From NCBI RefSeq assembly GCF_006210265.1, contig NZ_VCNC01000003.1, positions 310,001-374,000 on the forward strand: a stretch of 64,000 nt of DNA, in the 5' to 3' direction. Position numbers and translations under genes: made by a program. The notes beneath the pieces were generated by a model, which saw nothing but the letters and a program-made list of their open reading frames with translations, did no database searches and was not told the origin of the DNA. Below are positions 1 through 64,000 of the stretch, one piece after another. How positions within the stretch are numbered: the first letter of the stretch is position 1; every line of letters starts with the position of its first letter. The stretch is from Desulfovibrio sp. UCD-KL4C (GTDB lineage: Bacteria; Desulfobacterota; Desulfovibrionia; Desulfovibrionales; Desulfovibrionaceae).

Positions 1-972
1 ACTCGTGTATCCGCTTTGCCTGAAGTGGAAGACGTAAATAAAGTCGGTGGTAATTTAGGGGTAGGGATTGAAATTTTTGAAGATTCTATTGTTGATATGG
101 GACTCTGCAGAGCTCTTGAAGCCAGTAAGTCTCACCTTTTTGAGCTGATAGAAGATTATCTGTTATGGTATGAGAATATTGAGGATAAATCGGATTGTTT
201 TTTATGGTATGGGCAGGAGTCAGAGCCTGAAGTGTTTAAGCTTAAGGAATTACGTGAAATTATTTCATCGCTTATTGAGACGCGTCATCAAACAATACGT
301 AAACGCCGAGAAGCTTTTGCTCGGAGACCAATTGTAAGTGAGAGTGGTGATTCTAAATGTTGTTTCTGTGCATGTCCTGTTTCACCTGATCTTGTGTGGA
401 AAGAAAAGGATGGCAGGAAATATTGTTATGAGTGCAAGCAGTCTACATGGGTTAGAGATAACGAATCTTACGAACAGCTTCTAGTCGATATTGCAAGTTG
501 GATGTGCCGTCGGTTTAATTTAGATGGCATAATTGATTCTTGCCATGTTCACATCGTTAACCCTATGACTTTGGCAAAGTGTGTAGGAACGTTATATAAT
601 CCATGCGTAAAGCTTACTCCGCGAAGTCTTGGCGCGGCTGTTAAAGAAGATAGTGGTGAAATAAAAATTTATATTGAAAACATGATGCCGGAATATATAG
701 CCGTGTCTACAATTGTTCATGAACTAACGCATGTTTGGCAATATAATAAGCTTGGGGATTCATTAAGTGTTGTTCCGTTACCTGTGATTGAAGGTCATGC
801 AACGTGGATGGAGATAGCCTATCTTACTGAGAAAGGTATGGGGCATTCCTATGTGCAGCGACTTGCTGGAGCAGATGATATATATGGCAAAGGGTATCAA
901 CTGATTAAGCAAAAGTTAAACGGTCAGTATGGAGATCCGTTCGAGTATATTAGCAATTTAGTTAATGCATAA
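1..972 (+). CDS. DA1-like zinc metallopeptidase, 5' end missing
   Basis: The reading frame is open to the window edge, so the true start lies upstream; a TTG at 16 is only the first start-like codon. Counting from that TTG, a cysteine cluster (Cys115, 116, 118, 120, then Cys137 and 140) looks like a LIM-type zinc ribbon. It is followed by a gluzincin motif HELTH at 235-239 and a downstream EGHATWME at 259-266 whose Glu could be the third zinc ligand. Zinc ribbon then HExxH then EG-x-A is the order seen in the DA1-like peptidase family, best known from plants. No signal peptide or membrane segment is visible, so it is probably cytoplasmic. Substrate unknown. A hairpin follows the stop. The family call is by motif only. 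Confidence 0.6.
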   Translation, partial: TRVSALPEVEDVNKVGGNLGVGIEIFEDSIVDMGLCRALEASKSHLFELIEDYLLWYENIEDKSDCFLWYGQESEPEVFKLKELREIISSLIETRHQTIRKRREAFARRPIVSESGDSKCCFCACPVSPDLVWKEKDGRKYCYECKQSTWVRDNESYEQLLVDIASWMCRRFNLDGIIDSCHVHIVNPMTLAKCVGTLYNPCVKLTPRSLGAAVKEDSGEIKIYIENMMPEYIAVSTIVHELTHVWQYNKLGDSLSVVPLPVIEGHATWMEIAYLTEKGMGHSYVQRLAGADDIYGKGYQLIKQKLNGQYGDPFEYISNLVNA

Positions 973-993
973 TAGGGTTGTTTGTATTGCAGA

Positions 994-1025
994 AAGGATC
1001 CAATTATATGATTGGGTCCTTATTC
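994..1025. terminator. Hairpin terminator between the peptidase and lysR genes
   Basis: An 11-bp stem (994-1004 with 1011-1021, one T-G pair) with a 6-nt loop lies between two convergent genes. The T-rich tail is short on both strands, so it may serve both weakly. Confidence 0.55.
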
Positions 1026-1049
1026 TTATAGCAAAATAGATAATTGAAC

Positions 1050-1937
1050 TTATACTCGTATATGCTCTTTATAAAACGTCAGAAAGTTTTCAACCAACGG
1101 TGTTACCCTGTCTGGACTCCAGACCATTGCTACTTCAAGCGGGGCTGATTCAGTTTCGATTTGTTTTAACACAACTCCTTCAGGCATAATGTGTTCTGAG
1201 CCGCAATCAACAAATGTCCATCCCATACCTGCAGCCACAAAAATTGTCTCAGTATGTTTACGCTGGAACTGCATTCCAAGTTTCAGCTTAAGTCCAGCCT
1301 CTTTAAATTTTTTTTGCACTTTTTCGACGCGCCTTTGGGAATAAGCTTCTCTGCTGCAAATATATGGAATAGTAGATAAGTCCTGCAGAGTCAGGACCTC
1401 TTTTTTTGCAAGGTCATGGCTGGCCGGTATTGCAGCGCATGAAAATGTACGCTGTACAATTACATGTGATAAGTCCTGAATGTCTGTAATATTCAGAGTG
1501 AGAAAGCCTACATGGCGCGTGCCATCAATTAAGTTAGTAATCTGTTGCAGGCTTGTCTCATCATGTAGAACTATATCCACTTGCGGAAACTTTTTCATAA
1601 AGTCTCCTACAATATCAGGGAAGGCAGAGGATAGAGTCAGATAGACAAAGCTGACATGAAGTTTTCCGGCTGTCCCTTCGCCCATGGCTTGAAGGGTCGT
1701 TCGAGCTCGTGAATCGTTTTTCAGTATTTCTTTAGCTTCACCTAGAAAATACTTTCCAGCATCGGTTAATTCCACCTTGCGGTTGTTGCGGTTAAACAGC
1801 TGCGTTCCAAGTTCTTCTTCTAATCTTTGAATTTGCCTGCTTAGTGGTGGTTGCTGAATGTGTAACCGCTCAGCAGCCTTACCAAAGTGCAGTTCTTCCG
1901 CCACTGCTTCAAAATAACGTAACTGACGCATTCTCAT
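1050..1937 (-). CDS. LysR family transcriptional regulator
   Basis: A 295-residue protein of normal LysR length. The N-terminal winged helix-turn-helix (about residues 1-60) contains the classical LysR pattern, with HFGKAAERLHIQQPPLSRQI at about 17-36. The rest is a periplasmic-binding-protein-like effector domain. Such proteins bind a small molecule and activate or repress a nearby, often divergent, promoter. The neighbour read divergently, 93 bp away, encodes a small exported protein and is the obvious candidate target. The effector cannot be told from sequence; the N-terminus is of the CatR/BenM-like type, but that does not fix a ligand. Confidence 0.9.
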   Translation of the reverse strand: MRMRQLRYFEAVAEELHFGKAAERLHIQQPPLSRQIQRLEEELGTQLFNRNNRKVELTDAGKYFLGEAKEILKNDSRARTTLQAMGEGTAGKLHVSFVYLTLSSAFPDIVGDFMKKFPQVDIVLHDETSLQQITNLIDGTRHVGFLTLNITDIQDLSHVIVQRTFSCAAIPASHDLAKKEVLTLQDLSTIPYICSREAYSQRRVEKVQKKFKEAGLKLKLGMQFQRKHTETIFVAAGMGWTFVDCGSEHIMPEGVVLKQIETESAPLEVAMVWSPDRVTPLVENFLTFYKEHIRV

Positions 1938-2030
1938 ATGATGCCTTTTAGGTATTAATAAGTCTTAAAATGGTATTGGATTTGTATTATTGCCTGCCAT
2001 ACATAAGATCAAACAGCAAGGAGACGTCAA

Positions 2031-2450
2031 ATGAGTTTAAAGATTTCGAAGATTGTTATTATGTGTTTAATATCCAGCATTATTACCTTCAGTATATCAT
2101 TTTCAGCCCTGGCTGAGGGAAGTGAAGATTCGTCTGGAGTGCTGGTAGCGACTGGGAAAACATATCATTACTTGGCAGAACAGGCCGCAGGTAAAATCTA
2201 TGTTCTCTACCCAGATGGTGAGCGGCAGCTGCTTGCAGAAGGTTTTGGTGTGATTTCAGGATTGGCTGTTTCCCGTGATAATTCTGTTTATTTAATTTCA
2301 AAATCTAAAAAAAGACTTTTCAGAATAGACCGTGACGGCAGCGTTCAAATGGTAAGAAAAATAGAGAATGTTCCACAGGCAATCATTGTGGACCGAGATG
2401 GTGCTGTGAAATTTATAACTAAAGATGGAATCGAGCTAGTAGAGGATTAA
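2031..2450 (+). CDS. Small exported protein with propeller-like repeats
   Basis: 139 residues. The first ~28 residues form a signal peptide (Lys-rich start, hydrophobic core, ALAEG cleavage region), so the product should be periplasmic. The mature part has repeating short beta-strand units of the form 'AAGKIYVLYPDGERQLLAEG' and 'RDNSVYLISKSKKRLFRIDR'. These resemble NHL/SMP-30-type propeller blades, but with only about two or three blades it is too short for a closed propeller. A good ribosome site (AAGGAG) precedes ATG 2031. It is read divergently from the LysR gene, which may regulate it. Function unknown. Confidence 0.65.
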   Translation: MSLKISKIVIMCLISSIITFSISFSALAEGSEDSSGVLVATGKTYHYLAEQAAGKIYVLYPDGERQLLAEGFGVISGLAVSRDNSVYLISKSKKRLFRIDRDGSVQMVRKIENVPQAIIVDRDGAVKFITKDGIELVED

Positions 2451-2483
2451 TTGTATGAATTGTTATTTCACAGAGAAGATAAA

Positions 2484-2525
2484 AAGAAAGCTCCTTACAT
2501 ATATATGTAAGGAGCTTTCTTTTTT
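2484..2525. terminator. Bidirectional Rho-independent terminator
   Basis: A perfect inverted repeat of 18 bp (2485-2502 with 2503-2520) with A-rich and T-rich flanks. It ends the exported-protein gene on the plus strand and the tRNA unit on the minus strand. Confidence 0.85.
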
Positions 2526-2527
2526 AG

Positions 2528-2605
2528 TGGCGTTCCCAAGGGGATTTGAACCCCTGTCGCCTGCGTGAAAGGCAGGTGTCCTAGGCCAGGCTAGACGATG
2601 GGAAC
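2528..2605 (-). tRNA. tRNA-Glu (anticodon TTC)
   Basis: Reading the minus strand: acceptor GTTCCCA pairs with TGGGAAC. The anticodon loop contains TTC between CCTGC and GCAGG arms, the T-arm is GGGGTTCAAATCCCC, and CCA is encoded. 78 nt with CCA. Second gene of the tRNA-Gln/tRNA-Glu unit. Confidence 0.95.
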
Positions 2606-2633
2606 GCATCTAAAAATATGCAAATTTTCGTTG

Positions 2634-2708
2634 TGGCAGGGACACAAGGACTCGAACCTTGATTGACGGAACCAGAATCCGCTGTCCTGCCAATTGAACG
2701 ATGTCCCT
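2634..2708 (-). tRNA. tRNA-Gln (anticodon CTG)
   Basis: Minus strand acceptor AGGGACA pairs with TGTCCCT. The seven-base loop TTCTGGT gives anticodon CTG, which reads CAG. CCA is encoded, 75 nt in all. First gene of the unit, 28 nt before tRNA-Glu. Confidence 0.95.
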
Positions 2709-2721
2709 GCAACGAGAAGCC

Positions 2722-2750
2722 TTTCTATGTGGATTGTTCTATTCTGTCAA
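2722..2750 (-). promoter_or_regulatory. Sigma-70 promoter of the tRNA-Gln/Glu unit
   Basis: On the minus strand TTGACA (2745-2750), a 17-nt spacer and TAGAAA (2722-2727), just upstream of tRNA-Gln. The spacer end AATCCACA is shared with the promoter of the second unit. Confidence 0.75.
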
Positions 2751-3027
2751 CTACTTATCACACTGTTTTTGGAGGAATATGAAATTTTGTTAATTTTAGC
2801 AATATTAGCTGGTTGGTCATGCTTTAAAATTAGATTCTAAGGGTGTTTTTTTTAATTATTGAAGGAGGTTCTGCTGTTTGCCGTTTAGAACTGTTAAATG
2901 GCTTCTGTAGGGGTAGAATTAAAGCGTAGTACTAAAGGATGAACCTGTAAATATGACTTAGGATAATTTATGCAGGCAGATATGTCGGATGTGAGGGCAA
3001 ATTAGAAAATTTCTATTTATAAAACGA
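2751..3027. other. Non-coding gap between the two tRNA units
   Basis: About 280 AT-rich bases. No convincing open frame, RNA structure or repeat was seen. An AGGAGG-like string near 2865 is not followed by a usable start codon and frame. Confidence 0.5.
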
Positions 3028-3062
3028 AAAAAGGACTGAATCTTGCGATTCAGTCCTTTTTC
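3028..3062 (-). terminator. Terminator of the upstream tRNA unit
   Basis: The stem AAAAGGACTGAATC/GATTCAGTCCTTTT with a four-base loop and flanking A and T runs lies directly 3' of the tRNA-Glu at 3070-3147. It separates the two tRNA units. Confidence 0.85.
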
Positions 3063-3069
3063 AAATTCG

Positions 3070-3147
3070 TGGCGTCCCCAAGGGGATTTGAACCCCTGTC
3101 GCCTGCGTGAAAGGCAGGTGTCCTGGGCCAGGCTAGACGATGGGGAC
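3070..3147 (-). tRNA. tRNA-Glu (anticodon TTC), acceptor variant
   Basis: Nearly identical to the other two tRNA-Glu genes. The acceptor stem is GTCCCCA/TGGGGAC, a compensated change of one pair (T-A to C-G), and there is one D-arm difference (CCC for CCT). The compensation suggests it is functional. Last gene before the terminator at 3028. Confidence 0.95.
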
Positions 3148-3257
3148 GCATCTAAAATATCGTACCTGCTTCTGCGAGCCTGATCGCGTTGGTGAAGCGG
3201 GTTAAGTTGCAGCCAGCTCGACTCTATTGGCTTTAACGAGTCTTCACTGTTTTTGAT

Positions 3258-3335
3258 TGGCGTTCCCAAGGGGATTTGAACCCCTGTCGCCTGCGTGAAA
3301 GGCAGGTGTCCTAGGCCAGGCTAGACGATGGGAAC
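3258..3335 (-). tRNA. tRNA-Glu (anticodon TTC)
   Basis: By eye the same sequence as the copy at 2528-2605, including the encoded CCA. Middle gene of the Gln-Glu-Glu unit. Confidence 0.95.
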
Positions 3336-3358
3336 GCATTAATCAAAAAAAGTGTTGC

Positions 3359-3433
3359 TGGCAGGGACACAAGGACTCGAACCTTGATTGACGGAACCAG
3401 AATCCGCTGTCCTGCCAATTGAACGATGTCCCT
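3359..3433 (-). tRNA. tRNA-Gln (anticodon CTG)
   Basis: By eye identical to the copy at 2634-2708. First gene of the Gln-Glu-Glu unit, 23 nt before the next tRNA. Confidence 0.95.
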
Positions 3434-3446
3434 GCAACGAGAAGAG

Positions 3447-3475
3447 TGTTTATGTGGATTAGCTCTCGCTGTCAA
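3447..3475 (-). promoter_or_regulatory. Sigma-70 promoter of the Gln-Glu-Glu tRNA unit
   Basis: On the minus strand TTGACA (3470-3475), a 17-nt spacer and TAAACA (3447-3452). It matches the other unit's promoter in the -35, the spacing and the AATCCACA next to the -10. Confidence 0.75.
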
Positions 3476-3505
3476 TAACAATCTTCAAATATTTTTAAAA
3501 TAAAC

Positions 3506-3853
3506 TTAAACTGCTCTTGCCATAGCGCGAGTGCGTTTTTTCAGCTTATTGATTTTGCGACGTAAAAGGGAACGGTCCTTGCGTGATTCAATTTTAAGTT
3601 TGTCTTCACGCATGGTTTTGATCTGACCCTTAATAGTAATGATTTGATCTTTGTAAGGGGAAACAGAACCTTCTTCTTCAACTATTCCGAGGTATTCTTT
3701 AACGTTGGCAATGATAGCCGCTTTGTCCATTCCAGATACTCCAGCAATCAAAGGCATCTTGTTGATACAAAGTTCGCGGAGCTCTTTGGTGGTCATTTTG
3801 TCAAGGGGCTTCTTCAGTGCAAGGCTTTCAAAAGTAATGTTTTCTTCGCTCAT
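3506..3853 (-). CDS. Small protein with Rho-N/SAP-like helices and coiled coil
   Basis: 115 residues, strongly charged. Residues ~18-55 (MTTKELRELC ... MDKAAIIANVKEYLG) have the spacing of a Rho N-terminal or SAP-like nucleic-acid-binding helix pair. Residues ~70-110 are Lys/Arg-rich and helical, probably coiled coil or RNA-binding. A ribosome site GGAGA precedes the ATG. It lies 36 bp downstream of the DciA-like gene in the same direction and probably forms an operon with it. I do not recognise a named family. A role with nucleic acid is only suggested by charge and helix pattern. Confidence 0.7.
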   Translation of the reverse strand: MSEENITFESLALKKPLDKMTTKELRELCINKMPLIAGVSGMDKAAIIANVKEYLGIVEEEGSVSPYKDQIITIKGQIKTMREDKLKIESRKDRSLLRRKINKLKKRTRAMARAV

Positions 3854-3889
3854 GATATTCTCCTTAGTGCCGTCTCCGGCTATGAAATC

Positions 3890-4393
3890 TTATGAATTTT
3901 CAAACAGACGGACGTACTTCAGATAACATCTGCCGACCGCCGATTCTGGATCAAATTTGTCTTTCATCCCGCCAATTTTGCCGGGTTTTTTGATCTTAGG
4001 CTTTTGGACAGGGATTTTCGCTAATTCGTACCCGTCCAATGGAACCCTGCCGTTTAACAGCTCGAATAGTACTTTGTCAAAGACTTCTTCACCGAAAAAG
4101 GAATTAATTCTGAGAAGAATTTCCGGGGCGAAGTAAGAAAGTTCTTGAGCGGCGACAGAATCTTCCGCTGCGAGAATTAAAGTAGTTTTGCGATGACCAA
4201 GCGGTTTCGCAAATTCAGCAAGTTCTCCCATAAGGTCCGGCCATGCTTTCCATAGCTTAGGAATCATGAGTTTTTTGTTGCCATCAATAACGGAAACAAA
4301 TTGACTCATAGCTTCTCCCATAGTGCGCAGATTACGCTGGCGAGGGTGAAACAACCTTTTTGAGGGGCCTGAATATTTTGTCTTTCTAATCAT
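3890..4393 (-). CDS. DUF721/DciA-like protein
   Basis: 167 residues. The central block (about 25-120) has the DUF721 pattern: a helix leading to LWKAWPDLMGELAEFAKPLG, then a strand with TTLILAAEDSVAAQELSYFA and a helix ending in ILLRINSFFGEEVFDKV. In DciA proteins this domain helps load the replicative helicase. Many bacteria carry the domain without proof of that role, so the function is by family only. The C-terminus is Lys/Pro-rich and probably disordered. It is the first gene of a two-gene minus-strand unit. ATG at 4393 is the first in-frame Met; a second Met (MGEAMSQ) at about residue 25 is possible. Confidence 0.75.
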   Translation of the reverse strand: MIRKTKYSGPSKRLFHPRQRNLRTMGEAMSQFVSVIDGNKKLMIPKLWKAWPDLMGELAEFAKPLGHRKTTLILAAEDSVAAQELSYFAPEILLRINSFFGEEVFDKVLFELLNGRVPLDGYELAKIPVQKPKIKKPGKIGGMKDKFDPESAVGRCYLKYVRLFENS

Positions 4394-4497
4394 AGTCTAA
4401 TCTTAAAATCTATGTTCATACATTAAGGATTGTCTATACATTAAATGGCTAGAGCGCAATATCTTCCGTACAGATGAGTATAGCAAATTTTTAACTA

Positions 4498-4508
4498 TAT
4501 ATGATATA
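4498..4508. promoter_or_regulatory. Possible operator palindrome upstream of the ArsR fusion
   Basis: TATATGATATA is a perfect 11-bp palindrome in the gap before the ArsR-type gene. ArsR-family dimers bind short AT-rich palindromes, so it is a candidate autoregulatory site. AT-rich palindromes also arise by chance. Confidence 0.25.
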
Positions 4509-4640
4509 AATTATTTAAGCATAGTATTTTCTTTTTAATTGTGCTTGACTCCACCGTGTTCCACGAGTATCTCTTGCAAATATTGTTATATAAAGATGTT
4601 GTTATGTTGTACTTTTTGTCGTCTTATGGCGAGGTTATAG

Positions 4641-5552
4641 ATGGAAATATTAAAATTAAGCAAAGCTTTATCAGATGAAAGCAGGATTCGGTTGCTGGCT
4701 ATGCTTAGAGATAATGAGTTGAATGTGGGGGAGGTCGTTCAGGTTTTAGGAATGTCTCAACCCCGTGTTTCGCGACATCTTAAGATTTTGCATGAAAGCG
4801 GTCTGCTTGAATCACGAAGAGAAGGGCTCTGGAACTTTTACCGCCTTGCTCAGTCCGGAACCGGAAAGCGGTTTTCTGATTCTATCAGCTGGCTGATTGA
4901 AAATGAAGCTGAAATATTAGCTGATAAACGTCGCGTTGTTGATGTTCTGGCAGAACGCAATATGGAAACGCGCAGATTTTTTGATGAGATTGCTGAAGAC
5001 TGGGACCATCTTAAGAGGAATGTTTTCGGTGATTTTGATCTTAATGCAAAGCTGCTAAGTTTTATGAAGGACTGTTCGGTCGGCGTTGATCTTGGTTGCG
5101 GCAACGGTGCTTTTTTAAGCCATATGCTGAAAAAGTGTAAATCTGTTATAGGTGTTGATAGTTCACATAAAATGCTTGAACTGGCAGTCAGACACCTCGG
5201 CGAAAATTCTGATGTTAGCCTTCGGATAGGTGAGCTTACGCATCTGCCCCTGCGGGACTTAGAAGCTGATTTTGCCGTAATTTCAATGGTTTTACATCAT
5301 TTACCAAATCCTGACAGAGCTGTTTTAGAAGCCGCAAGAGTTCTGACAGTTGGTGGCAGGCTGGTTGTTGCAGATTTTGAAATGCATTCAAATGAAAAAA
5401 TGCGCACCGAATATGGTGACCGTAGACTGGGGTTTACGGAAGATGAACTCCACGGGTGGATGAATGAGGCCGGACTCGGCATTGTTACAACTCATAACTT
5501 CCCTGTGCAGGAAGGTCTTACTGTACTGGTTTACGTTGCAGAAAAACAATAA
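4641..5552 (+). CDS. ArsR-type regulator fused to SAM-dependent methyltransferase (SahR-like)
   Basis: 303 residues. Residues ~1-85 are an ArsR winged helix (LSKALSDESRIRLLAMLRD, then MSQPRVSRHLKILHESGLLE). Residues ~110-300 are a class I methyltransferase fold with the glycine-rich SAM motif VDLGCGNGAF at about 150-159 and a later ISMVLHHLPNPDRAV. It sits 35 bp before ahcY in the same direction. In Desulfovibrio and relatives an ArsR-family regulator next to ahcY, SahR, controls S-adenosylhomocysteine recycling, which fits a regulator that binds SAM or SAH through the fused domain. Whether the second domain still methylates anything is unknown. The start has GAGG upstream. Confidence 0.85.
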   Translation: MEILKLSKALSDESRIRLLAMLRDNELNVGEVVQVLGMSQPRVSRHLKILHESGLLESRREGLWNFYRLAQSGTGKRFSDSISWLIENEAEILADKRRVVDVLAERNMETRRFFDEIAEDWDHLKRNVFGDFDLNAKLLSFMKDCSVGVDLGCGNGAFLSHMLKKCKSVIGVDSSHKMLELAVRHLGENSDVSLRIGELTHLPLRDLEADFAVISMVLHHLPNPDRAVLEAARVLTVGGRLVVADFEMHSNEKMRTEYGDRRLGFTEDELHGWMNEAGLGIVTTHNFPVQEGLTVLVYVAEKQ

Positions 5553-5587
5553 TGGGCGGATAGCCCGTAAAAAACTTGGAGGATATA

Positions 5588-7006
5588 ATGATTAAACTAG
5601 ATCCTAAAATGGATAACAAAGTAGCTGATATGTCTCTGGCCGATTGGGGTAACAAAGAAATGCAGCTTTCCGAACGTGAAGTACCGGGGCTTATGGCTCT
5701 GCGTGAAAAGTATGGTAAAGAAAAACCTCTGAAAGGTCTTAAGATCATGGGCAGCCTGCACATGACAATTCAGACTGCAATGCTTATCGAAACTCTTGCT
5801 GAACTCGGCGCTGACTTGCGTTGGGCTTCTTGTAATATTTTTTCTACTCAGGACCATGCAGCAGCAGCTATTGCAGCAAATGGAACTTCTAAAGTATTTG
5901 CTTGGAAAGGTGAAAGTCTAGAAGAATTCTGGTGGTGCACTGAACAGGCTTTGACTTGGCCTGACGGTTCCGGTCCTGACCTTATCGTAGACGACGGCGG
6001 CGACGCAACACTTATGGTTCATAAAGGTGTTCAGGCTGAGAAAGATCCTTCCATGCTTGAAAAGAAATATGACAACAAAGAGTTTCAGCTTGTTATCAAC
6101 CGTTTGAAGGCTTCAGTGGCAGAAAATCCAACAAAATGGACTAAAATCGCTGAAAAAATTCAGGGTGTTTCTGAAGAAACAACCACAGGTGTACATCGTT
6201 TATATCAGATGCAGACTGCCGGAGAACTTCTTTTCCCTGCAATTAATGTTAACGACTCTGTTACCAAATCAAAATTTGATAATCTTTACGGTTGCCGTGA
6301 ATCTTTGGCAGACGGAATCAAACGTGCAACTGATATCATGATTGCAGGTAAGATTGTTGTTGTTGTCGGTTACGGTGATGTAGGTAAAGGTTGTGCTCAG
6401 TCCATGCGTGGCTTCGGTGCTCGTGTTATTGTTACTGAAGTTGACCCGATTTGTGCTCTTCAGGCAGCAATGGAAGGTTTTGAAGTTACTCCAATGGCTA
6501 AAGCTGTTGACCGTGGAGATATCTTTGTAACTTGTACTGGTAACTACCATGTTATCACCGGTGAACATATTACTCAGATGAAAGATGAAGCTATCATTTG
6601 TAATATCGGTCACTTTGATAACGAAATCGAGATGGCTTACCTTGAAGATAATCCAAAAATTCAGAAGGTTGAAATCAAACCTCAGGTTGATAAATGGATT
6701 CTTGAATCAGGTAAATCTGTAATCGTTTTGGCTGAAGGGCGTCTGGTTAACCTCGGTTGTGCTACAGGTCATCCTAGCTTTGTAATGAGTAACAGCTTCA
6801 CAAACCAGGTCCTTGCTCAGATCGACCTAGCTCAGAATACTTATGAGCCATGTGTTATGATCCTTTCCAAAAAACTTGACGAAGAAGTTGCTCGTTTGCA
6901 CCTCGATCGTCTTGGAGTTGAGCTTGAAGTTCTTTCAAAAGAACAGGCTGATTATATCAGCGTTGATGTTGAAGGTCCTTACAAACCAAATCACTACCGC
7001 TACTAA
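5588..7006 (+). CDS. ahcY: Adenosylhomocysteinase
   Basis: Hydrolyses S-adenosylhomocysteine to adenosine and homocysteine, removing the product inhibitor of methyltransferases. 472 residues, the usual length of the longer bacterial form. Visible motifs are [15 protein letters not shown] near the N-terminus, [15 protein letters not shown], the NAD-binding [21 protein letters not shown], and the conserved C-terminus ending KPNHYRY. A TTG at 5576 is in frame, but ATG 5588 has GGAGG six bases upstream and matches the family start. It is transcribed with the ArsR-methyltransferase gene and ends at a strong terminator. Confidence 0.97.
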
Positions 7007-7061
7007 TTAAAAAAGTAGAGTTCAATTTTTTTGAAGTCACTTTTTCTAAATAATTATTTAT

Positions 7062-7131
7062 ATGGTCCATCTGTTCTAATAGCCTGTTGTTTAAGATAAA
7101 ATGGCTTTTTAACGGATGGACCATTATTTTT
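7062..7131 (+). terminator. Terminator after ahcY
   Basis: ATGGTCCATCTGTT (7062-7075) pairs with AACGGATGGACCAT (7111-7124), 14 bp with one T-G pair. A short inner AGCC/GGCT helix lies between, and T-rich sequence follows. Confidence 0.8.
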
Positions 7132-7158
7132 TGTCAAAATTAAACTTTACTTTTATTA

Positions 7159-7364
7159 TATAATGAGTAAATAGACCTCACCTCAGCGTGACTGGACTCA
7201 CAGAAATTCTCTTTGCCATTTATTGGCAAATCTATTCCGCATCAAGCCGGATGAAGATCAAATTCATGTTCCAGAGCCTCAGATAAATACCCTCCGAAAT
7301 AATCGGAATACGACCGCCGTCACGCGCCGTCGTTATATATTCTCCTTTCACACCAGGAATACTT
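7159..7364 (+). promoter_or_regulatory. Promoter and long structured leader of the DEAD-box gene
   Basis: A perfect TATAAT (7159-7164; no good -35) would start RNA near 7171, leaving a leader of about 190 nt. It contains a 7-bp hairpin TTTGCCA/TGGCAAA (7212-7230), a 5-bp hairpin TCCGA/TCGGA (7293-7307) and GC-rich sequence around 7310-7340. Long structured leaders are typical of cold-induced helicase mRNAs. Confidence 0.45.
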
Positions 7365-8681
7365 GTGAATTTTGATTCTTTTTCCTTTGACCGGCGCTTA
7401 GTCTCCGGAATCAACTCTTGCGGCTATACTACACCAACTCCAATTCAGGTTCGTGCAATACCGGAAGTCCTTAAAGGTAAGGATGTTATGGGCCTTGCTC
7501 AAACCGGAACAGGCAAAACTGCTGCTTTTGCTTTACCTATCTTACAGCGTCTGCTCGAGAGCAAGGTACCTACTCAAGGCCCAGTTCGTGCTTTAGTGCT
7601 TGCTCCAACGCGAGAACTGGCTTTGCAGATTCATGAGAATTTTATTTCTCTTGGTAAGCAGACTGGAATTCGCAGTGCTGCCGTTTTCGGAGGCGTAGGT
7701 GCTAATCCTCAGATTAAAGCTGCTAACAAGGCAACGGTTATTGTAGCATGTCCCGGAAGACTTATTGACCTTCTTAATCAAGGCGTGCTCAAGCTCGATA
7801 AAGTTGATGTTCTGGTTCTTGATGAAGCAGACCGCATGCTTGATATGGGTTTTATGCCTGATATTAAAAAGATCCTTTCCCGTCTGCCTGTAAATCGTCA
7901 GAATTTATTGTTCTCAGCTACTATGCCGCATGATATTCGGGATCTTGCTGGTAAAATTCTTGTTAATCCTGCTACGGTTCAAGTTGCTAATACTGCTCCG
8001 GCAGCACGAGTCGTGCATGAATTTTATCCTGTTCAATCGGGGCTTAAAGCACCACTTTTAGAGACTCTTCTTGATGTAACGAAGTATGAAAGTGTCCTTA
8101 TTTTTACGCGTACTAAGCATCGCGCAAAAAATCTGGCCAGAAAGCTTAGTTTTAGAGGGCATGAGTCCACATTTTTGCAGGGCAATATGAGTCAGAATCA
8201 GCGTCAGCGTGCACTTGACGGATTCAAAGACGGAACTTTTAAAGTAATGGTCGCTACAGATATTGCTGCACGAGGAATCGATTGTGACCGCATTACGCAT
8301 GTTATCAACTTTGATGTGCCTGACACAGCTGAAACATACACTCATCGTATCGGTCGTACCGGTCGTGCAGGACGGGCTGGAGTGGCTTTAAGTCTGGTTA
8401 CCAGAGAAGATGAACGGTTAATGCGTGAAATTGAAAAAATTGTCGGAAAATCTATTGATCGCCGAAAGGTTGCTGAATTTGATTATGATCAGCCTTGTAA
8501 AAGTCAGCCTGGTCTTGAGAGACGAGGACGGGGGCCCGCAGGTCCTAAGCGCTCATATGGATCTGATAAGAGACGAACTTCTGGGGATAGTCGCGGCCGT
8601 TCAGGAAAATCTTCAGGTAGATCCTCTGGTAAGTTTGCTGGTAAGGCTTCCGGTAAGCCCTCAGGTCGCGTAAAGCGTTAA
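7365..8681 (+). CDS. DEAD-box RNA helicase (RhlE-like)
   Basis: ATP-dependent RNA unwinding enzyme, 438 residues. All helicase motifs are present: Q motif PTPIQVRAIP, motif I AQTGTGKT, PTRELALQ, motif II LDEADRMLD, motif III SATMP, motif V TDIAARGID, motif VI HRIGRTGRAGRAG. Motif Ib reads ACPGRLIDLL where TPGR is usual. From about residue 375 the tail is basic and then Gly/Ser/Arg/Lys-rich (repeats such as SGRSSGKFAGKASGKPSG), as in RhlE-type helicases where it binds RNA. The start is GTG 7365 with AGGA upstream; no ATG fits. The next gene encodes an RRM protein, and together they look like cold-shock or ribosome-assembly helpers. Confidence 0.93.
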   Translation: MNFDSFSFDRRLVSGINSCGYTTPTPIQVRAIPEVLKGKDVMGLAQTGTGKTAAFALPILQRLLESKVPTQGPVRALVLAPTRELALQIHENFISLGKQTGIRSAAVFGGVGANPQIKAANKATVIVACPGRLIDLLNQGVLKLDKVDVLVLDEADRMLDMGFMPDIKKILSRLPVNRQNLLFSATMPHDIRDLAGKILVNPATVQVANTAPAARVVHEFYPVQSGLKAPLLETLLDVTKYESVLIFTRTKHRAKNLARKLSFRGHESTFLQGNMSQNQRQRALDGFKDGTFKVMVATDIAARGIDCDRITHVINFDVPDTAETYTHRIGRTGRAGRAGVALSLVTREDERLMREIEKIVGKSIDRRKVAEFDYDQPCKSQPGLERRGRGPAGPKRSYGSDKRRTSGDSRGRSGKSSGRSSGKFAGKASGKPSGRVKR

Positions 8682-8710
8682 TAGTATCAGATATGTTAGG
8701 AAGAAAATAA

Positions 8711-8739
8711 TTATTATGATTTTTGTTTTCTTTTATAAT
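8711..8739 (+). promoter_or_regulatory. Promoter for the RRM gene leader
   Basis: Perfect TATAAT (8734-8739) with a weak TTATTA 17 nt upstream (8711-8716). RNA would start near 8746, giving a leader of about 178 nt. Confidence 0.5.
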
Positions 8740-8774
8740 AATTTCTCTTGACTTCCTCTCTAGGTTAGTCCAAG

Positions 8775-8894
8775 GTCTTTCTATTGAATCGGTGACCTCT
8801 ACGAAGGCATCGGTGGAAAGACAGGTATATCAAGGCGCAGCGTAGCATCTTGAACGCTGTCCTTTTTATATATTAAATGGCACATGAGTGCCAT
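8775..8894 (+). promoter_or_regulatory. Structured attenuator-like leader of the RRM gene
   Basis: Three elements are visible. (1) A stem-loop domain: P1 GTCTTTC/GAAAGAC (8775-8781 with 8816-8822) enclosing P2 CGGTG-a-CCT/AGG-CATCG (8790-8812, hexaloop CTACGA). (2) A terminator-like hairpin CAGCG/CGCTG (8838-8859) followed by TCCTTTTTATAT; an alternative helix GACAG/CTGTC (8820-8824 with 8857-8861) would share bases with P1. (3) A perfect 7-bp hairpin ATGGCAC/GTGCCAT (8877-8894), 29 nt before the start codon. Layout as in a riboswitch or autoregulated mRNA leader; no known class was recognised. Confidence 0.5.
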
Positions 8895-8923
8895 GCATCA
8901 TCACTTTTTATGGAGAATATTGA

Positions 8924-9187
8924 ATGTCTAAGAACATCTATGTAGGCAACTTGCCTTGGTCAGCTAGTGAAGACGACGTCCGTGCAGCATTTGAAGCTTT
9001 CGGTGAAGTCATTTCCGTTAAACTTATTGAAGATAGAGAAACAGGCCGCCCACGCGGTTTCGGTTTCGTCGAAATGGACGATGCCGGTGCTCTTGAAGCT
9101 ATCGACAACCTTGATGGCAAGGATTTCGATGGTCGTAACCTTAAGGTTAACGAAGCTAAACCTCGCGCAGAACGCCCACGCTGGTAG
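8924..9187 (+). CDS. RRM-domain RNA-binding protein
   Basis: 87 residues, essentially one RNA recognition motif. RNP2 is KNIYVGNLPW at residues 3-12. RNP1 is GRPRGFGFVEMDD at about 41-53. These are the two strands that stack on single-stranded RNA. The short basic C-terminal tail (AKPRAERPRW) could add RNA contacts. Bacterial single-RRM proteins of this kind (for example cyanobacterial Rbp) are often cold-induced and bind their own or other mRNAs. The gene has GGAG before the ATG, a long structured leader, and a strong terminator after it, and it follows a DEAD-box helicase gene. Confidence 0.95.
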   Translation: MSKNIYVGNLPWSASEDDVRAAFEAFGEVISVKLIEDRETGRPRGFGFVEMDDAGALEAIDNLDGKDFDGRNLKVNEAKPRAERPRW

Positions 9188-9219
9188 TTATCAGTATATA
9201 GGCAGTTTTTCTGCTCTTT

Positions 9220-9259
9220 ACGCCCGCTCCCCGAAAGGGAAGCGGGCGTTTCTTTTTTT
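9220..9259 (+). terminator. Terminator after the RRM gene
   Basis: ACGCCCGCT (9220-9228) pairs with AGCGGGCGT (9241-9249), followed by TTCTTTTTTT. Confidence 0.95.
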
Positions 9260-9336
9260 AGGCCTTGCCGTTTTATGTTAGGTGTGATTAAACCTGACCT
9301 GAAATTAGTAACGTCTGTAATTATCTGGAGCTTATA

Positions 9337-10299
9337 ATGTTTCGCAAATTGTTTTTTATTATTCTAATTATTTTTTCTTTCCCCGTAATATGCGGTGCTA
9401 AACCAATAAATATTAAAGCTTCAACCTTTACTCCTCAAACTGGTGAAACCCCATTTAATGCTACCATTCTTACGGATAATGACACTGGTACAGGGTGGAT
9501 TTTTAATACTGGTGGTAAAAAGACCATACAAGAATTGCAATTTTCTTTTCCGCAAGAAGTGGTTGTAGATACAATTTCTTTTATTAATGGAGTGAATTTA
9601 AAAAGTAAAAAGGTGAGCAGGGTTAAGAAAATTGAGGTTTCCTTTGGAGGGATTCATAGGCAGTCTGCAACATTAAAAAATATTTCGAAACGACAGGCTA
9701 TTAAAGCTGTTGCATGCATAACCGAAAGTTTAGAGATCATTGCCGACTCTGTTTATTCCGATGGTAAAATCGCAAAGGCAGGAATTTCAGAAATATTAAT
9801 TAAATACCATCTTCCAAATGAAAAAGAAAAAGCCAGTTTAGTTATAAGTAAAAAAGAGAGAATAAAAAAGCCTAAGTTGACAGCTGAGCAGAAAAAAAAA
9901 TTGGCTGAAAAAATAGAAAAATTAAAGCAGGAAAAATTGCTTCTTAGAGAAATGAAAAATTTCTTCGATAAGTTTTATACAGCGTTTGTGACCATAAGCG
10001 AAGAATACCCCCGCATGTTTGTGCAAGAAGAGTTTATCCGTGAAAGTTCGTACTTTGAAAGTTTTAGGTCAATGCTTGAAAAGCGTGGTGTCCTTGAGAA
10101 ATATAAGAGAGCTATGATATCAACTTCCGGGCTCAGATTTAATATCAGGACGCGTACTGCTGATGAAGTTGAATTGTGGGTTAAAGGTTCCTATTCCGTG
10201 ATCATTGATCTTAAAGATAATCAAGTTACTGAAAACGCTCTTTATATTCTTAAGAAGGAATACGGAGAGTGGAAAGTTAAGAGCAAGACTGAATATTAG
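9337..10299 (+). CDS. Exported protein with discoidin-like N-terminal domain
   Basis: 320 residues. A signal peptide (residues 1-20, ending near ICGAKP) predicts export. Residues ~25-155 form a beta-rich block resembling the F5/8C-type (discoidin-like) glycan-binding modules linked to NADase-type proteins: ILTDNDTGTGWIF, then QELQFSFPQEVVVDTISFING, then KIEVSFG. A Lys/Glu-rich helix (about 165-215) that may be coiled coil follows, then a C-terminal alpha/beta region ending in LKKEYGEWKVKSKTEY, like small NTF2-like calcium/stress domains. No catalytic motif was recognised and no named family can be given. It is monocistronic between two terminators. Confidence 0.6.
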   Translation: MFRKLFFIILIIFSFPVICGAKPINIKASTFTPQTGETPFNATILTDNDTGTGWIFNTGGKKTIQELQFSFPQEVVVDTISFINGVNLKSKKVSRVKKIEVSFGGIHRQSATLKNISKRQAIKAVACITESLEIIADSVYSDGKIAKAGISEILIKYHLPNEKEKASLVISKKERIKKPKLTAEQKKKLAEKIEKLKQEKLLLREMKNFFDKFYTAFVTISEEYPRMFVQEEFIRESSYFESFRSMLEKRGVLEKYKRAMISTSGLRFNIRTRTADEVELWVKGSYSVIIDLKDNQVTENALYILKKEYGEWKVKSKTEY

Positions 10300-10312
10300 A
10301 TTTGTTGCCAGC

Positions 10313-10353
10313 AAAAAAAGCCTCCCCAGAAATTTCTGCGGAGGCTTTTTTTT
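10313..10353. terminator. Bidirectional terminator
   Basis: AAAAGCCTCC and GGAGGCTTTT arms (about 10316-10325 and 10340-10349), with A7 before and T8 after, between convergent genes. Confidence 0.9.
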
Positions 10354-10370
10354 GAGGTTATGATTTAAGA

Positions 10371-11597
10371 TTATTTGTGAGTATAGTGGGACCAGTATTC
10401 CACGTCAGGACTAATATGCAGAAGTCCTAATTCTTGTCCTATTTCAACTAAGAATATTGCGCTGAAGCAAACGATAAGTATAATTCCAGTTATTTTTTTA
10501 AAGCTGCCGTGTTTTGAATATTTCCAGACTATGAATCCCGGCAAAATCCCAAATATTAAACATTCTCCGACTCCGCCTACAAGATTTATGGCAACTAAGA
10601 ATATGTCCGGATAAATCAATCCTACCAAAAGTGGAGGCATAAAAGCTAAACTCCAGACCAGAAATTTGTTTTTAGTGCCTAAATATGTGGCGGTAAGATC
10701 TCTCATAAAGCTCATGAGTGCTGTTCCGTTTGCCATAAACGCTGTGGACATAGCAATTAAAGCAAAAACAAGAGCTACATATGAGAACACAGGAGTTTTG
10801 AGTAACAAGCCAAGCGGAATTGTTGCGGGCTGGTTTTTACCGAAGGCGGTTATTAAATCTATGCCATTAGGTGCGGATAGCGGAAGTGCACCGAGTACTA
10901 CCAGTAACCAGATGCAGTTCATCAGTAATCCGATAGTTGTTCCGCCGATGATTGCGAAACGAACTTTTTTGCGGTCGTGATTAAGAGCGCGGCTGATACT
11001 CGGAATTATGTTGTGAAAATGAAAGGCCATCAGCAGAACTGGAAGTCCGGCAGGTACATAGGACCAATCAAGTTTAGCAAGGTTTTCTGAAGAAACATCC
11101 GGTACCGTCATAAAAACAAGCATTCCGAATGTTATCCACATAGTGATAACCATGTATGGAGTGCATTTATTCATCATTATCATGCCAAATGCGGTAATGC
11201 CTGTCACCACTATAAAATATATTGTCATAACAACAGGTTGAGAGATTGAAGACTGCAAACTCATAATGATTGAGGATATTCCGGTAAGGTACGCTACCAA
11301 TACTCCGTATAGAAGGACAGCATTCCCGGCAATCGTCACCCATTTACCTATTGGGCCAAGCTCTTGACCGAAAAAGGTCGGTAAATCGGCATGCTCGTTG
11401 GTGGTCAGGCTTTTTTGGTCTGAATAAATGATAGCGGTGTAGGTCATCAACAGCCACATCGCTAAAGTTGCGACGACTGAAGGCCAGAACCCTGCTGCGC
11501 ATAGATTTACAGGCACAGCAAGAATTCCTGCACCAAGCATGTTGCCAACGACAACAAACATCATTGCCATCGTTGATACTGATTTTCCCTGAGTCAT
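10371..11597 (-). CDS. Amino-acid permease, HAAAP (aromatic/hydroxy amino acid) family
   Basis: 408 residues with about eleven hydrophobic segments. The N-terminal GNMLGAGILAVPVNLCAAGF is the typical first-helix signature of the amino-acid/auxin permease superfamily, HAAAP branch (TyrP, TnaB, SdaC relatives), which are proton or sodium symporters in the inner membrane. The frame is open to 11651, but those first codons overlap a terminator hairpin. The ATG at 11597 (MTQGKSVSTM) has AAGGAG six bases upstream and is preferred. It follows aspA in the same direction, which suggests a link to amino-acid catabolism, but the substrate cannot be read from the sequence. Confidence 0.85.
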   Translation of the reverse strand: MTQGKSVSTMAMMFVVVGNMLGAGILAVPVNLCAAGFWPSVVATLAMWLLMTYTAIIYSDQKSLTTNEHADLPTFFGQELGPIGKWVTIAGNAVLLYGVLVAYLTGISSIIMSLQSSISQPVVMTIYFIVVTGITAFGMIMMNKCTPYMVITMWITFGMLVFMTVPDVSSENLAKLDWSYVPAGLPVLLMAFHFHNIIPSISRALNHDRKKVRFAIIGGTTIGLLMNCIWLLVVLGALPLSAPNGIDLITAFGKNQPATIPLGLLLKTPVFSYVALVFALIAMSTAFMANGTALMSFMRDLTATYLGTKNKFLVWSLAFMPPLLVGLIYPDIFLVAINLVGGVGECLIFGILPGFIVWKYSKHGSFKKITGIILIVCFSAIFLVEIGQELGLLHISPDVEYWSHYTHK

Positions 11598-11633
11598 GCC
11601 GTTCTCCTTTATGGATAGATTAATGTCCTTGCT

Positions 11634-11670
11634 GTAAAAAAAATCCTGCAAAACTTATTGTCTTGCAGGA
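11634..11670 (-). terminator. Terminator between aspA and the permease gene
   Basis: TCCTGCAA/TTGCAGGA (11644-11651 with 11663-11670). On the minus strand it is followed by eight T. It should limit readthrough from aspA into the permease gene. Confidence 0.8.
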
Positions 11671-11687
11671 CTATTTAAATGCTATAA

Positions 11688-13103
11688 TTAGATATTCGGG
11701 TCTAAATTCAGCGGGTGAGTGGAAATCATGCTCTCTGGAGAAAGGGCCTTATCCAGTTCTTTTTTTGACATGTACTCTTTTTCAATAACAATATCGTAAA
11801 CGGATCGATTGGTATTAAGGGCTTCATTCGCTACTTCTGTCGATTTTTCATAGCCGATATAAGGATTAAGAGCCGTAACCAGTCCTATGCTGTTTTCAAC
11901 ATAGCCTCTGCAGATATCTTCATTGGCGGTAATTCCTGAAACGCAGCGATCTGCAAGAGTTCTGAATCCGCGTCTCATGATAGTTAGTGAGTTAAGCAGG
12001 CTGGCAGTAATAACAGGCTCCATAACATTAAGTTCTAATTGCCCGGCTTCAGCTGCCATTGTGATGGTTACATCGCCGCCGATTACTGTGAAGGCAATCT
12101 GGTTAACAACTTCAGGAATAATAGGATTAACTTTACCCGGCATAATGGAAGATCCTGGAGCCATGGGTGGTAGATTGATTTCATTTAATCCACAACGCGG
12201 TCCTGAAGAAAGAAGGCGCAGGTCATTACATATCTTCGAAACTTTAACAGCAACACGCTTAAGGACTCCGGACAGCTGAACATATGCACCTGTATCCTGA
12301 GTTGCTTCGATAAGATCATGAGCAAGTACCAGTTCGAATCCAGTAAGTTCTTTAAGTTTTTCAGTGACTTTTGGAGCATATTTAGGTGGAGCATTAAGTC
12401 CTGTTCCGATAGCCGTTCCGCCCATATTAATCTCGCATATCAGGCTCATTGCTTCGCGGACTCTTTCAATGTCCTCACCTATCATTACGGCGTATGAGGT
12501 AAATTCTTGACCGAGTGTCATAGGCACTGCGTCTTGAAGCTGAGTTCTGCCCATTTTTAACACATGAGAAAACTCTTCACCTTTAGCCGCAAAACTTTCT
12601 CTAAGGTATTCCATGGAGCCCATAAGGAGTTCCATCTTATCAAGCAGAGCAATTCGCAGGCAGGTAGGATAAACATCATTTGTGGACTGTGCCATATTTA
12701 CATCAATATTCGGGTGGAGGTTGTCATATTCTCCTCTTTTATACCCCAAGAATTCTAAACCGATGTTTGCAATAACTTCATTGGCGTTCATGTTAGTGGA
12801 AGTACCGGCACCGCCCTGAATAATATCAATTATGAAGTGTTCATGGTATTTGCCGCAGAGTAGCTCATCACATGCAAAGACTATAGCTTTTGTTTTGTCA
12901 TCGTCCAATTTGCCGAGTTCGTTATTTGTTATTGCTGCTGCTTTTTTAATATATGCAAGAGCGTTAACAATATGAGGGTAGTGCGAAATAGGAATGCCGG
13001 TTATTTTAAAGTTCTCAGCGGCCCGTAATGTTTGTATTCCGTAGAAAGCATCATCAGGGACATCCATGGAGCCTATGCAGTCATGTTCTATACGCGAGTT
13101 CAT
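11688..13103 (-). CDS. aspA: Aspartate ammonia-lyase
   Basis: Reversibly deaminates aspartate to fumarate and ammonia. 471 residues, normal for aspartase. Diagnostic stretches are GAGTSTNMNANEVIAN (about 98-113), HPNIDVNMAQSTNDVYPT (about 130-147) and the flexible catalytic loop with GSSIMPGKVNP near residue 325. Fumarases of class II share the fold; the N-terminal YGIQTLRAAENF and the amino-acid permease neighbour favour aspartase. Fumarate formed this way could feed fumarate respiration or the TCA branch. The start at 13103 has a GGAG-like site (CAGGAG) upstream. Confidence 0.9.
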   Translation of the reverse strand: MNSRIEHDCIGSMDVPDDAFYGIQTLRAAENFKITGIPISHYPHIVNALAYIKKAAAITNNELGKLDDDKTKAIVFACDELLCGKYHEHFIIDIIQGGAGTSTNMNANEVIANIGLEFLGYKRGEYDNLHPNIDVNMAQSTNDVYPTCLRIALLDKMELLMGSMEYLRESFAAKGEEFSHVLKMGRTQLQDAVPMTLGQEFTSYAVMIGEDIERVREAMSLICEINMGGTAIGTGLNAPPKYAPKVTEKLKELTGFELVLAHDLIEATQDTGAYVQLSGVLKRVAVKVSKICNDLRLLSSGPRCGLNEINLPPMAPGSSIMPGKVNPIIPEVVNQIAFTVIGGDVTITMAAEAGQLELNVMEPVITASLLNSLTIMRRGFRTLADRCVSGITANEDICRGYVENSIGLVTALNPYIGYEKSTEVANEALNTNRSVYDIVIEKEYMSKKELDKALSPESMISTHPLNLDPNI

Positions 13104-13327
13104 TTTTTCTCCTGAAAATTATAAATAAAAATATATACAAAAAATCATAAAGTTGAGTGAATTCATATTAAACCATTATTTCTTTTTAACATAAAAGGAT
13201 AAAGGGTCAATAATGCTTTTAAACGTTTCAGCAAAAGTTGTGATTTAAAAATGTTTGAGATTCTTGAGATACAGCTTCAGTCCATTGCCCGATAAATTGT
13301 CAGTAAAAGTTCTCTAGGGATTGATTT

Positions 13328-14224
13328 TTAAGATATCCTTTTGGTTTTGTTCTTATGTTTATATAGGCTGTCAAAAATGTAGATTGCAATTCCGGTCCAG
13401 ATAAAACAGAAAGTTATAAGCCGAGTCTGGTTGAAGGGCTCATCATACATAAATATTCCGAGTAAAAGCATTAAAGTTGGAGAAATATATTGAAACATTC
13501 CGAGTGTCATCAATTTTAAGTTTCTTGCCCCGATAGCAAAAAAGATAAGCGGAAGAGATGTAACCACCCCGGCTCCAAGAAGGAGTATATCTGCCTCAAT
13601 TCCGAATTTGCCTATGCCTATAGTGCCTTGAAATACCCGCCATAATAAATAGCCGCCTGCAATAGGAGTCAGTACTGCTGTTTCAACAAATAATCCCGGC
13701 AGTGATTCAACCTTCATAATTTTTCTAACAAGTCCATAAAGTCCGAAGCTGATGGCCAGAGTTATAGCTATATAGGGGAATTTACCAAGGTCTATGACTG
13801 AGTACATAACTCCGGCGAACGCACAAGCTATTGCAGCTCCTTGCATTTTATTTAATTTGTCATTCATGAATATGAAGCCGAGCAATACATTCACAAGAGG
13901 GTTTATGTAATATCCCAGACTGGCCTCGACAACATGGTTGTTGTTGATAGACCAAATGAAAACATACCAGTTGATTCCAATTAAAGAGCTGCTGGCAATA
14001 AGTAGATATTTACCTTTTTTATCCTGCATGGCTGCAATTACTTCTGTCCATCTCTTTTTGGATGAAATAACAATTGCTAAGAATAAAAAAGACCAGACTA
14101 TACGGTGGCAGAGAATTTCAAGGGGAGGTATTCCCGTTAAAGTTTTCCAGTAGATAGGCAGCAGCCCCCACATAATAAATGCGGATGCAGCAGAAATTAG
14201 ACCCTTGCGGGTGTTAGTGATCAT
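13328..14224 (-). CDS. rarD: EamA-family transporter RarD
   Basis: 298 residues with about ten membrane helices, two EamA repeats. The N-terminus KGLISAASAFIMWGLLPIYWK with PPLEILCHRIVWSFLFL is typical of RarD, the EamA member named for chloramphenicol sensitivity in E. coli. Its real substrate is not settled; drug/metabolite export or amino-acid export are the usual suggestions. The central LGYYINPLVNVLLGFIF is the conserved second-repeat motif. It is monocistronic and has no linked regulator. Confidence 0.9.
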   Translation of the reverse strand: MITNTRKGLISAASAFIMWGLLPIYWKTLTGIPPLEILCHRIVWSFLFLAIVISSKKRWTEVIAAMQDKKGKYLLIASSSLIGINWYVFIWSINNNHVVEASLGYYINPLVNVLLGFIFMNDKLNKMQGAAIACAFAGVMYSVIDLGKFPYIAITLAISFGLYGLVRKIMKVESLPGLFVETAVLTPIAGGYLLWRVFQGTIGIGKFGIEADILLLGAGVVTSLPLIFFAIGARNLKLMTLGMFQYISPTLMLLLGIFMYDEPFNQTRLITFCFIWTGIAIYIFDSLYKHKNKTKRIS

Positions 14225-14390
14225 TGTCGTTAATCCGTAACTATAAATAAAAAGTGATGCGTAATTTAATATACTAAAATATAAGTATAAATTGTATTAA
14301 GAAAGCATTTCATTTCGGCATTGTGTCGCTTGGGTGATCATTAATCAAAAAGTGATGGAAAATCAGCAAAAGAATAACCAAGATTAAACA

Positions 14391-15374
14391 TTAAGCGTGA
14401 GTCATCTTGTTTTTTCCTGAAACTGGATCGTTGGTCCAGTCATAGTTATATTGGAATGATCCGAAGAAGCGTTTTACAATTGGAAACATTATCCCAGACC
14501 TGGACTGCCAGAGCCAGTGCTTAGAGTCTTCCAAGCTGACTAATCCCATTTGATTATGAAATAGATTCAGGTGGTCTGGAAATACCCACCAGTTAAAATT
14601 GATACCCCATTTTCCTGCTGCATAGTCTCTGCTGTCGCGGGTTGCGTAATCTTCCCATATATATGCAGGACCTGCTTCAACTGACAGGTTAAGTTTTTTA
14701 CTATCAAAAAACTGGTAACCAAGTCCTGTGCCGATAATTGAACGTAACTTGAGATCTTGAAATTGATCTTGTTGTATTTGCCCAGAACCGGTGACGTAAA
14801 TTTTTTTATCTAAAAAACGGTTATAATCGGCAGATAAAAGCCAATTGTAGTCTGATCGTTGTCCTTTTGACGTTGCCCAGTAATGGTTAGCTCTTGTTTT
14901 CCAGCGATTTTTACCTGTCGCATATGTTAGGTCAAAAGATGCACCAATGTTTTCCTTACGAGTATTTCCAGAAGCTTTGTTCCACCCAGCTTGTATACCA
15001 CCTTTAAAAGTATAATCTTTAGGGCTGGAATTAATAGCTGCAACTTCACTTGTTTTTATGTTTTTTCCGTGTCCAATATTATGTGTTTGTTCATATTTTA
15101 TTGCAACAGCAGTCTTGTCAGCTTCTATTTGTTGATCAGGCTTAATATAAACTTTTATTTTTTGATCAGAATCAAGAGATTGAACTTGTCCCCAATCTAT
15201 TACAATTTGTCCGGCGTAAGTTGTAGAGAGTTTAAGTTTTCCATTTGTCATTACATCGACTTTTCCAGTTAACTTATCCCCGTTTAAAAGGTGAATTGTA
15301 TCAGCATATGCTGCTGGCATTGATGTAATGATCAAAAGAAAAATAAATGTAATAATTTTAATTCTAAAAAACAT
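14391..15374 (-). CDS. DUF481 outer-membrane beta-barrel protein
   Basis: About 327 residues from ATG 15374, which has AGGAG at a good distance (an upstream in-frame ATG at 15401 does not). A signal peptide ends at PAAYA. A short N-terminal domain (about 25-100) reads LLNGDKLTGKVDVMTNGKLKLSTTYAGQIVIDW, a small beta domain that often precedes DUF481. The rest is alternating aromatic strands (NRWKTRANHYWATSKG, GTGLGYQFFD, NWWVFPDHLNLFHNQMGL) typical of a YdiY-like salt-induced outer-membrane barrel. Function unknown. It is monocistronic. Confidence 0.8.
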   Translation of the reverse strand: MFFRIKIITFIFLLIITSMPAAYADTIHLLNGDKLTGKVDVMTNGKLKLSTTYAGQIVIDWGQVQSLDSDQKIKVYIKPDQQIEADKTAVAIKYEQTHNIGHGKNIKTSEVAAINSSPKDYTFKGGIQAGWNKASGNTRKENIGASFDLTYATGKNRWKTRANHYWATSKGQRSDYNWLLSADYNRFLDKKIYVTGSGQIQQDQFQDLKLRSIIGTGLGYQFFDSKKLNLSVEAGPAYIWEDYATRDSRDYAAGKWGINFNWWVFPDHLNLFHNQMGLVSLEDSKHWLWQSRSGIMFPIVKRFFGSFQYNYDWTNDPVSGKNKMTHA

Positions 15375-15522
15375 TAGCTCTCCTAGTGAATACATGGGCA
15401 ATCTGCCTGCTGTAAAATTGTTTCAGCAAGCAGCGAGTATAGCATCCTTTACCAATACCAATTTTGTGTTATTTAAAAAAAGGTAACAGAAGGTTTTTAG
15501 AATATAAACCAGATTATTTTTT

Positions 15523-16746
15523 TTAAATGGTGCTGATATCAATGCAAAGTATCGGGCTGTTTTTATCACAATTTAGTTTTGATGAAATTGTTATACATGT
15601 ATTTCCTGAGGCAAGAGAAATATAAGGTGTAGTTGTATGCCACTTTTCACCGGATTTGATGGTCAGATAGTACTCTTTAAGGGAGTGGTCTGCTCCTTTA
15701 GGCGCAGGTTGGTAAATGAGTCTGCGGTTTTCTCTTAATCTGAATGGATTGCAGCTTGTCTGCGAAATTTGTTTCCCGTTTGCGTCTAAAATATAGGCAC
15801 ACTCAATGGAGCTGTTCTCATCAATAAATGAAGTTAAAATTGCATCTGGGCTTTCTGTAGGCGTTGAAGAAATGAGTGTCTTTAGTTCTTTTGCTAATTT
15901 TTTATAAGAATTTTCGAGCCTTTTCTTTACGGCAAGTCTTTCCATTGTATGGATTTTAAATCTTGAAGACAGTGCTTTAATCGGAGCAGTGTGGTCTTTT
16001 TGCACATTTTCAGCACACATAGGCTTACCGAAGTAAAACCCTTGGAAAACATCAATCCCCATTTGCATAAGGGTCAAGGCTTCCTGAGTCGTTTCAATCC
16101 CTTCCGCAAGCGGAAGAGTTCCTGTTCTTTCTGCAAGGTTTATAAGAGATCTGGTGACTTCAAGGTTATGAAATTTTGAATCTATATCTTTAATCAGTGA
16201 ACGATCAATTTTGATTATATCTGGCTTAAGGGCTGGTATCCTATCAAGATTTGAATGGCCTGTTCCAATATCGTCAAGAGCAATGAGAAAGCCTATTTTG
16301 CGACAATTCTCAGTAAAGTTATAGAGAACTTCTTCACTCCCTGCTTTCGATTCAATTATTTCTATAACTACATTGCTGAATGGAATATCGAATTCCTTAA
16401 CCATTTCCCCCGTAATGCCTAACGACTGAGTGTTTTTACCAAGCACTGCCGCGTCAATGTTTACAGAAAGTATTAAGGAGCGGTTTTTTCTTGAAATGGG
16501 AGCAAAGGTCTTGAAGGCATTTCTTCTGCAAGCTCTATCGAGTTTTGTAAGCGTTGCGACATCATTACACATTGCAAACAGGTTTATCGGTGAGATTACC
16601 TGCTCTGTATAAGGGTTGAGTCCTCGCGTCAAAGCTTCATACCCCAGCACGGATTTTCTGCTCATGGAGATGATTGGCTGAAACATCGTTGCCAAGCAGT
16701 TTCTCTCTATGATTTCGTGAATTGATAGTGTTGGTGTATTAAGCAT
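15523..16746 (-). CDS. EAL-domain cyclic-di-GMP phosphodiesterase with C-terminal sensor-like domain
   Basis: 407 residues. Residues ~8-245 are an EAL domain with its catalytic residues present: GYEALTRG, LSVNIDA, VIEIIES, ALDDIGTGHSN, IKIDRSLI, LAEGIET and FQGFYFGKP. It should therefore hydrolyse c-di-GMP. Residues ~250-330 are helical. The last ~100 residues (CAYILDANGKQISQT ... KEYYLTIKSGEKWHTTTPYIS) resemble a PDC/Cache-type ligand-binding fold. There is no signal peptide or membrane helix, so the sensor would be cytoplasmic. EAL first and sensor last is the reverse of the common order. It lies downstream of glnB, with terminator-like hairpins between. Confidence 0.88.
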   Translation of the reverse strand: MLNTPTLSIHEIIERNCLATMFQPIISMSRKSVLGYEALTRGLNPYTEQVISPINLFAMCNDVATLTKLDRACRRNAFKTFAPISRKNRSLILSVNIDAAVLGKNTQSLGITGEMVKEFDIPFSNVVIEIIESKAGSEEVLYNFTENCRKIGFLIALDDIGTGHSNLDRIPALKPDIIKIDRSLIKDIDSKFHNLEVTRSLINLAERTGTLPLAEGIETTQEALTLMQMGIDVFQGFYFGKPMCAENVQKDHTAPIKALSSRFKIHTMERLAVKKRLENSYKKLAKELKTLISSTPTESPDAILTSFIDENSSIECAYILDANGKQISQTSCNPFRLRENRRLIYQPAPKGADHSLKEYYLTIKSGEKWHTTTPYISLASGNTCITISSKLNCDKNSPILCIDISTI

Positions 16747-16762
16747 TTTTTAATAAAATTAA

Positions 16763-16870
16763 AAACCGGCCGAATGGGAGTGGAAGACCGTTCGACCGGT
16801 TTGGGTGGACCCGATGTGGGTGGTCATCGGGGCTGTTTATAACGGGCTTTTCATTTCTGGAAAGCCCGTT
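16763..16870 (-). terminator. Three hairpins downstream of glnB
   Basis: In the gap between glnB and the EAL gene: AACGGGCTTT/AAAGCCCGTT (16841-16870), CCCGATG/CATCGGG (16810-16831) and AAACCGG..CGAA/TTCG..CCGGTTT (16763-16802). On the minus strand the last is followed by TTAATTTTATT and is the best terminator of the three. Confidence 0.6.
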
Positions 16871-16885
16871 CAGCTTTACATAATT

Positions 16886-17215
16886 TTAAAGAGTTTCTTC
16901 ACCGGTTCTGATTCTGATAGTTCTTGGAAGGTCTTGAACGAAGATAACTCCGTCGCCTTCTTTACCAGTCTGAGCACCGGCTTTAATAGCATCAATGGCA
17001 CCTTCAACCTTATCTGCGGCAAGTCCAAGTTCTATGCGTACTTTTTTAAGAAGATTAACTTCCATAATGACACCGCGATAAGTTTCAGTGAATCCTGCCT
17101 GTCTACCTGAACCAAGAATGTTGGTTACGGACATGGTGTAGATTCCTTTTGCGTAGAGAGCCTGTTTTATCGGAGTCAGGCACTCGGGACGAATATATGC
17201 AATAATAAGTTTCAT
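16886..17215 (-). CDS. PII signal-transduction protein
   Basis: 109 residues from ATG 17215, chosen because AGAGGA lies 9 nt upstream; the ATG at 17224 abuts that site. Family marks are the T-loop GSGRQAGFTETYRG, the B-loop TGKEGDG and the C-terminal IRIRTGEE. PII trimers bind ATP, ADP and 2-oxoglutarate and plug ammonium channels. It follows amt by 28 nt, the standard amt-glnK arrangement. Aligned to E. coli GlnB, the uridylylated Tyr51 is Met50 here, and the Lys after the B-loop (Lys90) is Val. So it is probably not uridylylated and may handle nucleotide differently. Confidence 0.93.
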   Translation of the reverse strand: MKLIIAYIRPECLTPIKQALYAKGIYTMSVTNILGSGRQAGFTETYRGVIMEVNLLKKVRIELGLAADKVEGAIDAIKAGAQTGKEGDGVIFVQDLPRTIRIRTGEETL

Positions 17216-17243
17216 TTGTTTCATTCCTCTTTCTATTGTGTGA

Positions 17244-18614
17244 CTATTCGTTAGAGAAGACCTGGAAGCCGCTGTAAGACTCCATTCCGTGTTCAGATAT
17301 ATCAAGGCCCTTCATTTCTTCTTCTTTTGTTACTCTGATTCCGATGAATGCTTTAGCGAGCATGAAGGTGATGAGACCTGCACCGAATGCCCATACAAAG
17401 ACTGTTACAACACCTATGATCTGAGTAGTCAGGATAGAGACTCCACCGCCGTAGAATAGTCCGCCTACACCGTCGTGAAGTTCAGGAACTGTGAACAATC
17501 CACAAGCTAGTGTTCCCCATGCTCCGCAGACACCGTGTACGGAAACAGCACCGACTGGATCATCAATTTTGAATATTTTATCAATCAATTCAATTGAGAG
17601 TACTACAAGCACACCTGCAATCAGTCCGATTATGATTGAACCGGCAGGAGAGACAGTTGCACAGCCTGCGGTAATTCCTACAAGGCCGGCGAGGGCTCCG
17701 TTACAGGTCATTGAAATGTCAGGTTTTCCGTATTTGATCCAAGATGTGATCATTGCTCCAAGCAGACCTGCACAACCGGAAAGGCTTGTTACTACTGCGA
17801 TGAGACCGATTGAACCGTCAGCGGTTGTTGTTGAGCCCGGGTTGAATCCGAACCAACCGAACCAAAGAATGAATACACCAAGAGATGCTAATGGAATGTT
17901 GTGGCCTGGAATAGCTTTTGCTTTTCCGTCAGCAGTGTATTTCCCGATACGTGGTCCGACTACGATAGCTCCTGCAAGAGCAACCCAGCCACCTACGGAG
18001 TGAACAACAGTTGAGCCTGCAAAGTCCATGAATCCTAAGCCTTCAAGCCATCCTGCTCCTGAATCTCCGAGCCAGAGACTGCCCCATGCCCAGTGACCTG
18101 AAATAGGGTAGATAAGTCCTGTTACTATCATGGTAACAAAGAAGTAGCTGCTGAATTTTGTGCGTTCGGCAATACCACCGGAAACAATTGTAGCTGCAGT
18201 TGCGGCAAAAACAGACTGGAAGAACCAGAAGGTCAGTGTCCACTGTGCGTCAGGGCTGGTCAGGCCTACTCCTGCCAAGCTGAACCCTGATGTTCCTACA
18301 AAACCTGCAGCATCAAGTCCGAACATGAGTCCGAAGCCGAAAAGGAAAAAGATGATAGAACCTGCGGCAAAATCAAGAAAGTTTTTCATTAGGATATTAC
18401 CGGCGCTTTTGGCTCTGGTGAATCCTGCTTCAACACATGCAAATCCTGCCTGCATAAACATAACGAGTATGGCAGCAACAAGTGTCCATAAAATGTTAGC
18501 GTGGGTCTGAGTAAGATACTCTTCGCCAGCAAAAGCTGCAGTCGGTGCAGCCAGCATCAGCACAGCGAGAATGGTCGAAATTTTCCGGCCTATTGATGGA
18601 AATTTAGAAATCAT
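17244..18614 (-). CDS. amt: Ammonium transporter Amt
   Basis: 456 residues from ATG 18614, which has GGAGGA upstream. A cleavable signal peptide (ending TAAFAGEE) is followed by eleven membrane helices, as in Gram-negative AmtB. Signature stretches are QAGFACVEAGFTRAKSAGNILMK cut as two conserved halves near helix 2, GHWAWG, FAGSTVVHSVGGW and SVHGVCGAWGTL with the twin-histidine region. It conducts ammonium into the cell and is gated by PII. Its promoter is of the sigma-54 type, so expression is probably nitrogen-controlled. Confidence 0.96.
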   Translation of the reverse strand: MISKFPSIGRKISTILAVLMLAAPTAAFAGEEYLTQTHANILWTLVAAILVMFMQAGFACVEAGFTRAKSAGNILMKNFLDFAAGSIIFFLFGFGLMFGLDAAGFVGTSGFSLAGVGLTSPDAQWTLTFWFFQSVFAATAATIVSGGIAERTKFSSYFFVTMIVTGLIYPISGHWAWGSLWLGDSGAGWLEGLGFMDFAGSTVVHSVGGWVALAGAIVVGPRIGKYTADGKAKAIPGHNIPLASLGVFILWFGWFGFNPGSTTTADGSIGLIAVVTSLSGCAGLLGAMITSWIKYGKPDISMTCNGALAGLVGITAGCATVSPAGSIIIGLIAGVLVVLSIELIDKIFKIDDPVGAVSVHGVCGAWGTLACGLFTVPELHDGVGGLFYGGGVSILTTQIIGVVTVFVWAFGAGLITFMLAKAFIGIRVTKEEEMKGLDISEHGMESYSGFQVFSNE

Positions 18615-18661
18615 GAAGTCCTCCTCCAGGGTGTAAATTGCTTTAAGGATGTTGCTAACCA

Positions 18662-18677
18662 AGCATTTACCGTGCCA
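18662..18677 (-). promoter_or_regulatory. Sigma-54 promoter of amt-glnB
   Basis: The minus strand reads TGGCACG-GTAA-ATGCT, an exact -24 element and a close -12 element (consensus TTGCW) at correct spacing, about 48 bp before the amt start codon. Confidence 0.75.
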
Positions 18678-18834
18678 ATTATTTAACTAATTGATAATAT
18701 TGATTTTTTGTAGGAACTGGTGTTTTTATGGGTTACAAAAATGTATTAATATACTTTTTTGTGTACTTTTATGTTCTTTAAATTGACAAAAAAGTAACTA
18801 ATTAGTTTTGCGTGTTTTTGTTTTTCATTTGAAA
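18678..18834. other. AT-rich control region between amt and the aromatic operon
   Basis: No open frame. It holds a perfect palindrome AACTAATTAGTT (18796-18807), about 120-130 bp upstream of the amt -24 element, which could be an activator site for the sigma-54 promoter. Otherwise featureless. Confidence 0.3.
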
Positions 18835-18862
18835 TTAACAATTATCGAGTATTATATATGAT
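18835..18862 (+). promoter_or_regulatory. Likely promoter of the aromatic operon
   Basis: TTAACA (18835-18840), a 16-nt spacer and TATGAT (18857-18862). RNA would begin near 18870, about 50 nt before the leader peptide. An alternative is TTGACT at 18884-18889 with a poor -10. Confidence 0.45.
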
Positions 18863-18919
18863 AGAAAAAAATTAATAAAGTTGTTGACTCTTTTGAGCGA
18901 GAGTGGTTACGTGTTTCCT

Positions 18920-19018
18920 ATGCAAACTTTCAACTCTTCAGGCGCTAGCCAATCATTTTTTTATTACTTTTACTTTTGGTGCACCCACGCTTGTGGTCGT
19001 GTGGAGGTTTGCTCGTAA
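18920..19018 (+). CDS. Aromatic attenuator leader peptide
   Basis: A 32-codon frame starting ATG 18920 (a GTG at 18911 is also in frame) and ending TAA 19016-19018. Residues 13-20 are FFYYFYFW: eight consecutive aromatic codons covering Phe, Tyr and Trp. It lies directly before a terminator and an operon for synthesis of exactly these three amino acids. A run like this has no plausible role in a folded 32-residue peptide and is the hallmark of ribosome-mediated attenuation. The ribosome site is weak (GAGAGTGG upstream of the GTG), so the exact start is uncertain; the aromatic run and stop are not affected. Confidence 0.88.
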   Translation: MQTFNSSGASQSFFYYFYFWCTHACGRVEVCS

Positions 19019-19065
19019 GTAATAAAAAATCTTAGCAAACTACCTCTACTAAAGGGCCGCAGGCG
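18988..19065 (+). promoter_or_regulatory. Antiterminator of the aromatic attenuator
   Basis: Composite hairpin. The outer helix 18988-18998 pairs with 19055-19065 (11 bp, three G-U). The inner helix 19001-19013 pairs with 19034-19049 (13 bp, 3-nt bulge). The outer helix consumes the 5' arm of the terminator, so the two are mutually exclusive. A ribosome at the leader stop codon would cover 19001-19013 and destroy it. Confidence 0.75.
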
Positions 19066-19092
19066 ATAACTCGCCGGCGGCCCTTTTTTTTT
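19051..19092 (+). terminator. Attenuator terminator before the aromatic operon
   Basis: GGGCCGC-a-GGCG pairs with CGCC-g-GCGGCCC around a six-base loop, followed by nine T. It lies 33 nt after the leader stop codon and 61 nt before the first structural gene. Confidence 0.9.
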
Positions 19093-19152
19093 AGCTGAGG
19101 TCGCCAGAGGAAAGCGGTTTTGAAGTAAGGGTGAAACAATCGGAGAATTAAA

Positions 19153-19950
19153 ATGGATGTCGGAAAAAAAATCAGACTTGAAAGAATTTTCAATAGAGCA
19201 ACTGAAAGAACAGTAATTGTTCCTATGGACCACGGTATCAGTGTCGGCCCCATCGCAGGTCTTGAAAATATGCGACAGGCTGTAGATGACATGGTTGCCG
19301 GAGGAGCCAACGCTGTTCTCGGTCATAGAGGTCTTGTTCGTTGCGGACACCGTAGCGAAGGGCAGGATGTCGGTCTTATTGTTCACCTTTCTGCTAGCAC
19401 ATCTCTTTCTCCCACTCCCAATGCTAAAGTTTTGGTAGGTTCTGTTGAAGACGCTCTCCGCCGTGGTGCTGATGCTGTAAGTGTTCATGTCAATCTCGGA
19501 GATGAGACTGAAACACAGATGCTCCGTGATCTAGGTGAAGTTTCCGCAAAAGCCACCAGCTGGGGAATGCCTGTTCTTGCTATGGTTTACGCTCGCGGAC
19601 CTAAAATAAAAAATGAATATGATCCTGAAATTGTTGCACATTGTGCCCGTGCAGGTGAAGAGCTTGGCGCTGATATTGTTAAGGTTTCTTACACCGGTGA
19701 TCCTGAGTCTTTTGGACGTGTTGTTGATGGGTGCTGTATTCCGATTGTTATCGCAGGCGGTCCTAAGCTCGATTCAACAAGATCTTTTCTCCAGATGGTT
19801 TCAGATTCAATCAGCGCAGGTGGAGCCGGTCTTTCCGTTGGACGCAATGTTTTTCAGCATAAAAATCGCGTGAAGCTGGTAAAAGCTCTTAGTAAAGTTG
19901 TCCATCAGGACGAAACTGTTGAAGCAGCTCTCGAATTTCTTGGCGAATAA
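19153..19950 (+). CDS. 2-amino-3,7-dideoxy-D-threo-hept-6-ulosonate synthase
   Basis: 265 residues, class I aldolase-like TIM barrel. It joins a sugar-phosphate-derived ketone with aspartate semialdehyde to give ADH, the first step of the archaeal-type route to dehydroquinate that replaces DAHP synthase and AroB. Motifs include [18 protein letters not shown] near the N-terminus, the central [12 protein letters not shown] (Schiff-base Lys) and a phosphate-binding [12 protein letters not shown]. The next gene encodes the partner enzyme DHQ synthase II, which supports this call over a fructose-bisphosphate aldolase. First structural gene of the operon, behind the attenuator. Confidence 0.92.
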
Positions 19951-19964
19951 CATAATTGGGAATA

Positions 19965-20951
19965 ATGATGAAAAAGATAATTTTTAAAGCGATTCCATTT
20001 GATAAAGAACTTCTTACATTAGCTCTTGAGTCTGGTGTTGATGCGATTCTTGCTGAACCTGAGCATGTTAAAGCTATTACCGAACTCGGCAGAGTTACTG
20101 TTATCACTCCGGAAGATATGCCTCTTGTTGCTATTGATCAGAAAAATGATGAAGAGGTTGCAATAGGTCTTGCGGCGGAAGGCCGTGAAGTCTGTCTTAC
20201 AAAAGGTTGGGAGATTATACCTGTAGAAAATATTCTTGCACAGGTTAAAAGTCTGGCCCTTGAGGCTGAATCTTTGGACCGTGCTATACTTGCCGCTGGA
20301 ATTCTTGAGCGTGGAGCAGACACAATTGTTATTTTGCCGGAAGCGGCACATGATCTTAAGACAATTGTTGCAGAACTTAAACTTAGTCAGGGACATATGG
20401 AATTACAAAAAGCTAAGATTACAAAGATTGAATCTGCGGGACTCGGCCATCGTGTCTGTGTAGATACAATCTCCATGCTTAAAAAAGGGCAGGGTATGCT
20501 GGTGGGTAATTCAAGCGGGTTTACTTTTCTTGTTCACGGTGAAACAGAATCAAACCCTTATGTTGCGGCCCGTCCGTTCCGGGTCAATGCCGGAGCTGTT
20601 CATGCTTATGCACAAATGCCCGGAGACAAAACTACTTACTTGCAGGAGCTTAATGCCGGAACTGAGATCCTTATTGTCGATGCCGCCGGAAAAACTTCTA
20701 TTGCAACAGTCGGTAGGTGCAAGGTTGAAGTTAGACCTATGCTGCTTATAACAGCTGAAGTTGCGACTCCGCAGGGTCCGGTTGTAGGTAAAGTGTTTTT
20801 GCAGAATGCAGAAACAATAAGAGTTGTAAGTGGTGAAGGCGAACCTGTAAGCGTAGTCACAATTAAGCCGGGCGATGAAGTTATGTGCCGTCTTGATGAT
20901 GCCGGACGCCATTTTGGAATGCGTATTACTGAAGAGATTGTCGAGGAATAA
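19965..20951 (+). CDS. 3-dehydroquinate synthase II
   Basis: About 328 residues; ATG 19965 or 19968 (GGGA upstream). It oxidatively deaminates and cyclises ADH to 3-dehydroquinate using NAD. This is the archaeal-type enzyme, unrelated to AroB. Family marks are the C-terminal block with GMLVGNSSGFTFLVHGETESN cut after the conserved GNSSG, YVAARPFRVNAGAVHAY, and the closing VKPGDE-like TIKPGDEVMCRLDDAGRHFG. It is separated from the ADH synthase gene by 14 nt and ends 4 nt before pheA. Confidence 0.93.
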   Translation: MMKKIIFKAIPFDKELLTLALESGVDAILAEPEHVKAITELGRVTVITPEDMPLVAIDQKNDEEVAIGLAAEGREVCLTKGWEIIPVENILAQVKSLALEAESLDRAILAAGILERGADTIVILPEAAHDLKTIVAELKLSQGHMELQKAKITKIESAGLGHRVCVDTISMLKKGQGMLVGNSSGFTFLVHGETESNPYVAARPFRVNAGAVHAYAQMPGDKTTYLQELNAGTEILIVDAAGKTSIATVGRCKVEVRPMLLITAEVATPQGPVVGKVFLQNAETIRVVSGEGEPVSVVTIKPGDEVMCRLDDAGRHFGMRITEEIVEE

Positions 20952-20955
20952 TAGA

Positions 20956-22059
20956 ATGTCAGAATCCAGCGAAAAGAATTTGAATCACCTCAGAGAAGAA
21001 ATTGATACACTTGATGGTGAGATACTTGAGCTTCTCAATAAGCGAGCTGCAGCATCTCTTTCGGTAGGTAAGCTCAAAGCAGGGTCCGCAGATCAAATCT
21101 TTAAACCTTTTAGAGAGCAGGAAGTTCTCAGAGGTTTGACAGACCGTAATCCCGGTCCGCTTCCAGGTGAACATCTCGAGGGTATTTATCGCGAGATTAT
21201 TTCCTCATCACGCAGATTGCAGCGCCCTGAAAGAGTTGTCTATCTGGGGCCTGAAGGAACATTTTCTTACTTTGCCGGATTAGAGCACATGGGACGGCAG
21301 GCTGATCTTGTCCCGAAAAATAATTTTGAAGACATTTTTGTAGCTGTTTCCAAAGGTGAAGCTGACCTTGGCATTATTCCTCTTGAAAATTCTCTTGCAG
21401 GAACAGTCGGGCAGAATGTTGATTTGTTCATGCGTTATCCAGTTTATATTCAGGATGAATTGTATAGCCGTATCAGTCATGCTCTAATTACCAAAGGTTC
21501 TGGGCTTGATCAGATTAAGACAGTCTATTCACATATAAAAGTTTTAGAACAGTGCGCCGGGTGGCTGCGAAGTAACCTTCCTGATGTGAAGTTGGAAGCT
21601 GTTGATTCTACTGCAAAGGCAGCTTCAATGGTTGCACAGGGTGATGATACATGCGCAGCTTTGGGCAACATCAAACTGGCTAATATTTTCGGACTTCATG
21701 TGGTTTGTGAAGCTGTAGAAGATTTTGCGGATAATTGGACAAGATTTTTAATAATCGGTCCTAAACCGGGAATCGAAGGTAAAAGAGATAAAACCACTAT
21801 TCTTTTTACCACCCCTGACCAGCCGGGAGCTCTCGTCGGAGTTCTTAATGTTCTCTCCGGTAAAGATATTAATATGACTAAGCTGGAATCTCGTCCTTTT
21901 TTAGGTGAAAAATGGAAGTATATGTTTTTTGTAGATCTTCAGGGCAATCTCAGTGCTGATGAATATGAAAGCATCATTGATGAACTCAGGTCACGCTGTC
22001 TAACTTTCAAAATTCTGGGAAGTTATCCAAGTGGATCGCAGAACGGAAGTAGACTTTAG
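20956..22059 (+). CDS. pheA: Bifunctional chorismate mutase/prephenate dehydratase
   Basis: 367 residues from ATG 20956 (GAGGAATAATAG upstream; the frame is open further into the previous gene but without a site). Residues ~10-90 are an AroQ-type chorismate mutase (LREEIDTLDGEILELLNKRA). Residues ~95-270 are prephenate dehydratase (YLGPEGTFSYFA, PLENSLAGTVG, TRFLIIG). The last ~80 residues are an ACT domain with GALVGVLNVL and ESRP, which binds phenylalanine for feedback inhibition. Together they convert chorismate to phenylpyruvate. So Phe acts both on this enzyme and, through the attenuator, on its transcription. Confidence 0.96.
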   Translation: MSESSEKNLNHLREEIDTLDGEILELLNKRAAASLSVGKLKAGSADQIFKPFREQEVLRGLTDRNPGPLPGEHLEGIYREIISSSRRLQRPERVVYLGPEGTFSYFAGLEHMGRQADLVPKNNFEDIFVAVSKGEADLGIIPLENSLAGTVGQNVDLFMRYPVYIQDELYSRISHALITKGSGLDQIKTVYSHIKVLEQCAGWLRSNLPDVKLEAVDSTAKAASMVAQGDDTCAALGNIKLANIFGLHVVCEAVEDFADNWTRFLIIGPKPGIEGKRDKTTILFTTPDQPGALVGVLNVLSGKDINMTKLESRPFLGEKWKYMFFVDLQGNLSADEYESIIDELRSRCLTFKILGSYPSGSQNGSRL

Positions 22060-22095
22060 TTCTCACAACTGTTTTTAAAAAAAAGGAATAAACGG

Positions 22096-23430
22096 ATGAC
22101 TTCTGATAATGTAATAAAAATCAAGGCTCCTTCATCAAAGTCTATGTCGCATAGAGCACTTATCGCAGGTGCTTTTTCAGACGGGTCGACTGTGGTGATT
22201 GATCCGCTTGACAGTAACGATATCAATCGGACTATGGACTGCCTTACAACCATGGGAGCGCAGTTCAGTGTTGAGCAGAATTCTACCACCGTTACAGGTC
22301 TGCATGATGGTCCGCACGGCGGCTTAAAAGAACCAGCTGTTCTTGAAATGAGAGATTCAGGAACAACTTGTAGACTTATCACAGCTATTGCAGGAGCCGG
22401 AAAAGGCGTTTTTCGTATTCAGGGAACACCTCGAATGCATGACCGTCCTATCGGAGAACTTACCAAAGCTCTTGAGTCTCAGGGCGTAAAAGTTACTTTT
22501 GCCGATAAAAAAGGATATCCTCCTGTAACTCTTGAATCTAATGGATTTCTTGGCGGAGATATTGAAATCTCCCTTGAGGAAAGCAGTCAGTATCTTTCAG
22601 GTTTATTGTTGGCCGCTCCGTATGCACATAAAACAACGGTGATTAAAGTTGTAGGCAAAAAAGCTGTTTCATGGCCGTATGTTGCATTGACTCTTAAGGT
22701 TATGGAAGATTTTAAAATTTCATTTTCTGTTGAAGCTTTTAAGAACGGAGAGTGGAAAAAGACAAACTGGAGAAAAGTTTCTAAAGTTGTCCCCGGTGAA
22801 ATAAGATTTCGCGTGAATCCTTCTGATTACAAAAAAGACAATTATGAAGTTGAAGGTGACTGGAGTAACGGGTCTTACTTTTTAGCTGCCGGAGCGGTTG
22901 GAACTAAACCTGTCAGAGTTAAAGGGCTTGCGATTGATTCCTTGCAGGGCGACAGGGCAATTATTGATATTTTGAAAGCTATGGGCGCGAAGATAGAAAG
23001 TGACTCTTCCGGAGTTACTGTTTACCCTTCAAAGTTACATGGAGTTGAAGTTGATATGGGGCTGTGTCCGGATCTTGTTCCAACGGTAGCAGTTGCAGCA
23101 GCTTTTGCTGACAGCCCTACAACTATAACTAATGTAGCGCATTTGCGTATTAAAGAATGTGACCGTCTGGATGCCAGTGCTACTGAAGTAATAAGAGCAG
23201 GCGGTAAAGCCGAGATCGGAGATGACTTCATTAAAATTTTTCCGGCACCACTGAAAAAGGGTGAAAAAATAATTTTTTCGACATATGACGATCATAGACT
23301 GGCAATGAGTACAGCTATTTTCAGCTTAGCCGGAATTGAAGCTGTTGCTAAGGAACCGGAATGTGTTGCAAAGTCGTTCCCTGAGTTCTGGAAGGAATGG
23401 GATAAAGTTAAAAAGGGGAATGGTTGCTAA
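22096..23430 (+). CDS. aroA: 3-phosphoshikimate 1-carboxyvinyltransferase (EPSP synthase)
   Basis: 444 residues. Forms EPSP from shikimate-3-phosphate and phosphoenolpyruvate. Conserved motifs are KAPSSKSMSHRALIAGAF (start), LEMRDSGTTCRLI, RIKECDRLDA and YDDHRLAMS. A GGAATAAACGG stretch precedes the ATG. A short insertion around residues 205-240 (FKNGEWKKTNWRKVSKVV) is more basic than in most AroA proteins. Its end lies next to the tyrA start. Confidence 0.96.
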   Translation: MTSDNVIKIKAPSSKSMSHRALIAGAFSDGSTVVIDPLDSNDINRTMDCLTTMGAQFSVEQNSTTVTGLHDGPHGGLKEPAVLEMRDSGTTCRLITAIAGAGKGVFRIQGTPRMHDRPIGELTKALESQGVKVTFADKKGYPPVTLESNGFLGGDIEISLEESSQYLSGLLLAAPYAHKTTVIKVVGKKAVSWPYVALTLKVMEDFKISFSVEAFKNGEWKKTNWRKVSKVVPGEIRFRVNPSDYKKDNYEVEGDWSNGSYFLAAGAVGTKPVRVKGLAIDSLQGDRAIIDILKAMGAKIESDSSGVTVYPSKLHGVEVDMGLCPDLVPTVAVAAAFADSPTTITNVAHLRIKECDRLDASATEVIRAGGKAEIGDDFIKIFPAPLKKGEKIIFSTYDDHRLAMSTAIFSLAGIEAVAKEPECVAKSFPEFWKEWDKVKKGNGC

Positions 23431-23431
23431 C

Positions 23432-24208
23432 ATGGAATCTGACTTTAGCAAAATCCATAGCATTGCCGTAGTCGGTTCAAGAGGGCAGATGGGAGGTTTT
23501 TTAGCCCTTAAGGCCGAACGGGCAGGGTTGCTTGTCCATAGATTTGATCAGCCTCTTGATGAGAAAGAGATGGTTCGTCTCCTCCCCGTTAGTGATCTCG
23601 TTATTTTATGTGTTCCGGTAACTGTTATGGATGAGGTGCTTAGTAAGGTTGTTCCTCATATGAAAAAAGGTTCTGTTTTATCAGATGTAGGTTCTGTAAA
23701 AGGGCGCCCCTTGCAGCAGATGGTAAGAGCTTATGACGGCCCTGTTGTAGGAACTCACCCTTTATTCGGCGCAACTATTCCTGTTGATTTTGAGCCGACA
23801 GTTGCTCTTGTTGCAGGAAGGGAAGAAGACAAAGGCGCGCTTGAGTCCGTTAAAGATTTTTATAGTCGTTTAGGATTTGGCGCATTCGCATCAACTGAAG
23901 AAGAACATGATCGGGCAATGGCAATGATTCAAAGTTTAAATTTTAGTTCTACCATAGCTTTTTTAGCATGTGCGAGAGAACTGCCTAACATTGAAAAATT
24001 TGTGACTCCGTCTTTCAGGCGTAGGCTTGAGTCCGCGCGTAAAATGGTAACACAGGATAGTGATCTTTTTGTAACTATTTCTGATGCAAATCAGTATAGC
24101 CTTGAAGCTATTCGACTTTTCCGTTCCTTCCTCAGCCTTGCTGCATCCGGTGATATGGACCTCCTTTCCGAACGTGCTTCTTGGTGGTGGCGTGAAAACA
24201 ATACCTAG
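23432..24208 (+). CDS. tyrA: Prephenate dehydrogenase
   Basis: 258 residues from ATG 23432, with AGGGGA 12 nt upstream inside the end of aroA; the frame is open further upstream into aroA but only as overlap. The N-terminal Rossmann fold has VVGSRGQMGGFLALKAERAG. Further marks are SDVGSVKGRP, GTHPLFGATIP and the helical C-terminal dimer domain. It oxidises prephenate (or arogenate) to the tyrosine precursor. No mutase or ACT domain is attached; the chorismate mutase activity is in PheA. Confidence 0.92.
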   Translation: MESDFSKIHSIAVVGSRGQMGGFLALKAERAGLLVHRFDQPLDEKEMVRLLPVSDLVILCVPVTVMDEVLSKVVPHMKKGSVLSDVGSVKGRPLQQMVRAYDGPVVGTHPLFGATIPVDFEPTVALVAGREEDKGALESVKDFYSRLGFGAFASTEEEHDRAMAMIQSLNFSSTIAFLACARELPNIEKFVTPSFRRRLESARKMVTQDSDLFVTISDANQYSLEAIRLFRSFLSLAASGDMDLLSERASWWWRENNT

Positions 24209-24231
24209 GGAGAACTGTATTTAAAAAAAGT

Positions 24232-24266
24232 AAAGCCGCATTCTCCCAGAGGATGCGGCTTTTTTT
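24232..24266 (+). terminator. Terminator between tyrA and trpE
   Basis: AAAGCCGCAT/ATGCGGCTTT with an 11-nt loop and seven T. It splits the aromatic genes into two blocks. The loop TTCTCCC can pair with GGGAGAA at 24208-24214, which overlaps the tyrA stop codon. Confidence 0.88.
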
Positions 24267-24322
24267 ATATTTAGTGTTTTTTGTAAGTGTTAATTAAAAA
24301 AATTTAAAAGGGAGCAGGAGAT

Positions 24323-25735
24323 ATGAAAATCGAATTGACTCAGTACGGCAAATGGTTGCCAGCTGATGTGCAAACACCGATCAGTCTTTATCTTGGACTG
24401 GTTGGAGATGCACCTGGAATACTTCTCGAAAGTGCCGAAGTTGACGGAAGACTTGGACGATACAGTCTTATTGCTTGGGATTTTAGGCTTGTCCTGTCGC
24501 CAGTACGCGGAAAATTATCTGTAGAGTGCGCAGACTCTCGTCTTGCCGGGCTTGCACAGTATTCAGGTATGGATTTTCTGGAAGGGTTACGCGCAGTGAT
24601 GAAAGCTCTGCATGTGAATCCTCAGGAGGAAGTCGGCCCTCTTCCAGCTTTGACAAGAGGATTATACGGCACATTCGGTTACGGTATTGCCGGAATGCTC
24701 GAACCTAAGTTGGCTGATAAAATTCCAGCTAAAGAAGCTGAGGTCCGTTTGGCTCTGCCTGGGCGGGTTGTTTTATTTGACCACTTAAAACATCGTTGCT
24801 GCTTTCTTTCTCTTGATGGAGGGGCCAAGCCGGAATTCACACCTCAGGATTTCAACAGCAAATGCGAACCTACTGTAGTCGGTGAGCCTGTAGCTGTACC
24901 GGGACGTGAAAAGTATATGGAAAACGTTGAAAAAGTGCGTGAACTTATTGCAGAAGGTGAGTGCATTCAGGTGGTTCTTTCTACCCGTTTCTCAGCTCCT
25001 TTCAGCGGTAATTCTTTCGACCTTTATCGTCGTCTCAGGCAGGCAAATCCATCGCCATTTATGTTCTACATGAAATTCAGCCGTGAAGAAATTCTGCTTG
25101 GATCTTCCCCTGAAATGATGGCTCGCTGTGAACGTGGCAGACTCGAAGTCCGTCCAATCGCCGGAACCCGTCCAAGAGGTAAAGATGCTGCTGAAGATAG
25201 AAAATATACCGCAGAGCTTCTTGCTGATCCTAAAGAACGGGCTGAACACGTAATGCTTGTCGATCTTGGTCGTAACGACCTTGGACGTATTGCCAAGCCC
25301 GGCTCTGTTACCGTTGAGAAATTTATGCAGGTTGAATATTTCAGCCATGTTATGCACATGACTTCATATGTAGAAGCTGACCTTCGTGATGAATATGATG
25401 CCATTGATGTCTTGCAGGCCACTTTTCCCGCCGGAACTCTTTCCGGTGCTCCCAAAATAAGAGCAATGGAAATAATTTCTGAACTCGAAGAAGTGCCCCG
25501 CGGACCTTATGGCGGAGCAATCGGTTTTATAGGTCTGGATAAGGATTCAATCAATCTTGATACCGGAATCACCATCCGTTCAATGTGGATCAGAGACGGC
25601 AAGTGTCATTGGCAGGCAGGGGCCGGACTCGTTTACGATTCCGATCCTGAAATGGAATGGAAAGAATGTAACAATAAGGCAAGAGTTTTAAGAGAAATTT
25701 TGCAATCGGAGGGCGGCGATGTTTTTGCTTGTTGA
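24323..25735 (+). CDS. trpE: Anthranilate synthase component I
   Basis: 470 residues. Makes anthranilate from chorismate with ammonia delivered by TrpG. The N-terminal LLESAEVDGRLGRYS holds the tryptophan-binding LLES motif used for feedback inhibition. The chorismate-binding domain shows IQVVLSTRF, FMFYMKF, GSSPEMMARCERG, PIAGTRPRG, LVDLGRNDLGRIA and TFPAGTLSGAPKIRAME. A GGGAGCAGGAG site precedes ATG 24323. No leader peptide with Trp codons lies between the terminator and this gene. It overlaps trpG by 17 nt. Confidence 0.97.
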   Translation: MKIELTQYGKWLPADVQTPISLYLGLVGDAPGILLESAEVDGRLGRYSLIAWDFRLVLSPVRGKLSVECADSRLAGLAQYSGMDFLEGLRAVMKALHVNPQEEVGPLPALTRGLYGTFGYGIAGMLEPKLADKIPAKEAEVRLALPGRVVLFDHLKHRCCFLSLDGGAKPEFTPQDFNSKCEPTVVGEPVAVPGREKYMENVEKVRELIAEGECIQVVLSTRFSAPFSGNSFDLYRRLRQANPSPFMFYMKFSREEILLGSSPEMMARCERGRLEVRPIAGTRPRGKDAAEDRKYTAELLADPKERAEHVMLVDLGRNDLGRIAKPGSVTVEKFMQVEYFSHVMHMTSYVEADLRDEYDAIDVLQATFPAGTLSGAPKIRAMEIISELEEVPRGPYGGAIGFIGLDKDSINLDTGITIRSMWIRDGKCHWQAGAGLVYDSDPEMEWKECNNKARVLREILQSEGGDVFAC

Positions 25736-26291
25736 TAATTTTGATTCATTCACTTTCAATCTGGTTCAGGCTTTCCAGCAACTCGGAGCTGATCCGCTTG
25801 TTCTTAGAAATGATCGCGAGGAAATTCTGGAACTTGCTGAATCCGGAAAGCTTAAAATGGTTTGCCTTTCCCCGGGGCCAAGCAATCCTGAAAATGCAGG
25901 GCTCAGTCTAGAGTTTCTGGCTCGTCTTCCTAAAGAAATACCTGTTCTGGGAGTTTGCTTAGGTCATCAGACTCTCGGGCATTTTGCCGGAGCTTCTGTT
26001 GTGCGTGCGGATCGCATTATGCATGGTAAGACTTCAAAAATTTATCATAATAATGACGGATTGTTCAGCGGACTTGATGACCCCTTTGAAGTCTGCCGCT
26101 ATCATTCTTTAGTGGTTAATGTTGATGAAGCCCCTGAGCATTTGGAACTGACAGCATGGACAAATCAGCAAGAAGTAATGGGACTTCGTTATAAAGATCG
26201 TCCTTGGGCGGGAGTGCAGTTTCATCCAGAGTCGATTTTAACTCCTGACGGACCGAAACTTTTGAAGAACTTCCTTGAGGGAAATATTTAA
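25719..26291 (+). CDS. trpG: Anthranilate synthase component II (glutamine amidotransferase)
   Basis: 190 residues, class I amidotransferase: LLVDNFDSFTFNLVQ at the N-terminus, oxyanion LSPGPSNP, nucleophile motif GVCLGHQTLG (Cys ~79) and catalytic His-Glu in GVQFHPESILTP. It supplies ammonia to TrpE. Starting inside the trpE end indicates translational coupling. PabA is a possible alternative role since such subunits can be shared. Confidence 0.96.
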   Translation: MFLLVDNFDSFTFNLVQAFQQLGADPLVLRNDREEILELAESGKLKMVCLSPGPSNPENAGLSLEFLARLPKEIPVLGVCLGHQTLGHFAGASVVRADRIMHGKTSKIYHNNDGLFSGLDDPFEVCRYHSLVVNVDEAPEHLELTAWTNQQEVMGLRYKDRPWAGVQFHPESILTPDGPKLLKNFLEGNI

Positions 26292-26328
26292 TCAACCATC
26301 ATTAATCTAAGGGAATAGGGTTAGTAAA

Positions 26329-27318
26329 ATGGCGGACTGTGTAACCTCGGCTCTTACAGAGCTTACTTTTGGCAGAGACCTTTCAGCAGAGCTGGCGGGC
26401 TGCGTATTTACCTCTCTTTTTGCAGGAGAAATTTCTCCAGTACAGGCCGGAGCGTTGCTCATGGGACTTCGTGCAAAGGGAGAAACTGCAGCGGAAGTTG
26501 CTTCAGGCGTAAAAGCAGCACTCAAAGAATCTAAACTTGTTAAAGGATTGGGCGGGAAACTTATAGATACATGCGGAACAGGCGGTGACGGCAGTAACAG
26601 CTTTAACTGTTCAACTGCCGTCGCTTTGTATCTGGCAGATATGGGCTATAAGGTCGTTAAGCATGGGAATAGAGCTGTGTCTTCTTCCTGCGGGAGTGCA
26701 GATATTCTTGAAGAACTTGAAATTCCGATAACAACTCTCCCTGAAGATGTGCCTGAAGTTCTCGGCAGTGATAATTTCGTCTTCCTTTTTGCGCAGAATT
26801 ATCATCCGGCCTTTGGGAAAATTGCACCGATCAGAAAAGAGCTGGGTATCCCGACTCTCTTCAATCTGATGGGACCGCTTTTAAATCCAGCCAGACCGAC
26901 TCATCAGATTATTGGTGTCGGCAGACCTGAAATTATGCATCTTATGGCAGAAGTTCTGACTTTAACAGATGTTGATAAGGCATATGTTGTGCATGGAGCA
27001 GGCAATTTTGATGAGCTGACTCCTTTCGGCATTAACAAAGCTATTCTTGTAGAAAATGGAAAACTTACTGAGCTTGAAATTGATTCTGCTGATTATGGTT
27101 TTGCTCTTTCATCGCCTGCGGATGTAGCGGTCACTGACCGTAAAAATGCTCGTGATACGATTCGAAAAGTTTTAAAGGGAAAAGCCCCGCAAGCTATGCT
27201 TGATATGGTTGCGTTAAATCTTGGAGCAGCAATTTCATTACTTGATGGAATCGGCCTTGCTGACGGTATTGAAAAAGCAAAAGCAAAAGTCGCGGTCGGC
27301 GTTAGCAAGGAGTACTAG
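26329..27318 (+). CDS. trpD: Anthranilate phosphoribosyltransferase
   Basis: 329 residues. Transfers the phosphoribosyl group from PRPP to anthranilate. Motifs are [18 protein letters not shown] (PRPP loop), [19 protein letters not shown] and [16 protein letters not shown]. The ATG 26329 lies 37 nt after trpG. No fusion to TrpG is present, unlike in enteric bacteria. Confidence 0.96.
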
Positions 27319-27321
27319 GAG

Positions 27322-28113
27322 ATGCTTGAGAAATTTCGCATAGCCAAACAACGCGAAGTGGACATGCTCCACAAGGCTGAGTCGAAAGGGGCTTTGCCTG
27401 CGCCTTATGCGGGAGTTCGCCCGTCGTTTGCTGACGCTATCAGGCGTGACAACTTAGGCATGAAAGTTATTGCCGAGTATAAACGGGCTTCCCCTTCCAA
27501 AGGTGATATTAATCTCGGGCTCACGGCTGCCGAAGTGGCAAATATGTATGCCGGAGGAGGAGCTTCTGCAATTTCTGTTTTAACGGAAGAGCAGTATTTT
27601 AAAGGTAATATCTCCTATCTGGACGAAATTAAACCTTGCGGGCTGCCGATGCTTCGCAAAGATTTTCTAGTTGATCCGCTTCAGATTGTGCAGACCGCTT
27701 CAACTCCTGCTTCGGCTCTATTAATTATAGTACGTATGTTTGCTGATGACGGGATGCTTAAAGAGATGATTGATAAAACTCATGAGGCCGGACTTGATTG
27801 TGTTGTTGAGGCTTTTGATATGGCTGATCTTATGCGGGCTAAAAAAGCCGGAGCGCGAGTAATTCAGATTAACAATCGTGATCTTGATACTCTCGGAATC
27901 GACATGAGTAGGTCTCTAGATTTTATTAAAGAACGTGATGACAGCGAAATTTGGATTTGTGCCAGCGGCATTAATGAACCGGATGATTGCATAAAAATGG
28001 CCGAGATCGGTTATGACAGTGTGCTGGTTGGAACATCCATAATGTCGAGCGCAAGCCCGCAGGATAAACTAAATTCTTTAGTAACCGGAGCTAAGTGCGG
28101 AGCTTTGCGATGA
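27322..28113 (+). CDS. trpC: Indole-3-glycerol-phosphate synthase
   Basis: 263 residues, TIM barrel. Visible are VIAEYKRASPSKGDIN, ISVLTEEQYFKGNISYL, LRKDFLVDPLQI, VIQINNRDLDTLGID and SVLVGTSIM, holding the catalytic Lys and Glu residues of TrpC. It starts 3 nt after trpD and overlaps trpF by the ATGA type, indicating tight coupling. It is separate from TrpF, unlike the fused E. coli enzyme. Confidence 0.96.
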   Translation: MLEKFRIAKQREVDMLHKAESKGALPAPYAGVRPSFADAIRRDNLGMKVIAEYKRASPSKGDINLGLTAAEVANMYAGGGASAISVLTEEQYFKGNISYLDEIKPCGLPMLRKDFLVDPLQIVQTASTPASALLIIVRMFADDGMLKEMIDKTHEAGLDCVVEAFDMADLMRAKKAGARVIQINNRDLDTLGIDMSRSLDFIKERDDSEIWICASGINEPDDCIKMAEIGYDSVLVGTSIMSSASPQDKLNSLVTGAKCGALR

Positions 28114-28748
28114 ACATGATTGTTAAAGTTTGTGGCATGACTAGAAAGGAAGACGTTGCAAGTTGCGAAGAACTTGGTGCTGATTTTCTGGGGTTCATTT
28201 TTCATCCTTCCAGCCCGAGGTGTGTGGATGCGGAATTTGTGCGTTCGGTTGAGCTGGCGAAAGCTAAAAAAGTAGGGGTGTTTGTAAAGCAGAGCGCGAC
28301 TGAAGTTCTTGAAACTATGAAGAATGGACAACTTGATTTTGCACAGCTTCACGGTGGACAGAATGAAGAATTTTGTAAAGCTGTCGGCAGGGAACGTGTG
28401 ATTAAAGTGCTCTGGCCTCAGCGGTATGATTCGGTAAAGGAGTTTCAGGCGGATATAGATAGGTATACTCCTTTTTGCCGCTATATGCTCTTTGATGCCG
28501 GAAGTTCCGGAGGTGGACATGGCAAATCGCTCGACTTTTCAATTTTTTCAGAAGTTAAAATCCCGAATCCTTGGTTTTTGGCCGGAGGACTTACAGCAAG
28601 AAATATGCTGGAAGCCATAAGCTGTGCAAAGCCGAGTGGTGTTGATTTGAATTCCGGCGTGGAAGTCAGTCCCGGTATTAAAGATATAAATAAATTGAGT
28701 GCAGCTTTTGTTTCAGTGCACTTAGCAAATAAGAGGAACCAGTCATGA
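28110..28748 (+). CDS. trpF: Phosphoribosylanthranilate isomerase
   Basis: About 212 residues from ATG 28110, which overlaps the trpC stop as ATGA; a second ATG at 28116 (MIVKVCGM) is also possible. Motifs are VKVCGMTRKEDV, FLGFIFHPSSPR, QLHGGQNEEF, LFDAGSSGGGHGKSLDFS and LAGGLTARN, with Asp near the end acting as acid. Isomerises PRA to CdRP in tryptophan synthesis. It overlaps trpB by 4 nt. Confidence 0.95.
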   Translation: MNMIVKVCGMTRKEDVASCEELGADFLGFIFHPSSPRCVDAEFVRSVELAKAKKVGVFVKQSATEVLETMKNGQLDFAQLHGGQNEEFCKAVGRERVIKVLWPQRYDSVKEFQADIDRYTPFCRYMLFDAGSSGGGHGKSLDFSIFSEVKIPNPWFLAGGLTARNMLEAISCAKPSGVDLNSGVEVSPGIKDINKLSAAFVSVHLANKRNQS

Positions 28749-29923
28749 AAAGAGGATACTTTGGAGATTTTGGCGGACAGTTTGTACCGGAGCTGCTTAT
28801 GCCTCCGCTTCTTGAGCTTGAAGAGGCTATGGGGAAAATTTTAAAATCGGCTGAATTCCAACAGGAATTTACCAGTTTGCTTAAAAACTTTGTCGGTCGT
28901 CCTACAGCTCTTACTTATTGTGCTAATCTTTCTCGAGAACTCGGTTTCAATCTCTGGCTGAAACGTGAAGATTTAGCTCACACTGGTGCTCATAAAATTA
29001 ACAACACAGTTGGGCAGGCGTTGTTGACAAAAATGATGGGTAAACCACGGATGATAGCTGAAACAGGAGCTGGTCAGCATGGAGTTGCCACTGCAACAGC
29101 CGCTGCACTTCTTGATCTTGAATGTGAAATTTATATGGGCGCAGTTGACGTTAAACGTCAATCTCACAATGTTCGCCGTATGGAGCTTTTCGGAGCAAAG
29201 TGCATTCCGGTTGAATCCGGCACACAAACTTTAAAAGATGCAATAAACGCTGCGCTTCGCATGTGGATCGCAAATCAGCGCACTACGCATTATTGCTTCG
29301 GAACAGCTGCCGGACCGCATCCGTTCCCGCTTCTCGTAAGAGAATTTCAATCAATAATAGGTCGCGAAGCAAAACAGCAGTTTAAAGAACGTACTGGCGA
29401 GATGCCGTATATGGTTGTTGCTTGCGTAGGCGGTGGTTCCAATGCAATTGGTATGTTCCATGAGTTTGTTAGTGAAGAATCTGTTAAGATTGTTGGAGTA
29501 GAAGCTGCCGGAACAGGTGAACCGGGATGCTTTAATTCCGCTCCGATTAACTTAGGAACTCCAGGGGTTCTGCATGGAGCGCACTCTTTGCTCTTGCAGT
29601 CAGAGGACGGACAGATACTTCCATCACATTCTATTTCTGCCGGACTTGATTACCCCGGAGTAGGTCCTGAGCATGTTCATCTTCATGCATCCGGAAGAGT
29701 TCAGTATGGAATGGTTAATGACAGTCAGGCTATTAATGCTTTTAAGATGCTTTGCCACAATGAAGGGATTCTTCCTGCTCTTGAGAGCTCTCATGCTGTT
29801 GCATGGGCAATCGAGAATAAAGATTCTATTCCAAAAGGTGCAAACGTAATTGTTAACCTTTCCGGTCGTGGCGACAAAGATATGGATATTTTTGAAGACT
29901 ATCTCAAGCAGCACGGAAAATAG
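28745..29923 (+). CDS. trpB: Tryptophan synthase beta chain
   Basis: 392 residues. PLP enzyme that joins indole and serine. Start KRGYFGDFGGQFVPELLM; the PLP lysine is in REDLAHTGAHKINN; the phosphate-binding CVGGGSNAIGMF and the C-terminal LSGRGDKDMDIF are present. This is the standard TrpB1 type that works in a complex with TrpA. GAGGAACC precedes the ATG. Confidence 0.97.
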   Translation: MKRGYFGDFGGQFVPELLMPPLLELEEAMGKILKSAEFQQEFTSLLKNFVGRPTALTYCANLSRELGFNLWLKREDLAHTGAHKINNTVGQALLTKMMGKPRMIAETGAGQHGVATATAAALLDLECEIYMGAVDVKRQSHNVRRMELFGAKCIPVESGTQTLKDAINAALRMWIANQRTTHYCFGTAAGPHPFPLLVREFQSIIGREAKQQFKERTGEMPYMVVACVGGGSNAIGMFHEFVSEESVKIVGVEAAGTGEPGCFNSAPINLGTPGVLHGAHSLLLQSEDGQILPSHSISAGLDYPGVGPEHVHLHASGRVQYGMVNDSQAINAFKMLCHNEGILPALESSHAVAWAIENKDSIPKGANVIVNLSGRGDKDMDIFEDYLKQHGK

Positions 29924-29936
29924 CGGAGCAAATAAA

Positions 29937-30704
29937 ATGATTATTACAACACTTGCTGATAAAATAAATGATGCTAATGCAAAGGGGCGCACAGCTCTTA
30001 TTCCTTTTCTTCCCGGTGGATATCCGGATAAAGAAAAATTCTGGAAAGAAATTCTTGAACTGGATGCTAACGGAGCGGACATAATTGAAATAGGAATGCC
30101 TTTTTCCGATCCTGTTGCGGATGGTCCTGTTGTTGAGGCAGCTTCCCTTAAATGCCTTGATGCCGGAGTTAATTTGAAATGGATTCTTGAAGGATTAGCA
30201 AAAGTCCGTTCGCAGATAAATGCAGGCATCGTACTGATGGGATATTACAATCCGGTACTGCAATACGGTCTTGAAAAGTTTGCGAAAGATGCCAATTCCG
30301 CTGGGGTAAACGGTTTGATTATTGCCGATTTACCGTACGAAGAAGGTGTCGAATTCCGTGATTTACTAGCCAAAAACGAAGTAGCCCTTGTTCCGCTAGT
30401 AGGACTTAATACATCACCTGAACGTATGAAACTATACGCCGATGGTGGGAATGGCTTTTGTTATTTTGTTTCGGTACTTGGAACAACGGGTGATCGTGAT
30501 TCATTGCCGGAAGAAATTAAGGTTGGCCTTAAGCAGGCAAAAGAAATATTTAATATTCCGGTTGCTCTAGGGTTCGGATTGAAACATCCGTCACAGCTGA
30601 TACAGCTTGAAGGGTTGGTTGACGCGGCAGTGTTCGGTTCTGCTCTTATCCGTCATCTCGGTGATGGAAAAAGTTGTGCTGAATTTATGAAGGTTTGGAA
30701 GTAG
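29937..30704 (+). CDS. trpA: Tryptophan synthase alpha chain
   Basis: 255 residues from ATG 29937 (GCGGAGC upstream; earlier in-frame codons lie inside trpB). Releases indole from indole-glycerol phosphate. Conserved are LIPFLPGGYPD, IIEIGMPFSDPVADGPVV with the catalytic Glu and Asp region, and GFGLKHPSQ. It is the last gene of the operon and is followed by a very long hairpin. Confidence 0.96.
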   Translation: MIITTLADKINDANAKGRTALIPFLPGGYPDKEKFWKEILELDANGADIIEIGMPFSDPVADGPVVEAASLKCLDAGVNLKWILEGLAKVRSQINAGIVLMGYYNPVLQYGLEKFAKDANSAGVNGLIIADLPYEEGVEFRDLLAKNEVALVPLVGLNTSPERMKLYADGGNGFCYFVSVLGTTGDRDSLPEEIKVGLKQAKEIFNIPVALGFGLKHPSQLIQLEGLVDAAVFGSALIRHLGDGKSCAEFMKVWK

Positions 30705-30720
30705 GTAAGATTAGAGAAGA

Positions 30721-30785
30721 GTTTTTGGAGTCCAGAGGGGGAACTTTTTTAGGAAAGTTTCCCCTCTGGACTCCTTTTCAAAAAC
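30721..30785. repeat. Long palindrome after trpA (terminator, possibly REP-like)
   Basis: GGAGTCCAGAGGGG (30727-30740) pairs with CCCCTCTGGACTCC (30761-30774), continued inwards by AACTTT/AAAGTT and outwards by GTTTTT/AAAAAC. More than 20 bp of stem is far longer than a terminator needs and looks like a dispersed extragenic palindrome. No second copy was seen in this window. Confidence 0.65.
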
Positions 30786-30803
30786 TTTTATATAGGGAGT
30801 TTT

Positions 30804-31466
30804 TTAATTTTTGTTGGTAGGTTTTGTCTTTTTAATCATGTCAATCAGGTTTGGCATTTCAGTCATGGGATTTGTCAAAGGAATATGTGAAGTTATTCTG
30901 TTTGCGTAGGGTAAAAGGTGCCCAGTTGTATTTAAATTATTACAGTTGATTATTGCTGATTCTAACTTAGCACAGAATATTTCTGCTTCTTGTCTGTTTC
31001 TGGGCATTGGCTTTTCATAGATACTATATTTTTGTTTTAGAAAATTTTTTGCTTCTGTCGCATTCATGAATGACTTTGCTCTTTCAGCAAAATGCAAAAT
31101 ATACCAATATTCAATTGATGGATAATTAAAGAATACAGCCCATTTTGTTCTTTTGTTTGAAAGTTTTTTGGCTGAATTTTGCAGTGTAATGAGACTGTTA
31201 ATCTTGGTTTCTGATAATTGTGTATTTTCAAGATCTGTTAAAAAAAATACAGCGTCAAAACTCGTAGGACATATTAGAATATGTTTTTGTGCAGCTTCAA
31301 TTGAATTTAGTTTTCTTGCATCTATTTTTATGGTGTTCGATTTAGATGAAACACAGCTGTTCAAAACATATTTTGCGTAGTTTATTTCTGTCCTTCCATC
31401 ACAAATTAATAAAATATTTATATTTTGGCGGCGCTGATTTTTTGGTGTGATCTTTGGACGTGCCAT
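30804..31466 (-). CDS. RloB-like protein (Toprim-like nuclease candidate)
   Basis: 220 residues. The N-terminus is basic, then comes ILLICDGRTEINYAKYV (about 18-34), a Toprim-like first motif with Glu27 in place of the catalytic Glu, and FFLTDLEN (about 74-81) with Asp78 and Glu80 where Toprim folds carry DxD. Length and order fit the RloB family. In AbiL and the related PARIS modules the small Toprim-type partner is the toxic effector, held by an AAA ATPase. It starts one base before the stop of the ATPase gene, so the two are translationally coupled. The region is visibly AT-rich. No nuclease activity has been shown for this protein. Confidence 0.7.
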   Translation of the reverse strand: MARPKITPKNQRRQNINILLICDGRTEINYAKYVLNSCVSSKSNTIKIDARKLNSIEAAQKHILICPTSFDAVFFLTDLENTQLSETKINSLITLQNSAKKLSNKRTKWAVFFNYPSIEYWYILHFAERAKSFMNATEAKNFLKQKYSIYEKPMPRNRQEAEIFCAKLESAIINCNNLNTTGHLLPYANRITSHIPLTNPMTEMPNLIDMIKKTKPTNKN

Positions 31467-32755
31467 TATAAGCCACCGTCCCAGTCGACCTCTGGAACTG
31501 CACCGAATCGCCCATCAAGGTAATCTTTATAAAGTTTTTGTCCGCGATCATTTTTAGCGACTGACCCAACGCCCTTAAATTCAGACAGGCTGAAAAGCCT
31601 TGTTTCAAAGGTTTCTTTATCCTTTTCAGTAAAATAAATTTCGTCTGGGCGGAGGAGAGTTTTGTCCATGACGGTTACGTCGTGGGTAGCAAAAATTAGT
31701 TGTGCGCCGTTAGGGTTTGTTTCTTTGTTCGTGAAAAGTTGGATTATTTTTCGGACTAGGTAGGGGTGCAAGGCACTGTTAAATTCGTCAAGAATCAGCT
31801 GTGTTCCCATTTTAAGTGACATAATGATTGAACTTGATATATTGAAAATTGTTTGGGTTCCATTTGATTCCTCATTCTGCAAATCTAATGAGGTTTTATT
31901 ACCGTGAACGTCTAGATGTATAAAATTTGTTGTTAACAATGAATTGAACCATTTATCAGGAGAATTCAAAACATATTCCTCGATGGGAGTATTTTTCTTA
32001 GAATTATTCTTTTTTTTAAATGAAAGGTCATGGATATTAATATCAGCAGATTTTAGAAGAGAAATGATTTGCTCTTTTTCAATGACTTTAGAGTTAACAA
32101 CATTAGCTGTAATTAAACTAGGGAAGTTAGCAGTGTGAGATATTAGCAACCTGTTAAACCATTTAGTAATATCCTTAAATGTCGATATTTCACCTTTGTT
32201 ATCTAAATATGCAAGAGCTGTTTGTTGGTTATTAATCTCCGCTTTCCACATATCTAGAAATCTTTTTTGTGGGTGGATTGAACGGTGAAGATCTATCTTG
32301 TTTTGTTTCCTGTTAATAAGGATTACTTCCCTTGCTCCTTTTGTGTTGGGAATTACAGTCAATTTTTCGCGGATAATTTTTTCTGGAACAAGATCAAGCC
32401 AATATTGATACATGTATCCATCTTTAGCGATGAATTTTATCATGAAACAAGTTGGCTTGTTGGTGTAGATAGGATTTAAGCGGAAGCGGTTGTCTTCAAA
32501 TAAGCTATCTTTTTGTCTAAGGGCAGAAGTTTGAATAATTTCTTTCAAGGAAGATAACGCTTTCAAAATATTACTCTTACCCGAAGCATTTGCCCCCAAA
32601 ATTGCCACACAAGGTAAAGCCTCCGGCTCGCGTTTAATACCTGTCTGCAAGATGTTATGGTCATCATCTTTTTTGCTTTTAATAGCTGGCTGCATATATA
32701 AAGTCTGCTCTTCTCCGATAGAACGAAAATTAGCGACACTGAATTCTAATAACAT
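31466..32755 (-). CDS. AAA/ABC-type ATPase (RloA/AAA15-like)
   Basis: 429 residues. The N-terminal FSVANFRSIGEEQTLYM is the usual opening of SMC-like AAA15/AAA21 ATPases. Walker A is ILGANASGKSN (about 52-62), a signature-like segment is ESNGTQTIFNISS (about 300), Walker B is LILDEFNSALHP (about 325-340) and the switch histidine is in IFATHD. This is an ATPase with a helical insert, the type that pairs with RloB, AbiLii or PARIS effectors. It is the first gene of a two-gene unit. It probably senses infection and controls its partner, but that is inference from the pairing. Confidence 0.8.
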   Translation of the reverse strand: MLLEFSVANFRSIGEEQTLYMQPAIKSKKDDDHNILQTGIKREPEALPCVAILGANASGKSNILKALSSLKEIIQTSALRQKDSLFEDNRFRLNPIYTNKPTCFMIKFIAKDGYMYQYWLDLVPEKIIREKLTVIPNTKGAREVILINRKQNKIDLHRSIHPQKRFLDMWKAEINNQQTALAYLDNKGEISTFKDITKWFNRLLISHTANFPSLITANVVNSKVIEKEQIISLLKSADINIHDLSFKKKNNSKKNTPIEEYVLNSPDKWFNSLLTTNFIHLDVHGNKTSLDLQNEESNGTQTIFNISSSIIMSLKMGTQLILDEFNSALHPYLVRKIIQLFTNKETNPNGAQLIFATHDVTVMDKTLLRPDEIYFTEKDKETFETRLFSLSEFKGVGSVAKNDRGQKLYKDYLDGRFGAVPEVDWDGGL

Positions 32756-32958
32756 GTGAACACTCTCTCAGAGTTTGTTTTGATAATTATTTAATGTTCA
32801 AGATATACATGAATGTATGAAATTTTTCCAAAAAATGGAAGTAAAAGTTCTTATAAAGTGAAAAAAGACGGTTAAGACGATATTTTATGAAGAGAGGATT
32901 AAATTTAGTTGGTGGATGTTTGTGCCAGTTTGAATGCTATGAATATTGCTTTAAAGCG

Positions 32959-33831
32959 TCAGTCGTTACATTCCTGTTCAAAAGCAACTTTCCAATTTTT
33001 TACCTTGTCATTGATCACACCGGACTGCCTCAGAGCTTTGTCTATAGTTCCATTTTTACGCATAATTCTGAGACCTTTTTCCAAAGCTTCGTAAACTTTT
33101 TTACCTTGCGGATTTATTTTAGAAACCATGAAGTGTCTGCTCTCTGGTAATACTATTTTAGTGTTCTGGATGGGATATAAGTCTCCAGTTTTATTTTGTA
33201 TAATTAGATCAGTGTTTCTTGGAAATTCTAATATAGTGAAATCTCCCCGATTTTTATTGATCATTTTGAACAGCAGGTCATATTTGGGTGCGGTTTGGAT
33301 GTATTTGAACCCACATTTTTTTAATATGGCTATGTCCATATTCCATGTGTGTTCTACCAAAGGTATTTTGTTTTTAAGATCATTCGCTACATTGGGGGAT
33401 GTTAATAGTGGTGAATCTTTTTTTACATAAATCCCTTTTTGAAATTCTCCTTTGCGTATAATCGGTGAGGTTTTGTAGACAGAACTATCAAAATCCTGCT
33501 CCCACATGTCCGATGAATAAACTACTGCGCGCCCTTTTTTTACTTCGGATATACTCCTTCCCGGGTTAGGGCAGGAAATATAAACGAAATCAGCATCTAT
33601 TCCACCTAAGTGCAGAGCCTGTCGTAAAAGCAGAAGTGATATAACTGGTCTGGAAGAATACGGGGAGCTGTAATCGGTAATGGCAATAGGGTTTCCACCC
33701 TTGTATTCTATTAGTTTTTGATAATTTTGCTCAGTACTTTTATTGCCCGCAACGGAAAGAATTTCCGCTGCGACTGTTCGCATTGGAAAAAGTAATATAG
33801 TCAGACAAAAAAGTAAGTAATATAGTTTCAC
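32959..33831 (-). CDS. Periplasmic solute-binding-like protein
   Basis: 290 residues. A signal peptide ends at RTVAAE. The mature part has the type 2 periplasmic-binding fold pattern: SISEVKKGRAVVYSSD, QKGIYVKKDSPLL, VEHTWNMDIAILKKCGF, and near the end QGKKVYEALEKGLRIMRKNGTID, a stretch usual in amino-acid-type binding proteins. No ABC transporter gene is adjacent, so it may instead sense a ligand for the kinase encoded just upstream. There is 74 nt between the kinase stop and this start, and both run the same way. Ligand unknown. Confidence 0.7.
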   Translation of the reverse strand: MKLYYLLFCLTILLFPMRTVAAEILSVAGNKSTEQNYQKLIEYKGGNPIAITDYSSPYSSRPVISLLLLRQALHLGGIDADFVYISCPNPGRSISEVKKGRAVVYSSDMWEQDFDSSVYKTSPIIRKGEFQKGIYVKKDSPLLTSPNVANDLKNKIPLVEHTWNMDIAILKKCGFKYIQTAPKYDLLFKMINKNRGDFTILEFPRNTDLIIQNKTGDLYPIQNTKIVLPESRHFMVSKINPQGKKVYEALEKGLRIMRKNGTIDKALRQSGVINDKVKNWKVAFEQECND

Positions 33832-33905
33832 ATTGTTACGGAGTTATGGTTGTAAAAATAAGTAATCACTAATGGTTATAACTGGTATATTTGAAAAGTG
33901 AAGTT

Positions 33906-35303
33906 TTACCCATTTGCAATAGGCAGGGTGACTTTGATTGTAAACCCATGTTCAGAATTTTTGGCCTGTATGTAACCATGGTGCATGGTCGTAATTTTCA
34001 AGGCGGCAGCAAGCCCTAAGCCGTACCCCGGTGTGTCGTGGCCTTTTAATCTGTGGAACGGGTTGAATATTTCTTCAAGTTCTTCTTCTGGAACCGGATC
34101 ATGCGTGTTGGTTATTTCAACGATAGCTTTATTTAAGATGTCTTTATCTTTTTCTGAGTGTAGCTTTACTCTGATAATACCATTTTGCTCAGTATATTTA
34201 AACGCATTTCCAATAATATTATCAAAGATTATTCTGATAGAGTTTTGATTGCAGTCAGTTATGACTACGTTTTCAATATTACTGATTATTTCAAAGTTCT
34301 TATGATCTGCGGTTGGCTGGTATTGGCGTAGCAGGTCTTGTATCAACAAACTCAGGTTAACAGATTCATCCATCGGCGGAGCTGTGTGCATATCCAGTTT
34401 TGAAAATTCTATTATTTTACCGATGAGTGTATCCATATGGATAATCTCTGACTGCATTCCACTAATGAGTCCTTTGCACTGATCTGTTTTGTTATCATTT
34501 ATCTTTTCTCTGAGCATTTCCAAAGAAATTCCCATCCGTGCAAGCGGGCTTCTCATTTCATGGGATACATTGGCAGTAAGTTCTCTGTTACTCTTAATCG
34601 TTTTTTCAAGGCTTTCAGCCATGTGGTTGAATGTTTTGGCAAGATCTGCAACTTCATCTTTACCACGTACTTTTACACGCTGGGTTAAATCACCTTGTCC
34701 CAGTTTTGCAGCAGAGATAGTAAGTTTTTTTATAGGTCCGATTATACGCAGAGCTACTGGGAAAAGGAAAATTGCAGCCAGTATTGTGATAAAAAGTTGT
34801 CCGCGCAGAAACCATGTTTCTTCTTCGAACTGTCTCCATGGATGAAATAAATGGTAACTAAAAGGATAGCCTGCCGGAATATCGGAAGTATATGTTCCAT
34901 AGATGGACTTCATGCCTTTACGTCGTCCTTTATATATATATACGTCTGCCGGAGTCTTTGAAGGTTCTTCTGTCAGGTGTTGAGCTAGGTCAGGGACTGT
35001 TTCTTTTGATGATGCAACAACTTCTGAATATGGTCCCGTAATCCAGATATCAGCTTTGAAAGATTTGCTAAGAGTTGCAAGTATTGGAGTGAGGATTTCT
35101 TTTTCCTGTTCCGGCGAAAGGCGCTTCTTTGATATCTCCATTTCCGTGAGGTCTTTTATGGCCATTAATTGGCTTTCAGTTCTTCTTACATGGGGATTAT
35201 CAGCCCATCTGGAGTGAAGTATCCATATGACCGTAGACTCAGAAATCATGAGTACCAGCAGGAAGGCTAGAAAGATTTTCAGGTAAAGTCTGCTTATTTT
35301 CAT
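33906..35303 (-). CDS. Membrane sensor histidine kinase
   Basis: 465 residues. One N-terminal membrane helix (about 8-28), a periplasmic region to about 160, a second helix, then HAMP (about 180-235, LTISAAKLGQGDLTQRV). The H-box is LTANVSHEMRSPLARMGI with the phospho-His, the N-box is DNIIGNAFKYTE, and the G-box is GYGLGLAAALKI. It resembles the CpxA/envelope-stress type. It overlaps the response-regulator gene by 4 nt and lies divergent from the RND efflux genes, which it probably controls. Confidence 0.93.
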   Translation of the reverse strand: MKISRLYLKIFLAFLLVLMISESTVIWILHSRWADNPHVRRTESQLMAIKDLTEMEISKKRLSPEQEKEILTPILATLSKSFKADIWITGPYSEVVASSKETVPDLAQHLTEEPSKTPADVYIYKGRRKGMKSIYGTYTSDIPAGYPFSYHLFHPWRQFEEETWFLRGQLFITILAAIFLFPVALRIIGPIKKLTISAAKLGQGDLTQRVKVRGKDEVADLAKTFNHMAESLEKTIKSNRELTANVSHEMRSPLARMGISLEMLREKINDNKTDQCKGLISGMQSEIIHMDTLIGKIIEFSKLDMHTAPPMDESVNLSLLIQDLLRQYQPTADHKNFEIISNIENVVITDCNQNSIRIIFDNIIGNAFKYTEQNGIIRVKLHSEKDKDILNKAIVEITNTHDPVPEEELEEIFNPFHRLKGHDTPGYGLGLAAALKITTMHHGYIQAKNSEHGFTIKVTLPIANG

Positions 35304-36010
35304 TCTTCACCTACGAACATATACCCGGTTCCCCAAATGGTTCGTATGCGTGATTCATGCTCCGGGTATGGTTTAAAGAGTGCTCTTAGTTTGCTGATAT
35401 GAACATCAATGCTGCGGTCAAAGGCATTAAAATCTTTTCCCCAGACTAAAGTCATCAAATCATCACGGGTAAGCGGAGTTCCGTGGTTACTCATCAAGGC
35501 ATGCAACAGTTTAAATTCTGTTGAAGACAGTTCCAGCTGTTCATCTCCGATTTCAAGTCTTTGATGGGCTACGCTCAGAGTCAGTCCGGCAACTTTTATA
35601 ACTCCTGAGTTGTTTTTAGTTTCGCCGTTTCTCTCAGAATCTCTTGCGCGGCGAAGTACTGCTTTGATACGGGCTAACAGCTCACGGGGATTGAAGGGCT
35701 TGGGTATGTAATCATCAGCACCCAGTTCAAGACCTACAATACGGTCAGTATCTTCACCTTTTGCTGTAAGCATAATTACAGGAACATTTGAATGCGGGCG
35801 TAGCTCTCGCAATACTTCAAGTCCGTCTTTTCCGGGCATCATAATATCTAAAATTACGAGTGACGGTGATTCTCTTTTGACCGTTTCAACGGTTTTTTCA
35901 CCTGATGGAAGAGTTAAAATTTTAAAGCCGTATCCATCAAGATATTGGGTGAGCAAGTCTCTAAGCTTAGAGTCATCATCGATAATTAGTATGGACAGTT
36001 GTTTTACCAT
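35300..36010 (-). CDS. OmpR/PhoB-family response regulator
   Basis: 236 residues. The receiver domain has acidic pocket IIDDD, phospho-acceptor Asp in VILDIMMPGKDG (about residue 55), Thr in VIMLTAKGED and Lys in DYIPKPFNPREL. The C-terminal winged helix (about 135-235) has LTLSVAHQRLEIGDEQLELS and RSIDVHISKLRALFKP. Partner of the kinase downstream. It starts 116-149 bp from the divergent efflux operon, which is the likely target. Confidence 0.95.
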   Translation of the reverse strand: MVKQLSILIIDDDSKLRDLLTQYLDGYGFKILTLPSGEKTVETVKRESPSLVILDIMMPGKDGLEVLRELRPHSNVPVIMLTAKGEDTDRIVGLELGADDYIPKPFNPRELLARIKAVLRRARDSERNGETKNNSGVIKVAGLTLSVAHQRLEIGDEQLELSSTEFKLLHALMSNHGTPLTRDDLMTLVWGKDFNAFDRSIDVHISKLRALFKPYPEHESRIRTIWGTGYMFVGEE

Positions 36011-36159
36011 ATTACGGGAGTACCCTTACAGCTCATTTCATGGAAGAGCGAAACTGTTCTTTTTTACAATTATTAACAAATTTTATCATCATGGTAATAC
36101 TCTTTTATCCCTCTTGATATATTAGAATGAAAAATGGAATGCAATGGAGATTTAAATTT

Positions 36160-37665
36160 ATGCCTTCATATCAGTATAAAGTATTAATATACAGCTTGAT
36201 TGTTGTTTTCGGATTATCCGCATGCTCACCTTTTAGGCCGGACTCACGCGAAGGGGTAACAATGGGGTTACCCCTCTCTTACACGCTTTACTCCGCTGAA
36301 CCGCAGAATTTCGGTAAGTGGTGGGAGAGTTTCGGCAATGCTGAACTTAACAGTCTGGTGGAAGAAGCCCTCACAGATGATTTTAATGTACGTATCGCAT
36401 GGGCAAAATTGCGTCAGCTTCGAGCTTCAGCCTTAAAAGCCGGAGCCGCAAAGTATCCTACACTTGATGGTTCCGCCGGGTATACCGGAACTAAAACGGG
36501 CTCAGACGGTACTGAAGGGAAAAAAGGTTCCACCTCTACCGATAATCACAAGATCGGTCTCGAAGCCGCATATGAAATAGATGTATGGGGAAAAATTGAG
36601 GCGAACGCCAAGTCCGGTGAGCTAGATTATCTGGCTTCACGCGAAGCCGTAAATACTGCCGCAATGACAGTTGCAGCGGAAGTTGTATCCCGCTGGCTCG
36701 AAATCCAAACGCAACGTCATAAAAAAGCGATTCTTTATAAACAGCTTGAAACTAATAAAGTTTACTTAGAGCTGATTGAACTCAGATTCAGAAACTCTTT
36801 GGCCACCGCTTTGGATGTTTATCAGCAGCGTGAGACTGTTGCCCGTGTTAAAGCTTTAATCCCTCCTGTTGAATCACAGGAAAGGCTTTTGCTTAACGAA
36901 TTAGCTCTGCTGCTGGGTCGCCCTGCCGGAACAGTTGACATTGCAACTGCTGAATATCCGGAACTGACACCTATACCCGGGGTTGGGTTGCCGTTTGATT
37001 TGCTTGCCAACAGGCCTGATATACGCGCAGCAGGGCTTGCTTTGAAATCTTCTGACTGGGCCGTAGCTGCTGCAAGAGCTGATAGACTTCCGAATTTTAA
37101 TATTTCAGGTAATGCAGCTCTGACCAGTGTTCAGATTGCTAATATTTATAGTGGATGGTTGGTCGGGCTTGCCGCTTCTATTGCCGGACCCATTTTTGAT
37201 GGCGGATTGAGGTCTGCCGAAGTCGATAGAACAAGAGCTGTAGTTGAAGAAAAACTTCTTAACTATAAGAACACAGTTTATACCGCGTACAAAGAAGTTC
37301 AAGATGCTTTGATTGAAGAGACTTGGCAGCATAGATACATTAAAGCCCGTAAAAATCAGCTTGCTGCAGCAAAAACAAATCTGGATGAAGCTGGATCGCG
37401 TTATTTGCAGGGACTTGAAGATTATCTTCCTGTGCTGACAGCTCTTGTCAGTGTTCAGGATCTTGAGATCAATATTGTTGAAGATGAGGCCAATCTCTTA
37501 TTGTACAGAGTTGAGCTCTATCGCGCTCTAGGCGGCAACTGGACTGACTCACTTACCTCCGCAGATGAACTTCCATCAGAAGATGACGGTAAACAGAATA
37601 ATCCCGTCAGTTCTGAAACTTCCGGCAAAACAGTTGCAGATATAAAAACAGTTTCTACTAAATAA
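36160..37665 (+). CDS. Outer-membrane efflux lipoprotein (NodT/OprM type)
   Basis: About 501 residues from ATG 36160 (GGAG 10 nt upstream); an in-frame ATG at 36127 has no site. The lipobox GLSAC gives lipid-modified Cys22. Two OEP repeats (about 80-260 and 280-460) are marked by ALTDDFNVRIAWAKLRQLRA and LLANRPDIRAAGLALKSSDW. It forms the trimeric exit duct of the pump encoded downstream. The C-terminal ~40 residues are polar and probably flexible. It lies 12 nt before the adaptor gene. Confidence 0.92.
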   Translation: MPSYQYKVLIYSLIVVFGLSACSPFRPDSREGVTMGLPLSYTLYSAEPQNFGKWWESFGNAELNSLVEEALTDDFNVRIAWAKLRQLRASALKAGAAKYPTLDGSAGYTGTKTGSDGTEGKKGSTSTDNHKIGLEAAYEIDVWGKIEANAKSGELDYLASREAVNTAAMTVAAEVVSRWLEIQTQRHKKAILYKQLETNKVYLELIELRFRNSLATALDVYQQRETVARVKALIPPVESQERLLLNELALLLGRPAGTVDIATAEYPELTPIPGVGLPFDLLANRPDIRAAGLALKSSDWAVAAARADRLPNFNISGNAALTSVQIANIYSGWLVGLAASIAGPIFDGGLRSAEVDRTRAVVEEKLLNYKNTVYTAYKEVQDALIEETWQHRYIKARKNQLAAAKTNLDEAGSRYLQGLEDYLPVLTALVSVQDLEINIVEDEANLLLYRVELYRALGGNWTDSLTSADELPSEDDGKQNNPVSSETSGKTVADIKTVSTK

Positions 37666-37677
37666 GGAAATTTAGAT

Positions 37678-38886
37678 ATGACCAAGCAAATTATGTATTA
37701 TGTCAAAAATATCGGTCTTAAAGGGATTGTTCCTATTTTAATAATTGTTCTTGCCGTATTCGGGGCGCGTGCTTTGATTGCAACAAAACCTGTTGCTAAG
37801 AAAAAACCACCTGTAGCCTCAGCTCCTTTGGTTGATGTGAAGGTTGTGAAGGCGGAAGATTTCAATATTTGGACTCCGGTTATGGGGACAGTTCAGGCAG
37901 CCCGTAAAGTCAGTCTTGAACCTGAAGTTTCCGGCAGAGTTATCTCTGTAAGCGATAATTTTATTCCTGGTGGATATTTTAAAAAAGGTCAGGAAATATT
38001 GCGGATTGATCCGCTTGATTACGAGCTTGAAGTTAAACAGCAAGAAGCCAGTGTTGTTGATGCTGACTATGATTTAGAAGTTGAGCAAGGGCATCAGAAA
38101 GTAGCAGGCAGGGAATGGAAACTTTTAAAAAAATCCTCAGGTGGGACTGTAGAGGAAGCTAGCCTTGCCCTTAGAAAACCTCATCTGGAGAAGGCAGAAG
38201 CTGATTATGCTTCCGCTAAGGCAAAACTGCAGCAGGCCCGTGTTGATCTTTCCCGCACAATTGTTAGAGCTCCATTTTCCGCAATGATTGAAAGTAAGGT
38301 TGCAGACCTTGGTGCAAACCTTGGCGAGCAGGAAGAAATTGCCACTCTGGTAGGAACTGATGAGTTCTGGGTTATGGTATCTGTTCCGGTTGATAGGCTG
38401 GACCGTTTGGTTTTTCCTAGTGAAGCTAACGGCCTTAAAGGTTCTATTGCCCGTGTAACTTCCGGTAGCGGTGAAAGTTCGTTTGAAAGGAAAGGACATA
38501 TTCTGCGACTTTTACCTTCACTTGAATCACAAGGGCGTATGGCCCGCGTAATTGTTACGGTGGAAGATCCTTTGAATCTTAAAGGTGAGGAAGGTCTTCG
38601 CCCATTGCTACTTGGCAGTTACATAAATGTTTCTATCGATAGTGGACTTTTAAAGAATGTTTTTGCTGTTCCCCGCATTGCATATCGTGACGATAATACT
38701 CTGTGGATAATGAATAGTTCCGGTAAGCTTGAAATCAGGAAAGTTGATCCGATTTGGCGTGATGAGGAGTTTATTTATCTTAAGTCAGGTCTGGTGGATG
38801 GAGAAAAGTTAGTTTTAACCGATATTTCTACTCCTTTGAAAGGAATGAACCTGCGTGAAAATGTTTCTGATAAAGGGAAGGAATAA
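37678..38886 (+). CDS. RND efflux periplasmic adaptor subunit
   Basis: 402 residues. N-terminal membrane anchor (about 15-33), then a lipoyl half (VQAARKVSLEPEVSGRVISV), a helical hairpin (about 115-200, HLEKAEADYASAKAKLQQAR) and the second half (TIVRAPFSAMIESKVADLGANL), followed by a beta-barrel. It bridges the inner-membrane pump and the outer-membrane duct. Second gene of a three-gene operon, 5 nt before the pump gene. Confidence 0.94.
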   Translation: MTKQIMYYVKNIGLKGIVPILIIVLAVFGARALIATKPVAKKKPPVASAPLVDVKVVKAEDFNIWTPVMGTVQAARKVSLEPEVSGRVISVSDNFIPGGYFKKGQEILRIDPLDYELEVKQQEASVVDADYDLEVEQGHQKVAGREWKLLKKSSGGTVEEASLALRKPHLEKAEADYASAKAKLQQARVDLSRTIVRAPFSAMIESKVADLGANLGEQEEIATLVGTDEFWVMVSVPVDRLDRLVFPSEANGLKGSIARVTSGSGESSFERKGHILRLLPSLESQGRMARVIVTVEDPLNLKGEEGLRPLLLGSYINVSIDSGLLKNVFAVPRIAYRDDNTLWIMNSSGKLEIRKVDPIWRDEEFIYLKSGLVDGEKLVLTDISTPLKGMNLRENVSDKGKE

Positions 38887-38891
38887 CAGCA

Positions 38892-41800
38892 ATGGCTGAT
38901 AAAAATAAAATAAATCCGGGTGCTATTGGATGGATGGCCGGAAACTCTGTTGCCGCAAACTTGGTAATGATTGTTCTGCTTGTCGGTGGGCTTTTGATGG
39001 CCTTACATATAAAGCAGGAGGTTTTTCCTGAGTTTTCTGAGGACACCGTAACTGTATCTGTTTCTTATAATGGAGCCAGTCCGGAAGAAGTAGAGCAGGG
39101 AATCATTTTAGCTATTGAAGAATCTGTTACAGGGTTAGACGGGGTTAAAGAAGTTACCAGTAGTGCATCCGAAGGAAGCGCTTCAGTTACTATAGAAGCA
39201 GTTGAAGGGTACAACCTTCAGCAGTTAACTCAAGATGTAAAAAGTGAAATTGACCGTATCTCATCCTTTCCTAAAGAAGCTGAAGAGCCGGAGGTAAAGG
39301 AAGCGACTCATAAACGTCAGGTATTGTCGCTGATGGTTTACGGCAATGAAAATACTTTAACATTGCGCAAGCTTGCAGAGGAATTACGCCAAGAACTTAT
39401 TAGCCAGCCGGGTATTACTCAGGTTGATCTTTCCGAAGTAAGCGATCTTCAGGTCACAATAGAAATTCCTCAGGATAAGTTGCGTGAATATAATCTGACT
39501 CTTACAGATGTGGCTGAAAGGCTTAATGATGCCTCTGTTGAATTACCCGGAGGAGGAATTAAAACCCAGTCCGGTGAAATTCTGGTAAGATTTAAAGAGC
39601 GAAAGGATTATGCACGTGAATTCGCACGCATACCTATTGTTGTAGGTAATGATGGAACTCAGGTCCGGCTTGAAGATATTGCAGATGTAAAAGAAGATTT
39701 TCAAAATGAAGATATAATTACATCATATAATGGGTCCCCTGCAGTCCGGCTAAATGTGTACAGAATCGGAAAGCAAACACCTATAACTGTTTCCGATGCA
39801 GTTCATGAAACGCTTGAAAGGTTTAACCGCAGTTTGCCTAAAGGCGTACATGTTGATGTGCGCTCGGATAATTCTGAAGTTTTTAAGCAGCGCATGGATT
39901 TGCTTCTTAAAAACGGTTTTATGGGATTAGTGCTTGTATTTGTTGTGTTAGCTCTGTTCTTGGATCCTAGGCTTGCCTTCTGGGTTTCTATGGGAATCCC
40001 GATTTCATTTCTTGGTTCAATGTTGGTTCTTGGGCCTGCAGATACAAGTATCAATATGATATCTATGTTCGCCTTTATTATTTCTCTTGGTATCGTTGTT
40101 GATGATGCCATTGTTGTCGGTGAAAATGTTTATACAAAGCGACAAGAGGGAATGTCTTGGAAACAGGCTGCTTTTGAAGGGGCCAAAGACATTGCTATGC
40201 CTGTAACGTTCAGTGTTCTCACCAACATTGTTGCGTTCATGCCTTTGTTTTTTCTTCCCGGGATTATGGGGAAAATTTTTAAAATTATTCCGGTCGTTGT
40301 CTGTAGCGTTTTTGCTGTTTCGTTAATTGAAAGTATTTTTGTCTTACCTGCTCACCTTGGGCATGGCTCTGAAAGAAAGCCCGGCAAAATAATGATTTTT
40401 GTTATGAAATATCAGCAGAAAATTTCTACAAGCCTTATGGGGTTCATTGAAAAAGTGTATCGCCCATTTCTTGATAGAGCTGTTGCATGGAAATATCTGA
40501 CTGTTGCACTTGGCTTGGCCTGCCTTTTGGTTACTTTCGCATATGTTAAAAGCGGCAGACTCGGTTTTACTATGTTTCCTAAAATTGAATCAGATTCTGC
40601 CTACTTAACTGTTGATTTACCTTATGGAACAGCAAAAGAAGTAACAATGAAGGTTAGGGAACGAGCTGTTAAAGCTGCTGAAATCGTTAAAGATGAAAAT
40701 GGCGGAGATAAGCTTGTTCGCGGTATATATGCAAAAATCGGTGGTTCCGGAAGAAGTGGTACAAGCGGAAGTCACGTGCTTCAGGTTCAGGTCTTTTTAG
40801 CTGATGCTGATGCTAGGCCTATTTCAACCGATATGTTTGTAAAAAAATGGCGAAAGCAACTTGGGCCTGTTGTTGGAGCAGAATCCGTTTTATTTGAATC
40901 TGATCGAGGAGGCCCCGGGTCCGGCGGGTCTCTTGAAATTGAACTTAGTCATACTGATATAAACGTTTTGGATAGGGCTGCTGAGGACCTTGCAGAGGCT
41001 CTAAGTCACTATCCAAAAGTAAAGGATATTGATGATGGATATTCACCGGGAAAAAGGCAGCTTGATTTTGAATTGCTGCCTGAAGGAAGAAGTCTTGGAC
41101 TGACACCTCAAAGCGTTGCAGCTCAGGTTCGTGCTTCTTATTACGGCGCAGAAGTACTGCGTCAGCAGCGCGGAAGAGATGAAGTCAAGGTTATGGTCAG
41201 GTTACCGAAATCAGAAAGGATTTCTGAATATGATTTGGAGGAAATGCTCATTAGAACTCCGGATGGAACAGATGTTCCTTTACGTGAAGTTGTAAAGATT
41301 AAAGACGGGCGAGCATACACAACTATTAACCGCAGAGATGGTAGAAGAGTTATTTCTGTCACTGCTGATGTTGATCCTAGAAAGGAATCTGCACAGATAA
41401 TTGCTTCTGTTGTAAAAGAAGTTATCCCACAACTGAAGGCAGATTATCCCGGATTAGGTTACTCGCTTGAAGGTAAGCAAGCTGATATGCAGGAAAGCAC
41501 AGACAGCCTATTTACTGGTTTGTTTATGGCAATGCTGGGTATTTATGCTTTGCTGGCAATACCGTTTAAAAGTTACTTTCAGCCTCTTATTATTATGATC
41601 TGTATTCCGTTCGGTATTGTCGGGGCAGTTCTCGGGCATATTCTGTTGGGATACAGTCTCAGTCTTATGAGCCTTTTCGGTATAGTCGCTTTAAGCGGGG
41701 TCGTAGTTAACGATTCACTTGTCTTTATTGACTATACAAATGAAATGCGTTTGAAAGGCCATTGTGCTTATGATGCGGTCCTTGAAGCCGGTACGGCGCG

Positions 41801-42086
41801 TTTTAGGCCGATTATGCTTACGACTTTAACAACATTCGGTGGACTTGCTCCGATGATTCTTGAAACGTCAAGGCAAGCCCGTTTTCTTATTCCAATGGCT
41901 ATATCACTCGGTTTCGGGATAATTTTTGCTACTGCTATTACTTTGGTTTTGGTCCCATCCGTTTATATGATCTTTGAAGATATCAGGCGCGTGTTGAGAA
42001 AACTTTTCGGGCTTGCCCCGCAAGGTGAAAATCAGGATCTTATCGAGAATGTTCCGGTAACACATTGTGAGCATAGGCAGGATTAA
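38892..42086 (+). CDS. RND efflux pump, inner-membrane permease
   Basis: 1064 residues, normal length, twelve helices and two large periplasmic loops. Proton-relay residues are visible: paired Asp in GIVVDDAIVVGENVYTKR of helix 4 and GVVVNDSLVFIDY in helix 10. It is closest in style to the short HAE/AcrB-like permeases of deltaproteobacteria; substrate range cannot be told. Last gene of the operon and followed by a terminator. Confidence 0.95.
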   Translation: MADKNKINPGAIGWMAGNSVAANLVMIVLLVGGLLMALHIKQEVFPEFSEDTVTVSVSYNGASPEEVEQGIILAIEESVTGLDGVKEVTSSASEGSASVTIEAVEGYNLQQLTQDVKSEIDRISSFPKEAEEPEVKEATHKRQVLSLMVYGNENTLTLRKLAEELRQELISQPGITQVDLSEVSDLQVTIEIPQDKLREYNLTLTDVAERLNDASVELPGGGIKTQSGEILVRFKERKDYAREFARIPIVVGNDGTQVRLEDIADVKEDFQNEDIITSYNGSPAVRLNVYRIGKQTPITVSDAVHETLERFNRSLPKGVHVDVRSDNSEVFKQRMDLLLKNGFMGLVLVFVVLALFLDPRLAFWVSMGIPISFLGSMLVLGPADTSINMISMFAFIISLGIVVDDAIVVGENVYTKRQEGMSWKQAAFEGAKDIAMPVTFSVLTNIVAFMPLFFLPGIMGKIFKIIPVVVCSVFAVSLIESIFVLPAHLGHGSERKPGKIMIFVMKYQQKISTSLMGFIEKVYRPFLDRAVAWKYLTVALGLACLLVTFAYVKSGRLGFTMFPKIESDSAYLTVDLPYGTAKEVTMKVRERAVKAAEIVKDENGGDKLVRGIYAKIGGSGRSGTSGSHVLQVQVFLADADARPISTDMFVKKWRKQLGPVVGAESVLFESDRGGPGSGGSLEIELSHTDINVLDRAAEDLAEALSHYPKVKDIDDGYSPGKRQLDFELLPEGRSLGLTPQSVAAQVRASYYGAEVLRQQRGRDEVKVMVRLPKSERISEYDLEEMLIRTPDGTDVPLREVVKIKDGRAYTTINRRDGRRVISVTADVDPRKESAQIIASVVKEVIPQLKADYPGLGYSLEGKQADMQESTDSLFTGLFMAMLGIYALLAIPFKSYFQPLIIMICIPFGIVGAVLGHILLGYSLSLMSLFGIVALSGVVVNDSLVFIDYTNEMRLKGHCAYDAVLEAGTARFRPIMLTTLTTFGGLAPMILETSRQARFLIPMAISLGFGIIFATAITLVLVPSVYMIFEDIRRVLRKLFGLAPQGENQDLIENVPVTHCEHRQD

Positions 42087-42107
42087 TTCAGCATATTAAT
42101 AAAAAAT

Positions 42108-42142
42108 GGCCCGTTCAAAGATATTTGAGCGGGCCGTTTTTT
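42108..42142. terminator. Terminator after the efflux operon
   Basis: GGCCCGTTCAAA/TTTGAGCGGGCC with a four-base loop and T7; A-rich 5' flank, so it can act for the convergent MFS gene too. Confidence 0.9.
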
Positions 42143-42163
42143 TCTGGGGAGTGAGGTCTATAT

Positions 42164-43417
42164 TTACTTAGATTTAGTCCGTCCTATAATTAAAGCCGCT
42201 GTGAGCGCAATGGCTTTGGCTGCAATTAATATTGAAAGGCTGTAGCGAAAATCTGCAAGTGTAAATTCGTTTCCGTTGGAGCTTGCAACCAGCATCCAGC
42301 CGATAATTGGCTGGGCGAGTGCGCTTCCTCCGATAAGAAAAGTGTTAACAAATCCAAGAGAAATCCCGTTGGCTCCTTTCGGGCTTATATCATTACCATA
42401 AGCATATGCCACAACATTACCGCTGCAAAAGAAGCCCAGCATTAGCATAAGTGCGTACATTATTTTAATTGGGATTCCCGGTAAATATACGACAGCGCAT
42501 ACGCTAATAAGTCCACCTGCGGCGGCAATGATCATAGGTAAGCTTCTTTTGCCTAATTTATCAGCGAACCAGCCGAAAAAGAAACTGCCTGGGATGGCCC
42601 CTATAAAAAGCATGGAAACTACAATGGCCGCATTAGTTGATGAAATTCCGTAAAGTTTAGCAATAAAAGATGTTCCCCACAAAGCTCCGAAACCAGTGTA
42701 GATCATATTTATAGTAGCGGCGTAGCCCGCATTTAGCCATGCATGGGGATTACAGGTTATTTTTTTTAGCGCAACAAGAGCTTCAGCAAGACCTGATCCT
42801 TTGTCGGCAAGGGTATGTTTTTGAATGATTCTAGGCGGATGGTCCCGAACAAGAAAAATTATTAAAATGGTTACAATCCCTCCGAATGCGGCAACACCAA
42901 GCACGGTTCCTTTCCAGCCAAGAATTGCAACGGCTCGCGTTAAAGGAGCTTCTCCCATAACAGCTCCAATCATACCGATAATATTTGTAAGGCCGACCAT
43001 TGTAGCGAATCTTTTCGGCTGAAACCAGTTTGAAACTAATTTTAGACAGGATACGAATGAAAAACCTGTTGCTGCTCCAAGGATAATTCGAACTTCGATT
43101 GCTTCTGACGGTGTAGCAGTAAAAGTGAAAAAAACTCCGGCGCAAGTTGAAATGATTGCAGCAACAGCAAGTGGACGGTGCGGACCGAATCTATCTGCCA
43201 TTATTCCGATTGGAATTTGCATTAATGCATATGAATAGAAATATACAGATGAAATAAGCCCCATGGAAGCAGCATTAGCGTGAAAGTGGACAGCTAGCTC
43301 TTTCTCCATTGCCCCCGGGGCAACTTGCTGCATGTAGTCGTAAAAGAAATATAAAGTTGCCATGGCCCATATGGCCCATGGCATTATTGGGTGGGATATC
43401 TTTGATTTCGTAGTCAT
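42164..43417 (-). CDS. MFS transporter
   Basis: 417 residues, twelve predicted helices. The conserved loop 2-3 motif is GIMADRFGPHRPLAV (about 73-87), a strong MFS mark, and the repeat motif GWFADKLGKRSLPMI occurs in the second half. The N-terminus (AIWAMATLYFFYDYMQQVAPGAM) resembles the anion:cation symporter/nitrate-sugar-phosphate branch, but a substrate cannot be assigned. Monocistronic. Confidence 0.88.
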   Translation of the reverse strand: MTTKSKISHPIMPWAIWAMATLYFFYDYMQQVAPGAMEKELAVHFHANAASMGLISSVYFYSYALMQIPIGIMADRFGPHRPLAVAAIISTCAGVFFTFTATPSEAIEVRIILGAATGFSFVSCLKLVSNWFQPKRFATMVGLTNIIGMIGAVMGEAPLTRAVAILGWKGTVLGVAAFGGIVTILIIFLVRDHPPRIIQKHTLADKGSGLAEALVALKKITCNPHAWLNAGYAATINMIYTGFGALWGTSFIAKLYGISSTNAAIVVSMLFIGAIPGSFFFGWFADKLGKRSLPMIIAAAGGLISVCAVVYLPGIPIKIMYALMLMLGFFCSGNVVAYAYGNDISPKGANGISLGFVNTFLIGGSALAQPIIGWMLVASSNGNEFTLADFRYSLSILIAAKAIALTAALIIGRTKSK

Positions 43418-43529
43418 TATATCTCAATTTTTATGGTAGTTTTTATGAGTATCCTGATAGTGAAGATAAAAAGTTGTAAGGTCAACCTAGACCGTGGAAT
43501 TTTAAGCAATAATACTGTACGCTCCCCCC

Positions 43530-44951
43530 ATGTCACAACGCCCGATACTTGTGCTTCAGATGCAGCGGATGGGAGATTTAATTCTTTCTTTTCCGTTTTT
43601 TCTGTGGCTTGAACGAACTTACCCCGGCCATCCCATATGGGTTGTGGCGGAGGAGAAGTTTTTTCGTCCGCTCATGCCTTTAAGCCCTAAGGTTATTTAT
43701 TTCCCGTGGGCGGGGCTGGATTTTCTTCGTAAGGAAAAATACGAGCTGATCATAAATTTAAGTATTCGCGAGCAGGCCGCGACTCTTGCCGGAGAGCTTG
43801 GAGCAGAAGCAAAGTTCGGGCCTGTTATAGGGCTAGACGGTTCTTTTCGTATTCTCGGTAACTGGCAGCTTTATCGCGCAAGCGTTGTGGAGAATAATAG
43901 ACATAATAGGTTTCACTGGGCAGACCTCAATGCTCTTGATTGTATTCCGTTAAATCGTATTTTGCAAACGGTATGGCCGGAGCCCAGAACCTTGCAAAGT
44001 GATAGCAGACGCATAGGACTGTTTTTGGGAGCAAGCGAGGAATCCAAACGGCCCAGTATAGAATTCTGGTCTAAACTTTGTTCCGAAATCCTTGGGCGAG
44101 GAATGAAGCCTGTTCTTTTCGGTGGTCCGGCCGATAAGGATCTTGGTGCAGAAGTCGCACGGATCTTTGGTGGTCCGGTACTTGATATGACAGGTAAGCT
44201 TAGTCTCGGTGAACTTGCCGCGGTAGGGCAGTCTCTAGAGCTTTTCATTACGCCGGATACAGGTCCGATGCATCTTGCGGCTTGGTCTGGGGTAAAAGTG
44301 CTTAACCTTTCCATGGGCAACGTTAACCCGTATGAAACAGGACCGTATCAGAATAATCATTATGTGTTGCGGTCCACTATGAGTTGCGCCCTTGGATGTT
44401 GGACTTGCGTGCGTGACAGATTACATTGCCATGATCCTTTCAGTCCATCGCGCATAGCCTCGGTTGCAAAGAGTATGATTCGTAATGACCGGGCGGCTTT
44501 GTATAAGACCAAATTGCCGGGATTGCGGCTTTACTCATCATCCAGAAGTGCCGGTGGATTGTATAACCTGCTTCATATAAGTGGGCGTACCACTGAGTCA
44601 GGAGAGACTCTCGGCCGTTTCTGGCAGGAATTTTTCGGTATGTCCTTCGGGTTGTGGGATTGTCGCGGCGTAGAAAAAATATGGGCTGAACTTTGTGACA
44701 GTCAGCCGCTCCTTGCCCGTAAAATGTGCTCGCATTTGCCTTTGTTTGGTAAAGAGTTCAGCAAAGGGCTTGCGAAAAGTGCTCCGCTTTCTGAAAATTT
44801 CTGGAATTCATGCCCTCTTATCTTCCGTCAATTCGCCGGTTATATTCATCTTTTCTTGCAAAATAATGATTATGATCGAGCTTCATGGATAAAAGTTTTA
44901 TCCCTTTACGAAAAACTGGCAGCCATAGTCAGTGAAAGTAACCAACCCTGA
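43530..44951 (+). CDS. Glycosyltransferase family 9 protein
   Basis: 473 residues. The first ~330 residues have the ADP-heptose-type GT9 layout: VLQMQRMGDLILSFPFF at the start, SEILGRGMKPVLFGGPADKD, and the donor-binding FITPDTGPMHLAAWSGVKVLNL. The C-terminal ~140 residues include a Cys-rich MSCALGCWTCVRDRLHCHDP and a helical part with no recognised function. It lies just before flagellar genes, so a role in glycosylating flagellin or hook, rather than LPS core, is possible. That is context only. Confidence 0.85.
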   Translation: MSQRPILVLQMQRMGDLILSFPFFLWLERTYPGHPIWVVAEEKFFRPLMPLSPKVIYFPWAGLDFLRKEKYELIINLSIREQAATLAGELGAEAKFGPVIGLDGSFRILGNWQLYRASVVENNRHNRFHWADLNALDCIPLNRILQTVWPEPRTLQSDSRRIGLFLGASEESKRPSIEFWSKLCSEILGRGMKPVLFGGPADKDLGAEVARIFGGPVLDMTGKLSLGELAAVGQSLELFITPDTGPMHLAAWSGVKVLNLSMGNVNPYETGPYQNNHYVLRSTMSCALGCWTCVRDRLHCHDPFSPSRIASVAKSMIRNDRAALYKTKLPGLRLYSSSRSAGGLYNLLHISGRTTESGETLGRFWQEFFGMSFGLWDCRGVEKIWAELCDSQPLLARKMCSHLPLFGKEFSKGLAKSAPLSENFWNSCPLIFRQFAGYIHLFLQNNDYDRASWIKVLSLYEKLAAIVSESNQP

Positions 44952-45035
44952 ACTTTTTTTCCTTATAGGGAAGAAAGTACCCGCTTTTAGTAATTCTTAT
45001 AGTTATAACATATTGAAATAGTGTGTTTTTGTTTT

Positions 45036-45051
45036 TGGCACGCCTTGTGAA
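45036..45051 (+). promoter_or_regulatory. Candidate sigma-54 promoter of fliK-flgD-flgE
   Basis: TGGCACG-CCTT-GTGAA: exact -24 element, but the -12 matches TTGCW at only three of five positions. It is 25 bp before the fliK start codon. Confidence 0.5.
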
Positions 45052-45075
45052 TAAAGAAGTGCGAGGAGCTAGTAA

Positions 45076-46974
45076 ATGAAAATACTTCCATATCTTGAAC
45101 AAAGTGCTCAAAATTCAGTTTTAGCTACTGATAGAACCCCATTGATTGAAGATTCATATCGTTCTTCTATGTTCGATAGTTTCTTATATTCAAACAATGA
45201 TGGAGCTGCTGAGAGCCTTTACCAGCCTGTAGAGCAAGCTATAGATGAAGTTCGCTCTGCTCCTGAGAAAGTTCTTCATAGTGAAGACGGTAAAAGTGCA
45301 ACGGATCATTTGGAAGCCGCTGCACGTGATGTTGCTCTTGAGTCAGTCAAAGAGGAACCACAAAATTTACAGGTAAGTCGTGAAGACTGGAATAAAATCA
45401 AAGACGAACTGGAAGAATACGGTATTGATAAGAAGGATATCGCTGATCTGGAAGAAAAGGTCATGAGCGAAGGGGGCATCACTTATGGTGTCTTTGTTAG
45501 TGAACTTTCAAGTATGATGCAGTCGCAAAAAGGAGTTACTCTGACTCCTGTTCAAACGCAGAATATGGACTCAATTTTTGCAAAGCTAGGTTTTAGTCCA
45601 GATGAATCTAAGAATATGCTTGCGGATATTTCCAAGGGGAATATGGGTGAAGTTTTAAAGAAGATGCAGGATAAGCTTACATCCATGTCTGATTCGCAAG
45701 ATCTTCAGTTTTCTAAAGATGAAACAAATACTTTAAGTCAGCTATTTAAGCTTTCCGACGAAAACAGCTCTAAAGTTGCTCAGCTTCTTACTAAAGAAGG
45801 GGCAACTGCCGATGTTATTAAGCAGGGGCTTTCTCTTTTAAAAGAAGCTTTTACTGAACAAAGTTCAAAGCAGGATGCAAAGGACCTTAAGCTTGTTAAA
45901 ACTGTAGCCTCTTCACTTCAGAAAGCTATGGATAAAGCTTCTGATCAAAGTCCTGATAAGATTAGAATGGCTTCTGCTAAAGTAATCAGCGATTCACTTG
46001 GAGTCGAGAAAGAAATCAGCGAGAAGGCAACGTCCAATGCAGCGGTATCTCAGGGGGAAGCAGGTGATTCTGCTATAACTCATAAGGATACTACTGAGCA
46101 GTCAATTGATAAAAATGTAGCCAACAGCACGCACAGCTCAGAAAATAAATCTAATAATGGGCTGAATAATCAGACTAAGGGAAGTCTTGAAGGTAATTCT
46201 TCTAATTCTTCTAATAATTCTAACACTCCTAATAATTCTAACAATTCTGATAATTCTCAGAGCAATCCACAGAATAATTCTACTGCCAATGAGACTAAAT
46301 ATACTAATAAACATTGGCTTGAAAATATTCTTTCAGATTCCAAAGATGTTGACACTTGGAATGACTTTTTCGGTAAACTTACAGATGGTTCGACAACTAA
46401 AGGTGAGCCTTCACTTTTGGGTGATTCTTTAGGAAGCGGAGGTCAGCTTGGTGCTCTTAAGAATGCAGCGAATATAGCTACGTCAGGAAAGACCACAGGA
46501 ATATGGGAACAAACTGCCAAATCCAATATTCTTGAGCAGGTTCAGCAAGGAGCTTTTAAGAATTTGGGGCAGGGTACAAAACAGCTTACTCTTACCCTTA
46601 ATCCTCTCGAGCTCGGAACTGTTAACGTTATGATTCAGGTCCGTAATAAGGACGTTAAGGCAGTCATTAGAACAGATAATCCTGATACCGCCAGAGTAAT
46701 AGCCGACCAACTTGAATCGGTTAAGCATGCCTTGGAACAGCAGGGACTTAAAGTTGATAAACTTGAAGTCCAAACAGGTCTTGCTGATAGCCAGACTCAA
46801 TCTTCTTGGAATGGAGCACAGGACCATAACAGTGCACATTATCAGGAGATGATGGCAGGGATGAAAAAGCGTTGGCACGATTTACGAAGTGGCGGAACTT
46901 CTTTGGTCCAGGATGTGCAGAATATAGAGCATACGGCAACAATTTCCAAAAGTGTTTTACACATAGTCGCTTAA
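45076..46974 (+). CDS. fliK: Flagellar hook-length control protein
   Basis: 632 residues. The C-terminal ~130 residues are the conserved Flg_hook domain (KQLTLTLNPLELGTVNVMI, DTARVIADQLESVKHALEQQGLKVDKLEV), which switches export specificity when the hook is complete. The long N-terminal part is a low-complexity ruler, including an Asn/Ser-rich tract (about residues 353-411, e.g. NSSNSSNNSNTPNNSNNS). It is followed by flgD and flgE. AGGAG precedes the ATG. Confidence 0.9.
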   Translation: MKILPYLEQSAQNSVLATDRTPLIEDSYRSSMFDSFLYSNNDGAAESLYQPVEQAIDEVRSAPEKVLHSEDGKSATDHLEAAARDVALESVKEEPQNLQVSREDWNKIKDELEEYGIDKKDIADLEEKVMSEGGITYGVFVSELSSMMQSQKGVTLTPVQTQNMDSIFAKLGFSPDESKNMLADISKGNMGEVLKKMQDKLTSMSDSQDLQFSKDETNTLSQLFKLSDENSSKVAQLLTKEGATADVIKQGLSLLKEAFTEQSSKQDAKDLKLVKTVASSLQKAMDKASDQSPDKIRMASAKVISDSLGVEKEISEKATSNAAVSQGEAGDSAITHKDTTEQSIDKNVANSTHSSENKSNNGLNNQTKGSLEGNSSNSSNNSNTPNNSNNSDNSQSNPQNNSTANETKYTNKHWLENILSDSKDVDTWNDFFGKLTDGSTTKGEPSLLGDSLGSGGQLGALKNAANIATSGKTTGIWEQTAKSNILEQVQQGAFKNLGQGTKQLTLTLNPLELGTVNVMIQVRNKDVKAVIRTDNPDTARVIADQLESVKHALEQQGLKVDKLEVQTGLADSQTQSSWNGAQDHNSAHYQEMMAGMKKRWHDLRSGGTSLVQDVQNIEHTATISKSVLHIVA

Positions 46975-46995
46975 CGAAAAGAAGAGGTACGAATC

Positions 46996-47730
46996 ATGGG
47001 ATATGTAGGGTACAGCAATTTATTGGGCCGGGCTGAAGCCGATATGGCCGCAAGCAATGCGCCGGAACATAAAGATTCACTGGGGAACGAAGATTTTTTA
47101 AAACTTCTCTTGACCCAGATGCAGAATCAAGACCCTGCAAATCCTATGGACGATAAAGAGTATATGGCTCAACTCGCACAATTTTCCAGTCTTGAACAGC
47201 TTACAAAAGTAAATACATCTTTAGAAAGTATGCTTGGTAACTCTTCTCAAGAGCAGATGGTTTCCGCAGTAAGCTTTATAGGTAAAGAAGTTAAGGCCGA
47301 AGGTTATACTGTTAGCCGCTTAGACGGTAAAGTCAGTAAAATATTTTACGGGCTTGGTGAAGCTGTCGCAAGCGCATTTATCAATATTTACGATGCTAAT
47401 CAGAATCTTATCAGGACAGAAAAGATCGGTGCAAAAGGTGAAGGCACCTACGAATTTGAATGGGACGGGAAAGATTGGAGTGGCAAGGATGCGCCTGACG
47501 GTGTTTATAGCATTGCGATGGCTGCGGAAGATGTCAACGGTGAGCCTGTTATGATTAAAACAGAAGTAAGTGGAGAGGTTACAGGGATTGTTACCGATAA
47601 TGGTCAACAATTCTTACATCTTAAAGATGGGCGTTATATCAACTTTCTTAATATTAATGAAGTTGTCAGTCCCACGGTTGTTGCGGACAGTTCTGCAGAA
47701 ACTGAAGATACAGCAAAAACTGGAAGCTAA
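46996..47730 (+). CDS. flgD: Flagellar hook assembly scaffold protein
   Basis: 244 residues. The N-terminal motif EDFLKLLLTQMQNQDPANPM with EYMAQLAQFSSLEQ is the FlgD signature; the C-terminal part is the FlgD Tudor/Ig-like fold (TYEFEWDGKDWSGKDAPDGVYS). It caps the growing hook and is needed for adding hook subunits. It lies between fliK and flgE in the same operon. Confidence 0.95.
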   Translation: MGYVGYSNLLGRAEADMAASNAPEHKDSLGNEDFLKLLLTQMQNQDPANPMDDKEYMAQLAQFSSLEQLTKVNTSLESMLGNSSQEQMVSAVSFIGKEVKAEGYTVSRLDGKVSKIFYGLGEAVASAFINIYDANQNLIRTEKIGAKGEGTYEFEWDGKDWSGKDAPDGVYSIAMAAEDVNGEPVMIKTEVSGEVTGIVTDNGQQFLHLKDGRYINFLNINEVVSPTVVADSSAETEDTAKTGS

Positions 47731-47769
47731 AAACAACTACGAGTCACTGGGACTTAAAGGAGGTTTCTC

Positions 47770-49410
47770 ATGGGTTTATCAGCGTCATTATTCTCAGGTA
47801 TTACAGGACTGCAGGCGCACGGCGAGAAAATGTCTGTTCTTGGTAACAACATTGCAAATGTTAATACAGTCGGTTTTAAAAGTGCAAAGATGCATTTTGA
47901 AGATGCGATTAGTCAGGACATGCCCACTGCGACTGGTATTGCTCAGGTTGGGCGTGGTGTTCAGGTAGGGGCAATTTATGCTGACTTCGCACAGGGCTCA
48001 TTTGAGACAACTTCTGAATCAACTGACCTTGCTATCGGTGGTAACGGATTCTTTATAGTTAAGCCTAAAGAAGACGAAACTACTTACTATAGTAGGGCAG
48101 GTAATTTTAGGTTTGATAAAGACGGCTACCTGACAGATCCTCATGGATATGTTTTGCAAGGGTGGCAGGTTCAGAACTCTACCGGTGGTATTGCTACCGG
48201 AAATTCAACCACCACCACTAACACAGTAAGAACAGTTGGAGTTCCTACAGACATCAGATTAGAGAATTTTCAGTCTGCCCCGCAGGCTACGAGTCGTGTG
48301 AATATGATTACTAACCTTGATTCAAGTGAAGTTAGTCATTCAGACAGCGCAGCCAATCCCTACTTTTCCCTTTTTGAATCATGGGATGGCACCGCTGACC
48401 CTCCACTTGGTGATTCTCTTTATGGGTATCAATCAACTATCGCAGTTTATGATGCTAATGGATCATCTCATAATGTAACAATTTATTATGATCAGGTTAC
48501 ACTTAGTAATGCAGGCGGTAAAAAGGTATGGGAATTCATTGTAACCAGCCAACCTAATGAAGATGGGCGATTATTAAGTGGTAGCAATTTTTCCACAACT
48601 TCTGCTGCAGGTCTTTTAATGACTGGCACTATGACTTTTGATTCCGCTGGTGATATGACCGGAGCTTCCGCATTCACTCTTAAAAGCGGAGTAGGTGCTG
48701 GTGGTGTTAAGAATCTGTCAAACTGGTCTCTTGCAAACTTCTCTCAGGATGGTTTTCCTGTCCTGACGGCAAACTTTTTGTCGACTTCGAATGCTAGTTT
48801 TACTGATTCAATACAGCCGACAACTATAGAAATGAATTTTGGTCTGACAAATCAGGATTTATCAGGAAGTGGTATTACTAAAGGATGGAATACCGGGTCC
48901 GCGGCAATTACGAATGCTTCTCAGTTTGGGGCAAATGTTACTGATATAAGCCGGGTTCCAAATTTTGCCAACGTTGAGAAAAGTGCTCTGTCTTCAACAA
49001 GTTACAGTACTGGTTCAACCACATTGTTCAGGTCTCAGGATGGATACACTGCTGGGTTCCTGGAAAGCGTGTCGGTAAGTAGAGACGGTGTCCTGACAGG
49101 TAGGTATTCAAACGGGCAGATACAAGAACTCTTTGTGCTGACTCTTGCAGATTTTAATAATCGCTGGGGTCTTAGGCGAGAAGGCGGTAACCTCTTTTCC
49201 GAAACAAGAGAATCAGGTGATGCGTTGACAGGTTTGCCTAACACCGGAGGTAAGGGTTCAATTGCTTCAAACTCTCTTGAAGCCTCAAATGTTGACCTTG
49301 CAGTGGAATTTGTAAATATGATTACAACTCAGCGAGGTTTCCAGGCAAACTCTAAGGTTATCACAACAACTGATACTATGATGGGTGATCTAATCCAGCT
49401 CAAGCGTTAA
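47770..49410 (+). CDS. flgE: Flagellar hook protein
   Basis: 546 residues. The N-terminus (SLFSGITGLQAHGEKMSVLGNN, cut as the conserved opening) and the C-terminal helix (VDLAVEFVNMITTQRGFQ) are the rod/hook/axial conserved parts; the middle is the variable hook domain. GGAGG lies before the ATG. Last gene of the fliK-flgD-flgE unit. Confidence 0.95.
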   Translation: MGLSASLFSGITGLQAHGEKMSVLGNNIANVNTVGFKSAKMHFEDAISQDMPTATGIAQVGRGVQVGAIYADFAQGSFETTSESTDLAIGGNGFFIVKPKEDETTYYSRAGNFRFDKDGYLTDPHGYVLQGWQVQNSTGGIATGNSTTTTNTVRTVGVPTDIRLENFQSAPQATSRVNMITNLDSSEVSHSDSAANPYFSLFESWDGTADPPLGDSLYGYQSTIAVYDANGSSHNVTIYYDQVTLSNAGGKKVWEFIVTSQPNEDGRLLSGSNFSTTSAAGLLMTGTMTFDSAGDMTGASAFTLKSGVGAGGVKNLSNWSLANFSQDGFPVLTANFLSTSNASFTDSIQPTTIEMNFGLTNQDLSGSGITKGWNTGSAAITNASQFGANVTDISRVPNFANVEKSALSSTSYSTGSTTLFRSQDGYTAGFLESVSVSRDGVLTGRYSNGQIQELFVLTLADFNNRWGLRREGGNLFSETRESGDALTGLPNTGGKGSIASNSLEASNVDLAVEFVNMITTQRGFQANSKVITTTDTMMGDLIQLKR

Positions 49411-49509
49411 CATAAACTAATGTACTTTGAGAATATGCTGAAACTATAAGAAAGCTCCTTTCTTACAACCTCCGCCGCCGGGATTGACTCCCCTGGCTGC
49501 ACAGGTACC

Positions 49510-49555
49510 AGAAATCCTTGCTCCCGATCGTGCCGTATCGGAAGCAAGGATTTCT
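49510..49555 (+). terminator. Terminator after flgE
   Basis: AGAAATCCTTGCT-c-CCGAT pairs with ATCGG-a-AGCAAGGATTTCT, an 18-bp stem with one mismatch, followed by TTTATTTTAT. Confidence 0.9.
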
Positions 49556-49733
49556 TTATTTTATACTTGCCGGAATAATGACTGCATTAATCTGATTTTA
49601 CTTTACCTACCTTTTTATATCTTAAACGAATTTTAATTAATTACCTTCTAAAAGAGATATAAATTCAAATGTTTGAATAGTTTTAGCTGTCTTATAAGAA
49701 GGGGAATAAATTGACATGTGCCCCTTAAAGTAG

Positions 49734-49751
49734 TCGGTAAAATTTGACCGA
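49734..49751. promoter_or_regulatory. Palindrome upstream of the flagellin promoter (candidate activator site)
   Basis: TCGGTAAAATTTGACCGA is an 18-bp inverted repeat with one mismatched pair. It lies about 74 bp upstream of the sigma-54 -24 element of the flagellin gene, a usual place for a bacterial enhancer-binding protein. Confidence 0.5.
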
Positions 49752-49823
49752 TATTGCTTAAGTTTTAAAGTCTAGACTTTATCTATTATTATAAATCTTT
49801 ATATTTGTTAATGAAAGTATTTT

Positions 49824-49839
49824 TGGCATTAGTGTTGCT
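49824..49839 (+). promoter_or_regulatory. Sigma-54 promoter of the flagellin gene
   Basis: TGGCATTAGTGTTGCT: TGGCAY, five bases, TTGCW, a full consensus match. Transcription would start near 49850, downstream of an in-frame ATG at 49842, which fixes the true start at 49890. Confidence 0.85.
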
Positions 49840-49889
49840 TCATGTTGGTTAACAAAACGGAATTTTGTGAACAACAAGGAGGTTCAGAT

Positions 49890-50762
49890 ATGTCCTTAGT
49901 CATTAATCATAACCTTATGGCCATGACTGCTCAACGCAATTTAGATACAGCGTACGGCAATTTAGGCGTCTCCACCCGACGTCTGTCATCTGGCTTAAGA
50001 GTCGGAACCGCAGCAGATGATGCTGCAGGATTGGCAATTCGCGAGCTTATGCGTGCTGATGTTAAATCTTTGAATCAGGGTATGAGAAATGCTAATGACG
50101 CAATTTCTATGATTCAGACTGCAGATGGAGCATTGCAGGTAATCGATGAAAAGCTCATTCGCATGAAAGAACTTGCAACTCAGGCATCTACCGGTACTTA
50201 TAACTCCGACCAGCGTCTGATTATCGATTCAGAATTTCAGGCAATGGCTTCGGAAATTACCCGAATCGCTAACGCAACAGACTTTAATGGAATTCATCTG
50301 TTAAACGGGAACCTTTCCGGAGCACCTTCAACCCATAATGGTAACGGGTTGCACTCAACCGGACCAATGAAGGTTCACTTTGGAACAGGTAATGATAGTT
50401 CCGAAGATTATTACTATATTTCAGTAGGCACAGCTACAGCCTCTGCTCTCGGCGTACAGACCGCCATTTCAACTCAGGCTTTGGCACAGCAAGCTCTGGA
50501 TAAGCTGAACTCCGCGATTATCTCAAAAGATAAGATTCGTGCGAATCTTGGTGCTATGCAGAACAGGTTGGAAAATACTATTACCAACCTTTCCATTCAG
50601 GCTGAAAACATTCAGGCTTCAGAATCACGTATTTCTGACGTAGACGTTGCAAGCGAAATGACTGAATTCGTTCGCAACCAGATTCTCACTCAGTCAGCTG
50701 TGGCGATGTTGTCACAGGCCAATTCGCTACCGAAGATGGCAATGCAGCTCATTGGCGGATAA
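49890..50762 (+). CDS. fliC: Flagellin
   Basis: 290 residues from ATG 49890 (AAGGAGG upstream). The N-terminal helix (SLVINHNLMAMTAQRNLDTA, then LSSGLRVGTAADDAAGLAI) and C-terminal helix (QSAVAMLSQANSLPKMAMQLIGG, read as the usual end) are conserved, joined by a short variable domain. The single short variable part is typical of Desulfovibrio flagellins. Driven by a sigma-54 promoter and ends at a strong terminator. Confidence 0.95.
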   Translation: MSLVINHNLMAMTAQRNLDTAYGNLGVSTRRLSSGLRVGTAADDAAGLAIRELMRADVKSLNQGMRNANDAISMIQTADGALQVIDEKLIRMKELATQASTGTYNSDQRLIIDSEFQAMASEITRIANATDFNGIHLLNGNLSGAPSTHNGNGLHSTGPMKVHFGTGNDSSEDYYYISVGTATASALGVQTAISTQALAQQALDKLNSAIISKDKIRANLGAMQNRLENTITNLSIQAENIQASESRISDVDVASEMTEFVRNQILTQSAVAMLSQANSLPKMAMQLIGG

Positions 50763-50785
50763 CGCATGACATATTGGGTGACGAT

Positions 50786-50834
50786 TAAGGACTGTGGAGG
50801 TGGCTGATCACCGCCTCCCAGTCCTTAACCTTTT
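50786..50834 (+). terminator. Terminator after flagellin
   Basis: TTAAGGACTGTGGAGG pairs with GCCTCCCAGTCCTTAA (one G-T/one mismatch tolerated), followed by TTTTT. Confidence 0.85.
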
Positions 50835-50890
50835 TAGCAGATAGTAGAGATTAAAATATCATAAGAAGAGCTGTCTTTATTTGGGTAGGA

Positions 50891-51595
50891 TCAATCTTCG
50901 TTTTTTTGAGAATTTAAATAAACAATTGCAGTTGCAGCCGCTATCTGTTCAGCTTTTTTGAGACTTGTCCCATCTGCTTCAAATTTCTTACCATTCGGAA
51001 GATTCAGTTCAACTTGAAATATTTTTTCATGTTCAGGTCCTTTAGTTCCTGACAGCATGTATGTAGGCCGTTCTTTAAAGATAGCCTGTGTTATTTCCTG
51101 CAGTTTGCTTTTAAAATCTTTAGATGTTTCAACTTCAAAAGATTCAGGCCACTTATCTTTAAATATTCTCAGAATGAAATCGTGGGCTTCTTGGTAGCCT
51201 CCGTCAAGGAAGACTGCGCCTATAACTGCTTCCATAGTATCTGCAAGCAGTGACGATCTCATTCTGCCTCCTTGCGACTCTTCCCCTTTGCCAAGTCTGG
51301 AAAAGTTATTTAATCCTAATTCAAGAGCGATTGTTGAAAGACTTTTCTCTTTAACCAGTTTAGATCTGATTTTGGTTAACTGTCCTTCGTGAGCATCATG
51401 AAATCTCTTGAAAAGTTCTTCAGTTACGCATAGTTCAAGAACTGCGTCTCCCAAAAATTCGAGTCGCTCATTATCTTCACATGGTTCAAGCTGTTCATTT
51501 GCCCATGAACTATGGGTTAATGCCGTTGTTAAATACTTGACTTGCGAAAATCGATAGTGGATACATTGCTGTAGGGGTAAGTATTCTTCTTCCAT
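50891..51595 (-). CDS. rnc: Ribonuclease III
   Basis: 234 residues. The RNase III signature ERLEFLGDAVLEL (about 42-54) and the second acidic cluster DTMEAVIGAVFLDGG (about 118-132) give the four metal-binding residues. The C-terminal ~75 residues are a double-stranded RNA-binding domain (DFKSKLQEITQ, FEADGTSLKKAEQIAAATA). It processes rRNA precursors and structured RNAs. Read convergently with flagellin and divergently from the CoA ligase gene. Confidence 0.96.
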   Translation of the reverse strand: MEEEYLPLQQCIHYRFSQVKYLTTALTHSSWANEQLEPCEDNERLEFLGDAVLELCVTEELFKRFHDAHEGQLTKIRSKLVKEKSLSTIALELGLNNFSRLGKGEESQGGRMRSSLLADTMEAVIGAVFLDGGYQEAHDFILRIFKDKWPESFEVETSKDFKSKLQEITQAIFKERPTYMLSGTKGPEHEKIFQVELNLPNGKKFEADGTSLKKAEQIAAATAIVYLNSQKNED

Positions 51596-51628
51596 AAAAA
51601 ACCTGCTTAAATTTATAGTAAATTAAAA

Positions 51629-53737
51629 ATGCACTCTTATTCATCGCTAGAGGCTCTATTTGAGCCAGCGTCTATTGCTATTATCGGGGCAACTTCAGAT
51701 CCTGAGGATTCTGGAAGTATCGTTGCGGCCAATCTTCTTAACTCAGGATATAAGGGTAAAATCTTTCCAGTCAATGCCGAAGGCGAAGAAGTTCTAGGAA
51801 TAAAAGCTTTTTCTTCAATTTCGATGATTCCAAGATTTACGGATTTGGCTGTCATCTGCCTGTCGCCGGCAGAAGTGCTGGGGGCAGTTGAAATGCTGGC
51901 TGATCTTCCTGTCCGCGCTGCAATTGTAACCTCTTCCGGTTTTGGTGAGACTGGGCGCGAAGGGTATATGCTTGAGCAGCATCTAGCGAAAATGGCTAAA
52001 AATACCGGCATGATTATACTTGGTCCTAACTGCCTAGGGCTTATGAATCCATCGCTATCTCTTAATGCAAGCCTGTCTGTAGATTATACTAAGCAGGGAA
52101 ATATTGCATTTTTTTCTCAGTCAGGAGCTCTTTGCAATACTGCACTTGACTGGGCCAACAGTGAAGGCGTTGGTTTTTCTAAATTTATCAGTCTGGGTAA
52201 TAAAGCTGTGCTTAGCGAAGCTACAATGCTCAGATATCTTGCTAATGATCCGGATACGAAAGTTATTGTAGGCTATTGTGAAACGCTTGAGGATGGACAG
52301 GATTTTTTAAGAGTTGCCTATGATACAACCTGTAAGAAGCCTGTAATATTACTTCGGGCCGGTGGAACATCATCCGGCGCAAAAGCTGCTTCAGCTCATT
52401 CAGGGGCCTTAACCGGGGCAACTTGTGCATACAATGCTGCTTTTCATCAGACAGGAGTACTGCAGGCAGTCGATATCGAAGATATGTTCAATCTGGCTCA
52501 TGCATTTTCATGCCAACCTCTTCCCAATGGGCCAAGTGTCGCAATTGTTACTAATTCCGGTGGCCCCGGAATAATTGCCGCTGATATGTGTGAAAAGGGA
52601 AGCCTTGCCGTTTCATGTCCTTCAAACTCCACTATCGATGAAATGAAAGGCTTTCTAAAGCCTTATGCCTCACTGTACAATCCTGTCGATATGGTTGGAG
52701 ATGCCACAGTGGAAACATATGCAAAGACTCTTAAAGCTGTAATTGAAGATGATATATTCGATTCTATTTTGGTAATTCTTACACCTATCGCTCAGGTCGC
52801 CGCAGAAGTGGAAAAAGTTGCCGAGGTGATTATTACTGCAGCTCAGAATTCTTTTAAACCGATTGTGGCTTGTTTTATGGGAGGGCATTCTGTCAGCGGA
52901 TCAAGAGCTATGCTTCGAGACGGTGGAATTCCATGTTATGATTTTCCTGAGGTGGCAGTCAGAAGCCTTGATGCGTTGACGCACTGTCACAGGTGGCAAA
53001 ATAAAGACTGGCCTATTGAAGTATGTTTCAGGCGGGATATTGCAAAGGCGCAAAGTATTGTGGCTAATTCCAGAAGAATCGGACTTATGGAACTTGTTGA
53101 ACTTGATGCACAGCATCTGGCCTCAGCTTATGAGCTGCCGATTCCTGAAACAGTTTTAGCCAGAACATCAAATCAGGCCGCGAAGGCTGCTAAACGAATC
53201 GGTTATCCCGTTGTCCTTAAGATTGCTTCGCCTCAGATATCCAGAAAATATGAACTGGGACTGATTGCAACAAATCTTAATACTCCTCAAGAACTGCGAC
53301 GGGCCTTTTTAGAAATAACTTCCCGCGCATCCAGAAGATGTAAAGATGCATATATTACAGGTTGCCTAGTTCAGGCTATGGGGCCGAAAGATTCACATGA
53401 AGTCGTAATATCATTCAGACGGGATGCCCAGTTCGGCCCCTTGATCAGTTTTTCTCTTGGCGGTATTCACGCTGATATGCTTGGGGATGTTTCCTCAAGA
53501 TTGGCTCCGTTAGCTCTTAATGATGCTCAGGAAATGATCCGTGAAGTTAAGGCTTATCCTATTTTACGCGGAGCTAGAGCCGGAACTGCAATTGATTTAG
53601 GCTGTCTGGAAGATGTACTGCTTATGGTCTCGCAGATGGCATCAGATCTGCCGGAAATTCAGGAAGCAGAATTCAGCCCCGTTATTGCGGGACCTGACGG
53701 GGCGGTTGTCGCCAATATGCGTATGACTATCGGTTAA
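51629..53737 (+). CDS. Acetate-CoA ligase (ADP-forming), fused alpha and beta parts
   Basis: 702 residues. Order: CoA-binding Rossmann domain (about 1-130, SIAIIGATSDPEDSGSIVAANL), succinyl-CoA-ligase-like domains (about 150-450) with SAHSGALTG near the phospho-His region, and a C-terminal ATP-grasp part (about 480-700, KRIGYPVVLKIASPQISRK). It makes acetate and ATP from acetyl-CoA, ADP and phosphate, or works in reverse. The fused order is that of archaeal/anaerobe Acd enzymes. Acyl range cannot be told. It is followed by a DRTGG-type protein in the same direction. Confidence 0.9.
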   Translation: MHSYSSLEALFEPASIAIIGATSDPEDSGSIVAANLLNSGYKGKIFPVNAEGEEVLGIKAFSSISMIPRFTDLAVICLSPAEVLGAVEMLADLPVRAAIVTSSGFGETGREGYMLEQHLAKMAKNTGMIILGPNCLGLMNPSLSLNASLSVDYTKQGNIAFFSQSGALCNTALDWANSEGVGFSKFISLGNKAVLSEATMLRYLANDPDTKVIVGYCETLEDGQDFLRVAYDTTCKKPVILLRAGGTSSGAKAASAHSGALTGATCAYNAAFHQTGVLQAVDIEDMFNLAHAFSCQPLPNGPSVAIVTNSGGPGIIAADMCEKGSLAVSCPSNSTIDEMKGFLKPYASLYNPVDMVGDATVETYAKTLKAVIEDDIFDSILVILTPIAQVAAEVEKVAEVIITAAQNSFKPIVACFMGGHSVSGSRAMLRDGGIPCYDFPEVAVRSLDALTHCHRWQNKDWPIEVCFRRDIAKAQSIVANSRRIGLMELVELDAQHLASAYELPIPETVLARTSNQAAKAAKRIGYPVVLKIASPQISRKYELGLIATNLNTPQELRRAFLEITSRASRRCKDAYITGCLVQAMGPKDSHEVVISFRRDAQFGPLISFSLGGIHADMLGDVSSRLAPLALNDAQEMIREVKAYPILRGARAGTAIDLGCLEDVLLMVSQMASDLPEIQEAEFSPVIAGPDGAVVANMRMTIG

Positions 53738-53763
53738 AATTTCAAATATAAGGAGTAACCTTC

Positions 53764-54831
53764 ATGCCCGGTTTATATATAGGCTCCACCAGCGGATATT
53801 CCGGTAAGAATATGATCGTTATGGGCCTTGGTCTATATTTTCAGAAAGCAGGTATCAGTCTTGGTTATATGAAACCTGTAGGAGCTATTCCGGTTGAAGT
53901 AGACGGATGCCTAGGTGATGAAGATGCATTCTTCATTCAAGAAGTTTTAGGTGTTTCTAATCCAGCCAAGGTTGTCACTCCGGTTGTAGTTACCCACGAT
54001 TTTAAAGTTCAGGCTTTTAACGGCAGATGTGAAGATCATGTTGAACCTATAGTTCAAGCTTACGAAAAAATAAGTGCGGGTAAAGATCTTACTCTTGTCG
54101 CAGGTTCCGGTTCAATGAATTCAGGTAAATACTGCGGAGTTGACGGGATTCACCTTGTTAAAACTCTGGGAATCAAATGCGTTGTTATTGATAGATTCCA
54201 AAAAGAATTGAACTATGACTACTTGGTTGTGCTTAAAGAAACTTTAGGTGACAGCATGATCGGGGTAATTTTAAATGATATCCCGCCTACTTTTATGGAT
54301 GAAATTACTTCGCTCATTAAACCTTTTCTCGAAAGAAAAGGGGTTAAGGTGCTTGGCGTAATTCCTAAAGATTCATTAATGGGAACGATTAAGGTCTGTG
54401 ATCTGGCAGAGCATTTAGGCGGGAAAATCATTTCTGCTCACAATAAAAAAGAGCAGCCGGTTGAAAGTTTTCTGATTGGAACTATGCAGGTCGAAAACTT
54501 TATGACTCATTTTCGTAAGCATCGTAATTCTGCTGTTATTGTCGGTGGCGACAGATCGGATGTTCAGCTTGTTGCGCTTGAGGGAGAATGTCCATGTCTC
54601 GTGCTGACAGGAAATCTTTACCCGAATGATATTATTTTAACCCGTTCAGAAATTTTGGGGACTCCCATAATTGTAGTGCGGGACGATACTTTTTCAGTAG
54701 CGAAAAAAATGGAAGACATTTTGTCGCGGCATAAACTGCGCGAACCTGCTAAAATTAAGCATGGCGCTGATCTTGTAGAGTCGCATATCGACTTTGCATA
54801 CATAAAAAAAGAACTTGATCTGAAATATTAG
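53764..54831 (+). CDS. P-loop and DRTGG-domain protein (Pta N-terminal-like)
   Basis: 355 residues. The first ~215 residues resemble the dethiobiotin-synthetase-like P-loop domain found at the N-terminus of long phosphate acetyltransferases (MPGLYIGSTSGYSGKNMIVMGLG, P-loop around residues 7-15). Residues ~220-330 are a DRTGG domain (AVIVGGDRSDVQLVALEG). The catalytic phosphotransacetylase domain is missing. In Desulfovibrio, genes of this type lie in acetate/lactate metabolism clusters, and here the ADP-forming acetyl-CoA ligase is 26 nt upstream. A regulatory role on acetyl-CoA metabolism is likely but unproven. Confidence 0.78.
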   Translation: MPGLYIGSTSGYSGKNMIVMGLGLYFQKAGISLGYMKPVGAIPVEVDGCLGDEDAFFIQEVLGVSNPAKVVTPVVVTHDFKVQAFNGRCEDHVEPIVQAYEKISAGKDLTLVAGSGSMNSGKYCGVDGIHLVKTLGIKCVVIDRFQKELNYDYLVVLKETLGDSMIGVILNDIPPTFMDEITSLIKPFLERKGVKVLGVIPKDSLMGTIKVCDLAEHLGGKIISAHNKKEQPVESFLIGTMQVENFMTHFRKHRNSAVIVGGDRSDVQLVALEGECPCLVLTGNLYPNDIILTRSEILGTPIIVVRDDTFSVAKKMEDILSRHKLREPAKIKHGADLVESHIDFAYIKKELDLKY

Positions 54832-54835
54832 CTAT

Positions 54836-54878
54836 AAACTAAGCCCCGTATAATATGTGTGCGGGGCTTAGTTTTTTT
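54836..54878. terminator. Bidirectional terminator
   Basis: AAACTAAGCCCCG pairs with CGGGGCTTAGTTT (13 bp, 13-nt loop), then T7, between convergent genes. Confidence 0.9.
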
Positions 54879-55500
54879 ATGTAAAAAGAGGATTATTCTG
54901 TTTTTCGTGACTGACCGTTGTCATTGGTCCGTGTCCTGAATAAATCTGAGTTTCATCTGGAAGAATAAAGATTTTGTTTCTTATTGAACTCAGTAGAGTT
55001 TCGCTGTCTCCACCGGGAAAATCTGTTCGTCCGACTGCTATCATAAATATTAAATCTCCGACGAATACGCAGCTTAAAGCAGGGAAAAAATATGAAAGGC
55101 TGCCTCGTGTATGCCCTGGTGTCTCCAGCACTATCATCGGTTGATCAAATATAAACTGTTTACCATGTTTAAGATCTGTTATTTTGAAGTCATGCAATTG
55201 CGGAAATTCTTTTGATCCTCCATAGGAAAAAGATATTTCGTTTAAGTACTTGTCGTCGATATTTCCAAATACTTCCGCTCCGGTCATCTCTTGCAGTTCT
55301 GTAACCCCGCCAATGTGGTCAAGATGCATATGAGTCAGGTAAATGGCTGTGACATTAAGATTTCTAGTCTTGATTGCCTCTAAAAGAGGTGAAGGTTCCG
55401 GAGCACAGTCTATTACTATTGCATTATTACCGGAAGTCAGCAGGTAACAGTTTGTTTCAAGTGGCCCTAGAACAAATGTTTCAACTGTAATATTTGTCAT
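54877..55500 (-). CDS. MBL-fold metallo-hydrolase (glyoxalase II-like)
   Basis: 207 residues. The zinc-binding motif is THMHLDHIGG (about 56-65), followed by GHTRGSLSYF (His ~130), FVGDLIF (Asp) and YSGHGPMT (His ~188). This is the hydroxyacylglutathione-hydrolase-like branch. The length is shorter than true GloB, as in many bacterial hydrolases of unknown substrate. Monocistronic. Confidence 0.9.
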   Translation of the reverse strand: MTNITVETFVLGPLETNCYLLTSGNNAIVIDCAPEPSPLLEAIKTRNLNVTAIYLTHMHLDHIGGVTELQEMTGAEVFGNIDDKYLNEISFSYGGSKEFPQLHDFKITDLKHGKQFIFDQPMIVLETPGHTRGSLSYFFPALSCVFVGDLIFMIAVGRTDFPGGDSETLLSSIRNKIFILPDETQIYSGHGPMTTVSHEKQNNPLFT

Positions 55501-55590
55501 TTTACAATCCTTGACTGTGTTTCGGCAATATAGTGAAATTAAATTTATTTTTGTGTAAAATAAAAAAATGATAATTAATCAGGACTAAAG

Positions 55591-56772
55591 ATGCTTTACT
55601 TTTTAGGAAACTGTCAAATGGATTTTCTATGTCGCGCTGTCACTGAACTTGGGCATGACTGCGTGTATAGAGTTCTTGCTTCGCCTTTTACATACAATAG
55701 TTCACCCGGAATTATACCGCGCGATTTGCTTGATAAGGATCAAACTTTGGGCCTTGCAGATTTTTATCATGATCGCAGTCTGTTTAATCAGTTTGAAATA
55801 ATATCGGCTGATGAAGAGAAGCCTGAAGTCATCGTGATTAACCTCTTTCACGAAATCAGTCCTCTTTTTATTGAAAAGGAGCAGAAATATATATTTTTTA
55901 TTGATCCGAAAGCATGGGAATCTCATCCTTCTTTTGAGGAGTGGATGAAAGCTGGATTCGGTATGATTCAGGTAAATCCTGCTACTTATTTGAAGCGGTA
56001 TGAAGAGATGATTAAAAATCTTCGCCAGAAATTTCCGCAGGTTCCCATTCTTGTAGTTTCAAGGTTGTCCCATTATCCTGCATTCGGTCCCGAACCATAT
56101 TCTTATCTTGATGGGTGGAATGAACTTTGGAAATACAGTGGTCAAATTTTTAATCGATGGGAAAGCAATATTTCTGATTTAACAGTTGTTGATATGGATA
56201 GAATTTTTGCAGGAATATGGGCTGCATCCGAGAAAAGAGTTGAAGCTCATTGTCCTTTTTTAAAGTTCAAGCTGACAGAAAAAGATAGTGTAATAACCGG
56301 GTTGCATGTCAGTCGTGATGTTGAACATGTCGGTTCGATGTGGTCTGTTTTAGCTAAAAAGATCACTGAATTTCTTGAGAATGGTAAAATAAGTTACTGT
56401 GCAGATGAAATCATACCTGATGAGTGGAAACAACCGTGGCAGCCGGAGAAGTATCAGGATGAAGAATTGCTTAAAATGCTCGGATCAGGAGCCAATTATC
56501 TCTGCGCTAGAGCAATCGGGAGCTTTTTTGTTAATCTTGAGCATGATTATACAGAATTATTGGTAAAAACAGCGCAGTATACACCTGTATGCCATAACAC
56601 GTTGCATATGATTAAAACTTATGGGCGAATCTGGAGAAATCCAGATCTTGCGCTGTGGAGCAAAGCTCATCGTGAAAATGTACTGAAATTTACTGCAAAT
56701 GGTCCGCTTTATACGCAGGATTATCTTGATCGGCTCAGTGAAGTGGAGAAGTTTGCTTTGGGTGAGTTGTAG
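55591..56772 (+). CDS. WcbI-like/SGNH-type protein of unknown function
   Basis: 393 residues. The N-terminal LYFLGNCQMDFLCRAV carries the GNCQ motif seen in WcbI-like capsule proteins and related SGNH-type hydrolases. Later parts (ILVVSRLSHYPAFG at about 151-164, TGLHVSRDVEHVG at about 236-248) include a candidate His near the end. No signal peptide, so cytoplasmic. The C-terminal ~130 residues are helical and unrecognised. Alone between two terminators. Substrate unknown. Confidence 0.6.
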   Translation: MLYFLGNCQMDFLCRAVTELGHDCVYRVLASPFTYNSSPGIIPRDLLDKDQTLGLADFYHDRSLFNQFEIISADEEKPEVIVINLFHEISPLFIEKEQKYIFFIDPKAWESHPSFEEWMKAGFGMIQVNPATYLKRYEEMIKNLRQKFPQVPILVVSRLSHYPAFGPEPYSYLDGWNELWKYSGQIFNRWESNISDLTVVDMDRIFAGIWAASEKRVEAHCPFLKFKLTEKDSVITGLHVSRDVEHVGSMWSVLAKKITEFLENGKISYCADEIIPDEWKQPWQPEKYQDEELLKMLGSGANYLCARAIGSFFVNLEHDYTELLVKTAQYTPVCHNTLHMIKTYGRIWRNPDLALWSKAHRENVLKFTANGPLYTQDYLDRLSEVEKFALGEL

Positions 56773-56803
56773 ATAGAATAAGATCTTTAAAGTAGCTAAT
56801 TAT

Positions 56804-56841
56804 AAATCCCGTTGAAGAATATTCTTCAACGGGATTTTGTT
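56804..56841. terminator. Perfect palindromic terminator
   Basis: AAATCCCGTTGAAGAAT (56804-56820) followed at once by its exact reverse complement (56821-56837). It lies between two convergent genes and is T-rich on both ends. Confidence 0.85.
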
Positions 56842-56882
56842 ATTAACTTTGGTAAGCCGTTTTCTGCTATGCGGATATAAGA

Positions 56883-58274
56883 CTATTTGGGTGATTGTCT
56901 TTCCGCTTTCAATGCCCCTAGTAAGGCTTCATCAAGTGAAGGGTGGGGGAAGATTACTTTATGCAGATCTTCTTCGGTCCAAGCTTCCTGAACGATCATA
57001 GCTGCCGCGGTTGTAAAGCCAGAGACGTGATGCCCAACAGCTGTGATACCTGCAACTTTATCATCAAGCCAAACAATTTTTACAAAACCTTGTGTAGCGG
57101 CGTAAGACTGTGCAATGGGGTTAGCAACAAGTGGGAATGAGGATACTTTTATTTCGCCTTTTCCTTCAAGATCTTTAACCATCAGCCCTACACGCATGGT
57201 TTCCGGTGAACCGTACAGAATAGAAGGGACAGGAACATGTGTGTACGATCCCTTGTCTTTTCCGGAAATTCTGCGCACAACATATCCGGCCTGATGGCTG
57301 GCTGCGTGAGCGAGTAAAACCTTACCGTTAAGGTCTCCGATTGCATAAACATTGGGAGCGGCTTCAAGATTTTCGTTAATTTCAACAAAACCTGGGCCTA
57401 CTGTTGAAGCTCCGCAATTCTCCAGACCAAGGTCTTTTGAATTCGGTCGTCTTCCTACTGCTATAAGGGCTTTGTCTGCGATTATTTCTTCACCGTTTTC
57501 AGTGCGTAAAACAGCTTTTCCGTTTTCAGCAGTAACGGATTTTACTTTAACGCCGAGCTTAATATCCCATTTGTGACGCTTGAAAACAGTCTGCAAAGCT
57601 TTAGAAACCTCTGGGTCTTCATACATTGCTATTCTGTCGAGAGCGTCCACAACTGTGATTTTAGTTCCGGTTCTGTGGGCAATTTGAGCCATTTCAAGGC
57701 CGATAAAGCCCGCACCTATAACGAGAAGTGATTCAGGCATTTCAGTAAGAGCAAGAAACCCTGTGTTGTCTAAGACAGTCTCATTATCAGGTTCAAGTCC
57801 GGGGAAAACAGTGGGGTGGGAACCTGTAGCAAGTACAAGGTTTTTATACTCCAATACTGCTGTTTCATTAGGGTGGGAAATTTCCACTTTTCCCTGCTCA
57901 ATGATTTTTGCTGTAGCAGGATAGAAATCAATGTTTAGAGCTTTAAGCTTTTGCGCCATTGCTTTACGGGTTGCACCTGTAAAGCGGTCTTTTTTAGTAC
58001 AAAGAGCTTTAAAATCTATTTCAATATTGCCTGTAGCTACTTTCGCTTTTACCTGTGCGGCAAGTTCTTCAACAGGAGAAGTTGCGCCTAGATATAGCTT
58101 TGTGGGGATACAGCCGACATTTAAGCAGGTTCCGCCGAGCATGTCTTTTTCTACTAAGGCAACTTTTATTCCGAGTGCAGCTGCTTCTGTTGCTGTGTCA
58201 AAACCGCCAGGTCCGGCTCCTACGACCACGAGGTCGTAGGAGCGAGTTCCGGCTGGTAAATTAGTTAATGTCAT
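56883..58274 (-). CDS. lpdA: Dihydrolipoyl dehydrogenase
   Basis: 463 residues. FAD-binding VVVGAGPGGFDTATEAAALG, redox-active GGTCLNVGCIPTK, NAD-binding LLVIGAGFIGLEMAQIAHRTG cut to its core, and the C-terminal His-Glu in HPSLDEALLGAL. It re-oxidises the lipoyl arm of GcvH in the glycine cleavage system. Last gene of the operon; it overlaps the gcvPB end by 14 nt. Confidence 0.95.
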   Translation of the reverse strand: MTLTNLPAGTRSYDLVVVGAGPGGFDTATEAAALGIKVALVEKDMLGGTCLNVGCIPTKLYLGATSPVEELAAQVKAKVATGNIEIDFKALCTKKDRFTGATRKAMAQKLKALNIDFYPATAKIIEQGKVEISHPNETAVLEYKNLVLATGSHPTVFPGLEPDNETVLDNTGFLALTEMPESLLVIGAGFIGLEMAQIAHRTGTKITVVDALDRIAMYEDPEVSKALQTVFKRHKWDIKLGVKVKSVTAENGKAVLRTENGEEIIADKALIAVGRRPNSKDLGLENCGASTVGPGFVEINENLEAAPNVYAIGDLNGKVLLAHAASHQAGYVVRRISGKDKGSYTHVPVPSILYGSPETMRVGLMVKDLEGKGEIKVSSFPLVANPIAQSYAATQGFVKIVWLDDKVAGITAVGHHVSGFTTAAAMIVQEAWTEEDLHKVIFPHPSLDEALLGALKAERQSPK

Positions 58275-59706
58275 CAGTGATCACCATGTCGCGAGCAGCT
58301 TTAGTTTCATCCAGTCTGCTGACTGAAAGGGTAACAGGAGCATTCTTAATAAAATCAGGATTTTCTTCTGCAAGTTTTGCAATTTCAATCAGATCATCTA
58401 CAAAGCAGTCCAGTGTTTCTTTACTTTCTGTTTCAGTAGGCTCTATCATCATACATTCCTTAACAATAAGAGGGAAGTAGATGGTGGGAGCATGGTGTCC
58501 CTTATCGAGAAGAGCTTTTGCCACGTCCAGTGCGCGGACTCCGTTTTTAGCCTGATTCACAGCTGAAAGAACGAATTCGTGCATGCAGGTGCGGTTGTAT
58601 GGAACTTCAAAGTAGTCTTCGAGTCTTTTACGCATATAGTTCGCACCAAGAACTGCATTTTCTGTAGCTCTGATGAGACCTTCACGCCCTAAACGGAGCA
58701 TGTAGGCATATGCTTTAAGATATACTCCGAAGTTGCCATAGAATGGGGCTACAAAACCGATTGATTTCGGTGCATCGTATGAAAGGTAATACTGACCGTC
58801 TTCAAGTTTTTTAACCCGTGAAACAGGCAGGAACGGAGTCAGTTTTTCGCAAACACCCACAGGGCCGGAACCGGGACCGCCTCCGCCGTGAGGAGTAGCG
58901 AAAGTTTTATGCAGATTTAAATGAACAACATCAAATCCTGCATCACCTACTCTCATTTTACCCATGATAGCATTCATGTTTGCTCCGTCATAATAGAGCA
59001 GGGCATCTTTTTCATGAATCATTTTGACTATCTCAGGGAGATGCTTTTCAAACAACCCGAGAGTGTTCGGGCAGGTCATCATCACTGCGGCAACTTCATC
59101 ATCAAGAACTTCTGCGAGTGCTTCAGGGGTAATGATTCCGTCATTTGATTCAACAGAAACAACTTCGTACCCGGCGATAGAAGCCGATGCAGGGTTGGTT
59201 CCGTGAGCTGAGTCAGGGCATATTACTTTAGTTTTTTTATTGCCCTTGTCTTTATGATAGGCGGCAATAATCATAACACCGGTCAGTTCTCCATGTGCTC
59301 CTGCCATAGGGTGCATGGTGAAGTCTGCCATACCACAAAGCTCACTCAGCAGTCTTTCTGTTTCAAAAATGACTTCTAGTGCGCCCTGGCAATGGCGTCC
59401 AGCTCCTTTGAGCTGGGATATCGCAGGGTGTAGTCTGGCAAAACCTGGCAGAGCCGCAACTTGCTCTGTGAATTTAGGATTGTATTTCATTGTGCATGAA
59501 CCGAGAGGATAGAAATTGGAATCTACCCCGAAGTTTTTCATGGACAACTTAGTGAAATGACGAACTACATCAAGCTCAGAAAGGGAAGGCATGCCTGCGC
59601 TTTCGCGGAGCAGTTCTGCCGGAATGAAATCTTCTATGTTGCTTTTCGGTTCTTCAGGCCATACACCTTCGCGGCCGAGTACGGATTTTTTGAATACGGT
59701 TTTCAT
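58261..59706 (-). CDS. gcvPB: Glycine dehydrogenase (decarboxylating) subunit 2
   Basis: 481 residues, the second half of the P-protein. The PLP lysine is in HLNLHKTFATPHGGGGPG; also ICPDSAHGTNPASA and ALLYYDGANMNAIMG. With GcvPA it decarboxylates glycine and passes the aminomethyl group to GcvH. Split P-proteins are typical of anaerobes and some Gram-positives. It overlaps gcvPA by 1 nt. Confidence 0.96.
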   Translation of the reverse strand: MKTVFKKSVLGREGVWPEEPKSNIEDFIPAELLRESAGMPSLSELDVVRHFTKLSMKNFGVDSNFYPLGSCTMKYNPKFTEQVAALPGFARLHPAISQLKGAGRHCQGALEVIFETERLLSELCGMADFTMHPMAGAHGELTGVMIIAAYHKDKGNKKTKVICPDSAHGTNPASASIAGYEVVSVESNDGIITPEALAEVLDDEVAAVMMTCPNTLGLFEKHLPEIVKMIHEKDALLYYDGANMNAIMGKMRVGDAGFDVVHLNLHKTFATPHGGGGPGSGPVGVCEKLTPFLPVSRVKKLEDGQYYLSYDAPKSIGFVAPFYGNFGVYLKAYAYMLRLGREGLIRATENAVLGANYMRKRLEDYFEVPYNRTCMHEFVLSAVNQAKNGVRALDVAKALLDKGHHAPTIYFPLIVKECMMIEPTETESKETLDCFVDDLIEIAKLAEENPDFIKNAPVTLSVSRLDETKAARDMVITDDIN

Positions 59707-61037
59707 TAGATTGCCCCCCGCAGTATTTCAGCAAAAATACCTATTTGCTCTTCCGTGGTTTTTTCAGTGCAGGATATGAGGAGCCCGTTTTCAAGGCCGT
59801 CATAGTAGCGTCCCAGCGGACAACCTGGAATAATGCCGCGTTCGGTAAGCTTATCGACAATTTCAAAAGCGTTCACAGGAAGAGTTATTGCAAACTCGTT
59901 ACCGAAAGGTCCCTTGGTGAAAAGATCCACTCCGGTAATAGATGTCAGTCTTTCTGCTGCGTAGTGAGCGCGTTCAATCGAAAGTAAAGCTGTACGACGT
60001 AATCCTTCTTCTCCGAGCAGACAGAGATGAATCAGAGTACGAAGCGCACATAATGCCTGATTTGAACAGATATTTGAGGTCGCTTTCTGTCTTCTGATAT
60101 GCTGTTCTCTTGCTTGAAGAGTCAGAACATAACCTGTTCTGCCTTCACCGTCTTCAGTCCGTCCTGCCACACGTCCGGGCATCTGGCGGACAAGGGCTTT
60201 GGAACATGTCATGATCCCAAGGTAAGGACCACCGAAAGAGAGAGGTTGGCCTATGCTTTGACCTTCTGCAACAGCAATATCAGCACCCATTTGCCCAGGA
60301 GTCTTTAATACAGCCTGCAGTACAGGGTATGTTGACATGATTGCTACAGCTTTATGCTCATGTGCAGTCGCGAAAAGATCTGTGAAGTCATTTACTGAAC
60401 CGAAAAAGTTAGGGTTTTGAACAATTATCGCAGCGGTATCTTTATCTATTACGGCTGTGAGCGATTTGATGTTTGTTCGTCCGTGATTGTGCGGAACAGT
60501 AACCAGTTCAATATTCAAATTGCCTGTATATGAGTCCAGCATTTCCCTGTAGATGGGGTTGAGTGCTTCACTGACTATGACTTTGCGACGTTTTGTTTTG
60601 CGGACAGCCATGAGAGTTGCTTCATACAAAGCAGTTCCACCGTCGTATACAGACGCATTGGAGTAATCAAGGCCCATAAGTCTTGCCATTGCTGTCTGGT
60701 ATTCAAAAATAGCCTGCAAAGTTCCCTGAGAGGCTTCCGGCTGATAAGGCGTATATGCTGTGTAAAATTCGCTGCGAGAAACAAGGGCATCGACTGCGGT
60801 AGGAATGAAGTGATCGTAAAAGCCTGCTCCGAGAAAGCTGGTTAAATCTGTGGTGTTTCTTGCGGCTAGTTTTTCCATTTTTTGCAGAACAGCCATTTCG
60901 CTTTTACCTTTAGGAAGGTCAAAGCTTTTAGGTCTTAGATCTGCAGGAATTTCAGCGAACAAGTCATCCACGGAGTTTACGCCGATCACATTAAGCATTT
61001 CCCGTACATCTTCTGGGGAATGGGGTACGTAAGGCAT
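59706..61037 (-). CDS. gcvPA: Glycine dehydrogenase (decarboxylating) subunit 1
   Basis: 443 residues, the first half of the P-protein. The start MPYVPHSPEDVREMLNVIGV and FLGAGFYDHFIPTAVDALVSR and YTPYQPEASQGTLQAIFEYQ are characteristic. It pairs with GcvPB. The start has GGAGG upstream. A GC-rich hairpin lies in the gap to gcvH. Confidence 0.96.
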   Translation of the reverse strand: MPYVPHSPEDVREMLNVIGVNSVDDLFAEIPADLRPKSFDLPKGKSEMAVLQKMEKLAARNTTDLTSFLGAGFYDHFIPTAVDALVSRSEFYTAYTPYQPEASQGTLQAIFEYQTAMARLMGLDYSNASVYDGGTALYEATLMAVRKTKRRKVIVSEALNPIYREMLDSYTGNLNIELVTVPHNHGRTNIKSLTAVIDKDTAAIIVQNPNFFGSVNDFTDLFATAHEHKAVAIMSTYPVLQAVLKTPGQMGADIAVAEGQSIGQPLSFGGPYLGIMTCSKALVRQMPGRVAGRTEDGEGRTGYVLTLQAREQHIRRQKATSNICSNQALCALRTLIHLCLLGEEGLRRTALLSIERAHYAAERLTSITGVDLFTKGPFGNEFAITLPVNAFEIVDKLTERGIIPGCPLGRYYDGLENGLLISCTEKTTEEQIGIFAEILRGAI

Positions 61038-61049
61038 TTAAACCTCCGA

Positions 61050-61094
61050 TAAAAAAGTTACTTCCCCGCCCGCCATTTCAGGCATGCGGGGAAG
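61050..61094 (-). terminator. Hairpin between gcvH and gcvPA
   Basis: CTTCCCCGC/GCGGGGAAG (61061-61093) and, on the minus strand, TAACTTTTTTAT after it. It looks like a partial terminator that would make more gcvH than gcvPA-PB-lpd RNA. Confidence 0.65.
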
Positions 61095-61131
61095 ATTTAG
61101 TTAACTATATAAGATGTTGATGTATCAGGAA

Positions 61132-61512
61132 TTAATGGGCATCTTCTTCGGTTACTTCCTGATAGGCAGCAGCATCTAAAAGATCATCAGTAGATCCGGT
61201 GATTTTGACTTTGAGCAGCCAGCCATCACCATAAGGATCGTCATTCACTTTTTCAGGTGCATCTTCAAGACTTTCGTTAACAGCTATAATTTCACATGCT
61301 ACAGGCATGTACACTTCACTGGCAGCTTTAACTGATTCGATAGAACCGAATTCGTCTCCAGCTTCAAATGTATCGCCTTCCTGTGGTAATTCTATGAAAG
61401 TAAGATCGCCAAGCTGCTCCTGAGCAAATTGGGTGATACCGATGGTTCCGTTTTCGCCGTCGACTTTCAGCCATTCGTGAGATTTGGCGTAAAGAAGTTC
61501 CTGAGGAATCAT
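61132..61512 (-). CDS. gcvH: Glycine cleavage system H protein
   Basis: 126 residues. The lipoyl lysine is in GSIESVKAASEVYMPV (Lys ~63). The N-terminal LYAKSHEWLKVDGENGTIGITQFAQ is typical. It shuttles the aminomethyl group between the P-, T- and L-proteins. AAGGAGG precedes the ATG. First gene of the operon; gcvT is not in this window. No glycine riboswitch was recognised upstream. Confidence 0.96.
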   Translation of the reverse strand: MIPQELLYAKSHEWLKVDGENGTIGITQFAQEQLGDLTFIELPQEGDTFEAGDEFGSIESVKAASEVYMPVACEIIAVNESLEDAPEKVNDDPYGDGWLLKVKITGSTDDLLDAAAYQEVTEEDAH

Positions 61513-61860
61513 GAAGCCTCCTTTATGAGTGCTCTATATTTTAGTTATTTATGAATAGTCCATTTAGAGGACTTTTTTCTGATAGCATTCCTGCTTAAGA
61601 AATAAAAGTCTTACTGATAGGGTAATTCAATAAAATATACTTCTAAAATTAATATAAAATTGATGAATAGTGAATTTGTACAAATGATAATGATTCTATT
61701 CGTGTTACCAAAGCTTGTCTTTTGACGAAAAAAAGCATACGCAAACCAAGATAATTACTTTTAAATTTATGTGCGTATTTTGATTTATTGTCTCTAACCT
61801 ATTTTTTAATATGCGCAATATCATTTTAATAATGAGCTATTTTTTGTGGAGTGCTCTTTA
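61513..61860. promoter_or_regulatory. Divergent control region between gcvH and the methyltransferase-nikR unit
   Basis: No gene. A short hairpin AGTCC/GGACT (61557-61573) is followed on the plus strand by T6. GATAATGATTC (61686-61696) resembles part of a Fur-type site. GTGTTAC (61702-61708) matches one half of the motif reported for delta-proteobacterial NikR sites, without a visible second half. ATACGCA (61737-61743) and TGCGTAT (61772-61778) form an inverted repeat. All are weak. Confidence 0.3.
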
Positions 61861-62529
61861 ATGGATTGGACTTCAGGCGATAGAGAAACTATTTTGGTTA
61901 ACACCGCAGGGCGCGAATGGAAGGTAGAACGTACCGCCGACCTTGAAAGTTTGTGGGAATCTATCGGTGAAGATGATTTCGGTGAAGATGAACGATTGCC
62001 TTATTGGGCAGAACTGTGGCCTGCAAGTGTTTTACTTGGTGAATGGCTTTATCGTAATAAGTACTCAATTAAGGGCAAAAAATGTCTCGATCTTGGTTGT
62101 GGTCTCGGTTTAACAGCCATTATCGGAGCATCACTTGGTGCGGACGTTGTTGCATTTGATTATGAATTTCCCCCACTTGTTTTCGCAAAAGAAAATGGAG
62201 TGTTAAACGGCACTCCTTCCCCGCTTTGGTTACAAATGGATTGGCGGGAAATTGCTTTAGCCGATAGTTCATTTGATTATATATGGGGTGGGGACATCCT
62301 TTATGAAAAAAGATTTTTTGATCCGCTGGAAAAATTGTTTAAACAGGTGTTGAAGCCTGGTGGAATAATTTGGATGGCTGAACCAGTGAGAGATGTTTCA
62401 ACCCCTGTATGGGAACAGCTTGAAAAATTAGGCTGGAAAACATCTTTGCCTCTAACTGAAAAAGCTGCCTGTTGCAGTGCAGAAATGACAGTGAATATTC
62501 GGGAAGTTGTTCCCGGAACATCTAATTAA
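61861..62529 (+). CDS. Class I SAM-dependent methyltransferase
   Basis: 222 residues from ATG 61861 (GTGGAG about 10 nt upstream). The SAM motif is [20 protein letters not shown] (about 77-96), followed by the acidic loop [11 protein letters not shown] and [16 protein letters not shown]. The pattern with [19 protein letters not shown] is like the METTL/protein-lysine methyltransferase branch. Target unknown. It is 14 nt before nikR and probably in the same operon. Confidence 0.82.
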
Positions 62530-62543
62530 TATGGAGGACTAAA

Positions 62544-62963
62544 ATGGGTAAAACTATACGCTTCGGGGTCTCTCTTGATTCAGATCTGCTGGAAAAATTT
62601 GACAAGCTGTGTGATGAAAAAAGTTACCAGACCCGTTCTGAGGCCATCAGAGATCTTATCCGCAATATGTTGGTAGAAAAAGAATGGGATGAAACTGACG
62701 GGCAAATGGCCGGAACTTTATCTCTGGTATACGATCATCATCAGAGTGGTCTTTCACAAAGGCTCACTGAATTGCAGCATGACAGTCACAATCTCATTAT
62801 GTCCACGCTTCATGTTCATTTAGATCATGACAACTGTCTGGAAGTTATTATTTTGAAAGGTGACGGCAAGGAAATTAAAGAACTTGCTCATAGACTTATT
62901 TCTACCAAAGGAGTCAAGCACGGCAAACTTGGCCTGACTACCACCGGAGAAACTCTCGTATAA
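62544..62963 (+). CDS. nikR: Nickel-responsive regulator NikR
   Basis: 139 residues. Ribbon-helix-helix N-terminus ([33 protein letters not shown]) and an ACT-like C-terminal domain. The nickel ligands can be placed in [21 protein letters not shown]: one His, the HxH pair and the Cys of the square-planar site. It represses nickel uptake when nickel is plentiful, which matters for hydrogenase-rich sulfate reducers. Its own operator could lie in the upstream region, but only half a motif was seen. Confidence 0.95.
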
Positions 62964-63032
62964 TTATTCCCGCCTCTAAGCTTTGCGGATGGATTAAATA
63001 TGGCTTCAGTATTTTGATGCCGATGGAGTAAA

Positions 63033-63800
63033 ATGGAAGACGTTCAGAACAGCCCTTCTCAAGTGGCCATGTCAATTGACCGGGTCGGAGTCCGTGACCT
63101 TACCCTGCCTCTGCTCGTGAAAGACCGTGCGGCCAAAAGTCAGAATACAATGGCTAAAGTTGCTCTTTCTGTAGATTTGCCTGCTCATTTTAAGGGTACG
63201 CATATGAGTAGGTTTATTGAAGCTCTTGAAGATTGGTCAGAAGAACTCGACTATGAGAGTTTTTTTAATCTTTTGAATGAGATATTGAAAAGGCTTGAAG
63301 CTAAAAGTGCCCATGCAGAACTCTGTTTTCCCTTTTGCTTGCAAAAGACGTCTCCCGTCAGCGGTCGCAAAGGTTTTATGAGTTATGACTGCTCTGTTGA
63401 GGGTGAACTTATCGGCGGTCAGCTTGAATTTACTCTCGGTGTAAAAGTTCCGGTAATGACAGTTTGTCCATGTTCTAAAGCAATAAGTGATGAAGGAGCA
63501 CACAGCCAGCGTGCTGTCGTCCATATCAAAACACGTTCAAAAGGATTTGTTTGGATAGAGGATTTGATAGAAATAGCGGAAAGCTCCGGCTCATCCCAAG
63601 TTTACTCACTTCTTAAAAGAGAAGATGAAAAATATGTGACAGAGAAATCTTTTTCAAACCCCACCTTTGTTGAAGATGTTGTGAGAAATGCCGCTAATGG
63701 TCTTGAAAAACAGTCTAAAATAACATGGTACAAAGTTGACGTGGAAAGTTTTGAATCAATTCACAATCATTGTGCTTTCGCAAGTATTGAAAAAAAATAA
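63033..63800 (+). CDS. folE2: GTP cyclohydrolase, FolE2 type
   Basis: 255 residues. Converts GTP to dihydroneopterin triphosphate for folate or queuosine-type pathways. The family motifs are [15 protein letters not shown] near the N-terminus and [23 protein letters not shown] with the metal-binding Cys and catalytic region. The zinc-independent FolE2 form can replace FolE when zinc is limited. The length is in the usual range and the start at 63033 has GGAG upstream. Monocistronic as seen. Confidence 0.93.
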
Positions 63801-64000
63801 ATCGTACTTATATTATTTATAGGTAGCAGTGGAGCTTTACTCCGCTTGTTACTGACAATAGCCGCTGTTGCTTCCTCGGAATTAGAGATGGGCGATGGCG
63901 GTAAATTGTTTTATTGATGTAAAGTCTCAAAGATTGTCCGCAGATGTTTAATTCTATTTCTATTTGCGGAAAAATCGGAATATCCGATGCGAGATGCTGA
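63801..64000. other. Non-coding sequence to the window end
   Basis: A short hairpin-like stretch GGAG-cttta-CTCC near 63830, without a T run, and no open frame of note. Confidence 0.4.

Follow-up and report, generated by a model that had tools for sequence, protein, structure and literature searches.

Phe, Trp and His leaders are known, and the ilv and thr leaders mix codons for several amino acids. A putative attenuator of D. vulgaris was listed in 2005, from the Merino website, before the operon aroA'>aroB'>aroQ-pheA>aroF>tyrA>[trp] (PMC1173090, Table 7). That operon is the same as ours and has the same gene order; its entry in the table names neither a leader peptide nor a sensed amino acid. 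In S. meliloti the first nucleotides of the trpL RNA are the ATG of the leader ORF (PMC7298713). In the portions of the literature that our searches returned we found neither the leader peptide nor the tyrA element reported below described, although both may overlap with further published predictions.

The locus lies in a 64,000-nucleotide stretch of Desulfovibrio sp. UCD-KL4C DNA, which as a whole is referred to as the window. A short leader gene there, rich in codons for Phe, Tyr and Trp, is probably what turns on an operon of twelve genes when any one of the three amino acids is in short supply. The twelve genes lie on one strand, in the order ADH synthase, DHQS II, pheA, aroA, tyrA and trpE-G-D-C-F-B-A:

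19153..19950, + strand: ADH synthase (2-amino-3,7-dideoxy-D-threo-hept-6-ulosonate synthase), NCBIfam TIGR01949
19956..20951, + strand: 3-dehydroquinate synthase II (DHQS II), NF002628; start codon provisional
20956..22059, + strand: pheA, chorismate mutase/prephenate dehydratase
22096..23430, + strand: aroA, EPSP synthase, TIGR01356
23420..24208, + strand: tyrA, prephenate dehydrogenase, C-terminus ...ERASWWWRENNT
24323..30704, + strand: trpE, trpG, trpD, trpC, trpF, trpB, trpA

ADH synthase has one close copy in the genome, the next match being 35% identical. Elsewhere in the window, five tRNA genes, seemingly a repeated cluster, occupy 2531-3433 on the minus strand, and a divergent ammonium transporter gene lies at 16886-18623, also on the minus strand; the frame behind it resembles a PII protein by eye.

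The region before the first gene contains the following elements:

18884..18912, + strand: putative promoter (TTGACT at 18884-18889, spacer of 17, weak -10 TTACGT at 18907-18912)
18920..19018, + strand: leader peptide ORF of 32 codons, encoding MQTFNSSGASQSFFYYFYFWCTHACGRVEVCS; kept in the genus
18956..18979, + strand: control codons FFYYFYFW, within the leader ORF
18988..18998, + strand: antiterminator outer helix, 5' strand; spans the codons for the peptide's ACG
19001..19013, + strand: antiterminator inner helix, 5' strand; visible in the genus
19015..19030, + strand: segment complementary to the aromatic run; in the minimum free energy fold, a translation-free hairpin enclosing 18988-19013
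19034..19049, + strand: antiterminator inner helix, 3' strand; bulge at 19039-19041
19055..19065, + strand: antiterminator outer helix, 3' strand, which is also the terminator 5' arm
19051..19092, + strand: intrinsic terminator with nine T; compensatory changes in relatives

A sequence-only reading of the window had placed a 32-codon frame at 18920-19018 and the run FFYYFYFW at 18956-18979, and both are where it put them. A short ORF with control codons thus stands before the operon, its translation being presumed. The run is present in 16 of 17 genomes of the genus (the seventeenth, L096, offers just 206 nt of upstream sequence), and relatives keep its aromatic class despite exchanges of Phe for Tyr and an extra codon. 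By itself the run is little proof, because stretches of six consecutive Phe or Tyr codons are not rare: the pattern matches 16 times in the genome on both strands, against 35 matches for the reversed pattern. The rarity of the run was therefore dropped as a sole argument.

The terminator stands before the first gene and is conserved. Its nine T (19084-19092) are as had been claimed; the stem is not the 11 bp proposed, consisting instead of 10 bp (19051-19060 with 19077-19086) and 5 bp (19062-19066 with 19071-19075) on either side of an A-G mismatch (19061/19076), with a folding energy of -28.7 kcal/mol (z -5.8). When the terminator 3' arm is absent, the predicted fold is a composite antiterminator of 24 bp (-34 kcal/mol, z -5.3), comprising an outer helix of 11 bp (18988-18998 with 19055-19065) and an inner helix of 13 bp (19001-19008 with 19042-19049 and 19009-19013 with 19034-19038). 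Since it uses the terminator 5' arm, this antiterminator is predicted to exclude the terminator. A composite helix of about 24 bp that takes up the terminator arm had been described, and it is present; competition is limited to the outer 11 bp, however, and does not involve the helix as a whole, the inner part being compatible with the terminator. At full length the lower energy belongs to the terminator together with the inner helix (-48.1 kcal/mol, versus -34.9 for the antiterminator), so that read-through would require kinetic capture, with the antiterminator forming first during transcription. In known attenuators the antiterminator likewise forms first in transcription. If a ribosome sits on the final codon of the run and its leading edge is taken to be at 18991, what is left of the antiterminator can still fold, at -24.7 kcal/mol.

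None of this corresponds to a catalogued family: at the gathering threshold the leader has no Rfam match, and 18830-19160 gives sub-gathering scores only. Phe_leader (RF01859) scores 14.5 bits, below its gathering threshold of 55; Trp_leader (RF00513) has no gathering-level match in the window and, in 18830-19160, no match at E values up to 10; and the T-box model (RF00230) has no covariance-model match in the window or in 18830-19160.

Judged by the position of the promoter, the first RNA nucleotide would fall on the leader ATG or at most about 2 nt away. In the genus the -10 element is weak. Across relatives, TTGAC lies 35-40 nt 5' of the leader ATG in 112 of the 162 leaders called by the rule given below, 89 of these at -37 or -36, and 99 of the 112 are without a Shine-Dalgarno match. 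TTGAC lies farther upstream in 31 leaders, 24 of which have such a match (Fisher p 4e-12), and was not found within range in 19, of which 13 are without one. The simplest reading is that most leaders with a close TTGAC are leaderless and the others have an ordinary start; the leader mRNA in the window, accordingly placed among the former by its promoter, is probably leaderless, a feature that the sequence-only reading missed. On the same evidence, the position of TTGAC across leaders, a promoter match at 18835 was set aside as less likely than TTGACT at 18884. The S. meliloti trpL RNA likewise starts with the leader ATG (PMC7298713); it belongs to another phylum and has another structure, and the start proposed here follows from promoter position only. 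Upstream of the promoter, an AT-rich, partly symmetric element at about 18846-18866 is conserved in the genus (e.g., CCATTATATTAATGATGG, from a relative). It could be an operator.

To recognise the device in other genomes we used a four-part rule, drawn up after many of the loci had been inspected: an ATG-initiated ORF of 15-45 codons; at least four aromatic residues in nine; a terminator; and pairing of the terminator arm with sequence 6-42 nt before the end of the stop codon. Of 186 unique ADH-synthase loci in the order, the rule called 162, of which 150 have at least six aromatic residues in nine, and left 24 uncalled. Dinucleotide shuffles were called once in 558 trials and reverse complements in none of 186. 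Chance does not account for the joint occurrence of run, terminator and competing helix. The 186 loci are those for which at least 300 nt of upstream sequence was fetched; as ADH synthase is present in 319 of 348 genomes of the order at the cutoff used, they represent only part of it. Outside the order, 13 of 61 ADH-synthase loci (other Desulfobacterota, other phyla and archaea) were called.

Covariation was measured in an alignment of 69 leaders less than 80% alike by string-similarity ratio, drawn from 172 by arm position and aromatic count, a choice that favours helix-bearing loci. The outer helix is paired in 669 of 748 cells, against 37-43% when slid by 1-3 positions. At the pair 18992-19061 we found T-A in 41 leaders, C-G in 18, T-G in 6 and A-T in 2, that is, pairing in 67 of 69, which none of 500 shuffles equalled. 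Opposite 19076, its partner in the terminator stem, position 19061 is paired in just 21 of the 69 (shuffle mean 14.9; none of 500 as good). The difference suggests that the antiterminator is selected for itself: the outer helix seems to be kept for its own sake, even where the terminator is unpaired. Taken locus by locus the signal is mostly weak: the antiterminator beat all 40 shuffles in 38 of 172 cases, and in 80 of 172 two shuffles at most were as good; for the window, 7 of 40 were as good.

Two further pairings were followed across the order. The inner helix cannot be aligned order-wide, being 47-48% paired with its distal part counted one base off register; its region nevertheless folds better than shuffles in 38 of 69 leaders (z below -1.64). 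The hairpin between the run and the sequence after the stop codon was rejected as a general feature, since 7 of 158 loci score better than every one of 40 shuffles and in 25 of 158 two or fewer were as good; it is a feature of the genus only. The comparison with relatives that the earlier reading had proposed thus bears out the conserved run and the compensatory changes in the outer helix and terminator.

The end of tyrA holds a second set of elements, which the sequence-only reading did not report:

24182..24190, + strand: three Trp codons in tandem near the 3' end of tyrA (TGGTGGTGG, five codons before the stop), the proposed sensor
24208..24214, + strand: GGGAGAA at the stop codon of tyrA, 5' strand of the predicted internal antiterminator
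24232..24266, + strand: internal terminator in the tyrA-trpE gap, 14-bp stem at 24232-24262 followed by T
24241..24247, + strand: TTCTCCC within the 5' arm of the terminator, 3' strand of the predicted internal antiterminator

Control codons near the end of an ORF, a terminator after it and a predicted competing pairing are all found here, and these Trp codons and the terminator before trpE probably constitute a second, internal attenuator. In the window, the pairing of GGGAGAA with TTCTCCC was matched by 1 of 100 shuffles; the stretch 24182-24266 has no Rfam family match at gathering. In a first set of trp-linked operons, a terminator follows tyrA in 22 of 31 (the window included), and the pairing is equalled by at most 5 of 100 shuffles in 13 of the 22 and by none in 7 (the worst, L304, by 53). 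For a second set, trpE was searched in 30 genomes and found in 26: a terminator follows tyrA in all 26, and 21 pass at the same 5 in 100 (the worst, L426, has 76). These counts are not independent, because many of the genomes are close relatives (11 of the 26 in the second set are from the genus). In one member of the second set, L427, the tyrA end is broken and the terminator is 95 nt away.

A less likely alternative is that the internal element is not an attenuator, the Trp-rich tail of TyrA being structural and the tyrA-trpE terminator merely lowering distal expression. In three genomes (L285-L287) TyrA keeps WWW, and within the 7-14 kb fetched neither trpE nor a terminator was found; short-gap operons still carry WW or WWW. 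Almost gapless operons have no terminator (L271, L273, L274, L283 and L289), and L258, L281, L291 and L293 have a gap yet no terminator by the rule. From these cases we conclude that the tail is partly structural, and that its role as a sensor would have been acquired later. Against a purely structural role stand the terminator found after tyrA in 48 of the 57 operons examined, many of them close relatives, the terminator-arm pairing, which 5 or fewer of 100 shuffles equal in 34 of the 48, and the short ORFs with a similar ending (WWWR...GGDV) that precede some separate trpE genes.

Short ORFs with WWW often precede separate trpE genes, both in the order and in Desulfobacterales-type genomes (L337-L348, L380-L398). 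A search for trpE covered 15 genomes of the order in which the DNA examined showed no trp gene in the ADH-synthase operon or did not extend far enough; the gene was found in 13, by coordinates never downstream of the ADH-synthase operon. A short ORF with at least three W in nine residues lies before trpE in 7 of these 13 loci; among 18 further trpE loci, whose genomes mostly bear the title Desulfobacterales or Desulfobacteraceae, 13 have one (one of 19 was dropped because its upstream DNA was short; the weaker L399-L401 were excluded). Together, such ORFs precede 20 of 31 trpE loci, detachment of trp being established for 13 of the 31, and occur in none of 620 shuffles. At least two W are found before 26 of the 31 and also in 61 of the 620 shuffles, so that only the triple W is telling.

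The codons of the leader before ADH synthase vary with the genes that follow. In the window they match: the operon makes the three amino acids for which the run codes. The fetched DNA includes 30 operons with trp genes; the rule called the leaders of 28, and each of the 28 has F, Y and W; the two trp-linked loci missed by the rule, L298 and L306, have visible F/Y/W runs (YFFWYFY; L320, from the same genome as L306). In the order, DHQS II follows ADH synthase at 110 loci, of which 104 have called leaders, 92 with W and 12 without, and 6 were not called. Stand-alone loci, defined by absence of DHQS II from the downstream DNA examined (at least 1 kb), number 34, with 22 called (the call at L330 is doubtful) and 12 not. 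Their runs are Phe-only or Phe-rich (FFFFFSF, FFFFFGFF), Tyr-rich (YYYY, YYYGY) or mixed, and W is found in 2 of the 22, L198 and L220; the latter is the sole ADH-synthase copy in its genome at the cutoff, and the genome of the former is 83% complete. A further 42 loci, assigned to neither the operon nor the stand-alone group, gave 35 FYW leaders, 1 FY leader and 6 without a call.

Several genomes have both kinds of leader, among them G284, G282, G299, G301, G241, G106, G077, G111, G211 and G213, and in each of those named F, Y and W are all present in the leader of the operon, with no W in the stand-alone one. Tandem ADH-synthase genes were seen at L319, L320, L308 and L309, each copy in L308/L309 apparently having its own leader. 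The idea that a mixed run serves a joint operon is supported by these data, the run changing with gene content, and the leaders of related sulfate reducers tend to carry codons that match the gene copy behind them.

Loss of tryptophan synthesis points the same way, suggestively only, because the genomes were partly chosen for W-less leaders. A trpD match was found in 30 of 40 genomes searched and not in the other 10. Leaders were seen in 7 of the 10, with W absent from 6 (two of these, L156 and L177, seen by eye only, their terminators not passing the rule); the seventh, G086, has a leader with W, and its genome is 83% complete. Of the 30 genomes with trpD, two with two differing leaders were excluded and five had no leader in hand, leaving 23 with one clear leader, 17 with W and 6 without (Fisher p 0.009 versus the trpD-less). 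Nine operon leaders have no trp genes in at least 11 kb examined, and W persists in 4 of them.

These comparisons bear on whether the leader responds to tryptophan alone, like a classical trp attenuator, with the Phe and Tyr codons an incidental T-rich sequence. The operon does include trpE-A, the run in the window does end with a Trp codon, and T-rich Phe/Tyr runs are common by chance in the genome; but in stand-alone ADH-synthase copies the structure is kept while the run is Phe-only or Tyr-rich, Phe/Tyr runs are kept in genomes without a trpD match, and aromatic residues persist through changes of codon and number, all of which makes this explanation very improbable. That the peptide itself acts, by TnaC-like nascent-chain arrest or, with the terminated RNA, in trans as peTrpL and rnTrpL do in S. 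meliloti, where such roles are reported for a leaderless attenuator RNA and its peptide (PMC7298713), we regard as the least credible alternative, since the often conserved peptide tail (ACGxGE-like) is encoded by codons that overlap the outer helix, L246 keeps the helix and encodes IAA instead of ACG, and in L091 the frame shifts right after the outer strand.

The leader is thus, with high probability, a ribosome-mediated transcription attenuator that senses the charging of Phe-, Tyr- and Trp-tRNA: the sequence, the predicted helices, the covariation and the match of codons to genes are observed, and from them we infer stalling, termination and read-through. Transcription would start near the leader ATG, with a ribosome trailing RNA polymerase. 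Were any of the three charged tRNAs scarce, the ribosome would stall within 18956-18979, leaving 18988-19013 free to pair with the emerging 19034-19065; the terminator 5' arm would then be held and polymerase would read through into the twelve genes. With all three plentiful, a ribosome at the stop codon (19016-19018) would cover the inner strand and the terminator would form. In untranslated RNA of the genus, the run may pair with 19015-19030, making termination the default. In a second step, the Trp codons of tyrA would probably serve as the leader of a Trp-only attenuator before trpE.

The wider proposal, which we favour with reserve, is of two-step control: a leaderless F/Y/W leader at the head of the operon, and further in a Trp-only attenuator that sets the output of trpE-A and has as its leader peptide a full enzyme, through the C-terminus of TyrA (WWW). 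The module would be retuned through its codons, being Phe- or Tyr-rich before a duplicated ADH synthase and Trp-rich where trp has left the operon, with W often lost together with Trp synthesis.

If this is true, these loci make up a series of natural attenuators with varying codons, a largely unchanged RNA device and known genes behind each, and a multivalent attenuation logic (an OR over three tRNAs) becomes directly testable. Sulfate reducers would tune the isozymes of the first aromatic step via leader codons; in E. coli the same tuning is done by repressor proteins and feedback. An enzyme gene that doubles as a leader ORF would widen the notion of a leader peptide, and the tyrA case suggests that attenuators are possibly hidden behind ordinary genes in other operons.

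With the trp, pheA, pheST and his attenuators of E. coli the present leader shares a short ORF of control codons, a terminator, a competing antiterminator and a biosynthetic operon; unlike theirs, its run mixes three aromatic amino acids, and the ORF itself, ahead of its stop codon, contains the conserved antiterminator strand. The mixed run had been thought unusual. Mixture as such is known elsewhere, the ilvGMEDA and thrABC leaders likewise responding to several amino acids of one pathway; the aromatic trio does differ from these, as does a codon set that varies with paralogue and operon content. The uORFC-13-1 motif before aroF of Acholeplasma (PMC8632094) also has a uORF with Phe codon(s), a terminator and a position at the first shikimate step; it comes from another phylum, and its account there describes no mixed run. 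A putative attenuator before this operon had been listed earlier for D. vulgaris, and what appears to be new, within ribosome-mediated attenuation as the presumed function, is the mixed aromatic leader and the retuning of its codons.
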